From positions 1 through 64,000 of the forward strand of contig JAIXWP010000052.1 in assembly GCA_027491215.1 (NCBI GenBank): 64,000 nucleotides of DNA, in the 5' to 3' direction. Position numbers and translations under genes: made by a program. This DNA comes from Flavobacteriales bacterium. GTDB taxonomy: Bacteria; Bacteroidota; Bacteroidia; Flavobacteriales_D; Sanyastnellaceae. The notes under the pieces are model-generated. The model saw nothing but the letters and a program-made list of their open reading frames with translations, did no database searches and was not told the DNA's origin. Shown here in pieces: positions 1 to 64,000 of the stretch (its first letter is position 1; the number at the start of each line of letters is the position of its first letter).

Positions 1-62
1 TCAGCTGGTAGAGCTCCAGATTGTGGTTCTGGCTGTCGTGGGTTCGAGCCCCATCGATCACC
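1..62 (+). tRNA. tRNA-His (GTG), 5' end cut off by the window
   Basis: The anticodon arm CCAGA-TTGTGGT-TCTGG (positions 16-32) puts GTG at the anticodon. The T arm GTGGG-TTCGAGC-CCCAT follows at 38-54. The 3' acceptor strand CGATCAC ends in discriminator C at 62, the base usual for tRNA-His. The 5' acceptor strand lies before the window, and no CCA is encoded. A rho-independent terminator follows at once. Confidence 0.93.
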
Positions 63-68
63 CTAAGA

Positions 69-97
69 AGCCGATAACAACGTTATCGGCTTTTTTT
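69..97 (+). terminator. Rho-independent terminator of tRNA-His
   Basis: GCCGATAAC and GTTATCGGC form a 9-bp stem with loop AAC, flanked by AA on the left and a run of seven T on the right. It lies seven bases after the tRNA, so it ends that transcript. Confidence 0.9.
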
Positions 98-206
98 ATG
101 CTCTAAAAAATCTATGACTTACTATTTCCGAAGGATTTTTTCTATTGCCTCTCCTTGCGGTAATTCATCCGCCAGTTTGTAGAGATAGCGAACTTGTTGT
201 GTCAAC

Positions 207-428
207 TTATTTGCTTTTCTTTTTGGCTACATCAATTTTAAAATACATGTTGGCGAGCCCGAGTAATACACCGGTTATAATAGCCACTACAATTGAACGA
301 AGCGCGACTCCTCCAACTGCTCGGGCGTTTGAGATGTCGATATCAAAAAGACCATAAATGAACATTCCTGCGAATATTCCTGCGGTGATTGATAAAAATG
401 TTGTTTTGAAATAATAGCCAGAATCCAT
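207..428 (-). CDS. Small two-helix membrane protein, unknown function
   Basis: This is a 73-residue protein I do not recognise. Two hydrophobic stretches, roughly residues 8-27 and 42-60, should cross the membrane, and the C-terminus is lysine-rich (ending KIDVAKKKSK), which favours a cytoplasmic tail. I chose the ATG at 428 because the longer reading frame opens only with a TTG at 467. It lies just downstream of the DUF1905 gene on the same strand. No domain evidence supports a specific role, though helix-rich composition without many rare residues suggests a real protein. Confidence 0.6.
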   Translation of the reverse strand: MDSGYYFKTTFLSITAGIFAGMFIYGLFDIDISNARAVGGVALRSIVVAIITGVLLGLANMYFKIDVAKKKSK

Positions 429-477
429 AGTACAGGCAGAATTAGTGTGTGCCTGTTGGAATAACAAGCTCTCTAAT

Positions 478-783
478 TTAGATGAAAATCTCTACAGTTA
501 GGTCATGACCAATGTGAACTCCAAGATCTTTTCTAATTTTCGATTTTAAAGGAAGTAAATATTCTTGCTTCTTACTATCAAACCATATTGCAGTTTCCCA
601 TTCTGATTCGTTGATTTTGGCGATGGCTTTTAAACGTCCCCATCCTTCTTCCCCTGAGCGATGTAGCTCGCGAATTTCAGAGCTTATTTCTGCAGGAATA
701 TTTATGAAAACCCATCCGCCAGGGCCCGAGTGCTGCCAGACTGTATTGCTAAAAATATATTTTATCTTCGAAAAACTTCTCAT
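478..783 (-). CDS. DUF1905 domain protein
   Basis: The 101-residue product matches the DUF1905 pattern along its whole length: an N-terminal GPGGWVFINIP strand, a GWGRLKAIAKI segment (about residues 47-57), a W-x-T-A-I-W strand, and a final YLLPLKSKIRKDLGV-x6-LTVE segment. DUF1905 proteins are small, probably beta-barrel domains whose biochemical role is not established. Some bacteria fuse the domain to a YdeI-type (OmdA) domain, but here it stands alone. It is followed 50 nt downstream by the small membrane protein on the same strand. The VanY-type gene ends only 13 nt upstream, so they may be cotranscribed. Confidence 0.85.
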   Translation of the reverse strand: MRSFSKIKYIFSNTVWQHSGPGGWVFINIPAEISSEIRELHRSGEEGWGRLKAIAKINESEWETAIWFDSKKQEYLLPLKSKIRKDLGVHIGHDLTVEIFI

Positions 784-796
784 GTTGCGATTGAAG

Positions 797-1483
797 TTAT
801 TCTATTCCTTGCACATATGTTTCTATGACTTTTAATTCTGCAGCAACTTGGCTTCCGCTGAATCCTGTTATATCTGTGTAGGAAATTTGGTTTTTGTATT
901 CTTCTAGAAATGGGCCTGAAAGGGGTAAGAAGCTCCAATGCCACTTTTCCTCTTCGTATCCTGTTCGGCCTTTTGATTTATCAGTATAGGTCTGATGAAA
1001 GCCGTATTCTGCGGCATGCAAAAGCATCCAATCGTAAAGTTTTTTTCCAGCTCCAGATTTGAAATAACTATTTTCAAGTGAGTTGATATCGATATCCGTA
1101 CCCCAATGATGGCGGGATGTTCCAGGCATAGAACTGTAGAGCATGATATTCTTAGCCATATCAATTTCGTTCTTCTTTTGTTCCTTTAGCTTAGCCCACT
1201 TTCGCTCCCAAATCGCTTTTTGCTGATCGAAAGTTCGAGTAGCAGAAATGATGGTAATTGTTACGCCTTCTTTTTTGGCAGCGTCACTCATTTTAATGAA
1301 TGCTTCATAGCATTCTTTTCTAAGATAAATATTATCCTTTGTTGTATAGACTTTTTCGATTTTAGAAAAACTAGGATGTTGTGAGGGATTGATTTTTCCT
1401 AGAAGTTCTTCTTTGTTGATGATTTGAGCATTGCCAAGAAGAGTCAGTGCTGCAAGAAATAATAGTGTGAGAAATTTCTTCAT
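797..1483 (-). CDS. Exported D-alanyl-D-alanine carboxypeptidase, VanY/M15 family
   Basis: This is a 228-residue exported zinc peptidase of the M15B (VanY/LAS) family, expected to trim the terminal D-Ala of peptidoglycan stem peptides in the periplasm. A Sec signal peptide covers about residues 1-19, ending near GNAQ. The family motif S-x-H-x2-G-x3-D is at 123-132, giving zinc ligands H125 and D132. The second motif EEEKWHW at 177-183 supplies the catalytic Glu and the third ligand H182. All key residues are therefore present. The insertion rich in Lys and Glu around 90-108 is longer than I would expect for a minimal VanY. It lies between trxB (whose terminator is upstream at 1496-1534) and DUF1905. 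Confidence 0.9.
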   Translation of the reverse strand: MKKFLTLLFLAALTLLGNAQIINKEELLGKINPSQHPSFSKIEKVYTTKDNIYLRKECYEAFIKMSDAAKKEGVTITIISATRTFDQQKAIWERKWAKLKEQKKNEIDMAKNIMLYSSMPGTSRHHWGTDIDINSLENSYFKSGAGKKLYDWMLLHAAEYGFHQTYTDKSKGRTGYEEEKWHWSFLPLSGPFLEEYKNQISYTDITGFSGSQVAAELKVIETYVQGIE

Positions 1484-1495
1484 ACATCAACAACT

Positions 1496-1534
1496 ATAAA
1501 AATCGTTCCAGAGCCTTTAGGCCCTGGAACGATT
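1496..1534 (-). terminator. Rho-independent terminator of trxB
   Basis: The 11-bp stem AATCGTTCCAG/CTGGAACGATT (1501-1511 with 1524-1534) is extended inside by GCC-TTTA-GGC. On the minus strand it is followed by TTTTTATAG, giving the T-tract. It sits directly after the trxB stop codon and before the vanY-type start. Confidence 0.85.
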
Positions 1535-1539
1535 CAGTA

Positions 1540-2493
1540 TTAATGGATTCCTTTAGAGGCCAAGTAACGCTCTGCATCAAGAGCAGCCATGCATCCAGTG
1601 CCAGCAGCAGTGATCGCTTGGCGATATGTTTTATCAGCAGCATCACCTGCAACAAAAACACCTTCAACATTTGTTTTTGCAGTGCCAGGAATATTCAAGA
1701 TGTATCCTGTTTCATCCATGTCTATGAATGGCTTGAATACATCAGTGTTTGGTTTATGTCCGATGGCAACAAAGAAACCAGTGATATCAATTTTACGATC
1801 TTCTCCTGATTTATTATTTGAAATGATCGCAGCCTCCACTCCGTGTTCTCCAAGGATTTCTTTTGTTTCGGAATTCCATAACACTTCAATGTTCGGTGTG
1901 TCAAGCACGCGGTGTTGCATTGCTTTCGATGCACGCATTTTATCACTGCGAACAATCATATAAACTTTCTTGCAAAGCTTTGCGAGATATGTAGCTTCTT
2001 CAGCAGCGGTATCACCTGCGCCTACGATTGCCACGTCTTGTCCGCGATAGAAGAAACCGTCGCAAACAGCGCATGCGCTAACACCTCCACCAGCTTCACG
2101 TAATCTAGTTTCGCTTGGAAGGCCAAGCCACTTTGCAGAAGCACCGGTTGAAATAATTATAGCGTCTGCAGAAACAGAATGCTTGCCATTATCGATCTCT
2201 ACATAGTGCTTTGGTCCATTGAAATCAACCTTTGTAACAAAACCGTTTCTAACATCTGTATCAAAACGTTTTGCCTGATTAAGAAGATCTTCCATCATTG
2301 ATGGACCGTTAATTCCATTAGGATATCCAGGGAAGTTATCTACTTCAGTGGTATCCATCAATTGTCCACCTGGTTGCATTCCTTGATACATCACAGGTTT
2401 CATATCTGCACGTGCCGCGTAAATGGCTGCTGTATAACCAGCAGGACCACTTCCGATAATGAGGCACTTAACGTGCTCTTTTGCTTCGTTCAT
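1540..2493 (-). CDS. trxB: Thioredoxin-disulfide reductase
   Basis: TrxB is a cytoplasmic flavoprotein that uses NADPH to reduce oxidised thioredoxin. With the ATG at 2493 the product is 317 residues, the usual length. The FAD-binding GSGPAG is at 14-19, the redox-active CAVC at 141-144 and the NADPH-binding GAGDTA at 158-163; the C-terminal FAD motif VFVAGDAAD is also present. The reading frame continues upstream only to a TTG at 2541, adding a Lys/Ser-rich leader not typical of the family. A strong terminator follows. The thioredoxin-like proteins at 14599 and 20410 are possible substrates. Confidence 0.96.
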   Translation of the reverse strand: MNEAKEHVKCLIIGSGPAGYTAAIYAARADMKPVMYQGMQPGGQLMDTTEVDNFPGYPNGINGPSMMEDLLNQAKRFDTDVRNGFVTKVDFNGPKHYVEIDNGKHSVSADAIIISTGASAKWLGLPSETRLREAGGGVSACAVCDGFFYRGQDVAIVGAGDTAAEEATYLAKLCKKVYMIVRSDKMRASKAMQHRVLDTPNIEVLWNSETKEILGEHGVEAAIISNNKSGEDRKIDITGFFVAIGHKPNTDVFKPFIDMDETGYILNIPGTAKTNVEGVFVAGDAADKTYRQAITAAGTGCMAALDAERYLASKGIH

Positions 2494-2547
2494 TATTTTT
2501 TTTGTTGAAGTTACTTTTCTTTTAGAATTGCTTTTGATCAAATTACT

Positions 2548-3327
2548 TTAAACCTTGCCTTCCAATTTCATGGAAATCTTTAGGAATTCATCCCAAAGAA
2601 TATCTTCTGGTGGTGGAGCAATGATAGTGACTAGTTCTTTTTTAACCGGATGAATAAATTCAATTTTTCTAGCATGTAAGTGGATACTAGCATTTTCATT
2701 TGTTCTGCGGCTACCGTACTTGATGTCTCCTTTAATTGGGCATCCTAGACTGGACAGCGTTGCACGAATTTGGTGGTGACGACCTGTTTTAGGATATACT
2801 TCCATGTACGTATAGTTGTCGCCTTTTCCAATGACTTTATAACTGAGTTCTGATTCTTTTCTATTGGCTGCAGGAGTATCAAAAGCAAATGTTTTGTTTT
2901 GCTTTTCATCCTTCCATAAATAGTTGATGACCGTTCCTTCCAGTTCTTGAGGTGTTCCCTTTACTACAGCCCAATACGTTTTTTGAACTTCTCGAAATTT
3001 GAACATATTACTCAATCGGTTGAGTGCTTTTGTAGTCCGAGCGTAGAGAACAACACCACTTACGGGTCGGTCTAGACGGTGCACTGTGCCAATGAAAGCG
3101 AGTCCAGGCTTATTGTATTTCCATTTCACATATTCCTTTACTACATCGCATAATGTAGCGTCGCCTGAAATGTCGCTTTGAATGATATCGGAGTTTCTTT
3201 TGTTGACAGCAATGATGTGATTATCCTCAAATAGGATTCTCAAGTTGTCTACATTGCTCATAACAATTGGTTCTTTTGGAACCGTAATCCAGTCGCGCTT
3301 TACGAACTGGTTTTCTGATTTTTCCAT
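2548..3327 (-). CDS. RluA-family RNA pseudouridine synthase
   Basis: The 259-residue product carries the RluA catalytic motif HRLDRPVSG at residues 83-91 with the essential Asp at 86. Later come KTYWAVVKG and the conserved GRHHQIRATLSSLGCPIKGD block, which is diagnostic of the RluA/RluC/RluD group. These enzymes isomerise specific uridines in rRNA or tRNA; which site is modified cannot be told from the sequence. No S4 domain is present. I annotated the ATG at 3327 (a GTG lies three bases earlier), but the ATG at 3261, giving about 237 residues beginning MSNVDNLRILFED, fits the usual family start better. It ends 54 nt before the trxB start. Confidence 0.92.
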   Translation of the reverse strand: MEKSENQFVKRDWITVPKEPIVMSNVDNLRILFEDNHIIAVNKRNSDIIQSDISGDATLCDVVKEYVKWKYNKPGLAFIGTVHRLDRPVSGVVLYARTTKALNRLSNMFKFREVQKTYWAVVKGTPQELEGTVINYLWKDEKQNKTFAFDTPAANRKESELSYKVIGKGDNYTYMEVYPKTGRHHQIRATLSSLGCPIKGDIKYGSRRTNENASIHLHARKIEFIHPVKKELVTIIAPPPEDILWDEFLKISMKLEGKV

Positions 3328-3382
3328 CACTTATTTTATGTTATGCGACCATTGGTCGCTTCTTAATTTCAGTACAAAAATA

Positions 3383-4198
3383 CTAGTACTGTTCGTTATT
3401 GTTAGGGAAATCCTTTGATTTCACATCATTTACATATTGCTCTACTGCTGCGATCATTTGCTCTCCCGCATTCATGTAGCGACGCAGGAAGCGTGGAGAG
3501 AATTCTTGAGTAATTCCAAGCATATCGTGAACAACCAAGACTTGACCATCAACATCGCCGCCGGCGCCGATTCCAATTACAGGAACGCTTACCGCTTTTG
3601 AAACCTCGGCTGCAAGTTTTGCTGGGATTTTTTCAAGTACAATAGCAAAACAACCACATTCATCAAGAAGTTTGGCGTCGCGAATTAGACGTTCTGCCTC
3701 TTCTTGTTCTTTGGCTCTTACCTGATATGTTCCAAACTTATAAATACTTTGAGGAGTGAGTCCAAGGTGGCCCATTACTGGGATACCGGCAGAAAGAATG
3801 CGCTGAATAGAGTCGCGTATTTCTTCGCCGCCTTCCATTTTCACTGCGTGACCTCCGGTTTCTTTCATGATTCGAATTGCAGAATTCAAAGCCTCTTTAG
3901 AGTTTCCTTGATAAGAACCGAAAGGCATATCCACTACAATTAAGCTTCTCTTTGCCGCTCGCACCACGCTTTGCGCGTGATAGATCATTTGATCTAGAGT
4001 AATGGGCAATGTAGTCTCATGTCCCGCCATTACATTAGAAGCTGAGTCACCTACTAGGATAACATCAATTCCGGCCATGTCCACGATTTTCGCCATGCTA
4101 TAATCGTATGCTGTAAGCATTGAGATTTTTTCACCACGATTCTTCATTTCCTGAAGCGTGTTGGTGGTGATGCGCTTAATTTCTTTTTGTACTGACAT
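3383..4198 (-). CDS. panB: 3-methyl-2-oxobutanoate hydroxymethyltransferase
   Basis: PanB transfers a hydroxymethyl group from 5,10-methylene-tetrahydrofolate to 2-oxoisovalerate, giving ketopantoate for coenzyme A synthesis. The 271-residue length is normal. The family opening [13 protein letters not shown] is at 24-36, the metal-binding VGDS at 49-52 (D51), followed by [13 protein letters not shown], and the catalytic Glu region HAVKMEGG and GHLGLTPQS are intact. A TATATTTG -7 box ends four bases before the ATG, so the mRNA may be leaderless. No other pantothenate gene is adjacent. Confidence 0.96.
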
Positions 4199-4202
4199 AT
4201 TG

Positions 4203-4210
4203 CAAATATA
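4203..4210 (-). promoter_or_regulatory. Bacteroidetes -7 promoter box of panB
   Basis: The minus strand reads TATATTTG, an exact match to TAnnTTTG, separated from the panB ATG by CAAT only. A TTTG at 4227-4230 (minus strand) could serve as the -33 element with a 16-nt spacer. The predicted transcription start falls on or next to the ATG. Confidence 0.6.
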
Positions 4211-4347
4211 GAGAAGTCTAGGGGAGCAAATTCGAGGCTATAATTCCTTCTTTTTTGTGAACAATAAATTGACAGAAAGTGCGTTGCGCTTGCTAGCGTG
4301 TTGCGATATTTTGTATATTGCCTCACCCTCCTGATTATTAAACCACT

Positions 4348-5277
4348 ATGAAACGACTATTACGAGGCTCCTTGTTGCTTTTGGCATTTTCTGCTTTTCT
4401 CTTCGGATGTAAGAAAGACGAGAAAGAAGAGGTGACCTTTACTGGCAACAACATTCCTTATTATGATGAAGTACCTCGACTTCTCATCGAGAATTATGTT
4501 AACCGTGTTTTCATTGATTTGATTGGCCGAGAGCCAACAGATATAGAGATGACGACGGAGGCCGATGCGCTTCGCGCAGCAAATGCAAGTGAATCTTCGC
4601 GTATCACACTCGTTCAAAAAATCATGTTCAACACAGATCCTATTCCTTCAGAAGGAAGCTATCGTGAGGCATACATCAGAAAGTTTTACGAAGACCAAAA
4701 AGGGCGCTACCTCGAAGGTTCATCAGAAGGAAATATTCTCGATGAATACTATACTTGGCGGGCCATCGCAATCAATGATTCATTGAATGGTAATTGGCTT
4801 CAATATGAATTGGTGATGATTGAAGCAAATAAGATGTTGGATGTTTTTAATAGCAGACTTCAATTAACTAATGATGAAATTGTTTTTGAAGAGGTGTGTC
4901 GAAGAATGATGTTCAATTCGATTTATGATGACATCAACATGAATACATTCAATTTTATTAATGCTACGTTTGATGATTCGTTCTCGCGTTTTCCAACATT
5001 AGCAGAATATGAAGCGGTTGAAGATGCAATTGAGTTCAATGGCAGCGGCGCATTATTCGGCTTAGCTGTTTCTAGCAAGCCGAGCTATCTTGATGTTTTA
5101 GTTGCCTCTGATGAATTTGACGAAGGTTTTGTTCGTTGGGCATTTTCTGCTTATTTATCTCGAGAGGCTACTTCCTCTGAAGTATATATCATGGCACCGA
5201 TTTATGCAGACGGTTCTAATTTTTCACTTATTCAACAAAAAATTTTGACATCCGATGAGTACGCAGGATTTGAATAA
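4348..5277 (+). CDS. Surface-type lipoprotein with DUF1549-like segment
   Basis: This 309-residue lipoprotein has a signal peptide ending LFG-C21, followed by KKDEKEE, a lysine/acid stretch resembling the surface lipoprotein export signal of Bacteroidetes. After it, YVNRVFIDLIGREPTD (about residues 50-66) resembles the start of DUF1549 proteins, which in planctomycetes pair with DUF1501 proteins. The similarity is by pattern only. The C-terminal half contains a weaker echo, SAYLSREATSSEV. It opens the seven-gene run ending at 13131 and overlaps the next gene by 23 nt. Function is unknown. Confidence 0.85.
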   Translation: MKRLLRGSLLLLAFSAFLFGCKKDEKEEVTFTGNNIPYYDEVPRLLIENYVNRVFIDLIGREPTDIEMTTEADALRAANASESSRITLVQKIMFNTDPIPSEGSYREAYIRKFYEDQKGRYLEGSSEGNILDEYYTWRAIAINDSLNGNWLQYELVMIEANKMLDVFNSRLQLTNDEIVFEEVCRRMMFNSIYDDINMNTFNFINATFDDSFSRFPTLAEYEAVEDAIEFNGSGALFGLAVSSKPSYLDVLVASDEFDEGFVRWAFSAYLSREATSSEVYIMAPIYADGSNFSLIQQKILTSDEYAGFE

Positions 5278-5800
5278 TAAAATTGTGGAGTCTTCAGAAC
5301 AAGGCTCTTTAGGTAAGTTGGCATTGCTAGCTACTGCCACTGCTGCAGCTCTTCAATCATGTAAGAAAGATCCAGAACAAGTGGGTGTTTACGAACTGAA
5401 TGATGTAGCGCTCACAACAGATAGTGCGAACAAAACAAGATTGAAAACGAATGAACAATACGTTTCAATTTTGTTCACTAATCTCTTTCAGGCTGGAATC
5501 TCGAGTGATATTGTGTTCGAGTTGAATGAGTGCTTTTTGAGCATCGGAGATCAAGAGTTGGCAAGAGAGGTTTTGATCTCTAATTTGTTTAATAACCCAG
5601 CTGTTCAGCTTCCTACCGTGGAGAACATGATGGCAGATTTGGATGGTTTTATCGAAGAAACGTATAAGCGCTTTTTCGTTCGCCTTCCTTCGGAAGGGGA
5701 GAAGACATGGGTGCGAAATTTCATTTCGAATAACCCATACATGACACCTGAATTGGTGTATTTCAGTTTTGCATTGAGTAATGAATATATGTACTACTAA
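5255..5800 (+). CDS. Lipoprotein paired with the DUF1549-like protein
   Basis: The 181-residue product has an unusual N-terminus: about 20 polar residues precede the hydrophobic stretch LGKLALLATATAAALQS, then C36-KKD-PE as a probable lipid attachment site. A GTG at 5285 would give a more normal signal peptide. The C-terminal segment FIEETYKRFFVRLPSEGEK (about residues 131-149) resembles the Y/F-x-R-x-L-G-R-x-P motif of the preceding protein. The two may therefore be halves of one functional unit. It begins inside the end of the previous gene and ends 12 nt before the DUF1501 gene. Role unknown. Confidence 0.8.
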   Translation: MSTQDLNNKIVESSEQGSLGKLALLATATAAALQSCKKDPEQVGVYELNDVALTTDSANKTRLKTNEQYVSILFTNLFQAGISSDIVFELNECFLSIGDQELAREVLISNLFNNPAVQLPTVENMMADLDGFIEETYKRFFVRLPSEGEKTWVRNFISNNPYMTPELVYFSFALSNEYMYY

Positions 5801-5812
5801 AAATACTGCACG

Positions 5813-7141
5813 ATGATACGTAGAGAATTCCTTAAGAAATCGACGCTAGCGGGTGCAGGTGCAATAACTGCCCCCTATTTACTGCCGAGCGGAAGATTGT
5901 TTGCTGCTTCAGGAAATAGATCAGCTAACCACGTGGTGTTGGTGATGTTTGCTGGTGGAGTGAGACATCAAGAAGCGGTGGGTATGCGCTACTTAGATGA
6001 CAGCCAAGTTGGAGAGCCCTATCCTGGAAATATTATGTACAATATGTTGACGGGAGCACCTCCTGAAATGAAGATTGTATATGGCACAGGAGAAGGTGGA
6101 ATCAATCCGATACCACCGATATTGTCTCAGTCACTTGCATCTCAGGGAACATTGTTTGCGGAAGTTGAAGCGTTGAGCACAGGTCACTTTGGTGGCTTGA
6201 ATTCTATCATACAAGGATCTGTTCCAGGCGGTCAAGGATTGAAGCAACGCCCTGTTAATCCTACCATCTTTGAATACTTGAGAAGACACGGTGGTTATGG
6301 CGCTACCGATACATGGTTTGTCGGAAATTCTATTGGTGGTTCATTGCCTTTGTTGAATTACAGTGCAAATCCTGATTATGGAATTAAATACGGTGGGAAT
6401 TTCTTTGCACCACTTATAACATTCGGCGAACAAGGTTTTGAGTATTTGGGAAATGCTAAAGTGTATCACCCAGAGAATGAACTGGCGCCGATGTATCAGT
6501 TAAAAGCTTTCTTGGATAATAATTTTGCGAATAATGGATTGCTTCTCGACTCACTTGGTAATACTGAAGAAGAGAAGCAGAGCATCAAGATGTTTATGGA
6601 TCTGATGTATGAAAAAATCCAAGCAGGTACTATCACACTTCCTCCGGTAACGGATAATGCAGATACGGCGACAGTTGGTTTTGCCTGTGAACTTTTGAGC
6701 TGGTTTAAGCCAGCGTTCTCCGTTGTAAACTTGAGCAGCGTGGATGCATGTCACAGCGACTTCACTGGTTATTTAAAATCATTGCACAGAGCAGATCATG
6801 CTGTTGGATTCTTGTGGGATTATATTCAACAGATTCCTGAAATGGCTGGAAATACAACGCTCATTTGTGTTCCTGAATGTGGACGTAATGACAATCCGAA
6901 TGCGATCTTAGACGATAACAATTGGCTGGCTTATGATCACAGTGATTTTAATTCTACTCGAATATTTTCATTATGTGTTGGAGCTGGATTTGAGCCAGGT
7001 CTTGTTCGAGGCAGTGAGGGCAATCCAATTGGTCGCGCTTCAGATGCCATGATGACCGCTGCTGATATTTTAGGGGTGGATACATCATTGATGTCGCCTT
7101 ATCTCTATGGAGGAACTACATCATTCTTAGATCAACTATAG
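5813..7141 (+). CDS. DUF1501 (sulfatase-like fold) exported protein
   Basis: The 442-residue protein begins MIRREFLKKSTLAGAGA, a twin-arginine-type signal (R3-R4-x-F-L-K) with a hydrophobic core ending near AASG. The first strand, HVVLVMFAGG, and the late motifs VDACHSDFT and AYDHSDFNSTRIFS match DUF1501, a family placed in the alkaline phosphatase/sulfatase superfamily. A GRASDAMMTAADILGVD segment closes it, as in family members. Substrate and activity are unknown; whether the metal ligands are all retained cannot be judged by eye. It sits between the two DUF1549-like lipoproteins and the cytochrome-like lipoprotein, an arrangement that recalls planctomycete DUF1549/DUF1501/PSCyt clusters. 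Confidence 0.88.
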   Translation: MIRREFLKKSTLAGAGAITAPYLLPSGRLFAASGNRSANHVVLVMFAGGVRHQEAVGMRYLDDSQVGEPYPGNIMYNMLTGAPPEMKIVYGTGEGGINPIPPILSQSLASQGTLFAEVEALSTGHFGGLNSIIQGSVPGGQGLKQRPVNPTIFEYLRRHGGYGATDTWFVGNSIGGSLPLLNYSANPDYGIKYGGNFFAPLITFGEQGFEYLGNAKVYHPENELAPMYQLKAFLDNNFANNGLLLDSLGNTEEEKQSIKMFMDLMYEKIQAGTITLPPVTDNADTATVGFACELLSWFKPAFSVVNLSSVDACHSDFTGYLKSLHRADHAVGFLWDYIQQIPEMAGNTTLICVPECGRNDNPNAILDDNNWLAYDHSDFNSTRIFSLCVGAGFEPGLVRGSEGNPIGRASDAMMTAADILGVDTSLMSPYLYGGTTSFLDQL

Positions 7142-7146
7142 TAACA

Positions 7147-8121
7147 ATGAAAAAATACATCTCATACAGCCTTGTCTTTTTCTTCATTGTTCTTGTGGTG
7201 GTGAGTTGCAAGAAGGATGGCGAAGAATTGACGAACCCATATGAAGGGCTGACCGTGCCAGTGGATAACGATAACCCAGATGCAGATGCACTTCCAGAAG
7301 GCAGCTTTGCGTGGTTACATGCTAAAATATTTCGTCCTACCTGCGCTAACAGCGGATGTCATGATGGAACATTTGAGCCTGAGTTTAGAACGATTAGCAG
7401 TGCGTACAATTCATTGGTAAATCATCCAGTGATTGCGAACGACCCGGGAAATAATTTTGAATATAGAGTTGTTCCAGGAAACCATCAGCAGTCATGGTTA
7501 TATCAGCGCTTGACAGTTGAAGTGGATAATACAAGTGGAATGATGCCTTTGGCGACAGACCCTGGCAGCGATTGGCCGGAGTTGAGTGATTTTTATGTAG
7601 AAAAAATTGCTCAATGGATTGATGACGGAGCAAAAGACATGTTTGGGAATCCCGCGCCAGCTGCAGGAGTAAATGGGATTCCATTGGCATATGGCATGGC
7701 AGTTTTCCCAACAGGAAATACTACTACTCCATTTCCAAGAGAAGAGAATCCAACACTTGGTGTTGGATCTATCCTAGTTCCAACAGGCCCTGTAGATCTT
7801 TGGTTTGGTGCAGTAGATGACAATGCAGGTGTAAATAATTTTACATCATTTAGCATGAAAGTTTCATCGAATATCACTGATTTTTCGAATGCTGTAGAGG
7901 TGCCGTGTACACTTTCAGGACCAATCACTGCATTGGATTTTACGGATAATACAACACAGCTTTATTACAAAGCAACGTTTGATTTTTCTGGGATTCCTGC
8001 TGGAGAGTTGCGTTATGTTCGCGTTTACATCAATGATGGAGTTCAACCTAGTGTTACAGAGCTTCCTAATTCCTCTTCGAATTACTTCTGGTTTTTATTA
8101 TTTTCATTGAAAACGATATGA
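7147..8121 (+). CDS. Lipoprotein with CX4CH cytochrome-c-like motif
   Basis: This 324-residue lipoprotein has lipid attachment at C21, followed by KKDGEE. FRPTCANSGCHDG (61-74) places C66 and C71-H72 in a CX4CH spacing rather than CXXCH. Further on, TSGMMPLATD looks like the Met-Pro axial ligand segment of a class I cytochrome c. The N-terminal half (about residues 55-160) is then a likely single-haem domain, and the C-terminal half is beta-rich. In other bacteria such CX4CH domains accompany DUF1501 genes. Whether haem is attached is not established here. Its stop overlaps the next start (ATGA). Confidence 0.82.
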   Translation: MKKYISYSLVFFFIVLVVVSCKKDGEELTNPYEGLTVPVDNDNPDADALPEGSFAWLHAKIFRPTCANSGCHDGTFEPEFRTISSAYNSLVNHPVIANDPGNNFEYRVVPGNHQQSWLYQRLTVEVDNTSGMMPLATDPGSDWPELSDFYVEKIAQWIDDGAKDMFGNPAPAAGVNGIPLAYGMAVFPTGNTTTPFPREENPTLGVGSILVPTGPVDLWFGAVDDNAGVNNFTSFSMKVSSNITDFSNAVEVPCTLSGPITALDFTDNTTQLYYKATFDFSGIPAGELRYVRVYINDGVQPSVTELPNSSSNYFWFLLFSLKTI

Positions 8122-8561
8122 AAAAAATACTATTTCTTGCCGCGGTTTCATTGGCATTTTTAGGGTGTAAAAAAGACAGTGAAGAAGAAGATAATCCAAC
8201 TTCTCCAATCTTGACATTTGTAAGCATATCATCCAATGAAGCTGTGTCTTATAGTAATGATTTAAAGGTCATTTTCTCGTATGAAGATTTTCAAGGTGAC
8301 CTTGGTGAAGACGATCCAGATGCCTTGACTTTATGGGTGAAGGACGCTCGACTGGATGCAGCAGATTATTATCACGTTCCTCCGATGACTCCAGAAAACC
8401 AAGAGCTTCATATCAAAGGAAATTATGAGGTGTCTTTGAATACCTTGTTTTTATTGGGGAATGGTGCAGCAGAAACAACCAAGTTCACAATTCAATTGCG
8501 TGATCGGGCAGGAAATGTGAGTAATATTATTGAGACTACTCCTGTTACAATTACACCTTAA
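8118..8561 (+). CDS. Small lipoprotein, unknown function
   Basis: The 147-residue protein has a signal peptide ending FLG-C17, followed by KKDSEEE, again the acidic/lysine stretch seen in its neighbours. The remainder is beta-rich, with KFTIQLRDRAGNVSN near the C-terminus resembling an immunoglobulin-like or cadherin-type strand pattern. No catalytic motif is visible. Start overlaps the stop of the cytochrome-like gene (ATGA), showing translational coupling. Its stop codon directly abuts one copy of the ACCGAA-N6-TTCGGT palindrome. Confidence 0.8.
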   Translation: MKKILFLAAVSLAFLGCKKDSEEEDNPTSPILTFVSISSNEAVSYSNDLKVIFSYEDFQGDLGEDDPDALTLWVKDARLDAADYYHVPPMTPENQELHIKGNYEVSLNTLFLLGNGAAETTKFTIQLRDRAGNVSNIIETTPVTITP

Positions 8562-8578
8562 CCGAATGAACGTTCGGT
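8561..8578 (+). repeat. Dispersed 18-bp palindrome, copy 1 (intergenic)
   Basis: ACCGAATGAACGTTCGGT. It fills the gap between the stop of the small lipoprotein and the ATG of the CHU_C protein at 8583, so in mRNA a 6-7 bp stem with a GAAC loop would sit just before the start codon. Confidence 0.8.
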
Positions 8579-8582
8579 GCCT

Positions 8583-11500
8583 ATGAAATACGTGAAACTA
8601 TTCATATTATTTATTTTTTCATTTGCAATCAGCAATGAATCTTTTGGACAAATCATTCCTGAATATGATATGTCTGACACTACATTGACAGATTGCAATG
8701 GTATTCTGTATGATAGCGGAGGAGATGGTGGATTGTATGGCAATAATGAAAATTTGACCACAGTTATTCAAACGGGTGGTGTCATTAATATCGTTTTTAG
8801 TGGTGTGTTTACCGTTGAGCCAGGGCTTGATTTTCTTTACATTTATGATGGCCCAGACGCTACCTTTCCTTTGATAGGGCAGTATTCAGGAACTACGTTG
8901 CCACCATCGCTCACTGCGAATAATGGGGCAATCACTTTGGTGTTTACTTCAGATAATAGCGCAGTGTATGCTGGGTTCGTTGTAGAGTGGGAAACTATTG
9001 TTCCGCCTCCTGTTCCACCCACCATCAATGTGCCTGTTCTTCCAGATTGTAACCAAGCACTTCTAGAGGTTCATTGGTCTTACGATTTGTATTGCGAATG
9101 GGTGGATGCAGCGACTTTTAGCGTGTTGCGAGAAGGAGAAGAGTTAGAGCTTTTGGGAGTGGCTCCCTTCTGTCCAAATGACTCCACCCCTTATGCGGTC
9201 ATAGCTCTAGCTGATCCATTTACTACTAATTGTACTTATCAAGTTCAAATTGAAATCTCTATTCCAGATATCTGTGGTACTTTTTATCCCTTCATATTAA
9301 CCACGGAGTTCACTGTTTCGAGTTGCAGCATTGATGGAGAAATAGTCGCATCAGAGCCGAGTATTTGTCCAGGAAATTGCAGTGTGCTCCAATTCGAAAC
9401 ATTGAGTTGTTTAGGACAAACGTACTCGTGGAGTAATGGGCTTCCTTCTTCAGCAGGGCCGCACACGGTGTGTCCTACAGTAACTACAACATATCAACTA
9501 ACCGTTACAGAAGAGTCTACAGGAGTTGTTGAAGTTTTTGAATACACAATAGAAGTATTATCAACTTCTATTATTACACCAGATCAAACGATATGTCAAA
9601 GTATTGCAGCATTTGAATTGGAAGCTGCAGTTGATGGTGAATGGAGTGGACCGGGTATTCAAGATGAGGTAACAGGATTGTTTGAACCCGATTCTGCATT
9701 CTCCGGAGTGAACACCATTTATTTTGAGTCTGCAGGCTGTTTGGATTCTGTGCTGATTACCATTGAACCTATATCCACCGACAATACTGTAGCGGCTTGT
9801 CCTGGTACAGCTCCGTTTCAATTGAATGCACTTCCAATTGGCGGTGTATGGGATGGGCCGTTCACGACAACATCAGGAATTTTTGATCCAACCAACCAAG
9901 GATCATATGTCGTTTATTATGACGTAAATGGATGTCGAGATTCAGTTGACGTGAATGTTTTCGATATTACTGGCACTTTTACTTTTGATACCATTTGTCA
10001 ATCCGTATGGACAGATACGTTGCAGTTTTCACCTTTAGGTGGGTACTGGCAAGGAGCTGGAATACTTGATTCACTCTTGGGGATTTATGCTCCAGCGGGA
10101 GTTCCTGCTGGCGATGCTTCATTTACCTACATAATCAATGGTTGTCAGCAGACATATACAGGATTTATAAAAGAAATATTTACTGGTCAGAGTTTTCATA
10201 CTGCATGTCCATTAGAAGATCCGCAAGTTTTCTATACAGAGCCTTTCACGCCTTCCGGAGGTGAGTGGGTAGGTCCTGGAATTATTAATCCTATTTCGGG
10301 ATTGTTTGATCCTGGCGCGGTGGCAGATGATACTTATAATAGTCTAATTTACTACGCACCGAATGGTTGTTCGGATACAACATTCATTTATGTGAAGCAA
10401 ACAGAAATTGGCTTGGATACATTGTGGATGTGTTCAGATGATGATCCATTTTTTTTATATGAAAATGATGCACTGCATAATCCTGCATATGGAGGTCAAT
10501 GGACAGGAACAGGGATAGGTTATAATGGAGGAGAGGATTGGTATTTTTCACCGACAATTTCTGGTGTAGGAAGCTTTACTGTTTATTATACTAAGAACAC
10601 TTGTGTTGATTCTTTGCCTGTTGTAGTTTTTCCTTCAGAACTAAATTTACCAGACGATATAATGTGTAGCAACGAGCCTCCCGTTTGGTTGGGTGATGGT
10701 ATTCAGGAAGGCGGCATTTGGAGCGGTTCTGGAATAACCGAACAAACGCTCGGTTGGTTTGATCCAGCTCAAGCTAATGTGGGTGGTAATATGATTTATT
10801 GGACAACTCCGGCGGGTTGCGAGGATTCATTGTACATCGAAGTAGAAGCATTTGATCAAGCACAGATTTCTGGGGTAGAAAGTTTTTATTGCTATCTCGA
10901 TTCGAATTATGTTTTTGCTGTGAGTCCTGCGGACGGTGTTATTTCAGGTGCTACAGATACACTTACATTTAATCCTTCAGTTTTAGGTGAGGGAAGTTTT
11001 GAAATCATTTATACATATACTGGAATGGTCTGCTCCAGCGCCGACACAGTTTCCTTTGAAGTTTATCCAGAATTAACGACATCGATTGATGTAACGGAAA
11101 CCATTATTTGTGATGGCTCTACATCAACCATTACAGTGACTGCAAGTGGGGGCAATCCTAATGTGAATTACACTTATGAATGGAGTGATGGTGCATTTCC
11201 CGTGAATACAAACACAGTGGATCCATTGGCTACGACTACATTCATTGTTACAACCTCGGATGGTTGCTCAGATCCTGTAATTGATGAAGTAGAGATTCAA
11301 GTTTATCCTCCAATAGATTTTGATGTCATCATTAGTGATACGTTGTGTTTTGGTGATGAAGGATTTGCGCAAGCTTCGGCTAATGGAACTGGACCGTTTA
11401 ATTTTTCATGGAACGGCCAAGCGGGACCATCCATAGCGGCACAAGCGGGCGAGGCGTTGGAGTTGTTGATCATTGATCAAAGTACAGGATGCGATGCGGA

Positions 11501-12065
11501 TACTGTAGTTTTCTTACCGTCATATCCACCTATCATCGCAAATTTCTCCATCAATCCAAACTTGGAGTGCATCGATTATGATGAGCGAGAGAATGTACAG
11601 ATTATTGATTTTTCACAGAATGCAGTGACAGGCACATGGGATTTAGGTGGAGGTATTTTTGAAGTCTACTCCTTGGGCACTACACCTTCATTGAGCTATG
11701 CAAGTGCTGGTCAGTTTACTGTAACATTAATCGTAGAGAACGTTGGCGGATGTAGTGATACAAGCACCGTTTCTATTTGCATCTTACCAGCAGATCCTAC
11801 CTTTATTCCTGATATTTTTTCACCGAATGGTGATGGAAATAACGATGTGTTTTTTGTTAGAGGAAGGGGAATCATAGAACTTGATTTTAGAATTTACAAT
11901 CGATTCGGCCAACAAGTATTTCGAAGTACTAATGCTTCTGTAGGATGGGACGGGACACAAGGAGGGAAGCCAATGCCTAGTGGAAGTTATGTTTATAGCG
12001 CTTCGATAAAATTGGCGGACGGAACAACTCAGGATGTTAAGGGAGAGGTCACCTTAATAAGATGA
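8583..12065 (+). CDS. Giant surface protein with CUB-like N-terminus, tandem modules and CHU_C (T9SS type B) C-terminus
   Basis: This 1160-residue secreted protein has a Sec signal (about residues 1-22). A CUB-like domain follows (about 30-140, GNNENLTTVIQTGG through FLYIYDGPD). The middle holds seven related modules of about 65 residues, each with G-G-x-W-x-G-x-G-I, G-x-F-x-P and G-C-x-D-S elements. A PKD-like stretch follows, and the last ~85 residues (PDIFSPNGDGNNDVFF to VTLIR) are the gliding-motility/CHU_C domain used as a T9SS type B sorting signal. The start is the ATG at 8583; a GTG lies six bases upstream. The PorP/SprF-type gene directly downstream is the expected export or anchoring partner. 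The exact ligand is unknown. Confidence 0.92.
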   Translation: MKYVKLFILFIFSFAISNESFGQIIPEYDMSDTTLTDCNGILYDSGGDGGLYGNNENLTTVIQTGGVINIVFSGVFTVEPGLDFLYIYDGPDATFPLIGQYSGTTLPPSLTANNGAITLVFTSDNSAVYAGFVVEWETIVPPPVPPTINVPVLPDCNQALLEVHWSYDLYCEWVDAATFSVLREGEELELLGVAPFCPNDSTPYAVIALADPFTTNCTYQVQIEISIPDICGTFYPFILTTEFTVSSCSIDGEIVASEPSICPGNCSVLQFETLSCLGQTYSWSNGLPSSAGPHTVCPTVTTTYQLTVTEESTGVVEVFEYTIEVLSTSIITPDQTICQSIAAFELEAAVDGEWSGPGIQDEVTGLFEPDSAFSGVNTIYFESAGCLDSVLITIEPISTDNTVAACPGTAPFQLNALPIGGVWDGPFTTTSGIFDPTNQGSYVVYYDVNGCRDSVDVNVFDITGTFTFDTICQSVWTDTLQFSPLGGYWQGAGILDSLLGIYAPAGVPAGDASFTYIINGCQQTYTGFIKEIFTGQSFHTACPLEDPQVFYTEPFTPSGGEWVGPGIINPISGLFDPGAVADDTYNSLIYYAPNGCSDTTFIYVKQTEIGLDTLWMCSDDDPFFLYENDALHNPAYGGQWTGTGIGYNGGEDWYFSPTISGVGSFTVYYTKNTCVDSLPVVVFPSELNLPDDIMCSNEPPVWLGDGIQEGGIWSGSGITEQTLGWFDPAQANVGGNMIYWTTPAGCEDSLYIEVEAFDQAQISGVESFYCYLDSNYVFAVSPADGVISGATDTLTFNPSVLGEGSFEIIYTYTGMVCSSADTVSFEVYPELTTSIDVTETIICDGSTSTITVTASGGNPNVNYTYEWSDGAFPVNTNTVDPLATTTFIVTTSDGCSDPVIDEVEIQVYPPIDFDVIISDTLCFGDEGFAQASANGTGPFNFSWNGQAGPSIAAQAGEALELLIIDQSTGCDADTVVFLPSYPPIIANFSINPNLECIDYDERENVQIIDFSQNAVTGTWDLGGGIFEVYSLGTTPSLSYASAGQFTVTLIVENVGGCSDTSTVSICILPADPTFIPDIFSPNGDGNNDVFFVRGRGIIELDFRIYNRFGQQVFRSTNASVGWDGTQGGKPMPSGSYVYSASIKLADGTTQDVKGEVTLIR
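9580..11065 (+). repeat. Tandem coding repeats in the CHU_C protein
   Basis: Six clear modules and one weaker one, each about 60-70 codons, share the order Cys - G/D-G-x-W-x-G - F-D/E-P - Y - G-C-x-D-S. They are diverged at the DNA level, so they are old protein repeats and not recent tandem duplications. Boundaries are approximate. Confidence 0.7.
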
Positions 12066-12138
12066 CTTTACTTTAGCCTACTTGGACAGACATACTCAGA
12101 GATAGAAAATCCTGATTTGAAAAATATATAATCATCAC

Positions 12139-13131
12139 TTGAAACCATCTATGCGTGTACTTCTACTATTGATTTCGTTGTTGTGTTGGAGCAATTTTTT
12201 GTTCTCGCAGGACGCGTCTTTTAGTCAGTTCTATCATGTTGGTCATTGGTATAATCCAGCTCGTGTCGGGTCAATGGAGCAGGATATTAAAGCTGGTGTT
12301 CATTACCGCAATCAATGGGCTGCAAACCTGGAGGGATATCGCACGAATGGATTTAATGTTGAGGCGCGAGCTCGAAAAGCACCGTTTTCAATGGGTTTAT
12401 TGATAGTAGATGATAAGTCAGGAAATGCTTCGTTAAAAACATTTCAAGCATTGGTATCAAGTGCGTATCGTCTTGAGGTGAATCGCAGTCAGACTTTGAC
12501 AGCGGGTTTTCAATTGGGATTGGTGCAGCGTTCTATCCAGATGGAAGATTTGCGTTGGGACAAACAGTACAATGGATATCAATATGATCCAACGATCGAT
12601 TCAGGCGAACGTCAATTTTCCGACCGCACTGGTAATAAGATTGATTTGGGGATGGGCGTTTTTTACACCTTTGAAAAGCCTGTGCGTGCTGGAGTAGGTT
12701 ATGCTTTTCATCACTTAGGTCAAGATCAAACTTTTTTACAAAATGGTAAAGATCGTTTGCCCATTAGACAGTCGATGCAAGGTTATATAGAACGGGACTT
12801 CGATAGATTTGGAGGACGTTTAGATGCATTGGTTCAGCGACAGCGCGGGGCCATGGAGTATCTTGTAAACTTTAAAACCGAATATAGATTCGGTTATGAT
12901 TCTAAATACACAACTGAGAATAATTCATCTGCGATTTACGTAGGATGTGGTTATAGACATGCGAGTGCTATTATTCCGAGTATGGGTTTTGAGTGGGAGC
13001 GAAAGTTGGAAATCAGTGTCTCTTATGATATCGTATTTTCTCGCCTGAGCGAGGTCACTACATTTGGCGGTGGACCTGAGATTGGTCTTATCTACAAATA
13101 CCGCACGGATAAGCGTATGAGAATTCGCTAG
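12139..13131 (+). CDS. T9SS-associated outer membrane protein PorP/SprF
   Basis: The 330-residue protein has a signal peptide (to about residue 24, LFSQ) and then DASFSQFYHVGHWYNPA, the typical opening of PorP/SprF proteins. It continues with G-x-H-Y-R-N-Q-W and alternating barrel strands to the C-terminus. PorP/SprF barrels are encoded beside T9SS cargo with type B C-terminal domains and are needed for their secretion or retention at the surface. Here it follows the CHU_C protein by 73 nt, fitting that pairing. A second in-frame ATG is at 12151. One perfect palindrome lies inside the gene at 12877. Confidence 0.9.
   Translation: MKPSMRVLLLLISLLCWSNFLFSQDASFSQFYHVGHWYNPARVGSMEQDIKAGVHYRNQWAANLEGYRTNGFNVEARARKAPFSMGLLIVDDKSGNASLKTFQALVSSAYRLEVNRSQTLTAGFQLGLVQRSIQMEDLRWDKQYNGYQYDPTIDSGERQFSDRTGNKIDLGMGVFYTFEKPVRAGVGYAFHHLGQDQTFLQNGKDRLPIRQSMQGYIERDFDRFGGRLDALVQRQRGAMEYLVNFKTEYRFGYDSKYTTENNSSAIYVGCGYRHASAIIPSMGFEWERKLEISVSYDIVFSRLSEVTTFGGGPEIGLIYKYRTDKRMRIR
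12877..12894 (+). repeat. Dispersed 18-bp palindrome, divergent copy 2
   Basis: ACCGAATATAGATTCGGT, within the PorP/SprF gene. With one more base on each side the arms are 8 bp (AACCGAAT/ATTCGGTT) around ATAG. The outer arms match the other copies; the spacer does not follow the YGAANR pattern. Confidence 0.6.
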
Positions 13132-13219
13132 TTTATCCTTGTTGCATTGTCAACAAAATCTATTACCCAACCCTAGTTTTTTTCCGAATAATTCTTCTTT
13201 TTGAGGAAAAATAGAAGAT

Positions 13220-14524
13220 ATGTCAGCATTTGAAATTGTTGGGGGCAATAAGCTCAAAGGAACTGTTATTCCACAAGGTGCAAAGAACGAGGCATTGCAG
13301 GTGATTTGTGCGGTGTTGCTCACTGCAGAGAAAGTAGATATGAGTAACATCCCGGAGATCGTTGACGTGCTAAAGTTGATTGATCTTTTGAAGGATATGG
13401 GGGTGAAGGTTGAAAAATTGGGTAAGGGGCACTATACCTTCCAAGCTGACAATGTGGATATGGAGTTTTTGAAGACTGCTGATTACAAGAAAAAGGCAGC
13501 GGCACTTCGTGGGTCCATCATGGTCGTAGGTCCGTTGTTGGCTCGTTATGGCAAAGGATATATTCCTAAGCCCGGGGGAGACAAAATTGGTCGTCGTCGT
13601 TTGGATACACACTTCTTGGGATTTCAATCATTGGGCGCGACTTTCAATTACGATGCGGGCGATAGCTTTTACAGTGTAGAAGCTTCTCAGTTGAAGGGAA
13701 CTTATATGTTGCTTGATGAAGCATCGGTTACGGGAACAGCCAATATCGTGATGGCCGCTTGTATGGCAGAAGGCACAACGACAATCTACAATGCCGCATG
13801 TGAGCCTTACCTGCAGCAGTTGTGCAAGATGATCAATAGCATGGGTGGAAAGATTAGTGGAGTGGGAAGTAACTTGCTTGTTATTGAAGGCGTGCCTTCA
13901 TTGAAAGGCTGCACACATCGTTGTTTGCCGGATATGATTGAGATCGGCAGCTTCATTGGTATGGCAGCGATGACGAAAGGAGAGATTACCATTAAGGATG
14001 TTGGATACGAGCATTTGGGAGTAATTCCAGAGATTTTCAGAAGAATGGGAATCACCGTTGAGCGCAGAGGAGATGATATTTTCATTCCAGAGCACGATCA
14101 CTATGAGATTGATACATTTATTGATGGATCGATCATGACCATATCAGACGCGCCTTGGCCCGGCTTTACACCGGATTTGATTTCTATTGCACTTGTGACG
14201 GCGACCCAAGCTAGAGGTAGTGTTTTGATTCATCAAAAAATGTTTGAGAGCCGCTTATTCTTCGTCGATAAATTGATTGATATGGGAGCTCAGATTATCC
14301 TTTGTGACCCGCACAGAGCAACGGTTATTGGTCTCGATCGTCAGTCTAGTCTCAAGGGTGTAACGATGACATCTCCAGATATCAGAGCAGGAGTAAGTTT
14401 GTTGATTGCTGCATTGGGAGCGAAAGGAAAATCAGTGATTCATAATATTGAACAGATTGACCGAGGCTATCAAGATATCGAGACGAGACTTCAGGCTTTG
14501 GGAGCAGATATTAAGAGAATTTAA
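13220..14524 (+). CDS. murA: UDP-N-acetylglucosamine 1-carboxyvinyltransferase
   Basis: MurA transfers enolpyruvate from phosphoenolpyruvate to UDP-GlcNAc, the first committed step of peptidoglycan synthesis in the cytoplasm. The 434-residue length is normal, and the N-terminal KNEA (22-25) substrate-binding segment is present. The active-site loop reads PKPGGDKIGRRRLD, so residue 121 is Asp where E. coli MurA has Cys115. Cys-to-Asp enzymes in other bacteria stay active but are not alkylated by fosfomycin. It stands alone on the plus strand, followed 74 nt later by the TlpA-like gene. Confidence 0.96.
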   Translation: MSAFEIVGGNKLKGTVIPQGAKNEALQVICAVLLTAEKVDMSNIPEIVDVLKLIDLLKDMGVKVEKLGKGHYTFQADNVDMEFLKTADYKKKAAALRGSIMVVGPLLARYGKGYIPKPGGDKIGRRRLDTHFLGFQSLGATFNYDAGDSFYSVEASQLKGTYMLLDEASVTGTANIVMAACMAEGTTTIYNAACEPYLQQLCKMINSMGGKISGVGSNLLVIEGVPSLKGCTHRCLPDMIEIGSFIGMAAMTKGEITIKDVGYEHLGVIPEIFRRMGITVERRGDDIFIPEHDHYEIDTFIDGSIMTISDAPWPGFTPDLISIALVTATQARGSVLIHQKMFESRLFFVDKLIDMGAQIILCDPHRATVIGLDRQSSLKGVTMTSPDIRAGVSLLIAALGAKGKSVIHNIEQIDRGYQDIETRLQALGADIKRI

Positions 14525-14598
14525 TATTGGAATCCACTTTGGCAGCATATTTGGCTATCCGCGGCCGAAGAATAAACAGTATTTTTACAAAAAAAATA

Positions 14599-15171
14599 AT
14601 GATGAAGAAAATAGTTATCGCATTTCTAGGAGCTGCAGCGCTTGTTTCAGCTTACAGCTTCACAATGAATGAAGAGCCAGCAGTTGCTAAGAAAGCATAC
14701 TCTGAGGCTCCGGCAATCGGAACAAATATTGGAGATACAGCACCTGAAATTGTCATGAAAGGTGTGGACGGAAAGGATATCAAGCTTTCTAGTTTGAAAG
14801 GGAAAATGGTACTTATTGATTTTTGGGCTTCATGGTGTGGACCATGCCGTAGAGAAAATCCAAATGTGGTAGGTGCTTATGAAAAGTACAAGAAGGCTAA
14901 ATTCAAGACAGCAAAAGGATTCGAGATCTATAGTGTTTCTTTAGATCAAAACGCAGATGCATGGAAAGCGGCAATCGCTAAAGATGGATTGGTTTGGAAA
15001 AATCACGTAAGCGATTTGCTCGGATGGAACAATGCTGCAGCTGCACTTTATGGAGTTAGAAGTATCCCAATGAGCTTCTTGATTGATGAGAAAGGAGTGA
15101 TTGTAGGAAAGAATTTGAGAGGTTTGGAATTGCATTCAAAAATTGACCAATATGTCAAAAGCTTAAATTAA
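14599..15171 (+). CDS. TlpA-like thioredoxin-fold exported protein
   Basis: The 190-residue product has a hydrophobic N-terminus (residues 2-20) that serves as a signal or anchor. A thioredoxin fold of the AhpC/TSA-Redoxin type follows: GDTAPEIVMKGVDGKDIKLS, then FWASWCGPC with C80 and C83, and the cis-proline segment RSIPMSFLID. Such proteins reduce or exchange disulfides in the periplasm. The ATG at 14599 (or 14602) is preferred because the reading frame upstream opens with a TTG and would put a charged stretch before the signal. A good terminator follows. The partner protein is not evident. Confidence 0.9.
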   Translation: MMKKIVIAFLGAAALVSAYSFTMNEEPAVAKKAYSEAPAIGTNIGDTAPEIVMKGVDGKDIKLSSLKGKMVLIDFWASWCGPCRRENPNVVGAYEKYKKAKFKTAKGFEIYSVSLDQNADAWKAAIAKDGLVWKNHVSDLLGWNNAAAALYGVRSIPMSFLIDEKGVIVGKNLRGLELHSKIDQYVKSLN

Positions 15172-15194
15172 GCCTTGAGATATGATAAATTTGC

Positions 15195-15224
15195 CGCCCC
15201 GAAGAGATTCGGGGCGTTTTTTTT
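15195..15224 (+). terminator. Rho-independent terminator after TlpA-like gene
   Basis: CGCCCCGAA and TTCGGGGCG form a 9-bp GC-rich stem around GAGA, followed by eight T. It separates the TlpA-like gene from grpE-dnaJ. Confidence 0.92.
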
Positions 15225-15306
15225 CTGCCGAAATATGACACATTGACCATATCTATTGAATGGCAGAATAGTTGAGAACGGGCGGGCGTCAAAAAAAGAA
15301 AAGGAT

Positions 15307-15888
15307 ATGAATACTGAGGAAATGGATAACAAGCCAGATACACAACCTGAAGAGGTTCAGCCAGAAACTGCGCAGGCAGAGGCTCCAACATCACCAGAAA
15401 CCCAGTCTGAACAAGCTTCGGCTTCGGCTGAAGAATTTAGTGTAGAGGAAAAGCTTCAAAGGGAAGTTGCTGACTGGAAGGATAAGTACACACGTCTTTT
15501 TGCGGAGTTCGATAATTTCAGAAAGCGCACTATAAAGGAGCGTGCTGATTTAATTTCTAGCTCTACAGCTGATGTGTTGAAAGATATGCTCCCAGTTATT
15601 GATGACTTCGATCGTGCTGTGAAGGCAAATGAAAGTGTAGATGATATTGCAGTGGTGAAGGAGGGTTTCGTTTTGATACACAGCAAGTTTTATAAAAAGC
15701 TTGAATCAAAAGGATTGAAGCCAATTGATGCTCAAGGAAAGCCATTTGATACAGATTTTCATGAAGCGATTACATCTTTTCCAGCGCCAAGTGAGGATAT
15801 GAAAGGCAAAGTAGTAGATGAGGTGGAGAAGGGATATTTATTGAATGATAAAGTATTGAGATTTTCGAAAGTGGTAATTGGTCAATAA
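15307..15888 (+). CDS. grpE: Nucleotide exchange factor GrpE
   Basis: GrpE releases ADP from DnaK during the Hsp70 cycle. The 193-residue protein has an acidic, Glu/Gln-rich disordered N-terminus (about 1-55). A coiled-coil follows with LQREVADWKDKYTRLFAEFDNFRKRT, the hallmark of the family, and then a C-terminal beta domain ending LLNDKVLRFSKVVIG. The ATG at 15307 is preferred; a second lies at 15322. dnaJ follows after 15 nt, so both are one transcript. dnaK is not in the window. No CIRCE-type inverted repeat is visible upstream. Confidence 0.95.
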   Translation: MNTEEMDNKPDTQPEEVQPETAQAEAPTSPETQSEQASASAEEFSVEEKLQREVADWKDKYTRLFAEFDNFRKRTIKERADLISSSTADVLKDMLPVIDDFDRAVKANESVDDIAVVKEGFVLIHSKFYKKLESKGLKPIDAQGKPFDTDFHEAITSFPAPSEDMKGKVVDEVEKGYLLNDKVLRFSKVVIGQ

Positions 15889-15903
15889 TAGACCCTATAC
15901 ATT

Positions 15904-17034
15904 ATGGCAAAGAGAGATTATTATGACGTATTAGGCCTTTCTAAAGGTGCATCCGAAGCGGATATTAAGAAGGCATACCGTCAGATGGCAATCAAGTACC
16001 ACCCTGATAAAAATCCGGGTAATGCTGAAGCCGAGGATAAGTTCAAGGAAGCTGCTGAGGCCTATGATATATTGAGCAATGCAGAGAAGCGCCAACGCTA
16101 TGATCAATTTGGTCATGCGGGAATGGGCGGCGGTGGCGGTGGCTACGGCGGTGGTAATATGAATATGGACGATATCTTCTCTCAGTTTGGAGATATTTTC
16201 GGCAGTGCATTCGGAGGCGGCGGTTTCGGCGGTGGTGGATTCGGTGGTGGAAATGCAGGTGGACGAAGAGTGAAGGGTTCAAACCTTCGCATTAAAGTAA
16301 AATTGAATTTAGAAGAGATCGCATTCGGAACAACCAAGAAAATTAAGGTTTTCAAATTGGTGAATGCTGATGGAGTGACTTATGATACTTGTACCACTTG
16401 CCGTGGATCGGGACAAGTAAGACGTGTTACCAATACTATTCTTGGTCAGATGCAGACGTCGAGTACATGTCCTACATGTCATGGCGCAGGTAAATCGATC
16501 AAGCAAAAGCCTAAGGATGCAGATGAGCACGGACAAAAGCGTCAGGAAGAAGTAATTGAAATCAATATCCCTGCGGGTGTTGGTGATGGAATGACACTCA
16601 ATGTAGCTGGGAAAGGAAATGCAGGCCCTTATGGCGGAGTACCTGGAGATTTGTTAGTACAAATCGAAGAGGAGGAGCACACATCTTTAAAGCGTGATGG
16701 AAATAATCTTTACTACGATTTGTATGTAAACTTCGCAGATGCCGCATTAGGTGCTACTGCTGAGATTCCATTAGTAAAAGGGAAGGCTCAGATTAAATTG
16801 GATGCAGGAACTCAAAGCGGAAAAATATTACGCCTCAAAGGCAAAGGATTGCCTGAGGTAAATGGATATGGAACTGGGGATCTTTTGGTAAATATCAATG
16901 TTTGGACCCCGATGAGATTGAATGATGAAGAAAAGAAATTGTTGGAAAAATTGAGGCAGTCGCCCAACTTCCAACCTAGTCCGTCAGGAAAAGACAAGTC
17001 ATTTTTTCAAAGAGTAAAAGAAATGTTCGGTTAA
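15904..17034 (+). CDS. dnaJ: Chaperone DnaJ with only two CXXCXGXG motifs
   Basis: DnaJ delivers clients to DnaK and stimulates its ATPase. The 376-residue protein has a J domain (1-70) with HPD at 33-35, a long Gly/Phe region (about 75-118), the zinc-finger region and two C-terminal substrate domains. Canonical DnaJ carries four CXXCXGXG motifs. Here only CTTCRGSG (163-170) and CPTCHGAG (189-196) remain. By alignment order these are motifs 2 and 3, which together make one zinc site, while motifs 1 and 4 are replaced by [12 protein letters not shown] and [13 protein letters not shown]. The rest of the protein is normal, so it is not a pseudogene. Confidence 0.96.
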
Positions 17035-17051
17035 GCCGAACATTTCTTTTT
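17017..17051. terminator. Bidirectional terminator between dnaJ and paaD
   Basis: AAAGAAATGTTCGG and CCGAACATTTCTTT make a 14-bp perfect stem with loop TTAAG. The dnaJ stop codon lies in the loop. T-rich flanks on both strands let it serve dnaJ (plus) and paaD (minus), which converge here. Confidence 0.88.
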
Positions 17052-17538
17052 ATATGCATTTGAAATAGTCGAATGGATCAAGACAGTCGTTACACTTGTA
17101 CAATGCTTTGCAAGCTGTTGTTCCGAATTGAGAAATCAATTGTGTGTTTTTAGATCTGCATCTAGGACAAGAAACATCTCTTACTTTTCCCATTAGAAGG
17201 CCTTTGTCTCCGGATGTTTGTTCGGGGGGAGCTATACCTGTTGATCGCAATTTTTCTTTTGCGACATCGGTCATCCAGTCGGTTGTCCACGCGGGAGATA
17301 AGACCGTTTTAATATGAAAGTTTCCGATTTTTTTCTCTCGAAGAATTTCTGCAATGTCATCTTCAATCGTTTTCATTGCAGGGCATCCACTATATGTTGG
17401 AGTAATGGTTACCTCAACGTTTTCTTCATTGATTTTGACACCTCGAACTATACCCATCTCAACAACATTGATGATTGGGATTTCAGGATCTTCCACCTCT
17501 TCAAGGATGGACCATATTTCTTTTTCTGAATACATCAT
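17050..17538 (-). CDS. paaD: Phenylacetyl-CoA epoxidase subunit PaaD
   Basis: The 162-residue protein has the MIP18/SufT-like N-terminal domain: EEVEDPEIPIINVVEMGIVR at about 13-32 and TPTYSGCPAM near residue 58. A C-terminal Cys-rich tail follows with CPRC and CNDC pairs. In phenylacetate degradation PaaD is thought to help assemble or maturate the metal centre of the PaaABCE epoxidase. Two adjacent ATGs (17538, 17535) are possible starts. It is the last gene of a paaB-paaC-paaD run, 34 nt after paaC, and ends in the bidirectional terminator. Confidence 0.94.
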   Translation of the reverse strand: MMYSEKEIWSILEEVEDPEIPIINVVEMGIVRGVKINEENVEVTITPTYSGCPAMKTIEDDIAEILREKKIGNFHIKTVLSPAWTTDWMTDVAKEKLRSTGIAPPEQTSGDKGLLMGKVRDVSCPRCRSKNTQLISQFGTTACKALYKCNDCLDPFDYFKCI

Positions 17539-17572
17539 ACTTGAAACAATGAGTCAACCAAGAGGTTCAGGA

Positions 17573-18328
17573 TTACCATTTAGCTCCTGGGTATGTCTTC
17601 TGAAGAAATTGCATTTCTGCAAGAATAAATCCCATATGCTCAGAGTGTCTACCGATTTTTCCACCTTTATGAAACCAACCATCAGCAGGCATTTCGAGAG
17701 TTGCTTCATTTAAAATGGCGGAAATAATATTGTTCCATTCATTTTTTAGAGCAGTATTATCCACACCATAGCCAGCTTCTAATGCAGCTTGATCAATGGC
17801 GTCCATCATAAACATTTCGCCGGTGTATTCCCAAAGAAAGTTGATTGCTTTTTGAATACGTGTGTGACTTTCTTCAGTGCCATCACCCATTCGTTTTACC
17901 CAATCAGAGCTGTGTTGCCAGTGGTACTTTACTTCTTTTAAAGATTTTTCCGCAAAAGCACTTAAGAATTCATGCTTTGATTTTGAGAGTTCTCTCAAGA
18001 AAAGATAGTAGTATGTCGAATAGAAAAACTGACGTGCAATGGTATTTGCATAGTCGCCATTTGGAAGTTCGACGAGAAGAATATTCTTGTATTCAGTTAC
18101 ATCGCGGAGAAAGGCTAATTGATCTTCATCACGGCCTTTTCCTTCAAGTTCGGCTGCGAATTTGAAAAGATTTGTAGCTTGACCTAGTTGATCAAGCGCT
18201 GTGTTTGTAAGAGCAATATCCTCTTCGAGCACAGGTCCATGACCACACCACTCGCTGAGTCTTTGTCCAAGAATAAGTGCGTTGTCGGCTAGGCGGACGG
18301 TATATTCAAATAATTGATCGTTTGTCAT
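17573..18328 (-). CDS. paaC: Phenylacetyl-CoA epoxidase structural subunit PaaC
   Basis: PaaC is the ferritin-like, non-catalytic partner of PaaA in the ring-1,2-epoxidase that opens aerobic phenylacetate degradation. The 251-residue length is normal. Characteristic segments are LADNALILGQRLSEWCGHGP (13-32), EEDIALTNTALDQLGQA and KEVKYHWQHSSDWVKRMGDG. It starts 5 nt after paaB ends, in a tight operon. Confidence 0.95.
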   Translation of the reverse strand: MTNDQLFEYTVRLADNALILGQRLSEWCGHGPVLEEDIALTNTALDQLGQATNLFKFAAELEGKGRDEDQLAFLRDVTEYKNILLVELPNGDYANTIARQFFYSTYYYLFLRELSKSKHEFLSAFAEKSLKEVKYHWQHSSDWVKRMGDGTEESHTRIQKAINFLWEYTGEMFMMDAIDQAALEAGYGVDNTALKNEWNNIISAILNEATLEMPADGWFHKGGKIGRHSEHMGFILAEMQFLQKTYPGAKW

Positions 18329-18333
18329 AGCGC

Positions 18334-18621
18334 TTACATGTGACCGATTTCTGGAGGAATTTCGTAGAAGGTTGGGTGGCGATATACTTTATCGTTTGCT
18401 GGATCGAACAGAATTTCTTTTTCGTCAGGAGAAGAAGCGGTGATATCTGAGCTTTTTACCACCCAAAGGCTCACACCCTCCATACGACGTGTGTAAACGT
18501 CGCGGGCGTTTTCAATGGCCATTTTAGAATCAGCTGCATGGAGGCTGCCGACGTGCTTATGTGCTAATCCACTTTTACTGCGGATAAATATTTCCCAGAG
18601 GGGCCAATCTGCTTTGTTCAT
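18334..18621 (-). CDS. paaB: Phenylacetyl-CoA epoxidase subunit PaaB
   Basis: The 95-residue product shows the PaaB signature: WPLWEIFIRSKSGLAHKHVG at residues 6-25, then A-x-N-A-R-D-V-Y-T-R-R and EGVSLWVVKSSDI. PaaB bridges PaaAC heterodimers in the epoxidase. It is the first gene of the paaBCD run. paaA, normally adjacent upstream, is about 3 kb away on the same strand (21630-22586), separated by six plus-strand genes. The 88-nt gap to the divergent crp gene must hold both promoters, but I see no clear -7 box in it. Confidence 0.94.
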   Translation of the reverse strand: MNKADWPLWEIFIRSKSGLAHKHVGSLHAADSKMAIENARDVYTRRMEGVSLWVVKSSDITASSPDEKEILFDPANDKVYRHPTFYEIPPEIGHM

Positions 18622-18709
18622 TTTCTTAAACTTGTTCTTGAAATAGGAAGCTAATTTATGAAGGTTTGTTCAGCTCTTCTATGATTTTTATTGGTTTAAA
18701 AATATTACT

Positions 18710-19333
18710 ATGGAATTGAAAAGCACCTTTCCCGATTTATACGAGGAAAATTTGAGAAAAAAGATTGAGGAAGAGGGAACTATAATGGAAATTCCTGAAG
18801 GTGAAATGTTGATGGATATTGGAGGGTTCATAAAGTTTGTTCCATTGGTTTTAGAGGGCTCCTTACGTATCATGCGTGAAGACAAGGAGGGGAATGAACT
18901 ACTACTTTATTATGTGAGAAAGGGAGAAACATGTGCAATGTCATTGACATGTTGTATGGGAGATGCGCGCAGTAACGTGAGGGCGATAGCGGAAGAGGCA
19001 ACAACAATAATTGCCATTCCGGTTCGAAACATGGATTTGTGGACCAATCAATATCAATCGTGGAAATCTTTTGTGATGCACACTTATCAAAAGCGATTTG
19101 AAGAATTGCTTGCAACGATTGATGGTATAGCCTTTCAGCGTTTGGATGATCGCTTGGAAAAAATGCTAAAGGCAAAGTCAGATACAACTGGCAGCAATAC
19201 GCTCGTAATTACACACCAAGAATTGGCCACAGAGTTGAATTCATCGAGAGAAGTGATTTCTAGAATTCTGAAGCAAATGGAGCGACGTGGAATGCTCAAG
19301 CTAGGCCGCAATAAGATTATACTTTCGAAATAA
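18710..19333 (+). CDS. Crp/Fnr-family transcription regulator with Cys cluster
   Basis: The 207-residue regulator has an N-terminal cyclic-nucleotide-binding-type beta roll and a C-terminal winged HTH. The recognition helix SSREVISRIL (178-187) carries R180, E181 and R185, the residues that in E. coli CRP contact TGTGA. The beta-roll segment GETCAMSLTCCMGDARS contains C75, C81 and C82, where many family members have the cAMP-binding phosphate cassette. No Fnr-type N-terminal CX2-3C cluster is present, so an oxygen-sensing iron-sulfur role is unlikely. The Cys group suggests thiol or persulfide sensing (inference). A CRP-like palindrome lies 10 nt after its stop, before three rhodanese genes, its likely targets. 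Confidence 0.9.
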   Translation: MELKSTFPDLYEENLRKKIEEEGTIMEIPEGEMLMDIGGFIKFVPLVLEGSLRIMREDKEGNELLLYYVRKGETCAMSLTCCMGDARSNVRAIAEEATTIIAIPVRNMDLWTNQYQSWKSFVMHTYQKRFEELLATIDGIAFQRLDDRLEKMLKAKSDTTGSNTLVITHQELATELNSSREVISRILKQMERRGMLKLGRNKIILSK

Positions 19334-19342
19334 TTTGTAGTG

Positions 19343-19358
19343 TGTGACACAGGTTACA
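19343..19358 (+). promoter_or_regulatory. CRP-like operator upstream of rhodanese operon
   Basis: TGTGA-CACAGG-TTACA differs from the perfect TGTGA-N6-TCACA by one base. It sits between the crp/fnr stop and the first rhodanese start (62 nt to the end of the gap at 19404). The regulator encoded just upstream has the matching R-E-x3-R recognition helix. Prediction only. Confidence 0.5.
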
Positions 19359-19404
19359 TCTTGCGTGGTTGGAGTGATAGATATTTGTGTAAAAATTAAA
19401 CAAC

Positions 19405-19683
19405 ATGCAATTATCAGATTTACTGAAGACTCCTGGTGCTATAGTCATCGATGTCAGAACACCTGGTGAGTTTACCGCAGGACATGTAGCGGGTTCGATT
19501 AACATTCCTTTGAATGAGGTTCCAGCTCGAGTGAGTGAATTTCGCTCCGAAGCTCCTGTTATTCTTTGCTGCCTGAGTGGAAATCGAAGTGGTCAGGCCA
19601 CCAATTTTCTTCTTTCTAAAGGATTAGAAAATATCTACAACGGAGGTGGTTGGTTGGATGTGAACCATGCATCATCACTATAA
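19405..19683 (+). CDS. Single-domain rhodanese (sulfurtransferase), cytoplasmic
   Basis: This is a 92-residue single rhodanese domain: VIDVRTPGEFTAGHVAGSIN (14-33), then the active-site loop CCLSGNRSG with the catalytic Cys at 56 and Arg at 61. Rhodaneses carry sulfane sulfur on this Cys as a persulfide. No signal peptide is present. It is closely related to the next gene, sharing DVRTPGEFTAGH and YNGG, which suggests tandem duplication. It is first in the five-gene plus-strand run after the crp/fnr gene. Confidence 0.92.
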   Translation: MQLSDLLKTPGAIVIDVRTPGEFTAGHVAGSINIPLNEVPARVSEFRSEAPVILCCLSGNRSGQATNFLLSKGLENIYNGGGWLDVNHASSL

Positions 19684-19698
19684 TTAAAATAAAAAAAA

Positions 19699-19998
19699 AT
19701 GTTCGGATTCTTAAAGAAGTTGGTAGGTGGTGAGTCGGTTGATATAAAACAATTGATTGCTGAGGGAGCCAAAATTATTGATGTTAGAACTCCAGGAGAA
19801 TTTACAGCGGGCCATCTTAAGGGCGCGGTAAATATTCCTCTAGATCAGATTTCATCAAAAATGAAAACACTAAATAAAACACAGACATATATATTGTGCT
19901 GTCGAAGTGGGATGCGCAGCGGAAATGCTGCTCGTATAATGAAGTCAGCAGGCTTCGAAAAAGCCTACAATGGCGGTGCATGGACAAACCTTAAATAA
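19699..19998 (+). CDS. Single-domain rhodanese, paralogue of the preceding gene
   Basis: The 99-residue protein has an added N-terminal segment MFGFLKKLVGGESVDIKQL, then IIDVRTPGEFTAGHLKGAVN and the active loop CCRSGMRSG with catalytic C68. C67 precedes it, as in the paralogue. The shared sequence with its upstream neighbour points to tandem duplication followed by divergence. Probably cytoplasmic. It lies 15 nt after the first rhodanese. Confidence 0.92.
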   Translation: MFGFLKKLVGGESVDIKQLIAEGAKIIDVRTPGEFTAGHLKGAVNIPLDQISSKMKTLNKTQTYILCCRSGMRSGNAARIMKSAGFEKAYNGGAWTNLK

Positions 19999-20006
19999 TT
20001 AACTTT

Positions 20007-20405
20007 ATGAAAAATAGATTTGTAATAATGATGGCTCTTGCAATTGGAATGATTTTTTTCAATTCATGTGCAGATGCGCAACAAACTGCTACTGCAGATT
20101 TGAAAGCTGCAGAATTTAAAATTGCTGTCGATAAAAAAGTAGGATTGCTTTTGGATATCAGAACAGCTGATGAAGTAAAAACAGGCTATATAGCTGGTGC
20201 TAAAAACATCGATTGGTATTCTCCGAATTTTAAAACGGAAGTTGCCAAACTTGACAAGACTAAGCCTGTGTACGTTTATTGTGCGGCTGGAGGAAGAAGC
20301 ACAAGTGCGCGCGATGTTTTATTGAGTTTGGGTTTCAAAGAAGTACATCAATTAACTGGTGGAATCGGTGCTTGGAAGTCGGCTGGTTATCCATTAGCAA
20401 AGTAA
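20007..20405 (+). CDS. Rhodanese lipoprotein
   Basis: The 132-residue protein has a lipoprotein signal ending FFNS-C21. The +2 residues (ADAQ) lack the K/D/E surface-export stretch, so it probably faces the periplasm. The rhodanese domain shows LLDIRTADEVKTGYIAGAKN and the active loop YCAAGGRST with C92. It is more distant from the other two than they are from each other. Together the three place sulfurtransferase activity on both sides of the inner membrane. Confidence 0.9.
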   Translation: MKNRFVIMMALAIGMIFFNSCADAQQTATADLKAAEFKIAVDKKVGLLLDIRTADEVKTGYIAGAKNIDWYSPNFKTEVAKLDKTKPVYVYCAAGGRSTSARDVLLSLGFKEVHQLTGGIGAWKSAGYPLAK

Positions 20406-20409
20406 AATT

Positions 20410-20718
20410 ATGGAAACAAAAGAGACCTTTGGTAGTATCATAAAAGGTGATAAGCCTGTGATTATCGATTTTTATGCTACATGGTGCGGGCCTTGCCAGT
20501 ATCAACTGCCGATCATGGATGAAGTGGCAAGTGAACTTGGCAGTGATGTCCGTGTTTTGAAAGTGGATGTAGATAAAAATCAAGCAATCGCATCGCAATT
20601 GGAGATTCGCGGAGTGCCAACACTTGTTATTTACCATAAAGGTGAATTGAAGTGGAGAGCTTCAGGAGTGAAGGATAAGGATACATTAGTAGGACTATTG
20701 AAACAGCATATTGCATGA
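20410..20718 (+). CDS. Thioredoxin
   Basis: This is a 102-residue cytoplasmic thioredoxin with FYATWCGPC (active-site C26 and C29), DVDKNQAIASQLEIRGVPT carrying the cis-proline, and a normal C-terminal helix. In this setting it probably reduces the rhodanese persulfides or other low-molecular-weight sulfur carriers. It starts 4 nt after the lipoprotein rhodanese and its stop overlaps the next start (ATGA). I do not call it trxA because other thioredoxins are likely elsewhere. Confidence 0.93.
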   Translation: METKETFGSIIKGDKPVIIDFYATWCGPCQYQLPIMDEVASELGSDVRVLKVDVDKNQAIASQLEIRGVPTLVIYHKGELKWRASGVKDKDTLVGLLKQHIA

Positions 20719-21590
20719 GTCAGTATTGGGATCTTTTCTTACGGAGTTTTACAGGCTACGCTTCTTATTTGAAGACGCAGATCATGGAGCCTTCATGGCA
20801 TAATTATTTTTGGTGGCTTGTAGGATTGTCTCTAGCAGCGTGGCTTATGGAGATTGTTTTTCCTTGGAGAAAAAATCAAGGAGTAGTGAGAAAGGATTTC
20901 TGGATGGATGGCTTTTACATGTTTTTCAACTTCTACATCTTTACAGTAATTGGTTACACAGCCATTTCAAATGTGTTCGCAGAGGCTTTCAATGATTTTC
21001 TAGGGGTTTTTGGAATTGAAAATTTAGTTGCTCTTAACGTTGCGACATGGCCCACATGGTCAAAGTTTGTCTTGATGTTTGTAGTTGCTGATTTTGTGCA
21101 ATGGAATATTCACAGACTCCTTCATCGCGTGAATTGGCTTTGGGAATTTCATAAAGTTCATCACAGCGTAGAGGAGATGGGCTTTGCAGCTCATTTGCGT
21201 TACCATTGGATGGAAAGCGTTGTTTACAAAACCCTGCAATATATCCCTCTTGCAATGTTAGGTTTTGGATTGACTGATTTTTTCATCGTTCACATTTTTA
21301 CCATCGCAATAGGACATTTAAATCATAGCAATTTGAATATTTCATGGGGTCCGTTAAAGTATGTTTTCAATTCTCCTAATATGCACATATGGCATCATGC
21401 CAAGGAGCTGCCCGAACATCCGTTCGGAGCGAATTTTGGATTGAGTCTAAGTGTATGGGATTATTTGTTCAATACCGTCTATTGGCCGAAATCAGGAAGG
21501 GATGTGAAGTTGGGTTTTGAGGGAATAGAAGAGTTTCCAAAGGATTTTATTGGACAAATAACTTATCCGTTAAGCAAGAAAAAAGGTTGA
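20715..21590 (+). CDS. Sterol desaturase / fatty acid hydroxylase family membrane protein
   Basis: The 291-residue membrane protein carries the eight-histidine di-iron pattern of the superfamily: HRLLH, HKVHH, then HLNH and HIWHH. Several hydrophobic segments occupy the first 110 residues and the region around 180-210. Members hydroxylate or desaturate lipids at the membrane with oxygen; the substrate here is unknown. It overlaps the thioredoxin gene by 4 nt, so it belongs to the crp-rhodanese operon. Its link to sulfur metabolism is unclear. Confidence 0.9.
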   Translation: MSQYWDLFLRSFTGYASYLKTQIMEPSWHNYFWWLVGLSLAAWLMEIVFPWRKNQGVVRKDFWMDGFYMFFNFYIFTVIGYTAISNVFAEAFNDFLGVFGIENLVALNVATWPTWSKFVLMFVVADFVQWNIHRLLHRVNWLWEFHKVHHSVEEMGFAAHLRYHWMESVVYKTLQYIPLAMLGFGLTDFFIVHIFTIAIGHLNHSNLNISWGPLKYVFNSPNMHIWHHAKELPEHPFGANFGLSLSVWDYLFNTVYWPKSGRDVKLGFEGIEEFPKDFIGQITYPLSKKKG

Positions 21591-21606
21591 GCAATGCTCA
21601 ACCTTT
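21582..21606. terminator. Bidirectional terminator between the hydroxylase gene and paaA
   Basis: AAAGGTTGAGC and GCTCAACCTTT pair over 11 bp around a three-base loop. On the minus strand it is followed by TTTTTTCTT, giving paaA a good T-tract; on the plus strand the T-run is weaker and interrupted. Confidence 0.82.
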
Positions 21607-21629
21607 ATATTTTTTGTCTAATAAAAATC

Positions 21630-22586
21630 TTAACTAGCAATACTGTTTTCAGTAGTGTTTTTAGCGGCTTGCTTCGCAGCGTATGCATTTGCTGCTTCTC
21701 TTACCCACTCTCCCTCAGCATAAGCTTTACGACGAGTTTCAACACGTTCTTTATTGCAAGGTCCGTTTCCTTTTACTACCTCATTGAACTCGGTCCAATC
21801 GATTTCACCGAAATCGTAATGACCTCTTGATTCATTCCATTTCAAATCTGGATCTGGAATAGTAAGGCCTAAATATTCTGCTTGAGGAACAGTCATGTCA
21901 ACAAACTTTTGACGAAGCTCGTCATTGCTGTGACGCTTAATTCTCCACGCCATGTTTTGTGAGCTGTGAGCGGAAGCTGAATCTGAAGGGCCGAACATCA
22001 TCAATGATGGCCACCACCAGCGGTTAAATGCATCTTGAGCCATTTTCTTTTGCTCCGCAGAACCTTTTGATAGTGAAATCATGATTTCATATCCTTGGCG
22101 TTGGTGGAAGCTTTCTTCTTTGCAGATACGAATCATCGCTCTGCTGTAAGGGCCGTATGAAGTTCTTTGTAAAGAAACTTGATTCACAATAGCCGCTCCA
22201 TCTACCAACCATCCGATTGCTCCGATATCTGCCCAAGAAAGTGTTGGGTAGTTGAAAATACTAGAGTACTTCGCTTTTCCGGTGTTCAATTCCTCGATTA
22301 ATTGATCGCGGTTGACTCCGAGCGTTTCAGCAGCACTATATAGATAAAGACCATGACCCGCCTCATCTTGAACTTTAGCTAAAAGAATAGTCTTGCGACG
22401 AAGAGATGGAGCGCGGGTAATCCAATTGCCCTCTGGTAGCATACCCACTACTTCGCTGTGCGCATGCTGCGCGATTTGGCGAATCAATGTTTTACGGTAG
22501 CCATCTGGCATCCAATCTTTCGCTTCTATTTTATTTTCAGCCTCAACGTATTGCTGAAATTTCTCATGTAGGACTGTATTTTCCAT
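21630..22586 (-). CDS. paaA: Phenylacetyl-CoA epoxidase catalytic subunit PaaA
   Basis: PaaA holds the di-iron centre that epoxidises phenylacetyl-CoA. With the ATG at 22586 the protein is 318 residues. Helices with the Glu/His ligand pattern are visible in [15 protein letters not shown] and [34 protein letters not shown] and [14 protein letters not shown] are typical of the family. A -7-type box TACCTTCG ends four bases before this ATG. It is separated from paaBCD and diverges from paaE. Confidence 0.95.
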
Positions 22587-22590
22587 GTTA

Positions 22591-22598
22591 CGAAGGTA
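22591..22598 (-). promoter_or_regulatory. Candidate -7 box of paaA
   Basis: The minus strand reads TACCTTCG, one mismatch from TAnnTTTG, followed by TAAC and the ATG. A TTTTGG lies about 12 bases further upstream. Geometry matches that at panB, suggesting a leaderless transcript. Confidence 0.4.
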
Positions 22599-22691
22599 TA
22601 AAACCAAAACAAGATTAGGAAAACTATTGTTCAACTAAACAAGAAAACCTCTGATTTCTGTCATTTGACGAATTTAAGACGGTCTTGTTTC

Positions 22692-22699
22692 TACATTTG
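22692..22699 (+). promoter_or_regulatory. -7 promoter box of paaE
   Basis: TACATTTG fits TAnnTTTG exactly. A TTTG at 22664-22667 is a possible -33 element with a 24-nt spacer. The paaE ATG is 18 nt downstream. It shares the 131-nt gap with the divergent paaA promoter. Confidence 0.6.
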
Positions 22700-22717
22700 C
22701 CCTCACTAAACAACGAC

Positions 22718-23803
22718 ATGAGACCTAAATTTCATACCCTTAAGATAAGTGATGTAAGACGCGAGACATTGGATTGTGTGAGCGTAGCATTTGAAGTGCC
22801 ATCTGAATTGCAGGAAAATTACAAGTTCCAACAAGGTCAGTATTTGACACTTCGTGAAACGATTGGTGGCGAAGATATTCGCCGTTCTTACTCCATTTGC
22901 AGCGGTATTCATGATAATGAATTACGCGTTGCTATCAAGAAAGTGGATGGAGGTACCTTCAGTTCATGGGCAAATGAAAATTTGAGTGTCGGTCAAGAAA
23001 TGCAAGTGATGACCCCCATGGGGCACTTTACTTCTGAACTGAGCGAAACGAATGCAAAGAATTATTTATTAGTTGCAGCAGGAAGCGGAATTACTCCTGT
23101 CATGTCGATCGCTAAAAGTGTTTTGAAGACTGAGCCAAAAAGCACGGTGACTTTGATTTATGGAAATCGTTGGTTTAACACCATCATTTTCCGCGATGAA
23201 TTGGAGGACATGAAGGATCGCTACCTCGGCAAATTCCGTGTGTTTCATGTTTTGAGCGGCGAGCCAAATGATATTCAATTATTCTATGGTCGTATTGATG
23301 CGGAGAAATGTGATGGGTTTGGCAAGCACTTCATCGATATGGAAAATATTAACGAAGTATTTGTATGCGGTCCTGAGCCTATGATTCGTGCTGTTAGTGA
23401 CCATATGAAAACAGTTGGCTTGCCTGCTGAAAATATACACTTCGAATTGTTTGCAAGCCCGGGTCAAATAAGTACAGCTGAGAAAAAAGTTGAGCCTGCA
23501 AAAACAGCAGCAACGGACGAGGTAAGCAATGTGTCCGTTGTGTTCGATGGCCAGCAGCTAGATTTCGTGATGCCTATGAATGGTATGTCGATTTTGGATG
23601 CTGCTCAACGCCATGGAATGGATATTCCCTTCTCATGTAAAGGTGGAATGTGCTGCACTTGTCGTGCAAAGCTGGAAGAGGGTGAAGCTCCAATGGATGT
23701 AAACTATGCTCTAGAGCCAGGTGAAGTGGAGAATGGTTTTATTCTCACTTGCCAAGCAAAGCCAAAGAGTAAGCGAGTAGTGGTAAACTTTGATGTACAC
23801 TAG
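22718..23803 (+). CDS. paaE: Phenylacetyl-CoA epoxidase reductase subunit PaaE
   Basis: PaaE passes electrons from NADPH to PaaA. The 361-residue protein has an FAD-binding barrel (RRSYSICSG), an NAD(P)-binding domain (AAGSGITPVMSI and FVCGPEPMI) and a C-terminal plant-type 2Fe-2S ferredoxin domain. The cluster ligands are C307, C312, C315 and C345. The ATG at 22718 is right because the longer frame starts with a TTG. It diverges from paaA. No paaG, paaJ, paaK or paaZ homologue is in the window, so later steps must lie elsewhere. Confidence 0.95.
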   Translation: MRPKFHTLKISDVRRETLDCVSVAFEVPSELQENYKFQQGQYLTLRETIGGEDIRRSYSICSGIHDNELRVAIKKVDGGTFSSWANENLSVGQEMQVMTPMGHFTSELSETNAKNYLLVAAGSGITPVMSIAKSVLKTEPKSTVTLIYGNRWFNTIIFRDELEDMKDRYLGKFRVFHVLSGEPNDIQLFYGRIDAEKCDGFGKHFIDMENINEVFVCGPEPMIRAVSDHMKTVGLPAENIHFELFASPGQISTAEKKVEPAKTAATDEVSNVSVVFDGQQLDFVMPMNGMSILDAAQRHGMDIPFSCKGGMCCTCRAKLEEGEAPMDVNYALEPGEVENGFILTCQAKPKSKRVVVNFDVH

Positions 23804-23805
23804 TA

Positions 23806-25674
23806 CTACAAAAGTTCGCTCAGCTCAAGCCATCGAAGCGATTTAGCATCAAGCTCCTCTACTACTTTTCCAAGTTGATCCGACACTGCCATTAGTTCGT
23901 TGTGTTGATCAAGCACTTGTGAAAGTTTTTCTTCTAATTCTTTCTTCTTTTTTTCAAGAACAGGAATTTCTTTTTCGAGTTGATCGAATTCGAATTTATC
24001 CTTGTAAGAAATTTTTGTTTTTGCTTTTGATGCTTCTTCTTTTACAGCAGAAGCAGCAATTTCTTTTGCTTGCACACGATCTTTTTCTGCCTTTGCCATT
24101 TCATCCATGGTGGCGCGGAAGGTAGAGTAGCTTCCAAAAATATCACGAACGTTGCCATGACCGTCTAGCACGAAAACGTGATCTACTAGCTTGTCCAAGA
24201 AATATCGGTCGTGACTAACAATTATTAAACAACCAGGGTAGTGCTGTAAATATTCTTCCAATGCACTTAGCGTAAATACATCCAGGTCATTGGTTGGCTC
24301 ATCTAGGATCATGAAGTTGGGGTTCTTCATCAATAACAAGAGAAGTTGAAGTCTCTTTTTTTCTCCACCGCTGAGTTTCTCTATGTAATTAAAATGCGTG
24401 TGTTTTGGAAAAAGAAAACGCTCAAGCATTTGTGCGGCAGTGATTGTTTTTCCTTTTTTCAAAGGAATATATTCTGCCACTTCTCTCACTGCTTCAATAA
24501 CACGTTGGCCATCCTTAAGAGGGATGCCGGTCTGACTGTAGTAGCCGTAAACAACGGTTTCCCCGACGATTACTTTTCCGCCATCGGGTTCAATTTGTTG
24601 TGTTAGAAGATTGAGAAAAGTTGATTTGCCTGTTCCGTTTCTTCCAACCAATCCTACTTTTTCACCGGTCTTAAATACGTAGTCAAATCCGTTTATGATA
24701 TTTGTTTCTCCGTAAGATTTTTTTACGCGGTGAAGCTCGACAATTTTACTTCCCAAACGACTGATGTTGATCTCTAATTCTAGTGCGTCGGGATCAGTAT
24801 TTTTTCTAACTTTTTCTTTTAATTCTTCGAAACTATCCAAACGACTTTTACTTTTTGTCGTTCTCGCTTTTGGCATTTTACGCGCCCATTCTAATTCTCT
24901 TTTGAAAAGATTCATTGCCTTTTCACGAGAGCTTTCTTCGAGGGTTTCACGTTCTGCTTTTTTCTCTAGATAATAAGAGAAGTTTCCTTTGTATTTGTAG
25001 ATCTGTTTGTTCTCTAGTTCAAGAATTTCATCAGTGATATTTTCCAAAAAGTAACGATCGTGGGTGATCATGAAAATGGTCATATTCGATCTATTCAGAA
25101 ATTCCTCAAGCCATTCGATCATGTCAAGATCGAGGTGGTTGGTGGGCTCATCGAGGAAAACAAGATCTGGTTCTTCTATGAGCACTTTGGCCAATGCGAT
25201 TCTTCGTTTTTGTCCCCCCGATAATTGTCCGACGACTTTTTCAAGATCATGAATTTCGAGTCCCCCTAGAATTTGTTTTGCCTTCGCTTCATAGTCCCAA
25301 GCTCCTGTTTGGTCCATTTGGTCATGCGCACGATGCAATGCATCATTGTCATTTTCCAAAAGTGCTTTTTCATAAGCCGCTATTGCGCGGGTCATTGGAT
25401 TTTTAGCGATGAAAATATTTTCAAGAATGGTCAAATTATCATCTAAGCCATGCTCTTGAGCTAGAAAACCTATGCGTACTTCTCTGTTGTAGCTAATGAT
25501 TCCGCCATCAGGTGTATCAAGGCCTACCAGGATTTTAAAGAGGGATGATTTTCCGGCACCATTGCGCGCAACGAGTGCAACTTTTTGACCTTTTTCAATT
25601 CCAAAATTCAGATCTTCAAATAGAATTTGATCTCCGTAAGATTTTGAAATATGCTCAACTGATAAATAATTCAT
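23806..25674 (-). CDS. ABC-F family ATPase, Uup-like
   Basis: This 622-residue soluble protein has two ABC ATPase domains and no membrane segment. Domain 1 has RNGAGKSS, LSGGQKRR and LVFLDEPTNHLD; domain 2 has GRNGTGKST, LSGGEKKR and MILDEPTNDLD. A Lys/Glu-rich coiled-coil forms the last ~90 residues, as in Uup. ABC-F proteins bind ribosomes or, in the case of Uup, act on branched DNA or ribosome assembly. The ATG at 25674 gives the normal MNYLSVEHISKSYG opening. Its stop is two bases from that of paaE. Confidence 0.92.
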   Translation of the reverse strand: MNYLSVEHISKSYGDQILFEDLNFGIEKGQKVALVARNGAGKSSLFKILVGLDTPDGGIISYNREVRIGFLAQEHGLDDNLTILENIFIAKNPMTRAIAAYEKALLENDNDALHRAHDQMDQTGAWDYEAKAKQILGGLEIHDLEKVVGQLSGGQKRRIALAKVLIEEPDLVFLDEPTNHLDLDMIEWLEEFLNRSNMTIFMITHDRYFLENITDEILELENKQIYKYKGNFSYYLEKKAERETLEESSREKAMNLFKRELEWARKMPKARTTKSKSRLDSFEELKEKVRKNTDPDALELEINISRLGSKIVELHRVKKSYGETNIINGFDYVFKTGEKVGLVGRNGTGKSTFLNLLTQQIEPDGGKVIVGETVVYGYYSQTGIPLKDGQRVIEAVREVAEYIPLKKGKTITAAQMLERFLFPKHTHFNYIEKLSGGEKKRLQLLLLLMKNPNFMILDEPTNDLDVFTLSALEEYLQHYPGCLIIVSHDRYFLDKLVDHVFVLDGHGNVRDIFGSYSTFRATMDEMAKAEKDRVQAKEIAASAVKEEASKAKTKISYKDKFEFDQLEKEIPVLEKKKKELEEKLSQVLDQHNELMAVSDQLGKVVEELDAKSLRWLELSELL

Positions 25675-25680
25675 GGGGTG

Positions 25681-25688
25681 CAAAGATA
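25681..25688 (-). promoter_or_regulatory. -7 promoter box of the ABC-F gene
   Basis: The minus strand reads TATCTTTG, an exact TAnnTTTG, with six bases before the ATG at 25674. The 5' leader would be about two bases or absent. Confidence 0.5.
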
Positions 25689-25738
25689 GCACTGCATTTC
25701 CTCCGATATTGGCTCACTGAAATTTATAGCAATAGAAT

Positions 25739-26203
25739 ATGACGAATTCTTTGACTTGGAGCCTTGTATCTTGGAACGAATTAGACAAATTGGATCTCTA
25801 TTACGCCCTTCAGTTGCGGGCAGAGGTATTTGTATTGGAACAAACATGTCCCTACCAAGATGTTGACGGCAAGGATCAAAAGTCGCATCACCTATTTGCG
25901 AAAGACTCAACGGGAAGAATGTTAGCTTATGCAAGATTAGTGGCACCTGGAGTGAGTTATGATGAAATGTCTATCGGCAGAGTTGTCACTCATTCTTCGG
26001 TGAGAAGAACTGGAGTAGGGGTAACGTTGATGGAAAAAGCGATTGAGGGATTACACTTGATTCATGGGGAAAAACTGATTCGAATTTCAGCACAAGAATA
26101 CCTTCAGAAATTTTATGAGAATCTTGGTTTTACAAAAGTGAGTGAGGCCTATCTAGAAGACGATATACCTCACATCGAAATGACTTTGAGTAAAACAAAT
26201 TAA
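25739..26203 (+). CDS. GNAT-family N-acetyltransferase, ElaA-like
   Basis: The 154-residue protein matches the ElaA group of GNAT enzymes: LYYALQLRAEVFVLEQTCPY (20-39), DGKDQKSHHL, then the acetyl-CoA-binding IGRVVTHSSVRRTGVGVTLM. GNATs acetylate small molecules or protein N-termini; the acceptor here is unknown. It diverges from the ABC-F gene and leads a run with DinB and the O-antigen ligase, 9 nt before DinB. Confidence 0.9.
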   Translation: MTNSLTWSLVSWNELDKLDLYYALQLRAEVFVLEQTCPYQDVDGKDQKSHHLFAKDSTGRMLAYARLVAPGVSYDEMSIGRVVTHSSVRRTGVGVTLMEKAIEGLHLIHGEKLIRISAQEYLQKFYENLGFTKVSEAYLEDDIPHIEMTLSKTN

Positions 26204-26212
26204 ATTGGCAGT

Positions 26213-26752
26213 ATGGAACAAAGCAGAATGGAAAGATGGAATGAATTGGAAGCGGCTAAAAATGCGGCAATGTCAATTCTATCAGCGAGCACTGAGACAC
26301 AGCGAAATTATAAACCTTCAGCAGAATCATGGAGTATGATTCAAGTCATCCAACATATCCTTTTCAGCGAAGGAGGAACGCTCGGCTACATGATAAAAAA
26401 AACATCCAGTGGATGGGAGGTTTTGGATCGAGTAGGGGAAGAACAAATTGCAAATGGGTCACTTCTAGTGAATCGTTTAGCAAGTGGTGAAAAATATAAA
26501 GCGCCGGCAGTATTACCTGAACCGGACGGAGAAGAGAATTTAGAATCTTTAGAAAAAAGATGGAATTCATTGAGAGAAAAGTACGCTCAGTTTTTGAACC
26601 AACTTCCAATTGAATTCAATGATAGATTGGTTTTCAAACAGCCAGCAGCAGGCATGTTGACATTGGATTATGCCTTGGATTTTTTAGCAGAACATATCAA
26701 GCATCATTTACCACAACTAGAAGCTTTAAAGTCTAGTCAATCTGCAGTATGA
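26213..26752 (+). CDS. DinB superfamily protein
   Basis: The 179-residue, mostly helical protein shows the DinB/YfiT four-helix pattern, with W-S-M-I-Q-V-I-Q-H-I near residue 42 and EHIKHHLPQ near the C-terminus providing metal-binding histidines. Members are metal-dependent thiol transferases (bacillithiol, mycothiol or related) or have unknown function. A bacillithiol role would be plausible because many Bacteroidota make this thiol, but that is inference. It overlaps the next gene by 4 nt (ATGA). Confidence 0.85.
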   Translation: MEQSRMERWNELEAAKNAAMSILSASTETQRNYKPSAESWSMIQVIQHILFSEGGTLGYMIKKTSSGWEVLDRVGEEQIANGSLLVNRLASGEKYKAPAVLPEPDGEENLESLEKRWNSLREKYAQFLNQLPIEFNDRLVFKQPAAGMLTLDYALDFLAEHIKHHLPQLEALKSSQSAV

Positions 26753-27984
26753 GTTGGAGATCCTACATATCAACAGATAATGGGCATTACAATTTTTGTA
26801 TGCTCATTGCTTTTTTAATTCCATTGCACAAGAAATATGTGCCGGGTTTTTTAGGTCTATTTTTGTTGTACGCTATATACTATGCCATCAAGCGTAGGCG
26901 GTGGTATTTTGAAAAATCTACGTCACATTTCTTAATCCCAGTTGCGCTTTATGGAATGATGGCTTTGGGCTTGAGTGCAGCTATGGATGAGGCTTCTGCT
27001 CTGAAAGAATTGGAGTATAAAGCAAGTATGTTGCTATTTCCAATGCTTGCGATTTTAACTCCGAAGTTTTCAATTAAAGAAGCCCAACAAATACTACATT
27101 CTTTTGTGATTGGATGTTTAGTGTTTATGCTTTTTGCTATCGGCTATGGGATTTATCGTGCTGCCATTTTTGATTCTCGGGAATACTTGACCTATTCTAA
27201 ATTGGGTATTTATTTTCACCCTACATACATGGCCATGTATCAGAGCTTGACCTTATTGGTATTGCTAATGCGGGGCATGAAGATGAACTTTTTATTTAGA
27301 AAAAAATGGTTGCATTGGTCTTTGACAATGCTAGTTATCTTGTTCATTGTTATGTTGGCTTCAAAGGCAGGCTTAATTTCTGCTGGTATCTCCATTTTAT
27401 GGGCATTATTTGTTTCGGTTCGAAGAGGTATTATACACCGACATGCCATCGCTGTTTGCTTTGCATCACTGGTCTTGTTAGTAGGGCTCACTTTCACCTT
27501 GCCTCTCACTGCTCAACGTGTGGAGAATGCAACGGCAGATGCTGCACAGGCAGCACCAACTGAAGTGGCACATACAAGTACAGAGTTGCGTAAAGTGACT
27601 TGGACAGCATCAGTTGATTTGATTAAACACAATCCATTTGGTGTGGGTGTAGGAAATGCCTCTGTTGAAATGAATCGCAGTTACATTCAGATGGGGCAAA
27701 ATTATGCTGCCGAAAAAAATCTTAATGCGCACAATCAATTTCTTCAAGTGGGTGTTGAACTTGGATGGATTGGCTTGTTGGCATTTGTATTTTTCTTAAT
27801 CATTCATACGATAAAGGCCATTCGATCGAGAAGCTATTTTTATCAAGCATTGATTGGATTATCGATGCTCAATTTTCTATTCGAATCATTTCTAGAAGTC
27901 CAAGCAGGTGTGGTCTTTTTCTACTTCCTTTTGATGATTTTTGATAGAATTGATTACAACACAAGTGAAACTATCTGGATTTGA
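26749..27984 (+). CDS. O-antigen ligase / Wzy-type polymerase family membrane protein
   Basis: The 411-residue polytopic membrane protein has about ten hydrophobic segments and a large loop at roughly 255-330. In the loop, LRKVTWTASVDLIKHNPFGVG and the following NLNAHNQFLQVGVELGWIG form the Wzy_C signature with the conserved His. Such proteins ligate or polymerise surface glycans at the outer face of the inner membrane. The window also has a sugar transferase (43776), glycosyltransferases (32672, 33783) and a Gfo/Idh enzyme (46205). None is adjacent, so the substrate stays open. Confidence 0.9.
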   Translation: MSWRSYISTDNGHYNFCMLIAFLIPLHKKYVPGFLGLFLLYAIYYAIKRRRWYFEKSTSHFLIPVALYGMMALGLSAAMDEASALKELEYKASMLLFPMLAILTPKFSIKEAQQILHSFVIGCLVFMLFAIGYGIYRAAIFDSREYLTYSKLGIYFHPTYMAMYQSLTLLVLLMRGMKMNFLFRKKWLHWSLTMLVILFIVMLASKAGLISAGISILWALFVSVRRGIIHRHAIAVCFASLVLLVGLTFTLPLTAQRVENATADAAQAAPTEVAHTSTELRKVTWTASVDLIKHNPFGVGVGNASVEMNRSYIQMGQNYAAEKNLNAHNQFLQVGVELGWIGLLAFVFFLIIHTIKAIRSRSYFYQALIGLSMLNFLFESFLEVQAGVVFFYFLLMIFDRIDYNTSETIWI

Positions 27985-28032
27985 GTGAATTAACACGTTT
28001 TTCACACCTATAAAAGCAACCAACTAAAAGCG

Positions 28033-28040
28033 TACCTTTG
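28033..28040 (+). promoter_or_regulatory. -7 promoter box of the E2 gene
   Basis: TACCTTTG is an exact TAnnTTTG match, 25 nt before the ATG at 28066. It marks the promoter of the acyltransferase gene, probably read through into the PorE-like gene. Confidence 0.6.
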
Positions 28041-28065
28041 CAACACCTTAAAAAGGATATAACGC

Positions 28066-29430
28066 ATGTCACAAATAGAGTTGCTACTGCCTAAAATGGG
28101 CGAGAGTGTGGCCGAAGCCACTATCATAAAATGGGTAAAAAAGGAAGGTGATGCAGTGAAGGCCGATGAGCCTATCATTGAAATCGCTACTGACAAGGTC
28201 GATAGCGAGGTTCCGTCACCAGAAGATGGTGTGCTACTAAAATGTCTTGTAAAAGAAGGCGATGTAGTGCAAGTAGGTCAGCCAATTGCTTTGATCGGCG
28301 TTGGTGCTGGCGCTTCTGCAGCTCCTGTTGCTGCTGCACCTGCACCTGTTGCTGCAGCCTCTCCTGAGTTGACTGCGAATACTGCGCACATTGCGGCAGC
28401 TGCATTAGCTGAGCCAATGGCGGTAGAAGTATTGAAAAATGGTCCTTCTGGGAAATTCTATTCTCCACTTGTTAGAACAATTGCAAAGACAGAGGGAGTG
28501 AGCATGACAGAACTTGAAATGATCCAAGGGTCTGGTCAGGGTGGTCGTGTTACAAAATCTGATATTCTTGAATTTATAGATAAAAAACAGAATGGTGTTG
28601 TTGCCGCTCCTGCCGCTAAAGTAGAAGCTCCAAGCACACCAGCTGTTGCTGCACCTGCAGCTAGCGCACCAGCGCCAGCACCAAAAGCAGCTGGTCATAA
28701 GCCTGCTATCTCTATTGGCGCTAACGATGAAATCGTTGAGATGGATCGTATGAGAAAGTTGATCGCTGATCACATGGTGATGAGTGTTCAAACTTCGCCG
28801 CACGTAACAAGTTATGTCGAGGCTGATGTTACCAATATCGTTATGTGGAGAGAGAAAGTGAAGAAAGCTTTCGAACAGAAGCATAAAACCAAGTTGACAT
28901 TTACACCGTTATTTATCGAAGCGGTGGCAAGAGCGATCAAGGATTTCCCGAATATCAACGTTTCTGTGGATGATACAAAAATCATCATGCGCAGAGACAT
29001 CAATATCGGAATGGCTGCGGCACTTCCAAGCGGAAACTTAATTGTTCCTGTTATTAAAAATGCAGATCAGTTGAATTTGGTTGGATTAGCAAGTAAGGTA
29101 AATGATTTAGCTGACCGCGCTAGAGCGAATAAACTCACTCCGGACGAAATTCAAGGCGGAACTTATACGCTTACCAATGTGGGTACTTTTGGTAATGTGA
29201 TGGGTACTCCTATCATTAATCAACCACAAGTAGCAATTATGGCTGTAGGAGCTATTCGTAAGAAGCCTGCAGTGATTGAAACACCTTATGGTGACACCTT
29301 GGGCATTCGTCACATGATGTTCCTTTCTCATAGCTACGATCATCGTGTTGTTGACGGCGCATTGGGTGGAAGTTTCGTGAGAAGAGTTGCAGATTATCTA
29401 GAGTCATTTGATGTCAATCGAGAGATATAA
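28066..29430 (+). CDS. 2-oxo acid dehydrogenase E2 component (dihydrolipoyl acyltransferase)
   Basis: The 454-residue protein has one lipoyl domain (1-80, lipoyl Lys K44 in ATDKVDSE), an Ala/Pro linker and a peripheral-subunit-binding domain (about 133-172). A second Ala/Pro linker precedes the catalytic domain (about 225-454), which has the active-site DHRVVDG near the end. The lipoyl context TDKVDSEVPSPEDG is commoner in branched-chain and 2-oxoglutarate E2 proteins than in pyruvate E2. I lean to branched-chain or a broad-range E2 but cannot decide. No E1 or E3 gene is adjacent, which is common in Bacteroidota. A PorE-like gene follows after 27 nt. Confidence 0.93.
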   Translation: MSQIELLLPKMGESVAEATIIKWVKKEGDAVKADEPIIEIATDKVDSEVPSPEDGVLLKCLVKEGDVVQVGQPIALIGVGAGASAAPVAAAPAPVAAASPELTANTAHIAAAALAEPMAVEVLKNGPSGKFYSPLVRTIAKTEGVSMTELEMIQGSGQGGRVTKSDILEFIDKKQNGVVAAPAAKVEAPSTPAVAAPAASAPAPAPKAAGHKPAISIGANDEIVEMDRMRKLIADHMVMSVQTSPHVTSYVEADVTNIVMWREKVKKAFEQKHKTKLTFTPLFIEAVARAIKDFPNINVSVDDTKIIMRRDINIGMAAALPSGNLIVPVIKNADQLNLVGLASKVNDLADRARANKLTPDEIQGGTYTLTNVGTFGNVMGTPIINQPQVAIMAVGAIRKKPAVIETPYGDTLGIRHMMFLSHSYDHRVVDGALGGSFVRRVADYLESFDVNREI

Positions 29431-29457
29431 TTAGGAAAAATATTTAAACCTGGCTAA

Positions 29458-31614
29458 ATGAAACGTATAGTTGGTTTGTCATTATTGTTGTTAAGTGTGA
29501 TGATGTCATTCGCCACATCTATTCCTCCCAAGGATCGTGGTGATTTCACACAACGCTTTTATGAAGCGAATAAGCTCATGGAAGAGAATCTTTGGGTGCA
29601 GGCCATCAAGGAATGGCAGCAGATTCTTGAAGACGATCCAAATAATGCAAACGTCAACTACAAGTTGGGTTTTAGTTATTTGCAGACTGCAACAAATAAG
29701 AAGGAAGCTCTATCTTACTTGGAGGTTGCTGTATCAAAAAAGGTTTCTAAAAACTACGATCCTTTCGATCCAATGGAAAGAAAAGCTCCAGTTGATGCAC
29801 TTTATTATTTGGCGGTCGCTCAGCATTTGAATTACCAATTGGATGCAGCTACTGAATCATTTTCCAAACTTCAAAAATCTTTAAGTAAGAAGCATCGCTT
29901 ATCTGCCTTGGCATCGCAAGGATTGGCGCAGTGTGAGGAAGCTCGCCGACAAATGGCTAATCCAAAGAACTATGTCATTACGAACTTGGGCCCTGTGGTA
30001 AACGGTCCTGAGAATGATTTCAGCCCTGTGCTTGCATTGGATGAGAGCTCTGTCTTTTTTACGAGTAGAAGACTTCGTCCTGACTCTACAAATAGTAGAA
30101 TCGTAAATGCTGAGACAGGAGAATTTAAAGACGATATTTATGCATCTTATAAAACAGATGAGGGAGAGTGGGGTGCACCTGAACTTCTAAACTTGAACTC
30201 TGATGATCATGATGCATCAATCAGCGTATCACCGGATGGACAAACGCTTTTCATTTATCGAGACAGTTTGGGAGATGGACGAGTGTTGTATAGTAAGCTG
30301 ATCGGTGAAATTTGGAGCGACCCGGCAAAGTTGGGTTCGGATATCAATACACCTACTACGTGGGAAACACACGTAACGATTTCTGCAGACGAGTCAACGC
30401 TTTACTTTGTTTCAGATCGTCCAGGTGGATTGGGCGGAAGAGATATTTATCGCTGTGTGAAATTACCTGATGGAAATTGGAGTAGAGCTCTGAACTGTGG
30501 CCCAACTTTAAATACTGCTTTAGATGAAGATTCTCCATTCCTAACTCCAGATGGAAAAGGAATGTACTTCGCATCACAGGGGCACAACAGTATTGGTGGC
30601 TTTGACTTATTCTATACAAAGCAAGGAGCAGATGGAGAATGGGGCAAGCCAGAAACAATGGGTTATCCTTTGAACTCTGTTGATGACGACGTTTTCTTCC
30701 AGCCAATGGCAGATGGAAAGCGTGCGTATTATTCTTCGGAGCGTGATGGTGGATATGGTAAAAAAGATATCTACCTTATTGAGTTACCAGAATCTGATAA
30801 TGCAACAAGACTTGCAGTATTGAAAGGATTTATTATTGGTGAAGAAGGTCAAGAACTTCCAGATGATTTGAAAATTGTAGTTACTAATAACAAGACTGGA
30901 GAGGTGATGGAGTATCGTCCAAGAAAGCGTGACGGTGGATATTTAGCAATCTTGAATCCATGTACCGGATATCACATTGACTATTTCAAAGGCAAAGAAA
31001 AGATCAAGCAAGATGACATTAATGTTCCTTGCGAAAGCAACTTCCTTGAGTTAGAAAGAGAGGTTTACTTGATTCCAGTGGCATTGGGTAAAAATGAGCC
31101 TGTGAAGCCTGTAGAGCCAAAGGTTGAGCCTAAGAAAGAAGAGCCAGTTGTAGTGGTGAAGCCAATTGAAGAGAAGAAAAACTTGGAATATGACCCAAAG
31201 AATCCAGTAAAAACACAATTCATCGAATCACTTGGATATGCTGAGTTCTCGCGTTATTTCGTTTATGATTCAAAAGATTTCGGAGCGAAAGAAGTGAAGT
31301 TCCAGCAGTTTGTGAAGGATATTCAGAAGATTCTTTATGATAAAGGAAAAGTAACTATCAGCGTAGAGGCAAGTGCATCTCGTGTGCCGTCTTCAAAGTT
31401 TAAGAACAACGAAGAGCTCGCACAGTGGAGAGCTAAGGCTGCAGAAGATATGATAGCAGGAGAATTGGAAAAATTAGGGTACAAGAGAGAAGAAAACTTT
31501 ACCTTTGTAAAAGCAATAGCCTTGGTTCAAGGAAAGGTGTATGAGAAAGATGCTCAAGAGAATAAATCTATTTACGAGCAATTCCAATATATCAAGATTA
31601 AAGTAGAAGGATAA
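29458..31614 (+). CDS. PorE-like OmpA-family protein with TPR and PD40 repeats
   Basis: The 718-residue exported protein has a signal peptide (about 1-20), TPR-like helices (about 30-160) and a WD40-like PD40 propeller (about 175-445, with repeats such as VYFVSDRPGGLGGRDIY-type blades). A carboxypeptidase-regulatory-like domain (about 450-545) and a Pro/Glu/Lys linker follow. The C-terminal domain is related to OmpA, where ISVEASASRVPSSKF and NNEELAQWRAKAAEDMI resemble the peptidoglycan-binding motif. This order matches T9SS component PorE and relatives. PorE itself is a lipoprotein, but here no lipobox is visible, so orthology is uncertain. A strong terminator follows. Confidence 0.85.
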   Translation: MKRIVGLSLLLLSVMMSFATSIPPKDRGDFTQRFYEANKLMEENLWVQAIKEWQQILEDDPNNANVNYKLGFSYLQTATNKKEALSYLEVAVSKKVSKNYDPFDPMERKAPVDALYYLAVAQHLNYQLDAATESFSKLQKSLSKKHRLSALASQGLAQCEEARRQMANPKNYVITNLGPVVNGPENDFSPVLALDESSVFFTSRRLRPDSTNSRIVNAETGEFKDDIYASYKTDEGEWGAPELLNLNSDDHDASISVSPDGQTLFIYRDSLGDGRVLYSKLIGEIWSDPAKLGSDINTPTTWETHVTISADESTLYFVSDRPGGLGGRDIYRCVKLPDGNWSRALNCGPTLNTALDEDSPFLTPDGKGMYFASQGHNSIGGFDLFYTKQGADGEWGKPETMGYPLNSVDDDVFFQPMADGKRAYYSSERDGGYGKKDIYLIELPESDNATRLAVLKGFIIGEEGQELPDDLKIVVTNNKTGEVMEYRPRKRDGGYLAILNPCTGYHIDYFKGKEKIKQDDINVPCESNFLELEREVYLIPVALGKNEPVKPVEPKVEPKKEEPVVVVKPIEEKKNLEYDPKNPVKTQFIESLGYAEFSRYFVYDSKDFGAKEVKFQQFVKDIQKILYDKGKVTISVEASASRVPSSKFKNNEELAQWRAKAAEDMIAGELEKLGYKREENFTFVKAIALVQGKVYEKDAQENKSIYEQFQYIKIKVEG

Positions 31615-31661
31615 AATAACTTTTGTAAGGAAGTTATTACTTAAATAACGATCAATAAGTC

Positions 31662-31698
31662 GAAAGCCTCGGAGACTCCCCTCCGAGGCTTTCTTTTG
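31662..31698 (+). terminator. Rho-independent terminator after the PorE-like gene
   Basis: GAAAGCCTCGGAG and CTCCGAGGCTTTC form a 13-bp stem with loop ACTCCC, followed by TTTT. It ends the E2/PorE-like transcript. Confidence 0.9.
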
Positions 31699-31821
31699 CT
31701 ACCCTCTTTCCCGAAATGAATCGGGATTACTACTCTGTGTGCAATGAACGACTAGAGCTACAGAATATTATAGTGGGACGAATTATTCTATAAAATTGAA
31801 TGAAAGTTGATTTTATCAAAG

Positions 31822-31829
31822 TACGTTTG
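31822..31829 (+). promoter_or_regulatory. -7 promoter box of the exonuclease gene
   Basis: TACGTTTG fits TAnnTTTG exactly, 18 nt before the ATG at 31848; a TTGA at 31807-31810 may act as the -33 element. Confidence 0.55.
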
Positions 31830-31847
31830 TAAACAATACAGATATCT

Positions 31848-32675
31848 ATGAAATTGAATTTGAAAAAGCCATTGGCTTTCTTTGACTTAGAGACTACGGG
31901 GACGGATGTAGCGAAGGACAGAATTGTTGAAATTGCCATAGTAAAAATTATGCCCGATGGATCAGTGCGCACTTGGCCTGCGCAGAGTGGACCTGAGAAT
32001 CGTTTTCTCATTAATCCACAAATGCCGATTCCAATCGAGTCTTCAATGGTTCATGGAATCTATGATCAGGATGTAGTGGCCGCACCGACATTCGAACAGA
32101 CATCGAGCAAGCTCTTTCAGTTTTTGATGGATTGTGATCTGGGAGGGTTTAACAGCAATAAATTTGATATTCCACTTCTTGCAGAAGAGTTTTTGAGAGT
32201 GGGTGTTGACTTCTCTTTGGAAGGAAGAAATTTGATTGATGTTCAGATTTTATTCCACATGATGGAGCCGCGCACATTGAAAGCTGCTTACAAATTCTAT
32301 TGTGACAAATCTTTGGAGGGTGCTCATGAGGCGTTGCCCGATGCAATGGCTACCAAGGAGGTGTTTGAAGCAATGCTCGTCAGATATGCAGGAGTGCAGA
32401 TGGAAGATAAGGCGGGCAATCTTTATGAGCCTGTAGTTAACGATATGGACAAGATTCATTCATTCACTGAGCGCAAAAAGAAGGCAGATCTCGCGGGCCA
32501 TATTATTTATTCTGATCAGGGTGATATTATTTTCAATTTTGGGAAATACAAGGGCAGTAAAGTGATGGATGTGCTTATCAAAGATCCGGGATACTACAGT
32601 TGGATGCAGAATGCAGATTTTCCTTTGTACACCAAAAAAGTACTGACTGATATTAGGAATGGTGATCTGAAATGA
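31848..32675 (+). CDS. 3'-5' exonuclease, DnaQ-like (DEDDh) with C-terminal DUF3820-like segment
   Basis: The 275-residue protein has the DEDDh exonuclease motifs: FFDLETTG (D13, E15), SNKFDIPLLAEEF (ExoII Asp) and AHEALPDAMAT (ExoIII His and Asp). The C-terminal 50 residues, with IIFNFGKYKGSKVMDV and PGYYSWM, match the small DUF3820-type segment often found after such nucleases. It resembles DNA polymerase III epsilon-like or exonuclease X-like enzymes; it could trim DNA or RNA ends. It overlaps the glycosyltransferase by 4 nt (ATGA), although the two are functionally unrelated. Confidence 0.9.
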   Translation: MKLNLKKPLAFFDLETTGTDVAKDRIVEIAIVKIMPDGSVRTWPAQSGPENRFLINPQMPIPIESSMVHGIYDQDVVAAPTFEQTSSKLFQFLMDCDLGGFNSNKFDIPLLAEEFLRVGVDFSLEGRNLIDVQILFHMMEPRTLKAAYKFYCDKSLEGAHEALPDAMATKEVFEAMLVRYAGVQMEDKAGNLYEPVVNDMDKIHSFTERKKKADLAGHIIYSDQGDIIFNFGKYKGSKVMDVLIKDPGYYSWMQNADFPLYTKKVLTDIRNGDLK

Positions 32676-33793
32676 GTAAAAAGCACATTACGGTTTTAGT
32701 TTCAAATGATCTTGAATTTGATCAACGCGTTGCTAAAGTTTGTGCGACATTAGAAGATATTGGATTTGATATAACCCTTGTGGGCAGGATGCTTCCGACG
32801 AGTAAGGGGGTTAACAGGTCTTATGAAATCAAACGATTTTCATTGTTCTTTCAACGTGGAATGTTCTTTTATGCAGCCCTGAATCTTCGTTTGTTTTTTT
32901 ATCTCTTGTTCAAGAAGACCGATGTCATTTTATCAAATGATTTAGATACACTTTTACCCGCATTCCTCATTTCAAAATGGAGAAGAAAGCAATTAGTATA
33001 TGATAGCCATGAGTATTTTACCGAGGCCGAGGGGCTTACGGGTCGTGGGATTCAGAAATCGGTGTGGCTTTTTATAGAAAAGAATATTTTTCCAAAACTC
33101 AAGAATGTCATTACAGTCAACGATAGCATTGCGTCTATTTATAAAGAAAAATACAGGGTTCCGGTAAAGGTTGTGAGAAATATTCCCATCCTAAAAGATG
33201 CTCCAGTCAAGTCTTTCAGAGAGGAGTTGAATTTACCTACAGATAAAAAAATTATTTTGCTGCAAGGTGCATTTATTGATCCGGATCGCGGAGGAAAGGA
33301 GGCATTGGATGCTATGCAATATTTGGATGATGTACTATTACTCATCATCGGATCAGGGAGAGAAATGCCCTTGCTTCAGGAAATGGCATTAACAGATACT
33401 TACAAGGATAAGGTCAAGATTCTTCCGAAAATGCCATTTGAAGAACTGAGAAAGTACACAATGAGTTGTGATCTGGGCCTAACGCTAGACAAGCCTTTAC
33501 ACCTCAACTATACGCTATCACTTCCCAATAAATTGTTTGATTACATCCATTGTGAAATTCCTGTTCTTGGCTCAAATCTACCCGAGATTCGAAATATCAT
33601 TCAGACATATAATGTGGGATGGTTGGTAGAAGAGGTGACTGGAAAAGCGATTGCGGATGCGGCACTCCAAGCACTGAATGATCCATTATATTCAGAAAAA
33701 AAATCTGCTTGTAAAATCGCGAAAGAGAAGCTGAATTGGCAAAAAGAAGCAGAGGTGCTTCGAGAGATTTATCTTCCTATTTTCAAAAGTTGA
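32672..33793 (+). CDS. GT4-like glycosyltransferase
   Basis: The 373-residue cytoplasmic protein has two Rossmann-type halves. The N-terminal half begins HITVLVSNDLEFDQRVAKVC; the C-terminal half has VVRNIPI, LLQGAFIDPDRGG, LLIIGSGREM and the donor-binding region LPNKLFDYIHCEIPVLGSNLPE, as in GT-B family 4 enzymes. Sugar donor and acceptor are unknown. It converges with the GT2 gene and their ends overlap by 11 nt. The preceding exonuclease gene overlaps its start. Confidence 0.9.
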   Translation: MSKKHITVLVSNDLEFDQRVAKVCATLEDIGFDITLVGRMLPTSKGVNRSYEIKRFSLFFQRGMFFYAALNLRLFFYLLFKKTDVILSNDLDTLLPAFLISKWRRKQLVYDSHEYFTEAEGLTGRGIQKSVWLFIEKNIFPKLKNVITVNDSIASIYKEKYRVPVKVVRNIPILKDAPVKSFREELNLPTDKKIILLQGAFIDPDRGGKEALDAMQYLDDVLLLIIGSGREMPLLQEMALTDTYKDKVKILPKMPFEELRKYTMSCDLGLTLDKPLHLNYTLSLPNKLFDYIHCEIPVLGSNLPEIRNIIQTYNVGWLVEEVTGKAIADAALQALNDPLYSEKKSACKIAKEKLNWQKEAEVLREIYLPIFKS

Positions 33794-34523
33794 GGTAGCG
33801 CTTCCGCATGTATTTCAATGGAATCAAAAGTCGATTAACGGTGAGCCAAAAGAATTTGAGTCTGTGCTTCTTTAATCTTAATTCTTCTTGGTAAAGCTCT
33901 TTTGTAAATCTCTTCGATAGTCCTTGTGCCTCGCAGATGGCAATGGTTGCGTGAATTTGGACTGATGATATTTTTTCTTGAAAAAGTCGTAAGTGGAAAT
34001 CGTAATCTCCTAGAATTTTGTAATCATCATTGAATTTATTTTTTAAAAAAAGAGAATGATGATAGAAGCAGCCTTGTTGATGAAGCGTATTTTTTAAATA
34101 AATAGAAGTATCAAATTTTGATAGGTGAATTGCCGGCACGGCATTATGCTGCCTACCTACATTTTCAACGTTGCCAAAAATCAATAAAGGTGACGAACCC
34201 TTTATTGTTTCTTGAATATTACCTAGAGTATTGTTTGAATACAGTTTATCGTCTGAACCTAGCACGTAGATGTATTCGCCAGTTGCTAGTTCGATTCCTT
34301 TATTTATTGCATCGTAAACTCCGCGATCTTTTTCACTTACTACTTTTTTAACGTCGCTTCCATAGGCGCTGACAATTTCAAGCGTTCTGTCGTTTGAAAG
34401 ACCGTCTATTATAATGATTTCGTAGCTTTCTGAAGATTGGGCTAGAATAGAATCAATACAGGCGCTAATCGTTTTTTCAGAACAATAACTTGGAATTATA
34501 ATGCTGAAAAAGACGTTTCGCAT
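33783..34523 (-). CDS. GT2-family glycosyltransferase
   Basis: The 246-residue GT-A enzyme opens with VFFSIIIPSYCSEKTISACI, followed by IIIIDGLSNDRT, KDRGVYDAINKGIELATGEY and the metal-binding GSDD. This pattern is close to WcaE-type colanic acid enzymes. The ATG at 34523 overlaps the ftsE stop (TAATG), which favours it over the longer frame starting at 34577 and suggests translational coupling to ftsE. Substrate unknown; a role in surface glycan synthesis is likely. Confidence 0.9.
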   Translation of the reverse strand: MRNVFFSIIIPSYCSEKTISACIDSILAQSSESYEIIIIDGLSNDRTLEIVSAYGSDVKKVVSEKDRGVYDAINKGIELATGEYIYVLGSDDKLYSNNTLGNIQETIKGSSPLLIFGNVENVGRQHNAVPAIHLSKFDTSIYLKNTLHQQGCFYHHSLFLKNKFNDDYKILGDYDFHLRLFQEKISSVQIHATIAICEAQGLSKRFTKELYQEELRLKKHRLKFFWLTVNRLLIPLKYMRKRYLNF

Positions 34524-35221
34524 TAGATGTGAGCGAATGAATGATCGTTGGACTCTACAATTGATTTTTCGTTGCAAACAAGGATGCGGCTACTGAATTT
34601 TTGCATTGTGCCGTAGTCGTGCGATGCCATAAGCACTGTTGTACCTGATTTGCTGATGGCAAGAAGTAAGTTTAAAATTTCGAGACTCGTTTGTGGGTCG
34701 AGATTACCCGTAGGCTCATCTGCAAGGATGAGATGCGGCGTGTTGAGTAAAGCTCTTGCGATAGCCACACGTTGTTGTTCTCCTCCGCTCAATTCATGTG
34801 GTAATTTCGATTCTTTTCCCTCGAGCTGCACAAGTTCAAGCACGCTTTCCATTCTGCTGTTAATGGCCTTCTTATCATTCCAGCCAGTAGCACGAAGAAC
34901 AAACTCTAGATTGTCTTGAATGTTTCTGTCCGTCAGCAATTCGAAATCTTGGAATACGATACCCAACTTTCTTCGCAGATAAGGGATTTGCGAGCGCTTT
35001 AGGTTGTTGAGCTCATAACCGCAACAGATGCCAGTGCCTTTGTACAGAGGGAGCTCACCATAAAGGCATTTGAGAAGACTACTTTTTCCACTACCCGTTT
35101 TTCCAATCAGGTATATGAATTCTCCGTTCTCAACTTCAAGATTTACGTCTTCAAGGACAACATTGCCGCCTTGCTGTACGCTTACATTCTCAAGCTTTAT
35201 AACGATTTCTGACTCTAACAT
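34523..35221 (-). CDS. ftsE: Cell division ABC transporter ATP-binding protein FtsE
   Basis: FtsE is the cytoplasmic ATPase that with FtsX links the divisome to peptidoglycan hydrolases. The 232-residue protein shows Walker A GKTGSGKSS, Q-loop FQDFELLTDRNIQDNL, signature LSGGEQQRVAIARALL and Walker B LILADEPTGNLD. The segment LTDRNIQDNLEFVLRATGW is characteristic of FtsE. ftsX is not adjacent, which I believe is usual in this phylum. The GT2 gene is coupled by TAATG. Confidence 0.9.
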   Translation of the reverse strand: MLESEIVIKLENVSVQQGGNVVLEDVNLEVENGEFIYLIGKTGSGKSSLLKCLYGELPLYKGTGICCGYELNNLKRSQIPYLRRKLGIVFQDFELLTDRNIQDNLEFVLRATGWNDKKAINSRMESVLELVQLEGKESKLPHELSGGEQQRVAIARALLNTPHLILADEPTGNLDPQTSLEILNLLLAISKSGTTVLMASHDYGTMQKFSSRILVCNEKSIVESNDHSFAHI

Positions 35222-35241
35222 GTGACATCGAATTAGTAGAA

Positions 35242-35249
35242 CGAAAGTA
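35242..35249 (-). promoter_or_regulatory. Candidate -7 box of ftsE
   Basis: The minus strand reads TACTTTCG, one mismatch from TAnnTTTG, 20 nt before the ftsE ATG. The same octamer occurs upstream of the DAHP synthase gene. Confidence 0.4.
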
Positions 35250-35300
35250 CTAACCCGATAAAACAGAATTTATTCTGTCCTATTTTGTTTTCAACAGACC

Positions 35301-35990
35301 TTAATTGAAGTAGAGCTTGAGTCCTAGGATATCACGATAGATATTATTGACACCGATGGAATAGGTGTCATTTTCTTCTTTTTTCAAAACATCAATGAAA
35401 CCATAGCTGTAGACTAGTTCGACCCGCATTTTATTCTTCCCAGCGGGAATCACATAGGATATTCCGACATCTCCGTTAAAAGCGAAGTTGGCGGTTTTGG
35501 GGTGAATGCTGCTGAATTGATCTGAATTGAAGATAGGTCGTGCGCCAATCATAAAGCTTGGCCAATTCTTCCTTTCTGGATGATACATGAGTGACACAGG
35601 GAGGTCAATGGTCAATGGAAAAATATACCCCTCTTCATCATTAAAGCGTTCTACGTCATATTTGATATGTGCAAGTGCCAAGTTCGCTTCCACTGCTGGG
35701 CGCAAGGTCCATTTACTCCAAGAATATTCATAGAAAATTGCAGCCGAAACTCCAGTTTTATTTACTGGTTCTGATTTCACAATTTTATTTGAATTGGGAA
35801 TGAATTTCGCTTCGGTTTCTGCACGTAGCATCCCATAGATTAATCCCATTGATAGTCCGAAACCATTAGCTACTGCTTTCTTTGGCTTTTTTACTTTTTT
35901 CACTTTAGTAGAGTCTACAGCAAGCGTGTCTTGTGCTAAAGATGCAAGACTTATCATTAAAACGGCAAGTAGTAAGAGTAATTTCTTCAT
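35301..35990 (-). CDS. Outer membrane beta-barrel protein
   Basis: The 229-residue protein has a signal peptide (about 1-20, ending SLAQ), a Lys-rich linker (VKKVKKPKKA) and alternating aromatic/polar strands ending in LGLKLYFN, a C-terminal aromatic typical of outer-membrane barrels assembled by BamA. Its size suggests an 8-10 stranded barrel of the Bacteroidetes porin-like type. No specific function can be inferred. It lies downstream of the M16 peptidase operon but is separated from it by a terminator. Confidence 0.82.
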   Translation of the reverse strand: MKKLLLLLAVLMISLASLAQDTLAVDSTKVKKVKKPKKAVANGFGLSMGLIYGMLRAETEAKFIPNSNKIVKSEPVNKTGVSAAIFYEYSWSKWTLRPAVEANLALAHIKYDVERFNDEEGYIFPLTIDLPVSLMYHPERKNWPSFMIGARPIFNSDQFSSIHPKTANFAFNGDVGISYVIPAGKNKMRVELVYSYGFIDVLKKEENDTYSIGVNNIYRDILGLKLYFN

Positions 35991-35998
35991 GGTAAAAA

Positions 35999-36027
35999 GT
36001 AAAGGCTGTCGGTGGGACAGCCTTTAC
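35999..36027 (-). terminator. Rho-independent terminator of the M16 peptidase operon
   Basis: GTAAAGGCTGTC and GACAGCCTTTAC form a 12-bp stem around GGTGG. On the minus strand it is followed by TTTTTACC. It separates the peptidase genes from the barrel gene at 35301-35990. Confidence 0.88.
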
Positions 36028-36051
36028 AAAAGTATGAATATTTAGATACTA

Positions 36052-38133
36052 TTAATTCGTCTTGAATACAGCATCATCCAATTTTGGATTTATGATGATG
36101 TCACTCACTTGAATGCTGAATTCTTGAGCGCCCATCAATTGCTTTTGAGACACAGGGAATTTAACCCCATTGAATTCTTTGTACTCAAGGAATGTTGTTT
36201 CAACTGTTACTACTTCTTCACCGTCTTTGTTCACAGAAATTGATTTTACTTTCAATCCGCTGTTCACATCATAGTATTCGGTTGTTACATCGCCGTTAGC
36301 ATCCTTTCTTTCGATTACATAGGCATCTTTTCCATCCACTGCACCGATTCCTTTTAAAGTCGCAGTAATGTTATATTTAGGGTAATTGATTTCAAAAAGC
36401 ATGTCTAATTGTTGACGAGCTTCTGCAAGCTCATCTTCGCTCATGTCTGCCTTCTGCCCCATTTGTGAACTTACACCTTTAGTTCCATCAAAAACTTGCT
36501 TCATCATTTCCATGCCATTCATTTGAATAGTCATTGCGATTTTAGCATTGTCTTTTACTTTGATGTTCATGTCAAGTCCCATTGGGCCCATCAAATATTT
36601 ACCTTGCTGTTCGTAAGATTTGATTGCTAGGATTTTATCCTTTCCTCCAATTGCAGTGATATAGTTGTTTAAAACTGTTTCTGAGGTTACTCCTGCTGGA
36701 GCAGCCTTTAGATCTACAAATACAGATCCGTCAGGATTATACATGTCTACTTTTCCTGATGCGGCAAACACATTCAGTTTCTCTGCAATTTCTTTGTTAC
36801 CAACTACAGTTATGTAGCAGTTCTTTGGACGAATGATTTTCTTCGCTAGTGCTTGTACGTCTGCTGCAGTAATTGCATTCAACTTCTGAAGGTACGTCTC
36901 ATAATAGTCTTTTGGAAGACCATATTTCTCGATGTTGTAAGCAAAATTTGCAATTGTCTGTGGACGCTCTAATGATCGAGCAAAGCTACCTGTCATGATG
37001 TTTTTTACAACACTCAATGTGCTATCGGCAACTGGTTCGTTGACCATGCGTTCCATTTCATAAATGAACTGTACGATAGCGCTATCCGTTACTTCGTTTC
37101 TAACACTAGCTCCTGCGCTGAAAGAACCAACAAATTCATCAGCGTCGATAGAAGAGTAAGCACCATAAGTGTAAGCTTTGTCTTCACGAAGATTTTGCAT
37201 TAAACGTGCTTGGAATCCGCTTCCACCTAAGATATTGTTCAATACGTTTGCAGTAATTGCCTCTTGTGTACCAGGCTTCAATTGAATCGGATACGTTACA
37301 TCAATAACGCTCTGAACAGCGCCAGGAACAGGAACGAACGCCACTTGATTAGCAGATGGTTCAGCAGGTGTCTTGTATTTCACTCCTACAACGTTTCCTT
37401 TTGCCCAAGTGCCGAAGTACTTTTGAGCTTGTGTCTTTGCTTCTTCAGGAGAGATGTCACCTACAATTACTAAATAAGACACGTTTGGCTTAACATACTT
37501 ATTGTAGAAACCAACAAGATCATCGCGCTTGATTGCATTGATTGTTTCTTCTGTTTGAAGTTCACCATATGGGTGATCTTTTCCGTACTTAACAACATTA
37601 CCAATTTTTGAGCTGATAGAATTAGGATCGGTTTTCTCACTTGCAAGACCAGAAAGTGTTTGCTTGATAGTTTTTTGTAGTTCTTCTTCTGGGAACGTTG
37701 GGTTCATAAGAACGTCTGACATCAAAGCAAGGAATTGCTCGCTGTGTTTTTTCAAACAACCGCCATAAACACCAGATGATGAAGTGCTAAGGTCTGCTCC
37801 GATGTAATCAATCTTCTCATCAATTTGTGCTTTAGAATAGGTCTTTGTACCTGCGCTCATAAGACCGCCGGCCATCTGCACATAACCTGCATTCGATCCT
37901 TCCAAAATTGGATCGATGTCGAAGTTTACAGAATAAGATACTCGAGGTAATTTATGATTTTCTACAACGATTACCTTAAGACCGTTATCCAATGTGAACA
38001 ATTGATATTGTCCAATTTGAATTTTTGGTGCAGGACCCGCAGGAGGAACGATTGAACGATCCACTTGAGTTGCCTTACATGCAGCAAATGTCATGGCCAC
38101 CGCTGCTAATAATATATAGAGGATATTTTTCAT
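36052..38133 (-). CDS. M16 peptidase-like lipoprotein lacking the zinc motif, with C-terminal LolA-like domain
   Basis: The 693-residue protein has a lipobox ending C19 and two M16-type domains (about 35-250 and 250-480). The position of the HXXEH zinc motif reads AGYVQMAGGLMSAG, so it cannot act alone as a peptidase. The second half has the conserved R/Y substrate-contact region typical of the partner subunit. Residues about 485-693 form an added beta-rich domain (KYLMGPMGLDMNIKV, YYDVNSGLKVKS) that resembles the LolA/LolB-like fold found in Bacteroidota. It is 25 nt after the active M16 gene, forming an obvious heterodimer. Confidence 0.88.
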   Translation of the reverse strand: MKNILYILLAAVAMTFAACKATQVDRSIVPPAGPAPKIQIGQYQLFTLDNGLKVIVVENHKLPRVSYSVNFDIDPILEGSNAGYVQMAGGLMSAGTKTYSKAQIDEKIDYIGADLSTSSSGVYGGCLKKHSEQFLALMSDVLMNPTFPEEELQKTIKQTLSGLASEKTDPNSISSKIGNVVKYGKDHPYGELQTEETINAIKRDDLVGFYNKYVKPNVSYLVIVGDISPEEAKTQAQKYFGTWAKGNVVGVKYKTPAEPSANQVAFVPVPGAVQSVIDVTYPIQLKPGTQEAITANVLNNILGGSGFQARLMQNLREDKAYTYGAYSSIDADEFVGSFSAGASVRNEVTDSAIVQFIYEMERMVNEPVADSTLSVVKNIMTGSFARSLERPQTIANFAYNIEKYGLPKDYYETYLQKLNAITAADVQALAKKIIRPKNCYITVVGNKEIAEKLNVFAASGKVDMYNPDGSVFVDLKAAPAGVTSETVLNNYITAIGGKDKILAIKSYEQQGKYLMGPMGLDMNIKVKDNAKIAMTIQMNGMEMMKQVFDGTKGVSSQMGQKADMSEDELAEARQQLDMLFEINYPKYNITATLKGIGAVDGKDAYVIERKDANGDVTTEYYDVNSGLKVKSISVNKDGEEVVTVETTFLEYKEFNGVKFPVSQKQLMGAQEFSIQVSDIIINPKLDDAVFKTN

Positions 38134-38158
38134 TTCTTCTTAATTGTAAAGTCAAATA

Positions 38159-39484
38159 TTATTTTGAAAGAGCTGGATCGTTAAGGAAATAAATTACCAC
38201 TCTATTTTCAGGGATGTAGAATTTCTGTGCTGCCTTAAGAATGTCTTGCTTTGTTACAGCCAAGTATCTTTGAATCTCTGTATTGATCAAATTAGCTTCG
38301 CCATAATACATGTGGTAGTTTGCTAAACTTTCAGCAATACCGGCTACTGTAGAGTTGCTCTGAATGAAATTGCTTTCAATTTGGTTGCGAAGTTTTTGAA
38401 ATTCTTCTTCAGTGATTTCTTCTTTCTTCACTCTTTCAAATTCAGTATTCATTGCATCTTCAACTTGCTTTGGTTCTACACCCATATTAGCAAGGCTATA
38501 CGCTAGAGTGAGGCCTGGATCTTCGACATTATATGTAAATGCACCGCTGAACAGAGCCACTTGCTTTTCTTCTACCAGTGAACGATTCAAACGTGAGCTT
38601 GCACCTTGTGCAAGCAATTGGTTCAACATGTCTACAGCATAGAATTCAGTGGTTCCTTGAGCTGGGATGTGGTATGCTTGAACAATCATCGGAAGCTGAT
38701 CTTTACCCATAATGGTGTCGCGCACTTCACCTTTATTGATTGGTTCCTTCACTGTTGGGCGAGGAATTTCTTTTGTTCCTTTTGGAATGGTAGAAAAATA
38801 TTTCTTGATCAATTCTTTTGTCTGCTCGATAGTGATATCACCAGCGATAGAAAGTACTGCGTTATTTGGAACATAGAAGGTCTTGTAAAAGTCTATGAAG
38901 TCTTGCTCTTGAGCCGCATTCAAATCTTCCATGCTACCGATGGGAGCCCAGCTGTATGGATGCACATCAAATGCTGCATCAAGCGTAGCACCAAATAGAT
39001 TTCCGTAAGGCTGATTGTCGATACGCTGACGCTTCTCTTCTTTTACAACCTCGCGTTGCGTTTCAATACCAATTTTTTCAACTTTAGCGTGAAGCATTCT
39101 TTCGCTTTCCAACCACAATCCAAGTTCCAGTTGGTTACTTGGTAGAAGTTCGTAGTAGAAGGTACGGTCTTGTGAAGTATTAGCATTTAAGCCACCACCT
39201 GCATTTTCAACGAATTTAGAATATTGACCGCGGCCAATGTTTTCAGACCCTTCAAACAAAAGGTGTTCGAAAAAGTGCGCCATACCTGTGCGTCCAACTG
39301 TTTCATTCTTTGAACCTACATGGTACATCACTGTAACTGCCACTATTGGAGTTGAGTGGTCTTCGTGAAGAATTACGTGTAGACCATTTTTTAGGTCGTA
39401 TTCCTCAAACTTGATGTTTTGAGCCGATGCAGAAAGCCCAATTGTGCAGAGGGCAAGCGTCATCAGTTTGGTGGTTGTTTTCAT
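38159..39484 (-). CDS. M16B zinc metallopeptidase, active subunit
   Basis: The 441-residue exported peptidase has a signal peptide (about 1-21) and the inverted zinc motif HFFEH at 70-74, inside GMAHFFEHLLFEG. A downstream Glu in TQREVVKEEKRQR (about residue 150) completes the zinc site. It resembles PqqL/YmxG-type enzymes that degrade peptides in the periplasm. It starts the two-gene operon; the catalytically dead partner follows. A TATATTCG box about 27 nt before the ATG may be the promoter. Confidence 0.92.
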   Translation of the reverse strand: MKTTTKLMTLALCTIGLSASAQNIKFEEYDLKNGLHVILHEDHSTPIVAVTVMYHVGSKNETVGRTGMAHFFEHLLFEGSENIGRGQYSKFVENAGGGLNANTSQDRTFYYELLPSNQLELGLWLESERMLHAKVEKIGIETQREVVKEEKRQRIDNQPYGNLFGATLDAAFDVHPYSWAPIGSMEDLNAAQEQDFIDFYKTFYVPNNAVLSIAGDITIEQTKELIKKYFSTIPKGTKEIPRPTVKEPINKGEVRDTIMGKDQLPMIVQAYHIPAQGTTEFYAVDMLNQLLAQGASSRLNRSLVEEKQVALFSGAFTYNVEDPGLTLAYSLANMGVEPKQVEDAMNTEFERVKKEEITEEEFQKLRNQIESNFIQSNSTVAGIAESLANYHMYYGEANLINTEIQRYLAVTKQDILKAAQKFYIPENRVVIYFLNDPALSK

Positions 39485-39650
39485 GAATTTTTTTGTAAAA
39501 ATTAGCGAGCGAATATACTTTTTCTTCCTCGTTTTCAGGACAAAGAAGATATGAATGGTTGAAAGTAGGGGCGAGCGGTTCTACTTCGGGATGTTTTCTC
39601 CATCTTTGTCGCAACCAAACAAGACCTTTTTTGACCAATTTATTGGCCTT

Positions 39651-41141
39651 ATGACTTTAGAAATCAATCCTCATCATGAGCTAACCTTAGAGGTTATTGC
39701 TCAATTTATAGCCTCCAACGGCAAGCTAGAGCTTTCAACTGAGGCTAAGCACAAAATCACAACATGTCGTACATACCTCGATAAGCACCAAGCACAATCA
39801 GAAAGTCCGGTCTATGGCATTAATACGGGTTTTGGCTCGCTTTGTAATACTGTGATTGATGATAATGATTTGGAAAAATTGCAGAAGAACCTGCTTCTAT
39901 CACACGCATGTGGAATGGGGGAAGAGGTAGATGTTGAAATAGTGCGTCTGATGCTTTTGTTAAAAGTAAAAGGACTCAGCTATGGACACAGCGGGGTTCA
40001 GCTTTCAACTGTTGAACGCTTAGTTGATTTTTATAATCAGGGAATATATCCAATTGTTTACTCGCAAGGGTCGCTAGGGGCAAGCGGCGATTTAGCTCCT
40101 CTCTCGCACCTATGCCTGCCGCTTTTTGGTGAGGGCGAAGTTTTTTATAAGGGGAAAAAAAGGCCCGCAGCTGAAGTCCTTTCAGAATTGGGTTGGGCCC
40201 CTATTCGCTTAAAGAGTAAAGAAGGACTCGCATTGATTAATGGAACACAATTCATGAGCGCATTTGCTGTGCATTGCTTGTTGCAATCGGAAATCATGCT
40301 TCGTGGTTGCGAAGTCATTGCTGCGATGTCGCTCGAAGCATACGATGGCCGCCCGGAACCATTTGATGATCTAATCCATATGGTCAGAAATCATACTGGA
40401 CAAAGAGAAGTAGCTCGTCGTATGCGCGCTATCCTTTCGGATAGTGAACTCATTAATCAACAAAAAGAACACGTTCAAGATCCATATAGCTTCCGTTGTA
40501 TTCCTCAAGTTCACGGAGCAAGCTGGGATAGTTTCCATCATGCAAAAGATGTTGTGGAAATGGAGATCAATTCGGTTACGGATAATCCAATTATTTTTCC
40601 GGATGAACAACGAATCATCAGTGGCGGAAATTTCCATGGTCAACCATTGGCGCTTGTACTAGATCAATTGGCTATTGCTATGGCAGAGATTGGGAGTATT
40701 TCAGAACGCCGCACGTATAAATTGATCGGTGGTCAAAGAGGATTGCCTGCCTTCCTTGTTTCGAATCCAGGGTTGAATAGTGGATTCATGATTCCGCAAT
40801 ACACTGCGGCAAGTATTGTTTCTCAAAATAAACAGTTGTGCACTCCCGCAAGTGTTGATACCATTGATAGTAGCAACGGTCAAGAAGATCACGTTTCAAT
40901 GGGCGCAAATGCTGCAACGAAATGCCTACGTGTAGTACAAAATGTCAGAAGAATTTTATCCATTGAGTTAATGGCCGCTGGCCAAGGTCTTGAGTTTAGA
41001 AGACCACTTAAGAGTTCTTCGAAAGTAGAATTACTTCATTCGCGCTTAAGAGAAAACGTTCAACCTACCTCAGAGGATCGCTACATGAGCGAAGATCTAA
41101 GAAAGATTGAACGTTCACTTTTTGATTGGCTTACTGCTTAA
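39651..41141 (+). CDS. hutH: Histidine ammonia-lyase
   Basis: HutH converts L-histidine to urocanate and ammonia. With the ATG at 39651 the protein is 496 residues, normal for the family; the longer frame from 39555 adds an atypical leader. The cofactor-forming triad A144-S145-G146 lies in GSLGASGDLAPLSHL. The selectivity pair S84-H85 (LLLSHACGMG) is that of histidine lyases and not the HL or FL of tyrosine or phenylalanine lyases. No hutU, hutI or hutG is nearby, so the pathway is dispersed or the enzyme is used alone. Its end overlaps the convergent T9SS gene by 11 nt. Confidence 0.92.
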   Translation: MTLEINPHHELTLEVIAQFIASNGKLELSTEAKHKITTCRTYLDKHQAQSESPVYGINTGFGSLCNTVIDDNDLEKLQKNLLLSHACGMGEEVDVEIVRLMLLLKVKGLSYGHSGVQLSTVERLVDFYNQGIYPIVYSQGSLGASGDLAPLSHLCLPLFGEGEVFYKGKKRPAAEVLSELGWAPIRLKSKEGLALINGTQFMSAFAVHCLLQSEIMLRGCEVIAAMSLEAYDGRPEPFDDLIHMVRNHTGQREVARRMRAILSDSELINQQKEHVQDPYSFRCIPQVHGASWDSFHHAKDVVEMEINSVTDNPIIFPDEQRIISGGNFHGQPLALVLDQLAIAMAEIGSISERRTYKLIGGQRGLPAFLVSNPGLNSGFMIPQYTAASIVSQNKQLCTPASVDTIDSSNGQEDHVSMGANAATKCLRVVQNVRRILSIELMAAGQGLEFRRPLKSSSKVELLHSRLRENVQPTSEDRYMSEDLRKIERSLFDWLTA

Positions 41142-43713
41142 CAAGTCGCTTGGTAACCTTTTGATTACCGAGCTCTATCTCTAAGAAGTAAACACCAGCA
41201 GATAATTGACTCACATCTATTTTTTCAAACTGCTTTGATTGGTTAGAGAAAATAGTTTGTCCTTGTGAAGACTTAATAGTCCAGGCATATTCTTGATTTT
41301 TATTTTCAAAACCGAATGAAAGTTCGGTTGTCATCGGATTGGGGTAGATGCTCAAAGAATTATTCAATAATTCTTCTATACCCACAATGATATTGAAGAC
41401 TTCGGTCTGAATTGTACAGCCGTTGTCATCTGTAATGGTCACCGAATGTTCCTCATTAAAAGGAAGAATAACGAGGCCTGTATTCGCTCCAGTTGTCCAT
41501 TGATAATTGTACGGAGCAGTGCCGCCATTGCCCGATACTTCTACTGTTCCGGCTTGCGCACCTGATTCAATCAGCTGCAAGACTTCATAAGTGAGGGCAG
41601 TTGGCTCTGTAATGGTGAATTGCTCTGTGGTTTGGCAAAGTGATTCATCAATTGCAGTGATGCTATAAGTTCCAGCAGCTAACATACCTCCATTGAAAGG
41701 CATTTCATTCATCGATAGCGTGATATTACCAGTTCCGCCATTTGCATTCAATGTTACTTCTGTTTCGCCACCATTGCATAAGATAGAATTGAAAGCAAAA
41801 TTGATATCTACAGGTGTTGGTTCAGTCACTGTTGCAACGTGCGTGATAGTGCATCCTGCCTCATCAGAAATGGTGGCAGTATAAATTCCCGCGCATAGAT
41901 CAGTTAATACTTCTCCAGTAGTTCCATTATCCCAAGTAATTGTAATTGGAGTAGTTGCATCTATCGAAAATCCTTCGATCGTGCCATTACAATCACCAGC
42001 GCATGCAGTAGTTGTCACTATTGATTCAAAGGTGAATCCATCGAGCGCTTCAATATTTGCGATAGTTGTTGCCTCGCAATTATTTGCATCAAGGAACACA
42101 TAGGTCACTTGCCCAGGATTACTTACTGAAGCTGGAGATAAGTCAGATATATACGGTTGTGTTCCACCGGTAGCTTGGAATACAACCGTGCTATTTCCAC
42201 CGGTACATGAAATTGGTTCAGCACTCGAAGTGACTAGAAATGGTTCGGGTTGTGTAATACCGAATGAATATTCGGTTTCACAACCATTGTTATCCGATAC
42301 CACAAAAATGTAATCTCCAGCTGGGAGTGACGATGGAATGTTAGCATTATAAGGTTCAGTTCCTCCCGTTATCTCAGCAATGATATTTGCAGTTCCACCG
42401 AAGCATGACACTTCAGAAGTATTTAAATTAACCGTAATCGGTGTTGGTTCAATAACACTAAATTCAAATGAGCGAGAATAATCTTGGCTATCGGTAATAG
42501 TAACGGTGTATGTACCTCCTGAAAGATTGATTCTATTATCAGCTAGCACACCATCATTCCACTCGAAAGTGTAAGGGGGAGTTCCTCCGAATGTATTTAT
42601 GAAAATACTTCCATTCTGTTCTCCAGCGCATGTAAGATTAGTGACCGATTGCGTGATAGTAATGTCATCGGGCTCGGTGATTACAACTGTTTGAGATTGA
42701 GCACAACCTTCCGAATCAATTACATCGATGAGATAACTTCCGGGTCCTAGGTTTTCATAGGTGTACGAACCTGGCCCTACGTTTACAAATGCTCCGTTAA
42801 TTCCAAACTGATAAAAACCAGATCCTCCGCCAACAGTTACTGTGAACTCACCATTATCTGCGTTGAAGAATGTCGCGTTTGCGCTAAATGTATCAAGTGT
42901 TACCAGTGTGGGATTTGTTAATGTATAATTGAGGACAGTTGATCCACCTGCATTATCAGTAATGGTTACGCTGTAATTTCCTGCCGTAAGATTTGTTCGA
43001 TCTTCAGCAGTATTGCCATCATTCCAAAGAAACGTGTACGGGGATGAACCTCCGCTCACTTCAATATTTATAGCTCCGTCAGTTCCGTTATTGCAGCTTG
43101 GATTTGTACTAAACCCACTTGCGGTCAGTGCAACAGCTTCTGTCAGAGTGAGGTTGCTAAACCCTCCATTATCACCTCCGGTTGAGCCAGTTCCATTTAC
43201 AGCATTTCCGGAAGAATAGAATCTTACACTACCTGTTCCAGCAGCCGGTGCGGTCCAGCGCATATTGAATATATTATTGGTGCCAACACCATTGTGTTCA
43301 GTGTATGTTCTTCCTGCGAATGTGCCCGTTGTCACCAGTTTTTGCTTCACGTTCGTTGCAAGGTTAGAATAGCCTGCAAGTGGAGTGTTATTCGCCAAAG
43401 TCAAACATGTCAACTGAAAGCCATAGCCACCAGGAGTACCGGCATTTTTATTTACAGTAACTCGAAGGTCGTATTGTTGTCCAGGAACGTATGAGGTTAC
43501 TGGATTGGTTGTTCCTAAGGTGAATACTTGAATGCTGATAGTTACAGGGCCATAGGCACCGCCTGAGTGACAATTGCCGCAGGTTTGAGTTTCTAGCGGT
43601 GCACCAGTATTGCCAGAATTTGCAGCAGTAGCGCGGCCATTAGATGAAGATGTGAGAAAAACATAGCCAATGAAGGCCAGACATAGAAGGGATATGAGAG
43701 TAGATCTTTTCAT
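41131..43713 (-). CDS. T9SS type A secreted protein with SprB repeats and N-terminal CXXCH motif
   Basis: The 860-residue secreted protein starts at the ATG at 43713 (upstream frame begins with TTG). After the signal, a choice-of-anchor V-type domain carries GAPLETQTCGNCHSGGAYG, in which CGNCH is a CXXCH haem-binding motif. The central part has about eight SprB-like repeats (C-x-G/A-G-x2-G-x-I then G-G-T-P-P-Y-T, W-N-D-G, L-x-A-G-x-Y-x-V-T-I-T-D). The last ~75 residues, with YPNPMTTELSF and LSAGVYFLEI, are a type A T9SS sorting domain. It should be an outer-surface adhesin or filament protein. Two copies of the 18-bp palindrome lie inside it. Confidence 0.92.
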   Translation of the reverse strand: MKRSTLISLLCLAFIGYVFLTSSSNGRATAANSGNTGAPLETQTCGNCHSGGAYGPVTISIQVFTLGTTNPVTSYVPGQQYDLRVTVNKNAGTPGGYGFQLTCLTLANNTPLAGYSNLATNVKQKLVTTGTFAGRTYTEHNGVGTNNIFNMRWTAPAAGTGSVRFYSSGNAVNGTGSTGGDNGGFSNLTLTEAVALTASGFSTNPSCNNGTDGAINIEVSGGSSPYTFLWNDGNTAEDRTNLTAGNYSVTITDNAGGSTVLNYTLTNPTLVTLDTFSANATFFNADNGEFTVTVGGGSGFYQFGINGAFVNVGPGSYTYENLGPGSYLIDVIDSEGCAQSQTVVITEPDDITITQSVTNLTCAGEQNGSIFINTFGGTPPYTFEWNDGVLADNRINLSGGTYTVTITDSQDYSRSFEFSVIEPTPITVNLNTSEVSCFGGTANIIAEITGGTEPYNANIPSSLPAGDYIFVVSDNNGCETEYSFGITQPEPFLVTSSAEPISCTGGNSTVVFQATGGTQPYISDLSPASVSNPGQVTYVFLDANNCEATTIANIEALDGFTFESIVTTTACAGDCNGTIEGFSIDATTPITITWDNGTTGEVLTDLCAGIYTATISDEAGCTITHVATVTEPTPVDINFAFNSILCNGGETEVTLNANGGTGNITLSMNEMPFNGGMLAAGTYSITAIDESLCQTTEQFTITEPTALTYEVLQLIESGAQAGTVEVSGNGGTAPYNYQWTTGANTGLVILPFNEEHSVTITDDNGCTIQTEVFNIIVGIEELLNNSLSIYPNPMTTELSFGFENKNQEYAWTIKSSQGQTIFSNQSKQFEKIDVSQLSAGVYFLEIELGNQKVTKRLVKQ
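41311..41328 (+). repeat. Dispersed 18-bp palindrome, copy 3
   Basis: ACCGAATGAAAGTTCGGT, inside the sorting-domain region of the minus-strand T9SS gene, where the codons read TELSFG. Confidence 0.75.
42259..42276 (+). repeat. Dispersed 18-bp palindrome, copy 4
   Basis: ACCGAATGAATATTCGGT, in the same minus-strand gene within a SprB-type repeat, codons TEYSFG. It is 931 bp from copy 3 and in the same orientation. Confidence 0.75.
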
Positions 43714-43775
43714 TTGGTTATTGGTTATCGAATTGAAAGACAACCGAAACGGTCGAAAAGTTGTGTCGGAATAAT

Positions 43776-45188
43776 TTATTTTCCTGAACCTCTTATCACA
43801 ATGATAATGGTATAGGCTAATATCTTAAAGTCCATTGACAAAGACATGTTTTCGATATAGAGAATATCGAACTTCAGACGCTGCACCATTTGATCTACAT
43901 TTTCGGCATACCCGTACTTTACTTGACCCCAAGAAGTAATGCCTGGTCTCACGCGATGCAAGTGACGATAGTGCGGTGCTTTCTCCATTATTTTGTCAAT
44001 GTAATATTGACGTTCTGGGCGTGGGCCAACGAGCGACATATCTCCAATTAGGACATTCCAAAACTGAGGTAACTCATCGATGCGTGTTTTACGCATTGCA
44101 CGTCCGATAGGGGTTACACGGTTGTCGGTAGTGGAGCTCAGTTGAGGTCCTGACTCTTCAGCATTTTGAACCATCGTTCTAAACTTGAAGATTCGGAAAG
44201 GTTTGCCATGTTTTCCAATTCTTTCTTGAGAAAAAATAATTGGTCCTTTGGATGTACTTTTTATAATGACAGCAAGCACTAAAAATGCTGGAAAAAGCAC
44301 GATGAGAGCGAATGTAGAAGCAAGTACATCAATCATACGCTTTACGCTGAATTGCCAAGCGGGCATGATTTCTTTATTGATTCGAATCAATGGAACACCA
44401 TAAATACTGCTCGTTTGAACCGAACCACTTACGATATCGTACATGTCTGGGATTACATTGATGTTTACATCTAGATCCTCAAGTAGAGAGATAATGTGCT
44501 CTAGGTCTTTGTGATCAGAACTTTCAACAGCAATGATTACTTCTTCAATTTGCATTTCCGTGATCAATCGTTGTAGATCAGGGTATTTTCCAAGAAACGG
44601 GATGTGCTGAGAAAGAAGATTATCATTGCCATTCACTCGAACGAATCCCACGAATTTGAATCCAGGGGATTTTTTCATTGCTGCAATTTCATTGTACAAC
44701 GAAAGTGCTTGTGAATTACCTCCCACCATGATGGTGTTGAAGCCAATTTTTCCTTGTTGAATAAGATGAACGGTGCGAGATGTCAGAATTAGTCTTCCGA
44801 TAAAAGTCACAGTGAAATGGCATGCAAAGAGCATCCATAAACTTTTATAATATCGGCTGTAGTGGCCGAGTTCGTCATCAAGAAGTAAAGTGAAAAAAAT
44901 GATAAGCGCACCAAAAAAAGCAGCTACGAATACTTGGGTCAGTTCTCTGATTCTATAGCGTCTGAAGATCTGTGCATAGTGCCCAGAAAGAGCATATAGT
45001 AATACCCAGAATACAGGAACCACAGCTAGACCTAGGTAGTAGTTATTGTCAAAGTTAACTTCTACATCGTAACCGTAGTATTCTGTTTCTAAAACGCGCT
45101 TTCGATAAATAAAAAGGAGTGTCCACGCCAAGCCCGCCGACATCAAATCGGAAAGGATGTATTTTAAGATTTGGCGAGTAGCATTCAT
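43776..45188 (-). CDS. Undecaprenyl-phosphate sugar phosphotransferase (polyprenyl glycosylphosphotransferase)
   Basis: The 470-residue membrane enzyme transfers a sugar-1-phosphate to undecaprenyl phosphate and starts a surface glycan. It has four or five N-terminal helices, a Rossmann-like CoA-binding middle domain (GKIGFNTIMVGGNSQALSLY), another helix near residue 290 and the C-terminal bacterial sugar transferase domain. There, SQERIGKHGKPFRIFKFRTM, TRIDELPQFWNVLIGDMSLV and GPRPE are diagnostic. The ATG at 45188 is preferred; the longer frame starts with TTG. It belongs to the WcaJ/WbaP family, but the sugar is not predictable. It follows a lipoprotein gene by 22 nt. Confidence 0.93.
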   Translation of the reverse strand: MNATRQILKYILSDLMSAGLAWTLLFIYRKRVLETEYYGYDVEVNFDNNYYLGLAVVPVFWVLLYALSGHYAQIFRRYRIRELTQVFVAAFFGALIIFFTLLLDDELGHYSRYYKSLWMLFACHFTVTFIGRLILTSRTVHLIQQGKIGFNTIMVGGNSQALSLYNEIAAMKKSPGFKFVGFVRVNGNDNLLSQHIPFLGKYPDLQRLITEMQIEEVIIAVESSDHKDLEHIISLLEDLDVNINVIPDMYDIVSGSVQTSSIYGVPLIRINKEIMPAWQFSVKRMIDVLASTFALIVLFPAFLVLAVIIKSTSKGPIIFSQERIGKHGKPFRIFKFRTMVQNAEESGPQLSSTTDNRVTPIGRAMRKTRIDELPQFWNVLIGDMSLVGPRPERQYYIDKIMEKAPHYRHLHRVRPGITSWGQVKYGYAENVDQMVQRLKFDILYIENMSLSMDFKILAYTIIIVIRGSGK

Positions 45189-45210
45189 AGAGGCAGGCAA
45201 CGGCAGGAGA

Positions 45211-46074
45211 TTAGAACTGTACCAGTTTTAAGTTATCCAGGTATAGTTCAATTTCTTTTCCGGATTCATCAGGTATGGCTTCAAAGTAGATTTCGAAGTA
45301 TTGAGCATCTACCCGCTCTTTCACGATGAGGCCGAGATCGATGTATATTTTATTCCAAACAGGGTTTTGTAAACCTTCGGTAGTCGGATTGATTATAACC
45401 GCAAGGTTTTTAATATCTGAATTATTCTCTCTAGAAATCAAGCCGATGTTGAAGATATTGTTACAGCTATAATTGAATTCAAGGAAAATAGTGTTTCCGC
45501 TTTGAAGTGCAAGATTTTGATCTTCTTTAAATGCAAGGTTCGTAGAACCTGCGAGGAGTCTGTAATATCCGCAACGCTCGCCTTCAAATACATCATCTGT
45601 ATTTGCAATCATTGAAAGCTCTCCTTCATTGCTATTCAATGGAATCATTGAAGGCGTATTTCCGTCATAATCTTTTTGAACGATACTTAGGTCTTCGAAA
45701 TAACCGAACGTTGGGCGAATGGTGTCTACACTATTAGGTGTAAGATTAAGATTGATTTCATGTCCATAAAAGAAGGGATACTTGATTCTCATTAAGCTGA
45801 GGCCATTGTTTTTTATGCCTCCAAAAAATGAAAGGTTAGTGTTTCCTTTGTTAAGAACTGGAATTTTTGCAGGCAAGTCATATACGCCCACGATTTGATC
45901 ATCAGCGTATGCCCAAATCTCTGAAATTTTATGGTTGTTTGTGCCTTGACCAGGCTGATTGTCGATTTCAAACTCATCAATATAGATGAATGAGACATCA
46001 GGTTCATCGGGGTTGATGACTTCGCAAGAAGTGAATAGAAAAATGAGTGCGAATACCTGAAAGATCTCTCTCAT
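45211..46074 (-). CDS. Lipoprotein of unknown function in the glycan block
   Basis: The 287-residue lipoprotein has a signal ending FTS-C17, followed by EVINPDEPD, so the +2 residue is acidic. It is beta-rich, and the C-terminal part (about 150-287) has the look of a jelly-roll or concanavalin-like fold (IFLEFNYSC, WNKIYIDLGLIV, EIELYLDNLKLVQF). I recognise no named family, although proteins of this layout are common in Bacteroidota next to surface glycan genes. It lies between the Gfo/Idh gene and the sugar transferase. Confidence 0.82.
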   Translation of the reverse strand: MREIFQVFALIFLFTSCEVINPDEPDVSFIYIDEFEIDNQPGQGTNNHKISEIWAYADDQIVGVYDLPAKIPVLNKGNTNLSFFGGIKNNGLSLMRIKYPFFYGHEINLNLTPNSVDTIRPTFGYFEDLSIVQKDYDGNTPSMIPLNSNEGELSMIANTDDVFEGERCGYYRLLAGSTNLAFKEDQNLALQSGNTIFLEFNYSCNNIFNIGLISRENNSDIKNLAVIINPTTEGLQNPVWNKIYIDLGLIVKERVDAQYFEIYFEAIPDESGKEIELYLDNLKLVQF

Positions 46075-46204
46075 AAAGTAGCTTGGTTGGAAAAGGTCGC
46101 GAAATTAGGCTTTTTAGCCTGAAATCGTGGGACGTACAACGGAAAATCGTTGAGATATTGTATAGCTACTCGAAGAAATCTGCAAGCGTCTAGTATCCAA
46201 AGTG

Positions 46205-47200
46205 TTAGTCTTCGGATTGGAGAATGACCGATTGCCTCATTTTTTCTAAAATAATTAAAGCGACTTCTAATGCCTTTGATCCCTGTTCGAGTGATACTTC
46301 CGTAGGTCTATCGTTGATGATGCTCTCAGCAAATGATTGTAGCTCATCTCGAATCGCATTGCTTTCTTCAATCACAGGTTTTTCAAAGAGAATTTCCTTC
46401 TTGCCTTTATCGCCCAAGTCTATAGTTAATGAGAAGGGGTCAGGTTCGCCTTCTACTTCTTTCATGCGAACGATTTCAGCTGATTTTTGAAGAAAATCTA
46501 CTGATATATAGGCATCACGTTGAAAGAATCGAGACTTTCTCATTGCCTTTAAAGAAATACGCGATGCTGTTAGGTTGGCCACACAACCATTGTCGAGCTC
46601 AAGACGAGCATTGGCAATATCAGGTGTATCACTGAGAACAGCTACCCCAGCGGCGGATACTTTTCTGACATTCGCATTGGTCACAGCCAATACAATGTCT
46701 ATATCGTGGATCATGAGATCTAATACAACTGAAACATCTGTTCCTCTGGGGTTGAATTGCGCTAGTCGGTGTGTTTCGATAAATTTTGGTGCATGAAGAT
46801 GAGGTCGGGCCGCAATAAAGGCGGGGTTGAATCTTTCAACGTGACCTACTTGAGCTTTTATGCCAGCTTCTTTCGCTAATTTAATAAGCGCCTTTGCTTC
46901 TTCAAGCGTCGTTGTTACAGGCTTTTCAATGAAAATATGCTTGAATCGCTTGATAGCTGCTGAAGCGCAATCATAGTGATAGAGGGTAGGAGTTACGATG
47001 TCTACTACATCTACAGAGTCGATAAGTGAATCAACGCTGTGAAATGGCATGAGCTCAAATTGAGCTGCTGCTTCCTTCGCTTTCTTGATGTCTGGATCGA
47101 AAAAGCCGACTAATTCAAAGTGTTCGCTTAATTCACGTATACACTTCATATGAATCTTTCCTAGATGTCCTGCGCCAAGTACGCCTATTTTCAATTTCAT
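46205..47200 (-). CDS. Gfo/Idh/MocA family oxidoreductase
   Basis: The 331-residue NAD(P)-dependent enzyme has the Rossmann motif GVLGAGHLGKIH (about 6-17), the EKPVTTTLEEA segment with the conserved Lys (about residue 97) and the HVERFNPAF segment. Members oxidise or reduce nucleotide sugars or inositol-type substrates. Being upstream of a lipoprotein and an initiating sugar transferase, a nucleotide-sugar role is plausible but not proven. The ATG at 47200 is the family-like start; the frame extends to 47254. Confidence 0.9.
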   Translation of the reverse strand: MKLKIGVLGAGHLGKIHMKCIRELSEHFELVGFFDPDIKKAKEAAAQFELMPFHSVDSLIDSVDVVDIVTPTLYHYDCASAAIKRFKHIFIEKPVTTTLEEAKALIKLAKEAGIKAQVGHVERFNPAFIAARPHLHAPKFIETHRLAQFNPRGTDVSVVLDLMIHDIDIVLAVTNANVRKVSAAGVAVLSDTPDIANARLELDNGCVANLTASRISLKAMRKSRFFQRDAYISVDFLQKSAEIVRMKEVEGEPDPFSLTIDLGDKGKKEILFEKPVIEESNAIRDELQSFAESIINDRPTEVSLEQGSKALEVALIILEKMRQSVILQSED

Positions 47201-47301
47201 GCTCTCTAAACTTCTTGGATACAAATGTTCAAAGAAGGATTGTTTACATCGCATGGTTAATTTTTACTTTTCAACAGAGCATAGCGAATGAAAGTCTGGA
47301 T

Positions 47302-47309
47302 TAGTTTTG
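47302..47309 (+). promoter_or_regulatory. -7 promoter box of pcm
   Basis: TAGTTTTG is an exact TAnnTTTG match, with 10 nt before the ATG at 47320. Confidence 0.5.
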
Positions 47310-47319
47310 AACACACATT

Positions 47320-47970
47320 ATGGAAGATAGCTATAGACACAAAGGATTGAGAAAGAAGCTAATTGCTGAATTAGCTGAAAAGGGGATAACCGACAAAAAT
47401 GTGCTGGAGGCTATGGGGCGTGTGCCACGACATTTTTTTCTTTCGAGTGCTTTTCTAGAATTTGCATATGAAAATAAGGCCTTCCAAATTGGAGCCGGCC
47501 AAACCATCTCTGCACCTTATACAGTTGCGATTCAAAGCCAGCTATTGCAAGTAGAAAAGGGTATGAAGGTCTTGGAAATTGGCACTGGCAGTGGTTATCA
47601 AACAGCAGTGCTCTGCGAATTGGGAGCAAAGGTCTATAGTATTGAACGACAAAAGTTGTTGCATGATAATGCAAAAAAGGTCCTGGATAAAATGGGCTTC
47701 CGCCCGCATCTTGTATATGGTGACGGATACAAAGGTCTGCCGTCGTTTGCTCCTTTTGATAGAGTGATCATTACCTGCGCTGTTCCCGTCATTCCTGATG
47801 AATTGCTCATACAAATGAAGTCAGATGGAAAGCTCATCATGCCATTCGGTGAAGGTGAGGTTCAAGAAATGATGGTGGTGCAAGAGTCGTCTACTGGGGA
47901 ATTTGTTTCAGAAATTCATGGCAAATTTTCATTCGTACCGATGCTCGAAAAGCGCAATTCGAATCACTAA
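47320..47970 (+). CDS. pcm: Protein-L-isoaspartate O-methyltransferase
   Basis: Pcm methylates L-isoaspartyl residues of damaged proteins so that they return to aspartate. The 216-residue length is normal. Visible motifs are MGRVPRHFFLSSAF, GAGQTISAPYTVA and the SAM-binding VLEIGTGSGYQTAVL (about 85-99), followed by VYSIER. It stands between divergent Gfo/Idh and the OmpA-family gene. Confidence 0.95.
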   Translation: MEDSYRHKGLRKKLIAELAEKGITDKNVLEAMGRVPRHFFLSSAFLEFAYENKAFQIGAGQTISAPYTVAIQSQLLQVEKGMKVLEIGTGSGYQTAVLCELGAKVYSIERQKLLHDNAKKVLDKMGFRPHLVYGDGYKGLPSFAPFDRVIITCAVPVIPDELLIQMKSDGKLIMPFGEGEVQEMMVVQESSTGEFVSEIHGKFSFVPMLEKRNSNH

Positions 47971-48044
47971 AGCCTGTTTGTAATACGTTCATAAATCCGC
48001 TCTCAGGGAGGGTTTGCCGCGCTGTTTCTTGTAATGAACTAAGT

Positions 48045-48052
48045 TATTTTTG
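48045..48052 (+). promoter_or_regulatory. -7 promoter box of the OmpA-family gene
   Basis: TATTTTTG fits TAnnTTTG exactly, 8 nt before the ATG at 48061. Confidence 0.55.
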
Positions 48053-48060
48053 ACTAGTTC

Positions 48061-49326
48061 ATGAAACACCTAACTTTCATCATGATAAGCCTCCTCTGGA
48101 GTGGGCTTGCTGCGCGCGCGCAACAGGATGAAAGTAAGACTGCGACCGTCCATTACTATTCTCAAGCTTCCGAAAATGATAGAGCAAAACTCGCTGCAGT
48201 TCTTTCGGGCTCGCTGTCATTTTATGTAGATCAGTCCACGACTCTCAATGATGATGTGTTGGTATGGAAGAAGAAGTCTTCTGAGATTCTAAAGGATCTC
48301 AATAGTATCGTAAAGTCTGGTATTAAGTATTATCAATTTAAAGAATTGAATGCATTCAAATCTTTTAGTGATGATGTAAAAATGCAGATTGATAGAATGA
48401 GCGATCTCAGTTTTTCTCAATCGGCGGAATTTGATAGAAATTGGTCTGAGGCTGAGTTGGTGAAGCGCCGTTATGTTTTTTTTCAGAGAGAAGTTAATCA
48501 GCTGAAATTGCTGATGGACGCTGAGATTGGAAATTTCTCCAATCACAACTTATTAGTCTTTGCTGGATCCGATCAAGTGGAAATGAATTCACGATATATT
48601 GATAGTTTACTAGCATCTACCAACTATCAATCTGATGCGATGCTGGGTATGAAACCTTCGGAATGGAGCGAGGCTACAAAGGATCTATTGAATATTCAAG
48701 ATGAGTCATTTTTGGGCGAAAAAAAATCTTATGAAGGACTTTCTGAATTTGAACGAGAGTTGCTAAAAATGATCGAGTCGAACAATTCGCGATTGGATAA
48801 AATGCAATCGCAAATGGATCAAATGAGAAATGATCAATTAGCTATTTTTCAAGAGCAACAAAAAGCAACCAATAATCAATTGCAAGCCCAGATTGATGAT
48901 CTAAGAGGATTGGTGGTTGAGTTGGTAAGACTGAATAATTCTCCTGAATTAGCAAGCGCAGCTGAGGGTTTGGAAAGTGGAGGAAATTTGGCATTGCCAG
49001 AAAATTTGCCCTCTAGCATCAGTATATATTTTGAAAAGAATAGTTCGGAATTGAATACATCTTCTCAGTTAATGTTGACTGAGGTTATCGATATTCTTGC
49101 GCGCAATAGCAGAATTAAAGTGCTACTAACAGGTTGTGCTGATCAGTCCGGAGATGCTGATCGTAATTTAGAATTATCAAAAAAAAGAGCGGGGACGGTT
49201 AAATCATTTTTAGCGAAAAGTGGACTGAAAGAAGATAGATTTGTCGTCAAGTATTATGGTGCTTCAAAATCGCAGGCAGAGAACGCCAGTGATCGAAAAG
49301 TATCCATTGAATTTTTATTTCAATAG
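48061..49326 (+). CDS. OmpA-family peptidoglycan-binding protein with coiled coil
   Basis: The 421-residue protein has a signal peptide (to about residue 21), a helical central region and a strong coiled coil rich in Gln, Met and Lys (about 235-300, DKMQSQMDQMRNDQ). The C-terminal OmpA domain (about 320-421) shows SISIYFEKNSSELNTSSQ and LTGCADQSGDADRNLELSKKRA, including the conserved D and R that hold diaminopimelate. It lacks a barrel, so it should be periplasmic, tethering something to the cell wall. The FAH-family gene follows after 5 nt. Confidence 0.88.
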   Translation: MKHLTFIMISLLWSGLAARAQQDESKTATVHYYSQASENDRAKLAAVLSGSLSFYVDQSTTLNDDVLVWKKKSSEILKDLNSIVKSGIKYYQFKELNAFKSFSDDVKMQIDRMSDLSFSQSAEFDRNWSEAELVKRRYVFFQREVNQLKLLMDAEIGNFSNHNLLVFAGSDQVEMNSRYIDSLLASTNYQSDAMLGMKPSEWSEATKDLLNIQDESFLGEKKSYEGLSEFERELLKMIESNNSRLDKMQSQMDQMRNDQLAIFQEQQKATNNQLQAQIDDLRGLVVELVRLNNSPELASAAEGLESGGNLALPENLPSSISIYFEKNSSELNTSSQLMLTEVIDILARNSRIKVLLTGCADQSGDADRNLELSKKRAGTVKSFLAKSGLKEDRFVVKYYGASKSQAENASDRKVSIEFLFQ

Positions 49327-49331
49327 CAGTT

Positions 49332-49946
49332 ATGAAGATTATTTGTATCGGTAGAAATTACGCTGAACATGCGAAAGAGTTGGGAAATAATGTTCCTACA
49401 GAACCTGTGTTTTTTTGCAAACCAGACTCTGCAATTCTACCGAGAAGCAATCCTTTATTTATTCCTGAGTGGACTAGTGATTTGCATTATGAAGTGGAAT
49501 TGATCATTAAGATTGATCGCTTGGGTAAGAATATTGAGGAACAATTCGCAAATCGATATTATTCAAGTATTGGATTGGGAATTGATTTTACGGCACGCGA
49601 TATTCAAGAAGAACAAAAGAAAAAAGGGCTTCCTTGGGAAAAGGCAAAAGCTTTTGATGGAAGCGCTGTTGTGGGAAAAGACTTCATAGATCTCAATGAG
49701 TTTTCTGACCGAACGAATATTCGGTTTTCTTTGAAGAAAAATGGAGAAATAGTCCAAGATGGAAGTTCGGCTGATATGATTTTTAACTTCGATAAGGTCA
49801 TCGCGCATGTATCTCAATACATGACTCTGAAGATTGGAGATTTGATTTTTACGGGTACTCCAAGCGGAGTGGGGCCAGTAAAAATTGGAGATACTTTAGA
49901 AGGTTTTCTCGGAGAGAAAAAAATGTTTCGCGTCAATATTAAGTAA
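49332..49946 (+). CDS. Fumarylacetoacetate hydrolase (FAH) family protein
   Basis: The 204-residue protein is the short bacterial FAH type (YcgM/FAHD1-like): KIICIGRNYAEHAKELG at the start, then LHYEVELIIKI with two metal-binding Glu, GIDFTARDIQ with a metal-binding Asp and DLIFTGTPSGVGPV near the C-terminus. Members act as acylpyruvate hydrolase or oxaloacetate tautomerase/decarboxylase; the sequence does not settle which. Its end overlaps the convergent DAHP synthase gene by 8 nt. One palindrome copy lies inside. Confidence 0.93.
   Translation: MKIICIGRNYAEHAKELGNNVPTEPVFFCKPDSAILPRSNPLFIPEWTSDLHYEVELIIKIDRLGKNIEEQFANRYYSSIGLGIDFTARDIQEEQKKKGLPWEKAKAFDGSAVVGKDFIDLNEFSDRTNIRFSLKKNGEIVQDGSSADMIFNFDKVIAHVSQYMTLKIGDLIFTGTPSGVGPVKIGDTLEGFLGEKKMFRVNIK
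49708..49725 (+). repeat. Dispersed 18-bp palindrome, copy 5
   Basis: ACCGAACGAATATTCGGT, inside the FAH-family gene, codons DRTNIRF. Same orientation as the other consensus copies. Confidence 0.75.
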
Positions 49947-51057
49947 GACTCGAGCGATTCGAATTCATCACTTTTGTTTGGGTACGAATTGATTCTTTGT
50001 GGAGTTGTTCTAAGTATTTTTCTGTAAAGTCTTTTGACAGTCCTGCTTCTTCGGTCCAAACAGAGCGTGTTTTGAGAATTTCTCTCCAACGATCTAATTG
50101 AAGAATGGTAATGTTTTTTTCCTTTTTATATTCACCAATTGCTTCTGCGATTCGCATGCGGTCGCCCAAAAGTTGAATGATCTGCTCGTCAATGTTGTCA
50201 ATTTTTTGACGGAAGTCAATTAATTGATCATCGATAATATCGACAGGAAGATCAGTCGATCTAACCTCGAGTTGATCTATGAGTTCTGTGAGTTGTTCTG
50301 GAGTAATTTGTTGCTTGGCATCGCTCCACGCTTCATCGGGTGTGATGTGTGATTCAAGCATGAGTCCAGACATTCCCAAGTCCATAGCTTTTTGAGCAAC
50401 TGATAATAGAATATCTCTACGACCACAAATATGGCTTGGGTCGCAAAAGATGGGGATTTCTGGATACATTGCCTTCAGTGCAATCGGTATCTCCCACATG
50501 GGTTTGTTTCTATATACCGTTGGGCCGTAATACGAAAATCCACGGTGAATGGCGGCAAGCTTGGTAATTCCTGCTTGGTGAATACGTTCTAAGCCACCGA
50601 TCCAAAGTTGTAAGTCTGCGTTGATTGGATTTTTGACGAATACAGGGATGTCTACTCCTTTTAACGCGTCTGCTATTTCTTGAACGCTAAAAGGATTTAC
50701 CGTTGTGCGGGCTCCTATCCAAATGGCGTCAACACCATGTTTAAGACAGAGCTCAACGTGGTGAGCGGTAGCAACTTCAGTGGTAATAGGAAGCCCAGTG
50801 ATTTTTTTGGCCTCTGCCATCCATTCTAGACCTATTTCACCCACTCCTTCAAATGAATTGGGGCGTGTACGAGGTTTCCAAATTCCTGCTCGCAGCAATT
50901 GTACTTTGCCTGTTTTAGCGAGACGAGTAGCTGTTTCAATTACTTGTTCGCGCGTTTCAGCGCTGCACGGTCCTGATATCAATAAAGGAGAACCCTGCGA
51001 CATCCACCAATCTTCTAGTGGCTGGATATTAAATGCTATATGATTGTTGTTATTCAC
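49939..51057 (-). CDS. Bifunctional DAHP synthase / chorismate mutase
   Basis: The protein (about 372 residues) makes 3-deoxy-D-arabino-heptulosonate 7-phosphate, the first shikimate-pathway compound, and isomerises chorismate. The DAHP synthase domain (type I-beta, about 1-265) shows LLISGPCSAET, RAGIWKPRTRPNSF and DPSHICGRRD. The AroQ-type chorismate mutase domain (about 275-370) shows IDNIDEQIIQLLGDRMRIAEAIGEYKK. No ATG precedes the conserved PLEDWWMSQG, so the start must be GTG; 51057 is favoured because a TACTTTCG box lies five bases before it, but 51063 is possible. Such fusions are usual in Bacteroidota and the mutase half often provides feedback control. Confidence 0.92.
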   Translation of the reverse strand: MNNNNHIAFNIQPLEDWWMSQGSPLLISGPCSAETREQVIETATRLAKTGKVQLLRAGIWKPRTRPNSFEGVGEIGLEWMAEAKKITGLPITTEVATAHHVELCLKHGVDAIWIGARTTVNPFSVQEIADALKGVDIPVFVKNPINADLQLWIGGLERIHQAGITKLAAIHRGFSYYGPTVYRNKPMWEIPIALKAMYPEIPIFCDPSHICGRRDILLSVAQKAMDLGMSGLMLESHITPDEAWSDAKQQITPEQLTELIDQLEVRSTDLPVDIIDDQLIDFRQKIDNIDEQIIQLLGDRMRIAEAIGEYKKEKNITILQLDRWREILKTRSVWTEEAGLSKDFTEKYLEQLHKESIRTQTKVMNSNRSSLT

Positions 51058-51062
51058 CGGCA

Positions 51063-51070
51063 CGAAAGTA
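51063..51070 (-). promoter_or_regulatory. Candidate -7 box of DAHP synthase/chorismate mutase
   Basis: The minus strand reads TACTTTCG, then TGCCG and GTG. One mismatch from TAnnTTTG, same octamer as before ftsE. Confidence 0.35.
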
Positions 51071-51118
51071 AAACACGGCGAGGGATAAATAGTTGATGTG
51101 GGTTAATAGTTTCGGGCA

Positions 51119-51149
51119 AAAAAAAACGATCAGTGTTGTGATCGTTTTT
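51119..51149 (-). terminator. Rho-independent terminator of the tRNA-Lys/tRNA-Leu transcript
   Basis: CGATCA and TGATCG pair around GTGTTG, extended by A5/T5. On the minus strand it ends in a run of eight or more T. It lies 18 nt after tRNA-Leu. Confidence 0.85.
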
Positions 51150-51167
51150 GAATTCTAAAGTTGAGAG

Positions 51168-51249
51168 TGCCCTGGACTGGACTCGAACCAGCACATCTTT
51201 CGAAATACGCCCCTCAAACGTACGTGTCTACCAATTTCACCACCAGGGC
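51168..51249 (-). tRNA. tRNA-Leu (GAG)
   Basis: On the minus strand, acceptor GCCCTGG pairs with CCAGGGC, discriminator A. The anticodon stem is TACGT/GCGTA with loop TTGAGGG, giving anticodon GAG. A long variable arm (ATTTCGAAAGAT) and the T arm GCTGG-TTCGAGT-CCAGT confirm a class II tRNA-Leu. CCA is not encoded. Confidence 0.95.
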
Positions 51250-51273
51250 AAATATTGTAGCTTATGAAGAAAT

Positions 51274-51294
51274 AAGGGCAGTGTAACTGCCCTT
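51274..51294. other. Hairpin between tRNA-Lys and tRNA-Leu
   Basis: AAGGGCAGT and ACTGCCCTT form a 9-bp stem with loop GTA, in the 60-nt spacer. It lacks a proper T-tract, so it is more likely a processing signal than a terminator. Confidence 0.5.
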
Positions 51295-51309
51295 CTTCTT
51301 CTACCTCAG

Positions 51310-51382
51310 TGATCCCGCTGGGGCTCGAACCCAGGGCCCATACATTAAAAGTGTATTGCTCTACCAGCTGAGCTACGAGATC
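51310..51382 (-). tRNA. tRNA-Lys (TTT)
   Basis: On the minus strand, acceptor GATCTCG pairs with CGGGATC (one G-T), discriminator A. The D arm is typical (AGCTCAGCTGGTAGAGC). The anticodon loop CTTTTAA between ATACA and TGTAT gives anticodon TTT. The T arm contains GGTTCGAGCCC. CCA is not encoded. It precedes tRNA-Leu in the same transcript. Confidence 0.96.
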
Positions 51383-51400
51383 AATTGTTTTTTGCGGGCG

Positions 51401-51408
51401 CAAATATA
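51401..51408 (-). promoter_or_regulatory. -7 promoter box of the tRNA-Lys/tRNA-Leu operon
   Basis: The minus strand reads TATATTTG, an exact TAnnTTTG, ending 18 nt before the 5' end of tRNA-Lys. Confidence 0.65.
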
Positions 51409-51756
51409 CGTTTCTTTCTCAGGATTAAAAGGACTATTTCAATTTTTTTTAAAAACGCTTATTTATCAAGGGTTTCAGAGGGTCTGTTTTGTCACTTTAG
51501 ATCGCTTAAAAGGGATCAACGGATCGAAATACAACGGAGATGTGATCAAAACGAGGTGTTTTTTGAATCAAGATTGGTGCGGCTTTGAGCATTTTGTGAC
51601 TGAAATCATCAATCCACGTCGATATAGGATAGTAACTTCCATCCATAGGTCGTCTATGGCTTTTTGATTCGATAAAGTACCCATCTAATCGCCTTTCCCC
51701 TTTTGAAGAGTTTGTTTTTATAGAAAAACATTGAAAGCCGATACAACCGTTAACCT
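51409..51756. other. Gene-free stretch with one orphan hairpin
   Basis: No convincing protein frame is present; the small open frames here have biased, improbable composition. The only structure I see is a terminator-like hairpin at 51643-51665 on the plus strand: CCATAG-GTCGT-CTATGG then C and five T. No gene precedes it on that strand. No TAnnTTTG box was found between 51409 and 51642. It could end an unannotated small RNA or be chance. Confidence 0.4.
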
Positions 51757-51764
51757 TATTTTTG
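51757..51764 (+). promoter_or_regulatory. -7 promoter box of the small secreted protein/CHU_C operon
   Basis: TATTTTTG matches TAnnTTTG exactly; TTGAAAG at 51731-51737 is a possible -33 element. The ATG is at 51792, leaving a leader of about 23 nt. Confidence 0.6.
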
Positions 51765-51791
51765 CATCTTTAGAACCAGAAACCAATTCTA

Positions 51792-52211
51792 ATGAAAATG
51801 AGGAAAATTGTACTAATGTTTGTTGCAGTGATGCTAATCCAAGGATTATCAGCTCAAGTAGCAAACAAATTCGTTTCATCAGCCTTCTCTAAGACAGAGT
51901 TAAAGGCAATGACGCCAGAACAAATTGATTATCTAAATTTCTTGTCAGAGAAAGCTGCTATTGTTAGCTATGCTCCGGAGAAAGCTTCTCAGTGCGAGGA
52001 TATCAGTGTTGTTTCTGCAAAGTCTGGTGTTTCGATCAGTTCTGTCACTAAAGAAAATTTCAATTTTCACATGTTCAATTTTGTAATTGACCCAACCAAG
52101 AGTCAAGTTTATAAAATTGGAGATTCCGGAAACATTGTGATGATCTATTCTCAAGAGAGACTAAACATCATGTACGATAGATACAAGAAAAGCAATTCAT
52201 CAAAAAAATAA
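51792..52211 (+). CDS. Small secreted protein, unknown function
   Basis: The 139-residue protein has a clear Sec signal (about 1-22, ending GLSAQ; a second ATG at 51798 would also fit). The mature part starts with VANKFVSSAFSKTELKAMTP, followed by EQIDYLNFLSEKAAIVSY, mixed helix and strand, one Cys and a Lys/Ser-rich tail (KKSNSSKK). I know no family for it. It lies 9 nt before the CHU_C protein gene under one promoter, so the two are probably made together. Confidence 0.8.
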   Translation: MKMRKIVLMFVAVMLIQGLSAQVANKFVSSAFSKTELKAMTPEQIDYLNFLSEKAAIVSYAPEKASQCEDISVVSAKSGVSISSVTKENFNFHMFNFVIDPTKSQVYKIGDSGNIVMIYSQERLNIMYDRYKKSNSSKK

Positions 52212-52220
52212 TTCATCACT

Positions 52221-54494
52221 ATGAAAAAAGTATTAGCCTTTGTTTTTGCAGTGATGACATTTGCTGCAGTGGCGCAAGAAGTTCCAATTGGAACACCCCT
52301 TGTTGAAGATTGCCAATTCTTCCTTTTGGATAGTGGTACCAATCCTGGTCCATATGGTCCAAATGAAAATTTGTCTACTACTATTTGCCAAGATGGTACA
52401 GGTGATGGAATCATCACTCTTTATTTTCCAGTGTTCGTTTTAGGAACTGGTGATGAAATGAGTTTCTACGATGGAAACAATTCAAGTGCTCCTTTGCTTG
52501 GCACTTATACAGGTAACACACTAGATGGTGAAAACATCACTTCAACTGGTCCGTGTATCACGGTGGTGTTCACGTCAAATAGTGATGCAGACGTAGGAAA
52601 CTTCGGAGCAGCTGTGAGTTGCTCACTTCCTTGTGACAGACCAGTTGCGATTATTACTTCAAGCGAAACTGTAACCAATCCAAGTCTTATCTGCCCTAAC
52701 GAAGAACTTACTTTCAATGGCGGCAGCTCAACCTTTGCACCAGGAACAGCCTTGGGTTCTTTCACATGGGTCTTCGGTGATGGCACAACGGATAACACAA
52801 GCTGGCCAACAGTGACGCATACTTATGCGAACCCAGGAGCTTATTTTGTTCAACTTTTCCTTACTGATGATAACGATTGTAATAGCGGTAACCTTCCTGA
52901 CGAGTTGATTTTCGTTGCTACGGTTCCGGAGATTACGACTTCGATTGATGATGATTTTGTTTGTACAGGTCAAGAGGTTGATATCATTGGTGTTGCAACA
53001 CCTGTTACATATTCAGCACTTCCAAATGCTAACTTTGGTGGAGCATTATTTATTCCAGACGACCAGTCGGCATGTTTCTCTAGTGAATTGCTTTTCGGAG
53101 CGTTCTCTGCGGGCGCTACGTTGACCGATGTGAATGATTTACTAGATATCTACATGAATTTCGAGCACTCTTACATGGGTGACCTTGTTATTTCGATTAT
53201 TTGTCCTGATGGAACAGAAGTGGCCCTTCACCAGCAGGGCGGTGGATCAACTTTTCTTGGTGAGCCAATTGATGATGATGCTAATTTGAATCCTGGAGTG
53301 GGCTACGACTACTCTTGGTCTCCAGCAGCAACTAATGGAACATGGGAAGCAAACTCCGGAGGTACGTTACCTTCTGGAACCTATGAAAGTGTTGAGCCTC
53401 TTGCCAACCTTGTAGGTTGTCCTTTGAATGGAACTTGGACTATCCAAGTATGCGACCTTTTTGGATCGGACAATGGATTTATTTTTGACTGGGGTATTGA
53501 GTTCTCGCCAGAACTTTATCCTGATCTGATTTCTTTCACTCCTTCTATTGGAGCAGGATGTGATTCAACTTTCTGGGGTGGTAGCTTTATCGGTACGACT
53601 TCTCCTGATTGTGATAACATCACTGTGGTGCCGACAGCAGAGGGTACATACACTTATGTCTACACAGTTTATGACAATCACGGTTGTACTTACACAGAAT
53701 CTTTAGAGTTAGAAGTTTATCCAGGTCCTATCGTTGACGCTGGCTCTGACATTATTTTCTGCGGTGATGCAGTTGAGGTTGAAGGAGAGGTGTTGAATCC
53801 AGTTCAAGGTGTAAATTATGTTTACAGCTGGAGTCCAACTTCTGCGATGACTGTTACGAATGCGGCTGCATCTGAGGTAGACAATGTGCCTGTTACTACG
53901 GATATTGTATTCTCAGTTTATCCAACCACAGACCCACAGTGTATTGTGCGAGATACAATAGAAGCTTTTGTACCAGCAGTACCAGAGGTATTTCCATTAG
54001 ATACATTAGATATCTGTGCGGGCTACGGCCTTCCAGTGCAGGCTTATTTCATTCCACTTGGTTACCAATTTGTTTGGAGCTTCGCACCAAACTTGACTAC
54101 AGATCCAATTGTTATTGGCAATACTTCTGAGATTATTCCTACAGAAACAGGATACTACTATGTAGAGTCTATAGAGCCGATTTGTAACAAATCAAGCGTT
54201 ACTCCGATTTATATTCAGATGATTCCATGTGACATCAAGATTCCAGATATTTTCACTCCAAACGGTGATGCTGAAAATAACACCTTTGAAGTATCAGGAT
54301 TGCTCAATTTCCCAGGAAGCACTTTGCAGGTATGGAATAGATGGGGTAAATTGATTTATGAAAATGATGACTATCGCAACAACTGGGCTCCAAACGACAC
54401 AGAAGCTACTGATGGGGTTTATTATTTCATACTAGGTATCAACAAACCAAACGGAATGGAATATTTCGAGGGTGACTTGACAATTAAGAGATAA
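52221..54494 (+). CDS. CHU_C (T9SS type B) surface protein with CUB, PKD and P domains
   Basis: The 757-residue protein has a signal peptide (to about 19, VAQ) and a CUB-like domain (about 25-135, GPYGPNENLSTTICQDG). A PKD domain follows (about 165-235, FTWVFGDGTTDNTSWP), then a proprotein-convertase P-like domain (about 265-430, FEHSYMGDLVISIICPDG and LNGTWTIQVCDLFGSDNG). Further beta domains and the C-terminal CHU_C domain (about 670-757, PDIFTPNGDAENNTFEVSG) follow. P domains in secreted proteins often accompany proteases, but no catalytic domain is present. Its CUB-like N-terminus is related to that of the 1160-residue protein at 8583. No PorP/SprF gene is adjacent. Confidence 0.92.
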   Translation: MKKVLAFVFAVMTFAAVAQEVPIGTPLVEDCQFFLLDSGTNPGPYGPNENLSTTICQDGTGDGIITLYFPVFVLGTGDEMSFYDGNNSSAPLLGTYTGNTLDGENITSTGPCITVVFTSNSDADVGNFGAAVSCSLPCDRPVAIITSSETVTNPSLICPNEELTFNGGSSTFAPGTALGSFTWVFGDGTTDNTSWPTVTHTYANPGAYFVQLFLTDDNDCNSGNLPDELIFVATVPEITTSIDDDFVCTGQEVDIIGVATPVTYSALPNANFGGALFIPDDQSACFSSELLFGAFSAGATLTDVNDLLDIYMNFEHSYMGDLVISIICPDGTEVALHQQGGGSTFLGEPIDDDANLNPGVGYDYSWSPAATNGTWEANSGGTLPSGTYESVEPLANLVGCPLNGTWTIQVCDLFGSDNGFIFDWGIEFSPELYPDLISFTPSIGAGCDSTFWGGSFIGTTSPDCDNITVVPTAEGTYTYVYTVYDNHGCTYTESLELEVYPGPIVDAGSDIIFCGDAVEVEGEVLNPVQGVNYVYSWSPTSAMTVTNAAASEVDNVPVTTDIVFSVYPTTDPQCIVRDTIEAFVPAVPEVFPLDTLDICAGYGLPVQAYFIPLGYQFVWSFAPNLTTDPIVIGNTSEIIPTETGYYYVESIEPICNKSSVTPIYIQMIPCDIKIPDIFTPNGDAENNTFEVSGLLNFPGSTLQVWNRWGKLIYENDDYRNNWAPNDTEATDGVYYFILGINKPNGMEYFEGDLTIKR

Positions 54495-54513
54495 TTTTCT
54501 CAAAAAAATATGG

Positions 54514-54547
54514 AAAGCCATTCACTAAAAAGTGAATGGCTTTTTTT
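54514..54547 (+). terminator. Rho-independent terminator after the CHU_C gene
   Basis: GCCATTCACT and AGTGAATGGC (extended by AAA/TTT) form a stem around AAAA, followed by seven T. The T-tract runs directly into the ATG of the helicase gene at 54548. Confidence 0.9.
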
Positions 54548-56449
54548 ATGAGCGTTTTTTCGGAACTTGCAAGCCATATGGAAGCGATAGTTGAATTAGG
54601 AAAGCTGGCACAAGTGCTCCGAATCGAGCAAAAGGAAGATTTGGAATTGCACGAAGCATACCTTAAAAGAAGAAGTATTGGAGATAGAAAGGAAGCGGGC
54701 TTGACTTGGTTTCCATTGAAAATAAATGAGACAGGATATGGTTTAGGTTCCTATCCTTACATCATCGTTGAGCGTCCTGTAGATCGTCATCGCCACCATT
54801 TTCAACCTAGCGCACCTGTATCTCTCTTCAGTGCTAAGGAAGGCAATGAAGAAGAAAGCATCCAAGGTATTGTCGGTTTTGCCGACGACACTCGAATGAA
54901 AATTACCTTCTACAAAGACGAACTCCCAGATTGGGTGGATGAAGGGAAAATCGGAGTGAATCTATTATTTGATTCTAAGACTTACGATGAAATGTTCAAG
55001 GCGTTGAGTGAAGTCATCAACACTGATAAAGGACGATTGAAAGAGCTCCGAGAAATTTTATTGGGATACAAAACACCAGAATTCTCCAACCGAATGAATG
55101 TTCGGTCGGATCTATTGAATGTAAGTCAAAACGCTGCTTTAAATGACATTTTGAATGCAGAGGATGTTGCAATAGTGCACGGCCCGCCTGGTACTGGAAA
55201 GACCACTACTTTGGTAGAGGCAATTCGTTTTTTATCACAAGATGAAAAAAAAATATTGGTGTGTGCTCCTAGTAATGCAGCGGTGGATCATCTCACCAGA
55301 AGTCTTCATAAATCGGGATTGAAAGTGGTGCGTTTAGGGAATTTGGCGAAGGTCGAAGAAGACACTACCGCTCAAACCATAGATGTGCTGATTAGTCAGC
55401 ATCGTGATTTTAAACAAATCAAAGAGTTGAAGAAGCGAGCAGTGGAGATGAAGAAAATGGGAGGGAAGTATAAGCGCAGCTTTGGAAAGGAAGAGTCGGA
55501 GCAGCGAAAATTACTGTTCCAAGAAGCGAAGGCACTGCATAAAGAGGCACGCGAATTAGAAAATTATATCGTAGAGAAAATCATTGACGAGGCCGATGTG
55601 ATTGCATGCACATTGATAGGTAGCACACATGATTATTTGCGCGACCGAAAGTTTGATGTTGTTGTGATTGATGAGGCCGGTCAAGCCCTAGAACCAGCAG
55701 CGTGGGTTCCCATACAAAAGGCACAAAAGGTAGTAATGGCTGGAGATCCTTATCAGTTGCCCCCAACCGTCAAAAGTCGTGAGGCAGAACGACAAGGCCT
55801 TGCAATAACATTACTGGAAAAGACTATCAAACGATTGCCGAGAATATCATTGTTGAAAACGCAATATCGAATGCATGAATCAATCATGCAGTTTTCTAAT
55901 GAAGAATTTTATGGAAATGCATTGGAAGCCCATGAGTCTGTAGCGGCTAGAGGGCTTGCCTCTTCTTATCCTGCTGTAGAGTTCATAGACACAGCGGGTT
56001 GTGGATATAACGAAGTAGAGAACGATGAGTCCGAATCAAGATCTAATCCAGAGGAAGCAGAAGTAGTGCTCAAGCACTGGAATCGACTCATCATGGAGGA
56101 GCCTCAGCCTGGAAGTGTTGGCGTCATTTCTCCATATCGCGGTCAGGTGAAAATATTGGACGAATTAATGTCGGAGATGGAATCCTTTACAGTTAATACC
56201 ATCGACTCATTTCAAGGTCAAGAAAGAGATGTGATTTATATCTCTTTGGTAAGGAGCAATGATAAAGGGGAGATCGGGTTTTTGAAGGACTATCGCAGGA
56301 TGAATGTAGCAATGACAAGAGCGAGAAAAAAGCTTGTGATCATTGGAGATAGCGCCACATTGGGCGGAGATCCATTTTATCAAAGATTTATTAATTTTAC
56401 CGAAAGAATAGGTGCGTATCGCACCGCTTGGGATTTTTACGAAGCCTAA
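54548..56449 (+). CDS. SF1B (UPF1/IGHMBP2-like) helicase
   Basis: The protein is about 633 residues. An N-terminal beta-barrel-like domain (about 1-180) precedes two RecA-like domains. Motifs are GPPGTGKTT (Walker A), VVIDEAGQALEPA (motif II, DEAG), MAGDPYQLPPTVKS (III), LKTQYRMHESIMQF (IV), VNTIDSFQGQERDVI (V) and RRMNVAMTRARKKL (VI). This is the SMUBP-2/UPF1-type 5'-3' DNA/RNA helicase found as a single gene in many bacteria, role unclear. Start options are ATG 54548, straight after the terminator T-run, and ATG 54578; 54578 is also plausible because it leaves room for a leader. One palindrome copy lies at 55089. Confidence 0.92.
   Translation: MSVFSELASHMEAIVELGKLAQVLRIEQKEDLELHEAYLKRRSIGDRKEAGLTWFPLKINETGYGLGSYPYIIVERPVDRHRHHFQPSAPVSLFSAKEGNEEESIQGIVGFADDTRMKITFYKDELPDWVDEGKIGVNLLFDSKTYDEMFKALSEVINTDKGRLKELREILLGYKTPEFSNRMNVRSDLLNVSQNAALNDILNAEDVAIVHGPPGTGKTTTLVEAIRFLSQDEKKILVCAPSNAAVDHLTRSLHKSGLKVVRLGNLAKVEEDTTAQTIDVLISQHRDFKQIKELKKRAVEMKKMGGKYKRSFGKEESEQRKLLFQEAKALHKEARELENYIVEKIIDEADVIACTLIGSTHDYLRDRKFDVVVIDEAGQALEPAAWVPIQKAQKVVMAGDPYQLPPTVKSREAERQGLAITLLEKTIKRLPRISLLKTQYRMHESIMQFSNEEFYGNALEAHESVAARGLASSYPAVEFIDTAGCGYNEVENDESESRSNPEEAEVVLKHWNRLIMEEPQPGSVGVISPYRGQVKILDELMSEMESFTVNTIDSFQGQERDVIYISLVRSNDKGEIGFLKDYRRMNVAMTRARKKLVIIGDSATLGGDPFYQRFINFTERIGAYRTAWDFYEA
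55089..55106 (+). repeat. Dispersed 18-bp palindrome, copy 6
   Basis: ACCGAATGAATGTTCGGT, inside the helicase gene, codons NRMNVRS, just before the Walker A region. Confidence 0.75.
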
Positions 56450-56466
56450 TTTTAACCATCACTAAA

Positions 56467-57372
56467 ATGAAATTTTCGCGTGCCCTTTTGATAGCCGTTA
56501 TCTCTTCACTCTCTTTTGTGGGTTGTAAAAAAGATGATGGGCAAGAAGTTCCAAGTCCGACACCTCCAGCAGCAACAGGGCCCAAATTGGTATTCAAGTT
56601 TCAATTTGATGAGAATCAAGTGCGGTTGGATAACTTGGGAAATCCATCGACAATTCCTGCTGGACATGCCGCTCAAACGCCTGTATTTCATAAGATCGGA
56701 GCGCATTATTTGGAAATGACAAATGGCCCTTTGGTTCCTCTCGGTGGGGGCGAAATATTGTATACAGCGCCTGAGACCAATGCTGGGGGGGCTAATGCCA
56801 TTGATTTTAGTCAAGAAATAATTGTATCAGAGGGTGAGACTTTCTATGAGATCCCTCTTTCACAAATCACACCTGATACCTATGAATGGATGCGCGTTTC
56901 ATTAGCTTATCAGAATTATGATATTGACTTTCGCTATCAAACCCTTGATTTAACGGGACGTTTGGCAAGCTTTGTTGGTTTCAATACTTATATCGGTAGT
57001 TATACCATTCAGTCTTCAAGTATTGATGTAAATGGAAATCGTTTGCAAGGATATTGGGGATTAGAAGTAGCAACTCCATTCGGAGTGACGACGCAAAGTG
57101 GTCAATCGCCTGCTGGATCAACCACAGTGCCTAACCCTCTATCAGCCACTTCTCCCATCCCCGCTGGATCATGCGTAGTGACGGGAGCTTTCGCTCAACC
57201 ATTAGTAATTACTGGAAATGAGACAGAAGACATTGTGATTACGCTATCACTTTCAAGCAATCAAAGTTTTGAATGGCAAGATGGAAATGGCAATGGGATC
57301 TTTGAGCCCGGCCTTCCAGAAGCTGTTGTAGATATGGGCTTGCGAGGTTTGATTCCGATCGTTGAGAATTAA
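56467..57372 (+). CDS. Lipoprotein of unknown function
   Basis: The 301-residue lipoprotein has a signal ending SFVG-C21, followed by KKDDGQE, the same K/D-rich stretch as the cluster at 4348-8561. The mature part is beta-rich: LVFKFQFDENQVRLDNLGNP near residue 45, then mixed strands and a C-terminal QDGNGNGIFEPGL, similar to a Ca-binding D-x-N-x-D loop. I do not recognise the family. The ATG at 56467 gives the proper signal. It follows the helicase by 17 nt and its end overlaps the convergent holin-family gene by 4 nt. Confidence 0.82.
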   Translation: MKFSRALLIAVISSLSFVGCKKDDGQEVPSPTPPAATGPKLVFKFQFDENQVRLDNLGNPSTIPAGHAAQTPVFHKIGAHYLEMTNGPLVPLGGGEILYTAPETNAGGANAIDFSQEIIVSEGETFYEIPLSQITPDTYEWMRVSLAYQNYDIDFRYQTLDLTGRLASFVGFNTYIGSYTIQSSSIDVNGNRLQGYWGLEVATPFGVTTQSGQSPAGSTTVPNPLSATSPIPAGSCVVTGAFAQPLVITGNETEDIVITLSLSSNQSFEWQDGNGNGIFEPGLPEAVVDMGLRGLIPIVEN

Positions 57373-57758
57373 AATCCCTGATCTAGATCGTCTTGTCGAA
57401 CCACCTTTACTCTTGCGCCGAACAACGAGTTTGCAATTGAAATGATGAGCGCAAGCCAGAAGGCGGGCCAAAATCCAGAAACTACAAAGTGGTTGTTGGG
57501 GATGATTTCTTTTGCAATGAGAATAATGACAGCATTGATCACTAGAAGGAAAATCCCGAAAGTGAGGATTGTTGCCGGAATCGTGAGTAGTATTAAAAGT
57601 GGTTTTAAAAATACATTGAGTAATGCCAAAATAATGGCGGTCAGAATAGCGATCCATGGTGCGCTAAATGAAACACCGTCTAGCCACCAATCTCCCACAA
57701 TCAGGGCAAGAGCGGTAACCATCATTTGAAATACTGAGCTTTGAAGTTTTGGATTCAT
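57369..57758 (-). CDS. Phage holin family IV-type small membrane protein
   Basis: The 129-residue protein has about four hydrophobic helices: ALALIVGDWWLDGV, AILTAIILALLNVFLKPLLI, ILTFGIFLLVINAVII and AFWLALIISIANSLFG. This is the pattern of the mycobacterial 4-TMS phage holin family (PF04020). In free-living bacteria such genes are chromosomal, not phage-borne, and function is unknown. A TACATTTG box lies four bases before the ATG at 57758, so the mRNA may be leaderless; ATGs at 57725 and 57722 are alternatives. Confidence 0.88.
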   Translation of the reverse strand: MNPKLQSSVFQMMVTALALIVGDWWLDGVSFSAPWIAILTAIILALLNVFLKPLLILLTIPATILTFGIFLLVINAVIILIAKEIIPNNHFVVSGFWPAFWLALIISIANSLFGARVKVVRQDDLDQGF

Positions 57759-57762
57759 AAAG

Positions 57763-57770
57763 CAAATGTA
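57763..57770 (-). promoter_or_regulatory. -7 promoter box of the holin-family gene
   Basis: The minus strand reads TACATTTG, then CTTT and the ATG at 57758: the same four-base distance as at panB. Confidence 0.5.
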
Positions 57771-57884
57771 GGTGGCTAAAAGCTTGGAATACCGAATATT
57801 TTATTCCAATTTATTCTAAATGAATTGGTGGTTAAATGTGAACAAGACACCCCTTTCTCGCTTGCGTGAGCCTATCTGACAGGG

Positions 57885-57892
57885 TAACTTTG
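57885..57892 (+). promoter_or_regulatory. -7 promoter box of the aldolase gene
   Basis: TAACTTTG is an exact TAnnTTTG match; TTGCG at 57862-57866 may be the -33 element with a ~19-nt spacer. The ATG is 17 nt downstream. Confidence 0.6.
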
Positions 57893-57909
57893 CATGCAAA
57901 TTAGATCCC

Positions 57910-58578
57910 ATGAAATTTTTTATTGATACAGCGAATCTTGATCAAATCAAAGAAGCGCATGATTTAGGTGTTTTGGATGGTGTGACTACTAATCCAAGCT
58001 TGATGGCCAAGGAAGGTATTTCAGGTCGCGACCGTGTACTCCAGCATTACAAAGATATTTGTTCAATTGTTGGTGAAGGCGATGTTTCAGCTGAAGTAAT
58101 TGCTACTGACTTCGAAGGAATGATCAAAGAAGGAGAGGAGTTGGCTGCATTGCATCCAAACATCGTTGTGAAAGTTCCAATGATTAAGGATGGTGTAAAA
58201 GCAATCAAGTATTTCTCAGATAAAGGAATTCGCACTAATTGCACATTGGTGTTTTCAGCGGGTCAAGCATTATTGGCTGCTAAAGCAGGAGCTAGTTATG
58301 TATCTCCATTCATTGGTCGCTTAGATGATATTTCTGTAGACGGTTTGGAGTTGATCGAACAGATTCGTGTGATCTATGACAACTATGGTTACAATACAGA
58401 GATTCTTGCGGCATCAGTGCGTCACCCAATGCACATTATCAAATGCGCTGAGATTGGTGCTGATGTAATGACTGGTCCATTGAGTGCAATCATGGCGTTG
58501 TTGAAGCATCCTTTGACAGATAGCGGCCTAGCACAATTCCTTGCTGATCATAAGAAAGCAGCAGAAGCTTCTAAATAA
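57910..58578 (+). CDS. fsa: Fructose-6-phosphate aldolase / short transaldolase
   Basis: The 222-residue protein is of the short TalC/FSA type: [20 protein letters not shown] at the start, [13 protein letters not shown] (about 24-36), and the Schiff-base Lys K88 in [27 protein letters not shown] and [11 protein letters not shown] follow. Members either cleave fructose 6-phosphate or work as transaldolases in the pentose phosphate pathway; the sequence does not tell which. It has its own promoter and a strong terminator. Confidence 0.94.
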
Positions 58579-58586
58579 AATCTTTA

Positions 58587-58622
58587 AATTCCCTCGTCGA
58601 GAAGCGACGAGGGAATTTTTTT
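58587..58622 (+). terminator. Rho-independent terminator after fsa
   Basis: AATTCCCTCGTCG and CGACGAGGGAATT form a 13-bp stem around AGAAG, followed by a run of seven T. The YciO/Sua5 gene begins four bases later. Confidence 0.92.
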
Positions 58623-58625
58623 ATC

Positions 58626-59252
58626 ATGATAATAGAACTATTTCCAGACAACATTGACTTAAAGAAACTTGCTCAGATTGTAGAAGTCTTGAAGCAGGGT
58701 GGAGTAGTTATTTATCCTACGGATACTGTATATACCATGGGCTGTTCGCTCTCCTCCACAAAGGGAATTGAACGAGTGGCCAAGCTGAAAGGAGTGAAGG
58801 TTGAGAAGGCAAAGTTTTCAATCGTTTGCTCGGATCTTTCTCACATGACGGATTACAGCCAGCCTGTGTCCAATCCCGTTTTCAAATTGATGAAAACATT
58901 ATTGCCAGGACCATACACATTCGTGTTAGAAGGCAATAGAAACATTCCACGTATTTTCGAGAGCAATAGAAAGACGATTGGTATTCGCGTTCCCGACAAT
59001 AAAATCATTCGTGAATTGGTAAAAATGTTAGGCGAGCCTATCATTTCAACCTCCATTCACGATGATGATGAATTGCTGGAATACACCACCGATCCCGACA
59101 TGATCGCAGAGAAATGGGATAAATTGGTAGATGTCGTAATAGATGGCGGCCCTGGAGGATTCGAGGCGTCTACCATTGTGGACTGCACGGATGGCGGGAT
59201 TTCCATTATCCGTCGTGGAAAAGGTGTCGAAGAGGTTGAGAATCTCATCTGA
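58626..59252 (+). CDS. YciO/Sua5/YrdC family protein (L-threonylcarbamoyladenylate synthase type)
   Basis: The 208-residue protein has the YrdC-like fold: GGVVIYPTDTVYTMGCSLSS (about 25-44) with the nucleotide-binding region, KAKFSIVCSDLSHM, LLPGPYTFVLEGNRNIP and GIRVPDN. The IPRIFESNRKTIG segment is closer to YciO than to TsaC. TsaC/Sua5 makes threonylcarbamoyl-AMP for tRNA t6A; YciO has weaker or uncertain activity. Which role applies here depends on whether another Sua5 gene exists in the genome. The start sits directly after the fsa terminator. Confidence 0.88.
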   Translation: MIIELFPDNIDLKKLAQIVEVLKQGGVVIYPTDTVYTMGCSLSSTKGIERVAKLKGVKVEKAKFSIVCSDLSHMTDYSQPVSNPVFKLMKTLLPGPYTFVLEGNRNIPRIFESNRKTIGIRVPDNKIIRELVKMLGEPIISTSIHDDDELLEYTTDPDMIAEKWDKLVDVVIDGGPGGFEASTIVDCTDGGISIIRRGKGVEEVENLI

Positions 59253-59347
59253 TTCCATAAACAAACCATCGTTTGCAAGTTTCTAAATAATTCGATTTGC
59301 AATAATTGGCTCGATTTTACTTTGTTCGTGGTAAAGTCTGACCAATT

Positions 59348-62300
59348 ATGAAAACACTCATAAAGATTCTTTTAGGATGCTTGATCCTGCTGCCAAGCTT
59401 GGCGGTGGCTCAAGAGCCGATTGCTTTGTACGATAATTCAGGTGTCTATAAAGACGCTTTGGGTCTGTACGATCATGAAAAATATTCGGCTGCTCAGTCG
59501 AAGTTTAATGAATTCATTGCACTTGAGAAGGATCCTCAAAATGCTTTGCGTATCAACGCTGAGTATTACAGTGGTATATGTGCCTTGTATCTTCTTCATC
59601 CTGATGCTGAATTTGCATTGGAAAAATTCGTAAGAGAACATCCAGATTCACCGTGGCGACAACATGCCTATTTCGAGTTGGCAACATTTAACTATAAAAA
59701 TAAATCCTACAAGAAGGCACTTGAATGGTTTAAAGAGGTTGATGTAAATGAATTAACCAACGATCAGAAAATCGCATTCTACTACAAGCGAGGGCACAGT
59801 TATTTTGAGACAGATGATTTTGCGAATGCAAGACAAGATTTCTTCGAGGTCAAGGGTGTGGACTCACAGTACAAGAATGCAGCGATATATTATTATTCGC
59901 ACATTGCCTATTCTCAGAATGATCTTCAAACAGCTTTGGATGGATTTAAGCAATTGGAAAAAGACCCAAGCTTTAGTCCTATTGTTCCATACTATATCAC
60001 TCAGATTTATTACAAGCAAAAGAATTATGATGCATTGTTGGCTTATGCGCCTGCAGTGCTTGACTCGGCAAAAACAAATACAACGAAGCGTGTACCTGAA
60101 ATCGCGCGCTTGATAGGTGACGCTTTTTATGTAAAAGAAAAATATTCAGACGCACTTCCTTATTTGGAACAGTTTCATGAAGGCGTTCAAAAAAGCGAAA
60201 TCACTCGAGAAGATTATTATCAATTGGGTTACACTTACTATCGCGTAGCCAGTTATGACAAGGCTATTGCTGCCTATGGTAATTGTGGTGGAGAAAGTGA
60301 TGAGCTCTATCAATTGGCCACATACAACCTCGCAGATTGTTATTTGAAGCAGGAGAAAAAAGAATATGCAAGAAATGCTTTTGGAGAAGCCGCTGCAATG
60401 GACTTCAACCGAGAGATTCAAGAGGATGCATTATTCAACTATTCTAAGTTGGCATTTGAGTTATCATACAATCCTTTTCACGAAGCCATCACAGCTTTTG
60501 AGGATTACTTGAATAAATATCCAAACAGCCCTCGTCGCGATGAGGCTTATGAATTCTTGTTGAATGTGTACATGAAGACAAGAAACTATGAAAAAGCATT
60601 GGCATCACTTGATAAGATTCAGAACAAAGATTCTAGAATCAAAGAGGCATATCAAGTCGTAGCATACAATCGTGGAGTTGAGCTTTTACAAGCGGAAGAC
60701 TTGGCGAAGTCGGAAACTTTTTTTGATAAAGTAAATGTCTATCCAGTAAATCCATTGCTTACATCCGAGGCTAAGTTTTGGAAGGCAGAAATTTCATATC
60801 GTCAAAAGGATTACAACAAAGCGATTACTCGCTACAATTCATTCTTGACGGATCAAGGTTCTATCAACAGTGAGTACTATGGTCTAGCAAATTATGGTTT
60901 GGGATATTGTTATTTCAAATTGGCAAATGATGAAAACAATATCGAAACCATGCGTGGTCTTTATGCCAATGCCAATACAGGTTTTAGAAAATATGCTGAT
61001 GGAGCAGGTACGAAAGAGCCTCGCAAAGTGAATGATGCGAATCTTCGAATTGGTGATTGTTTTTATGTGAATAAGAGTTTTGGTCAAGCCATTCAGTACT
61101 ATGATAAAGTGGCAGATAATAGTCAAGGAAATAAGGACTATGCGATGTTCCAGAAAGGGATGTGCTACGGTTTCGATGGACAACCAGATAAGAAGGCTTG
61201 GGTGTTGAAGAACATGCTTTCTGAGATTCCAGATTCGAAGTTCAAGATCGATGCGAAGTATGAGTTGGCGAAGACTTATCTCCTTCAAGATCGATTAGAA
61301 GAAGCAAAAAATTATTATAGCGATATCATTTCAAATCACGCGACTTCGGCATACATGAAGAAGGCATTGGCTGATATGTGCTTAGTATATGTGAAGCAAA
61401 GTAATGTTGCTAAAGTGAAGCAGACATGGAACGAGTTGTTTACGAAATATCCGAATGATCCAATCCTCGCTGACGTGGTCACTACAGTGAAAAGCACCTT
61501 GATCGAGGATCCAGAATTCCAACAGCAAATTCGTAGCTTAAAGATTATTAATATCAATGATGAAGATATCGAGTCTGATGTTTATGCGAAGGCTTCTGAT
61601 GCAGCATACGAAGGAGATTGTGATAAAGCAATTGAGAAGTTGTCAAACTATTTACAGCAATTCCAACCAGCGTATTTTGGTGTAGAGGCGAACTATCTTT
61701 TAGCAAACTGCTACATGGAAAAGGATAATGAAGAGGCTGCATTGAATGCATACAATTTTGTTCTGTCGAAGCCATTAAGTGATTACACCGAGCAAAGTTT
61801 GGTCGTAGCTGCTTCTATCAATTACAATCGCAAAAATTATCAAGTAGCTGCAGATCATTATTCAGAGTTGGAAAATGTTGCAGTGATCAAATTGAATGTG
61901 CTTGAAGCGCAGATTGGATTGATGCGTTGCTACTACTTCTTAGGTGAGAAGGTGAATGCAAAATCATATGCTGATAAGGTGTTAAGCAATAGCAGCACAC
62001 CTGATGATATTCGATTTACAGCGCATTTATGGAGAGGTCGTATCAAAATGGATGATGGAGATGATGTGGGAGCGACAGCAGACTTCAAAGAGGTGATGAA
62101 GAAGGGTGGAGTAAATGCAGCAGAAGCAAAGTATCATATTGCATTCATGTTTTACAGAGCAGGAGAATTTAAAAAAGCGGAAACAGAAATTTTCCAGCAC
62201 ATAGAAAAGTATTCTGCATTTAATGAATGGAAGTACAAAGCTTTCTTGTTGTTGTCTGATGTATATGTAGGAATGGATGATTTATTCCAAGCGAAAGCAA

Positions 62301-62458
62301 CATTAAATGCAATACTTCAGAAGGTAACAGAGCAGTGGGTGATTGATGAAGCCAATGCGAAGTTAGCGGCGATTGATAGGTTAGAGAATCCAACACCCGA
62401 TCCAGGTAGTGGAAGCGATTTAGAAATTGATTTGGTTCCAGATAACTCTAACGACTAA
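59348..62458 (+). CDS. Large exported TPR-repeat protein
   Basis: The 1036-residue protein has a signal peptide (about 1-22, ending AVAQ). The rest is almost wholly helical TPR-like repeats with recurring Y-x2-A-x3-F/Y, for example LYDHEKYSAAQSKFNEFIAL and YSDALPYLEQF. Around twenty repeats can be counted roughly. The end is acidic (SGSDLEIDLVPDNSND). It is probably periplasmic and holds a protein complex together. The next gene, an outer-membrane barrel, follows by only 8 nt, so a joint role at the outer membrane is likely. Confidence 0.88.
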   Translation: MKTLIKILLGCLILLPSLAVAQEPIALYDNSGVYKDALGLYDHEKYSAAQSKFNEFIALEKDPQNALRINAEYYSGICALYLLHPDAEFALEKFVREHPDSPWRQHAYFELATFNYKNKSYKKALEWFKEVDVNELTNDQKIAFYYKRGHSYFETDDFANARQDFFEVKGVDSQYKNAAIYYYSHIAYSQNDLQTALDGFKQLEKDPSFSPIVPYYITQIYYKQKNYDALLAYAPAVLDSAKTNTTKRVPEIARLIGDAFYVKEKYSDALPYLEQFHEGVQKSEITREDYYQLGYTYYRVASYDKAIAAYGNCGGESDELYQLATYNLADCYLKQEKKEYARNAFGEAAAMDFNREIQEDALFNYSKLAFELSYNPFHEAITAFEDYLNKYPNSPRRDEAYEFLLNVYMKTRNYEKALASLDKIQNKDSRIKEAYQVVAYNRGVELLQAEDLAKSETFFDKVNVYPVNPLLTSEAKFWKAEISYRQKDYNKAITRYNSFLTDQGSINSEYYGLANYGLGYCYFKLANDENNIETMRGLYANANTGFRKYADGAGTKEPRKVNDANLRIGDCFYVNKSFGQAIQYYDKVADNSQGNKDYAMFQKGMCYGFDGQPDKKAWVLKNMLSEIPDSKFKIDAKYELAKTYLLQDRLEEAKNYYSDIISNHATSAYMKKALADMCLVYVKQSNVAKVKQTWNELFTKYPNDPILADVVTTVKSTLIEDPEFQQQIRSLKIININDEDIESDVYAKASDAAYEGDCDKAIEKLSNYLQQFQPAYFGVEANYLLANCYMEKDNEEAALNAYNFVLSKPLSDYTEQSLVVAASINYNRKNYQVAADHYSELENVAVIKLNVLEAQIGLMRCYYFLGEKVNAKSYADKVLSNSSTPDDIRFTAHLWRGRIKMDDGDDVGATADFKEVMKKGGVNAAEAKYHIAFMFYRAGEFKKAETEIFQHIEKYSAFNEWKYKAFLLLSDVYVGMDDLFQAKATLNAILQKVTEQWVIDEANAKLAAIDRLENPTPDPGSGSDLEIDLVPDNSND

Positions 62459-62465
62459 ACTAGAA

Positions 62466-64000
62466 ATGACCATGAGATTCAAACATATATTATTGATCAT
62501 CATCGCTGGTGCGATGGGATTGAATGTGATGGCGCAACGTGATAGCATCATCAACATGGAGTCGGAGTTTGAAGGAGAGCGTAAATTATTCCTGCGTGAT
62601 GCCAATAAGCTCACAACAAACCCTGTCATAAAAGAGCAGATGGTAGAAATGGTGACCATTCGATACAGCACGCTTCCTACAAGAAAGACAGTGCTGATTG
62701 AACCTAAGCCCATTTTACCCGCAAAAATAAATGTAGAAGAGAAGTTAGCGAAACTCTACAGAGGCTACGCTCGCGCTGGATACGGAACATACGGTACCGT
62801 GCCCGCTGATTTTTATTTTACAGACGGCCGATCTAAGAAAGGTACTTATGGTGTGCACTATCATTTATTGAGAAGCTCAGGCTTGAATTTAAATGATGGT
62901 GATACTATTCCCGATAGATTCAGTGATAACAAGATTGAGTTATGGGGTAAAAAGTTTTTGAAAAAGACCATCCTCGAAGGCGGTCTCGATTGGGAAAGGA
63001 ATGTGAGTCATTGGTATGGTTTCGACAATACGCGTTATACAAGTTCAGATGTTGTGATGGATAGTCTTCGTCAACGATTGAATACATTTGGTGGACATGC
63101 TAGCTACAAAACATTTGATAGAGACTCAGCAGATTTGAATTATCGTTTTGATCTCGCTATTCGTAACACGACAGATTTGTACAATGGCAGAGAAACCAAC
63201 GTTGATTGGGTGGCGTTCGCCAGCAAGCTTATCAATACGGAGTTATTTAGTGGTGAGATTGGAATGAATTATAACAGCTTTGGATATACTGGTCCAGACA
63301 TTGGGCGTTTTGGTGTTCCAATTTTAGATGAAGATGGGATCCGTGATAGAAAGTATGATAATGCGGTTATTCGCTTTGTTCCTATGGCCCAAACTATTTG
63401 GAGAGACTTGAGAGCGAAAGTGGGTATGGGGCTTTATATTGAAGCGAGAGGGGATAATCCTGGTCACTTCTATCCATTAGCAGAAGTGAGCTACAATTTA
63501 CTTGACGGGTTGATTGTTCCTTATGCAGGGGTTCGAGGCAGTGTTGAGCCTACCACCTATTTAGGGTTGTACAGAGAAAACCCTTTTATTCAGACCTTCC
63601 CTGACTTGAGAAATAGAAATAATAAGTTGGAAGGATATGGTGGTATTGGTGGAGCTATTTCGAAGACCGTTTCATTTAATGCCGGAGTGAATTATAACTC
63701 ATGGGAGAACTTCGCTTATTTTGTGAATGACAGTTTGAATTTCAGCGATACAGTGACCACTTTCTATCGTTCGGTAGGTAATAAGTTTACAATTATCTAT
63801 GACAATCTGAAGGCGCTTAATTTCCATGGAGAATTGGCTATTTATAGCGGAGAAAAATGGAAAGCGAATATTCGAGGTGATTACTATCAGTACACCGAGG
63901 GCAATGAGGTTCATGCTTGGCACCAGCCTTCATTGAAGTTCACTGCATCAGGTCAGTACAAATTGAAGGATAAGTTTACCGTAAGCATGGATCTATTCTA
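62466..64000 (+). CDS. Outer membrane beta-barrel protein (TonB-receptor-like, no plug), C-terminus beyond the window
   Basis: The frame is open from the ATG at 62466 (alternative 62472) to the window end, at least 511 residues. It has a signal peptide (MRFKHILLIIIAGAMGLNVMAQ) and a short periplasmic segment with LIEPKPILPAKINVEEKLAKLYRGYARAGYGTY. The remainder is repeated barrel strands such as DFYFTDGRSKKGTYGVHYHL. No TonB box or plug domain is visible, so it differs from true TonB-dependent receptors although its barrel looks similar. It is 8 nt after the TPR gene, and such TPR/barrel pairs recur in Bacteroidota. Substrate unknown. Confidence 0.85.
   Translation, partial: MTMRFKHILLIIIAGAMGLNVMAQRDSIINMESEFEGERKLFLRDANKLTTNPVIKEQMVEMVTIRYSTLPTRKTVLIEPKPILPAKINVEEKLAKLYRGYARAGYGTYGTVPADFYFTDGRSKKGTYGVHYHLLRSSGLNLNDGDTIPDRFSDNKIELWGKKFLKKTILEGGLDWERNVSHWYGFDNTRYTSSDVVMDSLRQRLNTFGGHASYKTFDRDSADLNYRFDLAIRNTTDLYNGRETNVDWVAFASKLINTELFSGEIGMNYNSFGYTGPDIGRFGVPILDEDGIRDRKYDNAVIRFVPMAQTIWRDLRAKVGMGLYIEARGDNPGHFYPLAEVSYNLLDGLIVPYAGVRGSVEPTTYLGLYRENPFIQTFPDLRNRNNKLEGYGGIGGAISKTVSFNAGVNYNSWENFAYFVNDSLNFSDTVTTFYRSVGNKFTIIYDNLKALNFHGELAIYSGEKWKANIRGDYYQYTEGNEVHAWHQPSLKFTASGQYKLKDKFTVSMDLF

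Follow-up and report, generated by a model that had tools for sequence, protein, structure and literature searches.

A five-gene core, A to E, in a Flavobacteriales bacterium is, to judge from comparative sequence data, a genuine conserved unit of the Bacteroidia that is apparently undescribed; no description of it was found in the part of the DUF1501, DUF1549/DUF1553, DUF1800, and DUF4214 literature that was covered, which takes in few subscription papers. The genes lie in a window of 64,000 nucleotides (positions 1 to 64,000 of contig JAIXWP010000052.1, assembly GCA_027491215.1). Our preferred reading, held with slightly less than even confidence, is that A-E form an envelope redox complex, a strongly diverged and split counterpart of the PSCyt1-DUF1549-DUF1553-DUF1501 module, and that one clade of these loci adds a T9SS arm.

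In the window, the core is continued by two further genes, F and G, and all seven open reading frames are present in a tight plus-strand run at 4348-13131 (Table 1). The sequence-only reading of this DNA had described seven plus-strand genes with overlaps or short gaps, and the reading frames and coordinates agree, with junctions that range from -23 nt (A/B) through -4 (D/E), +5 (C/D), +12 (B/C), and +15 (E/F) to +73 nt (F/G). The starts of F and G more likely lie at ATG 8583 and ATG 12151, respectively, than at the listed GTG/TTG codons. Upstream of the run is a minus-strand gene (3383-4198) that we take from its translation to be panB, and downstream is what is presumably, again from its translation, murA (13220). 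Curated Pfam and NCBIfam cut-offs were passed by F, G, and the Tat signal of C, and nothing else in A-E of the window scored above them. Promoter and terminator scans of the window gave no signal above shuffled background. A role in anti-phage defense was rejected given that there were no PADLOC matches.

Table 1. Genes A-G and conserved sites in the window.
Feature	Position	Strand	Description
Gene A	4348..5277	+	Helical lipoprotein, 309 aa; DUF4214/phycobilisome-linker type, faint DUF1549 likeness
Gene B	5255..5800	+	Lipoprotein, 181 aa, DUF4214-like; starts inside the end of A (23 nt)
Gene C	5813..7141	+	442-aa member of the alkaline phosphatase superfamily, exported by Tat; remote homology to DUF1501
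C, D311-x-C313-H314	6743..6754	+	Align with metal-site residues of intact relatives
C, E355-(C/H)356-G357-R358	6875..6886	+	Stands where intact relatives have an Asp-His metal pair
C, D375-H376	6935..6940	+	Invariant; aligns with the last metal-ligand His
Gene D	7147..8121	+	Lipoprotein; PSCyt1-like cytochrome c domain plus an additional domain at the C-terminus
D, CANSGCH (CX4CH)	7342..7362	+	Heme-c attachment motif; Cys, Cys, and His invariant (84/84)
D, Met133	7543-7545	+	Invariant
Gene E	8118..8561	+	Small lipoprotein, 147 aa, without family; 4-nt overlap with D
Gene F	8577..12065	+	T9SS type B surface protein, 1162 aa (CUB, repeats, SprB, PKD, CHU_C)
Gene G	12139..13131	+	PorP/SprF outer-membrane protein

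The arrangement of the core is conserved far beyond this genome. A first GTDB scan with C returned 25 loci from MAGs labelled mostly Flavobacteriales, Saprospiraceae, and Bacteroidia, nearly all of which carried A-B-C-D-E, and most of them also F, in the same order and orientation. The same A-E arrangement was seen in the regions that were added, 20 from the same order and 40 from across the class. When 85 loci were scored (four are repeats of the same genome, and there are 80 distinct C proteins at 99% identity), the order A-B-C-D-E was kept in 79; of the remaining six, five are truncated where a contig or region ends, and the sixth (L197) has no detectable A. Gene order is conserved across many families, and the flanking genes vary by lineage, with panB and murA next to the cluster in near relatives only. 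Among 114 genomes of the same family, co-occurrence of A, C, and F was almost perfect: A and C were found in the identical 26 of the 50 high-quality genomes. An F orthologue (E < 1e-40) accompanied them in all but one of these (25 of 26), G485, whose locus sits at a contig end, and the remaining 24 genomes had none. In a sample of 395 Bacteroidia genomes, C was present in 93, representing 56 of 197 genera (E < 1e-30). Most full-length C scores in this class sample were either about 630-795 or about 350-530 bits, and one C from each of these two groups is present in some 20 genomes. That A-E are merely chance neighbors, separate genes with unrelated histories, might be suggested by the lack of a shared annotation for most of the proteins; however, we give this almost no credence, and consider chance adjacency refuted, given the near-complete co-occurrence in family genomes and an order that holds across so many families. 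The sequence-only reading had proposed a search for its gene order in other Bacteroidota and would have given way to separately transcribed genes of unrelated distribution or to an order peculiar to one strain; what we found instead is a widely conserved unit, and the seven-gene run is more than chance.

In a midpoint-rooted FastTree phylogeny, 84 C proteins fall into clade I, with 59 proteins (support 0.81) including the window copy, and clade II, with 25 (support 1.0). F was found in 54 of the 59 clade I loci, with G beside it in some lineages, and near none of the 25 clade II loci, one of which (L137) is too short to judge. Two of the five clade I loci that lack F are cut by region or contig ends (L130 and L133), and the absences in L122, L197, and L206 are likely real. 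End-to-end orthologues of F occur in clade I only. Given that clade II has A-E without F, the T9SS link is a property of one clade and lies outside the core. The pairing of a T9SS type B protein with a PorP/SprF partner, as originally proposed, is well founded: CHU_C/TIGR04131 in F and PorP_SprF/TIGR03519 in G were both over cut-off, and F further contains CUB, PKD, and, just below cut-off, SprB domains in Pfam and NCBIfam searches. Type B proteins bind PorP-like proteins, according to PMC9143113. G stands beside F in most Flavobacteriales copies and is absent next to F in most others. The wider proposal, that the cluster as a whole is linked to surface display through T9SS, holds for clade I but not for clade II, where A-E occur without F or G.

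This distribution also bears on the idea that the cluster is a surface assembly or adhesion device, in which A-E would be an outer-membrane scaffold that positions, exports, or anchors F, with structural or regulatory heme and metal sites. We consider this unlikely. Although F is conserved over its whole length and bound to clade I, and A and B resemble linker-type scaffold domains, clade II retains A-E with identical invariant heme and metal residues in the absence of F, and L122, L197, and L206 hold core genes without it.

Several individual loci differ from the common pattern. In L122 (genome G475), A-E are intact, F and G are missing, and E directly precedes murA; to go by this gene content, the T9SS arm has been lost naturally in this close relative. 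Genome G324 encodes an F of 1730 aa (L131:6288-11477) compared to the usual length of about 1160 aa, and besides L131 it carries another copy of A-E, which belongs to clade II. In clade II loci L210, L212, L216, L217, and L223, the cluster follows a same-direction gene that, from its translations, we take to encode an M20-type peptidase. The clade II cluster of L136 (genome G317) lies just before a putative respiratory operon, presumably one for alternative complex III to judge from the translations.

D is very likely a c-type cytochrome homologous to planctomycete PSCyt1, as predicted from its profile and conserved residues. The CX4CH gene named in the sequence-only reading was confirmed (Table 1), and across 84 sequences the invariant residues are C66, C71, H72, M133, P134, W157, I158, and G161, which amounts to a CX4CH plus axial-Met pattern. 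Profile comparison (hhalign) matched D to PSCyt1-DUF1549-DUF1553 proteins over the cytochrome region (96.7%, E 4.7e-10). The Pfam gathering score for PSCyt1 (PF07635) was not reached, with matches in 2 of 34 members and an E of 0.048 at best, and a c-type cytochrome model was matched weakly by 22 of the 34. Cytochrome c assembly proteins are encoded in the genome of the window. In L036 and L037, D consists of the cytochrome domain only, suggesting that the C-terminal domain is dispensable in some lineages.

By profile and predicted-fold likeness, C is a member of the alkaline phosphatase superfamily. Its Tat signal (TIGR01409) was over cut-off, and a Tat signal was present in 25 of 30 cases. 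In profile comparisons, C matched a family of phosphodiesterase-like proteins whose motifs are intact (99.6%, E 1.5e-24; hhalign) and, less strongly, the DUF1501 proteins linked to DUF1800 (92%, E 6e-7); the comparison with planctomycete-type DUF1501 gave 49% (E 1.7e-4 over 382 columns). On these values C is closer to the intact family than to DUF1501. The Pfam model of DUF1501 (PF07394) did not match C in the window or in the 30 relatives at E 0.1. The structural model (pLDDT 79.5) has sulfatases, LTA synthase, and alkaline phosphatase as PDB neighbors in Foldseek (E 6.5e-9, probability 1.00, TM 0.40-0.46). The description of C as a twin-arginine-type DUF1501 protein therefore stands for the Tat signal, but the DUF1501 label applies by remote homology only; formal membership was rejected given a score below the curated cut-off. 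C does have DUF1501-type features (an RR signal, D311-x-C-H314, E355-C/H-G-R358, and D375-H376), similar to the DTH, EFGR, and TDHG pattern of that family.

In C, D311 and H314 are invariant (84/84), C313 is kept in 82 of 84 sequences, and H376 is invariant; these residues align with one metal site. Where relatives have their Asp-His pair, Glu355 is found in 81 of 84, followed by a residue (356, at 6878-6880) that is Cys in 44 sequences, His in 39, and always His in clade II, a Cys/His exchange such as a metal ligand would show. Gly48 stands in place of the first metal-ligand Asp, and the residue at the position of the nucleophile varies (N/S/T/I/V/A). The structure prediction and site comparison proposed in the sequence-only reading thus recovered the superfamily fold and one site, but the first Asp and the nucleophile are lost, and the complete two-metal site and nucleophile of alkaline-phosphatase-superfamily enzymes are not kept. 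Hydrolysis by C is doubtful given that the metal-ligand Asp and the hydrolase nucleophile are not conserved, which weakens the earlier "hydrolytic" interpretation, and we infer that C is a metal protein but not an ordinary hydrolase. For the same reasons, an unusual ester hydrolase or transferase, in which a single metal would let C cleave phosphate or sulfate esters and D would be a redox sensor or regulator, seems to us improbable: the fold and its sulfatase, phosphodiesterase, and alkaline phosphatase relatives favor it, as does the invariance of one metal site, but Gly in place of the first Asp, a variable nucleophile position, and Glu-Cys/His in place of the other Asp-His do not. The joint presence of heme and metal motifs with surface-type lipoproteins might also point to surface acquisition, storage, or sensing of heme or metal, with D and C binding cofactors rather than using them. 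We rate this as quite improbable, given that the D motif denotes covalent heme with a Met ligand, which is typical of electron transfer, and that the conserved block contains no TonB receptor or transporter.

The claim of four lipoprotein signals was upheld by lipobox-type cysteines in A, B, D, and E, conserved in 34/34 A, 26/26 B, and 83/84 D sequences; the N-terminus of B is atypically long in the window species. From the lipid cysteine on, the proteins read CKKDE (A), CKKDPE (B), CKKDGE (D), and CKKDSE (E). A surface-export signal for lipoproteins, C-X-K-(D/E)2, was defined in another species (PMC5080379); A matches this foreign signal exactly, and B, D, and E are similar only. DUF4214 (PF13946) was matched by 20 of 34 A and 17 of 26 B members at E 0.1, mostly below cut-off; the A protein of L052 was over it, and the window copies of A and B were below. 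Other matches among A members were to phycobilisome linker (6/34) and, below threshold, to DUF1549 (8/34) and DUF1553 (2/34), and the A model (pLDDT 91.5) has phycobilisome linker domains as its nearest PDB folds, with a Foldseek probability of 1.00 but an E of 0.38. The hhalign comparisons of A with DUF1549 (7%) and of B with DUF1553 (16%) were weak. The "DUF1549-like" label of A was thus only partly borne out: some sub-threshold matches exist, but the strongest are to DUF4214 and phycobilisome linker, and formal DUF1549 membership was rejected on the curated cut-off and the weak profile match. Given that Pfam and NCBIfam make no DUF1549 or DUF1501 call, the family labels of A and C are statements of remote homology. 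The C-terminal half of A has weak similarity to DUF1800, and a split DUF1800 was rejected as an identity for A because the similarity is weak only. The profiles of A and B match each other (93%, with the signal peptide forming part of the alignment), and the two may be related. An A/B overlap of 20-26 nt was seen again in Flavobacteriales, Saprospiraceae, and clade II loci; its recurrence in such distant lineages suggests translational coupling of A and B.

We compared the core with four known systems. No DUF1549 match was found in a first sample of 61 Bacteroidota genomes, and canonical modules were thus reached through PSCyt1, which was found in 74 of the 198 genomes sampled from the phylum; the regions around strong PSCyt1 matches were used. 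In these regions, the canonical PSCyt1-DUF1549-DUF1553 proteins are about 770-1150 aa long with two CXXCH motifs, and most have a DUF1501-type protein as neighbor, often with another CXXCH protein as well. The planctomycete-type module (PSCyt1, PF07635; DUF1549/PSCyt2, PF07583; DUF1553/PSD1, PF07587; with DUF1501, PF07394) shares with the core a homologous cytochrome domain (D), a partner from the alkaline phosphatase superfamily that is exported by Tat and has a similarly altered metal site, and the faint DUF1549/DUF1553 resemblance of A. The window cluster differs in that it is split into small lipoproteins, D has CX4CH rather than two CXXCH motifs, the cytochrome gene follows rather than precedes, A, C, and D are below all Pfam cut-offs, and clade I adds T9SS genes. 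The proposal of a planctomycete-like module hence finds its footing in the homology of D to PSCyt1 and in the superfamily that C shares with alkaline phosphatase and DUF1501, but the links of A and B are weak. According to PMC5615132, nothing is known about what PSCyt gene groups do; a role with carbohydrates is suggested there.

The DUF1800-DUF1501 operon (PF08811, PF07394), noted together with its Tat export in PMC5122149, likewise pairs a DUF1501-type protein, exported by Tat, with a helical one, but it has no cytochrome lipoprotein. A separate canonical DUF1800-DUF1501 pair is encoded in the genome of the window (C69:22334-24765). SprB/SprF-type systems resemble the F-G pair, in which F has a CHU_C signal and a PorP/SprF gene follows it directly; however, the window pair is tied to a five-gene lipoprotein/cytochrome core, and G is often not adjacent outside Flavobacteriales. 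DUF4214 (PF13946) and phycobilisome linker (PF00427) are the best family matches of A and B, which are, in contrast to them, stand-alone lipoproteins in a conserved operon, with window copies below cut-off.

Under the envelope redox complex that we favor, C would fold around its metal in the cytoplasm, be exported by Tat, and dock on A and B, two lipoproteins that would be translationally coupled and would serve as a helical scaffold at the outer membrane. A single c-type heme with His/Met ligation would let D pass electrons to or from the metal site of C, which would make the proposed complex a redox enzyme rather than a phosphatase, and E would be an accessory subunit. In clade I, F may act as a surface arm that binds a substrate or a surface, in some lineages with the PorP/SprF barrel G. 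Conserved order by itself is no proof of a physical complex, and we infer that one is formed by A-E. A more ambitious version, which we put forward only tentatively, is that A-E represent a distinct and widespread class of Bacteroidia envelope redox enzymes, combining a heme-c lipoprotein with a protein of alkaline phosphatase fold in which the second metal site would have been remodelled (Asp to Gly, Asp-His to Glu-Cys/His) to allow new chemistry, and that one clade reaches the cell surface through a dedicated T9SS protein.

That a block of five genes with invariant heme and metal-type residues occurs in about a quarter of the sampled Bacteroidia genomes and yet has hardly any family annotation marks a large blind spot in a major phylum. 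The compact, small-subunit version, which occurs in genomes as small as about 2 Mb, could make the chemistry of such modules tractable, and the clades with and without the T9SS protein provide a natural test of what the surface protein contributes.
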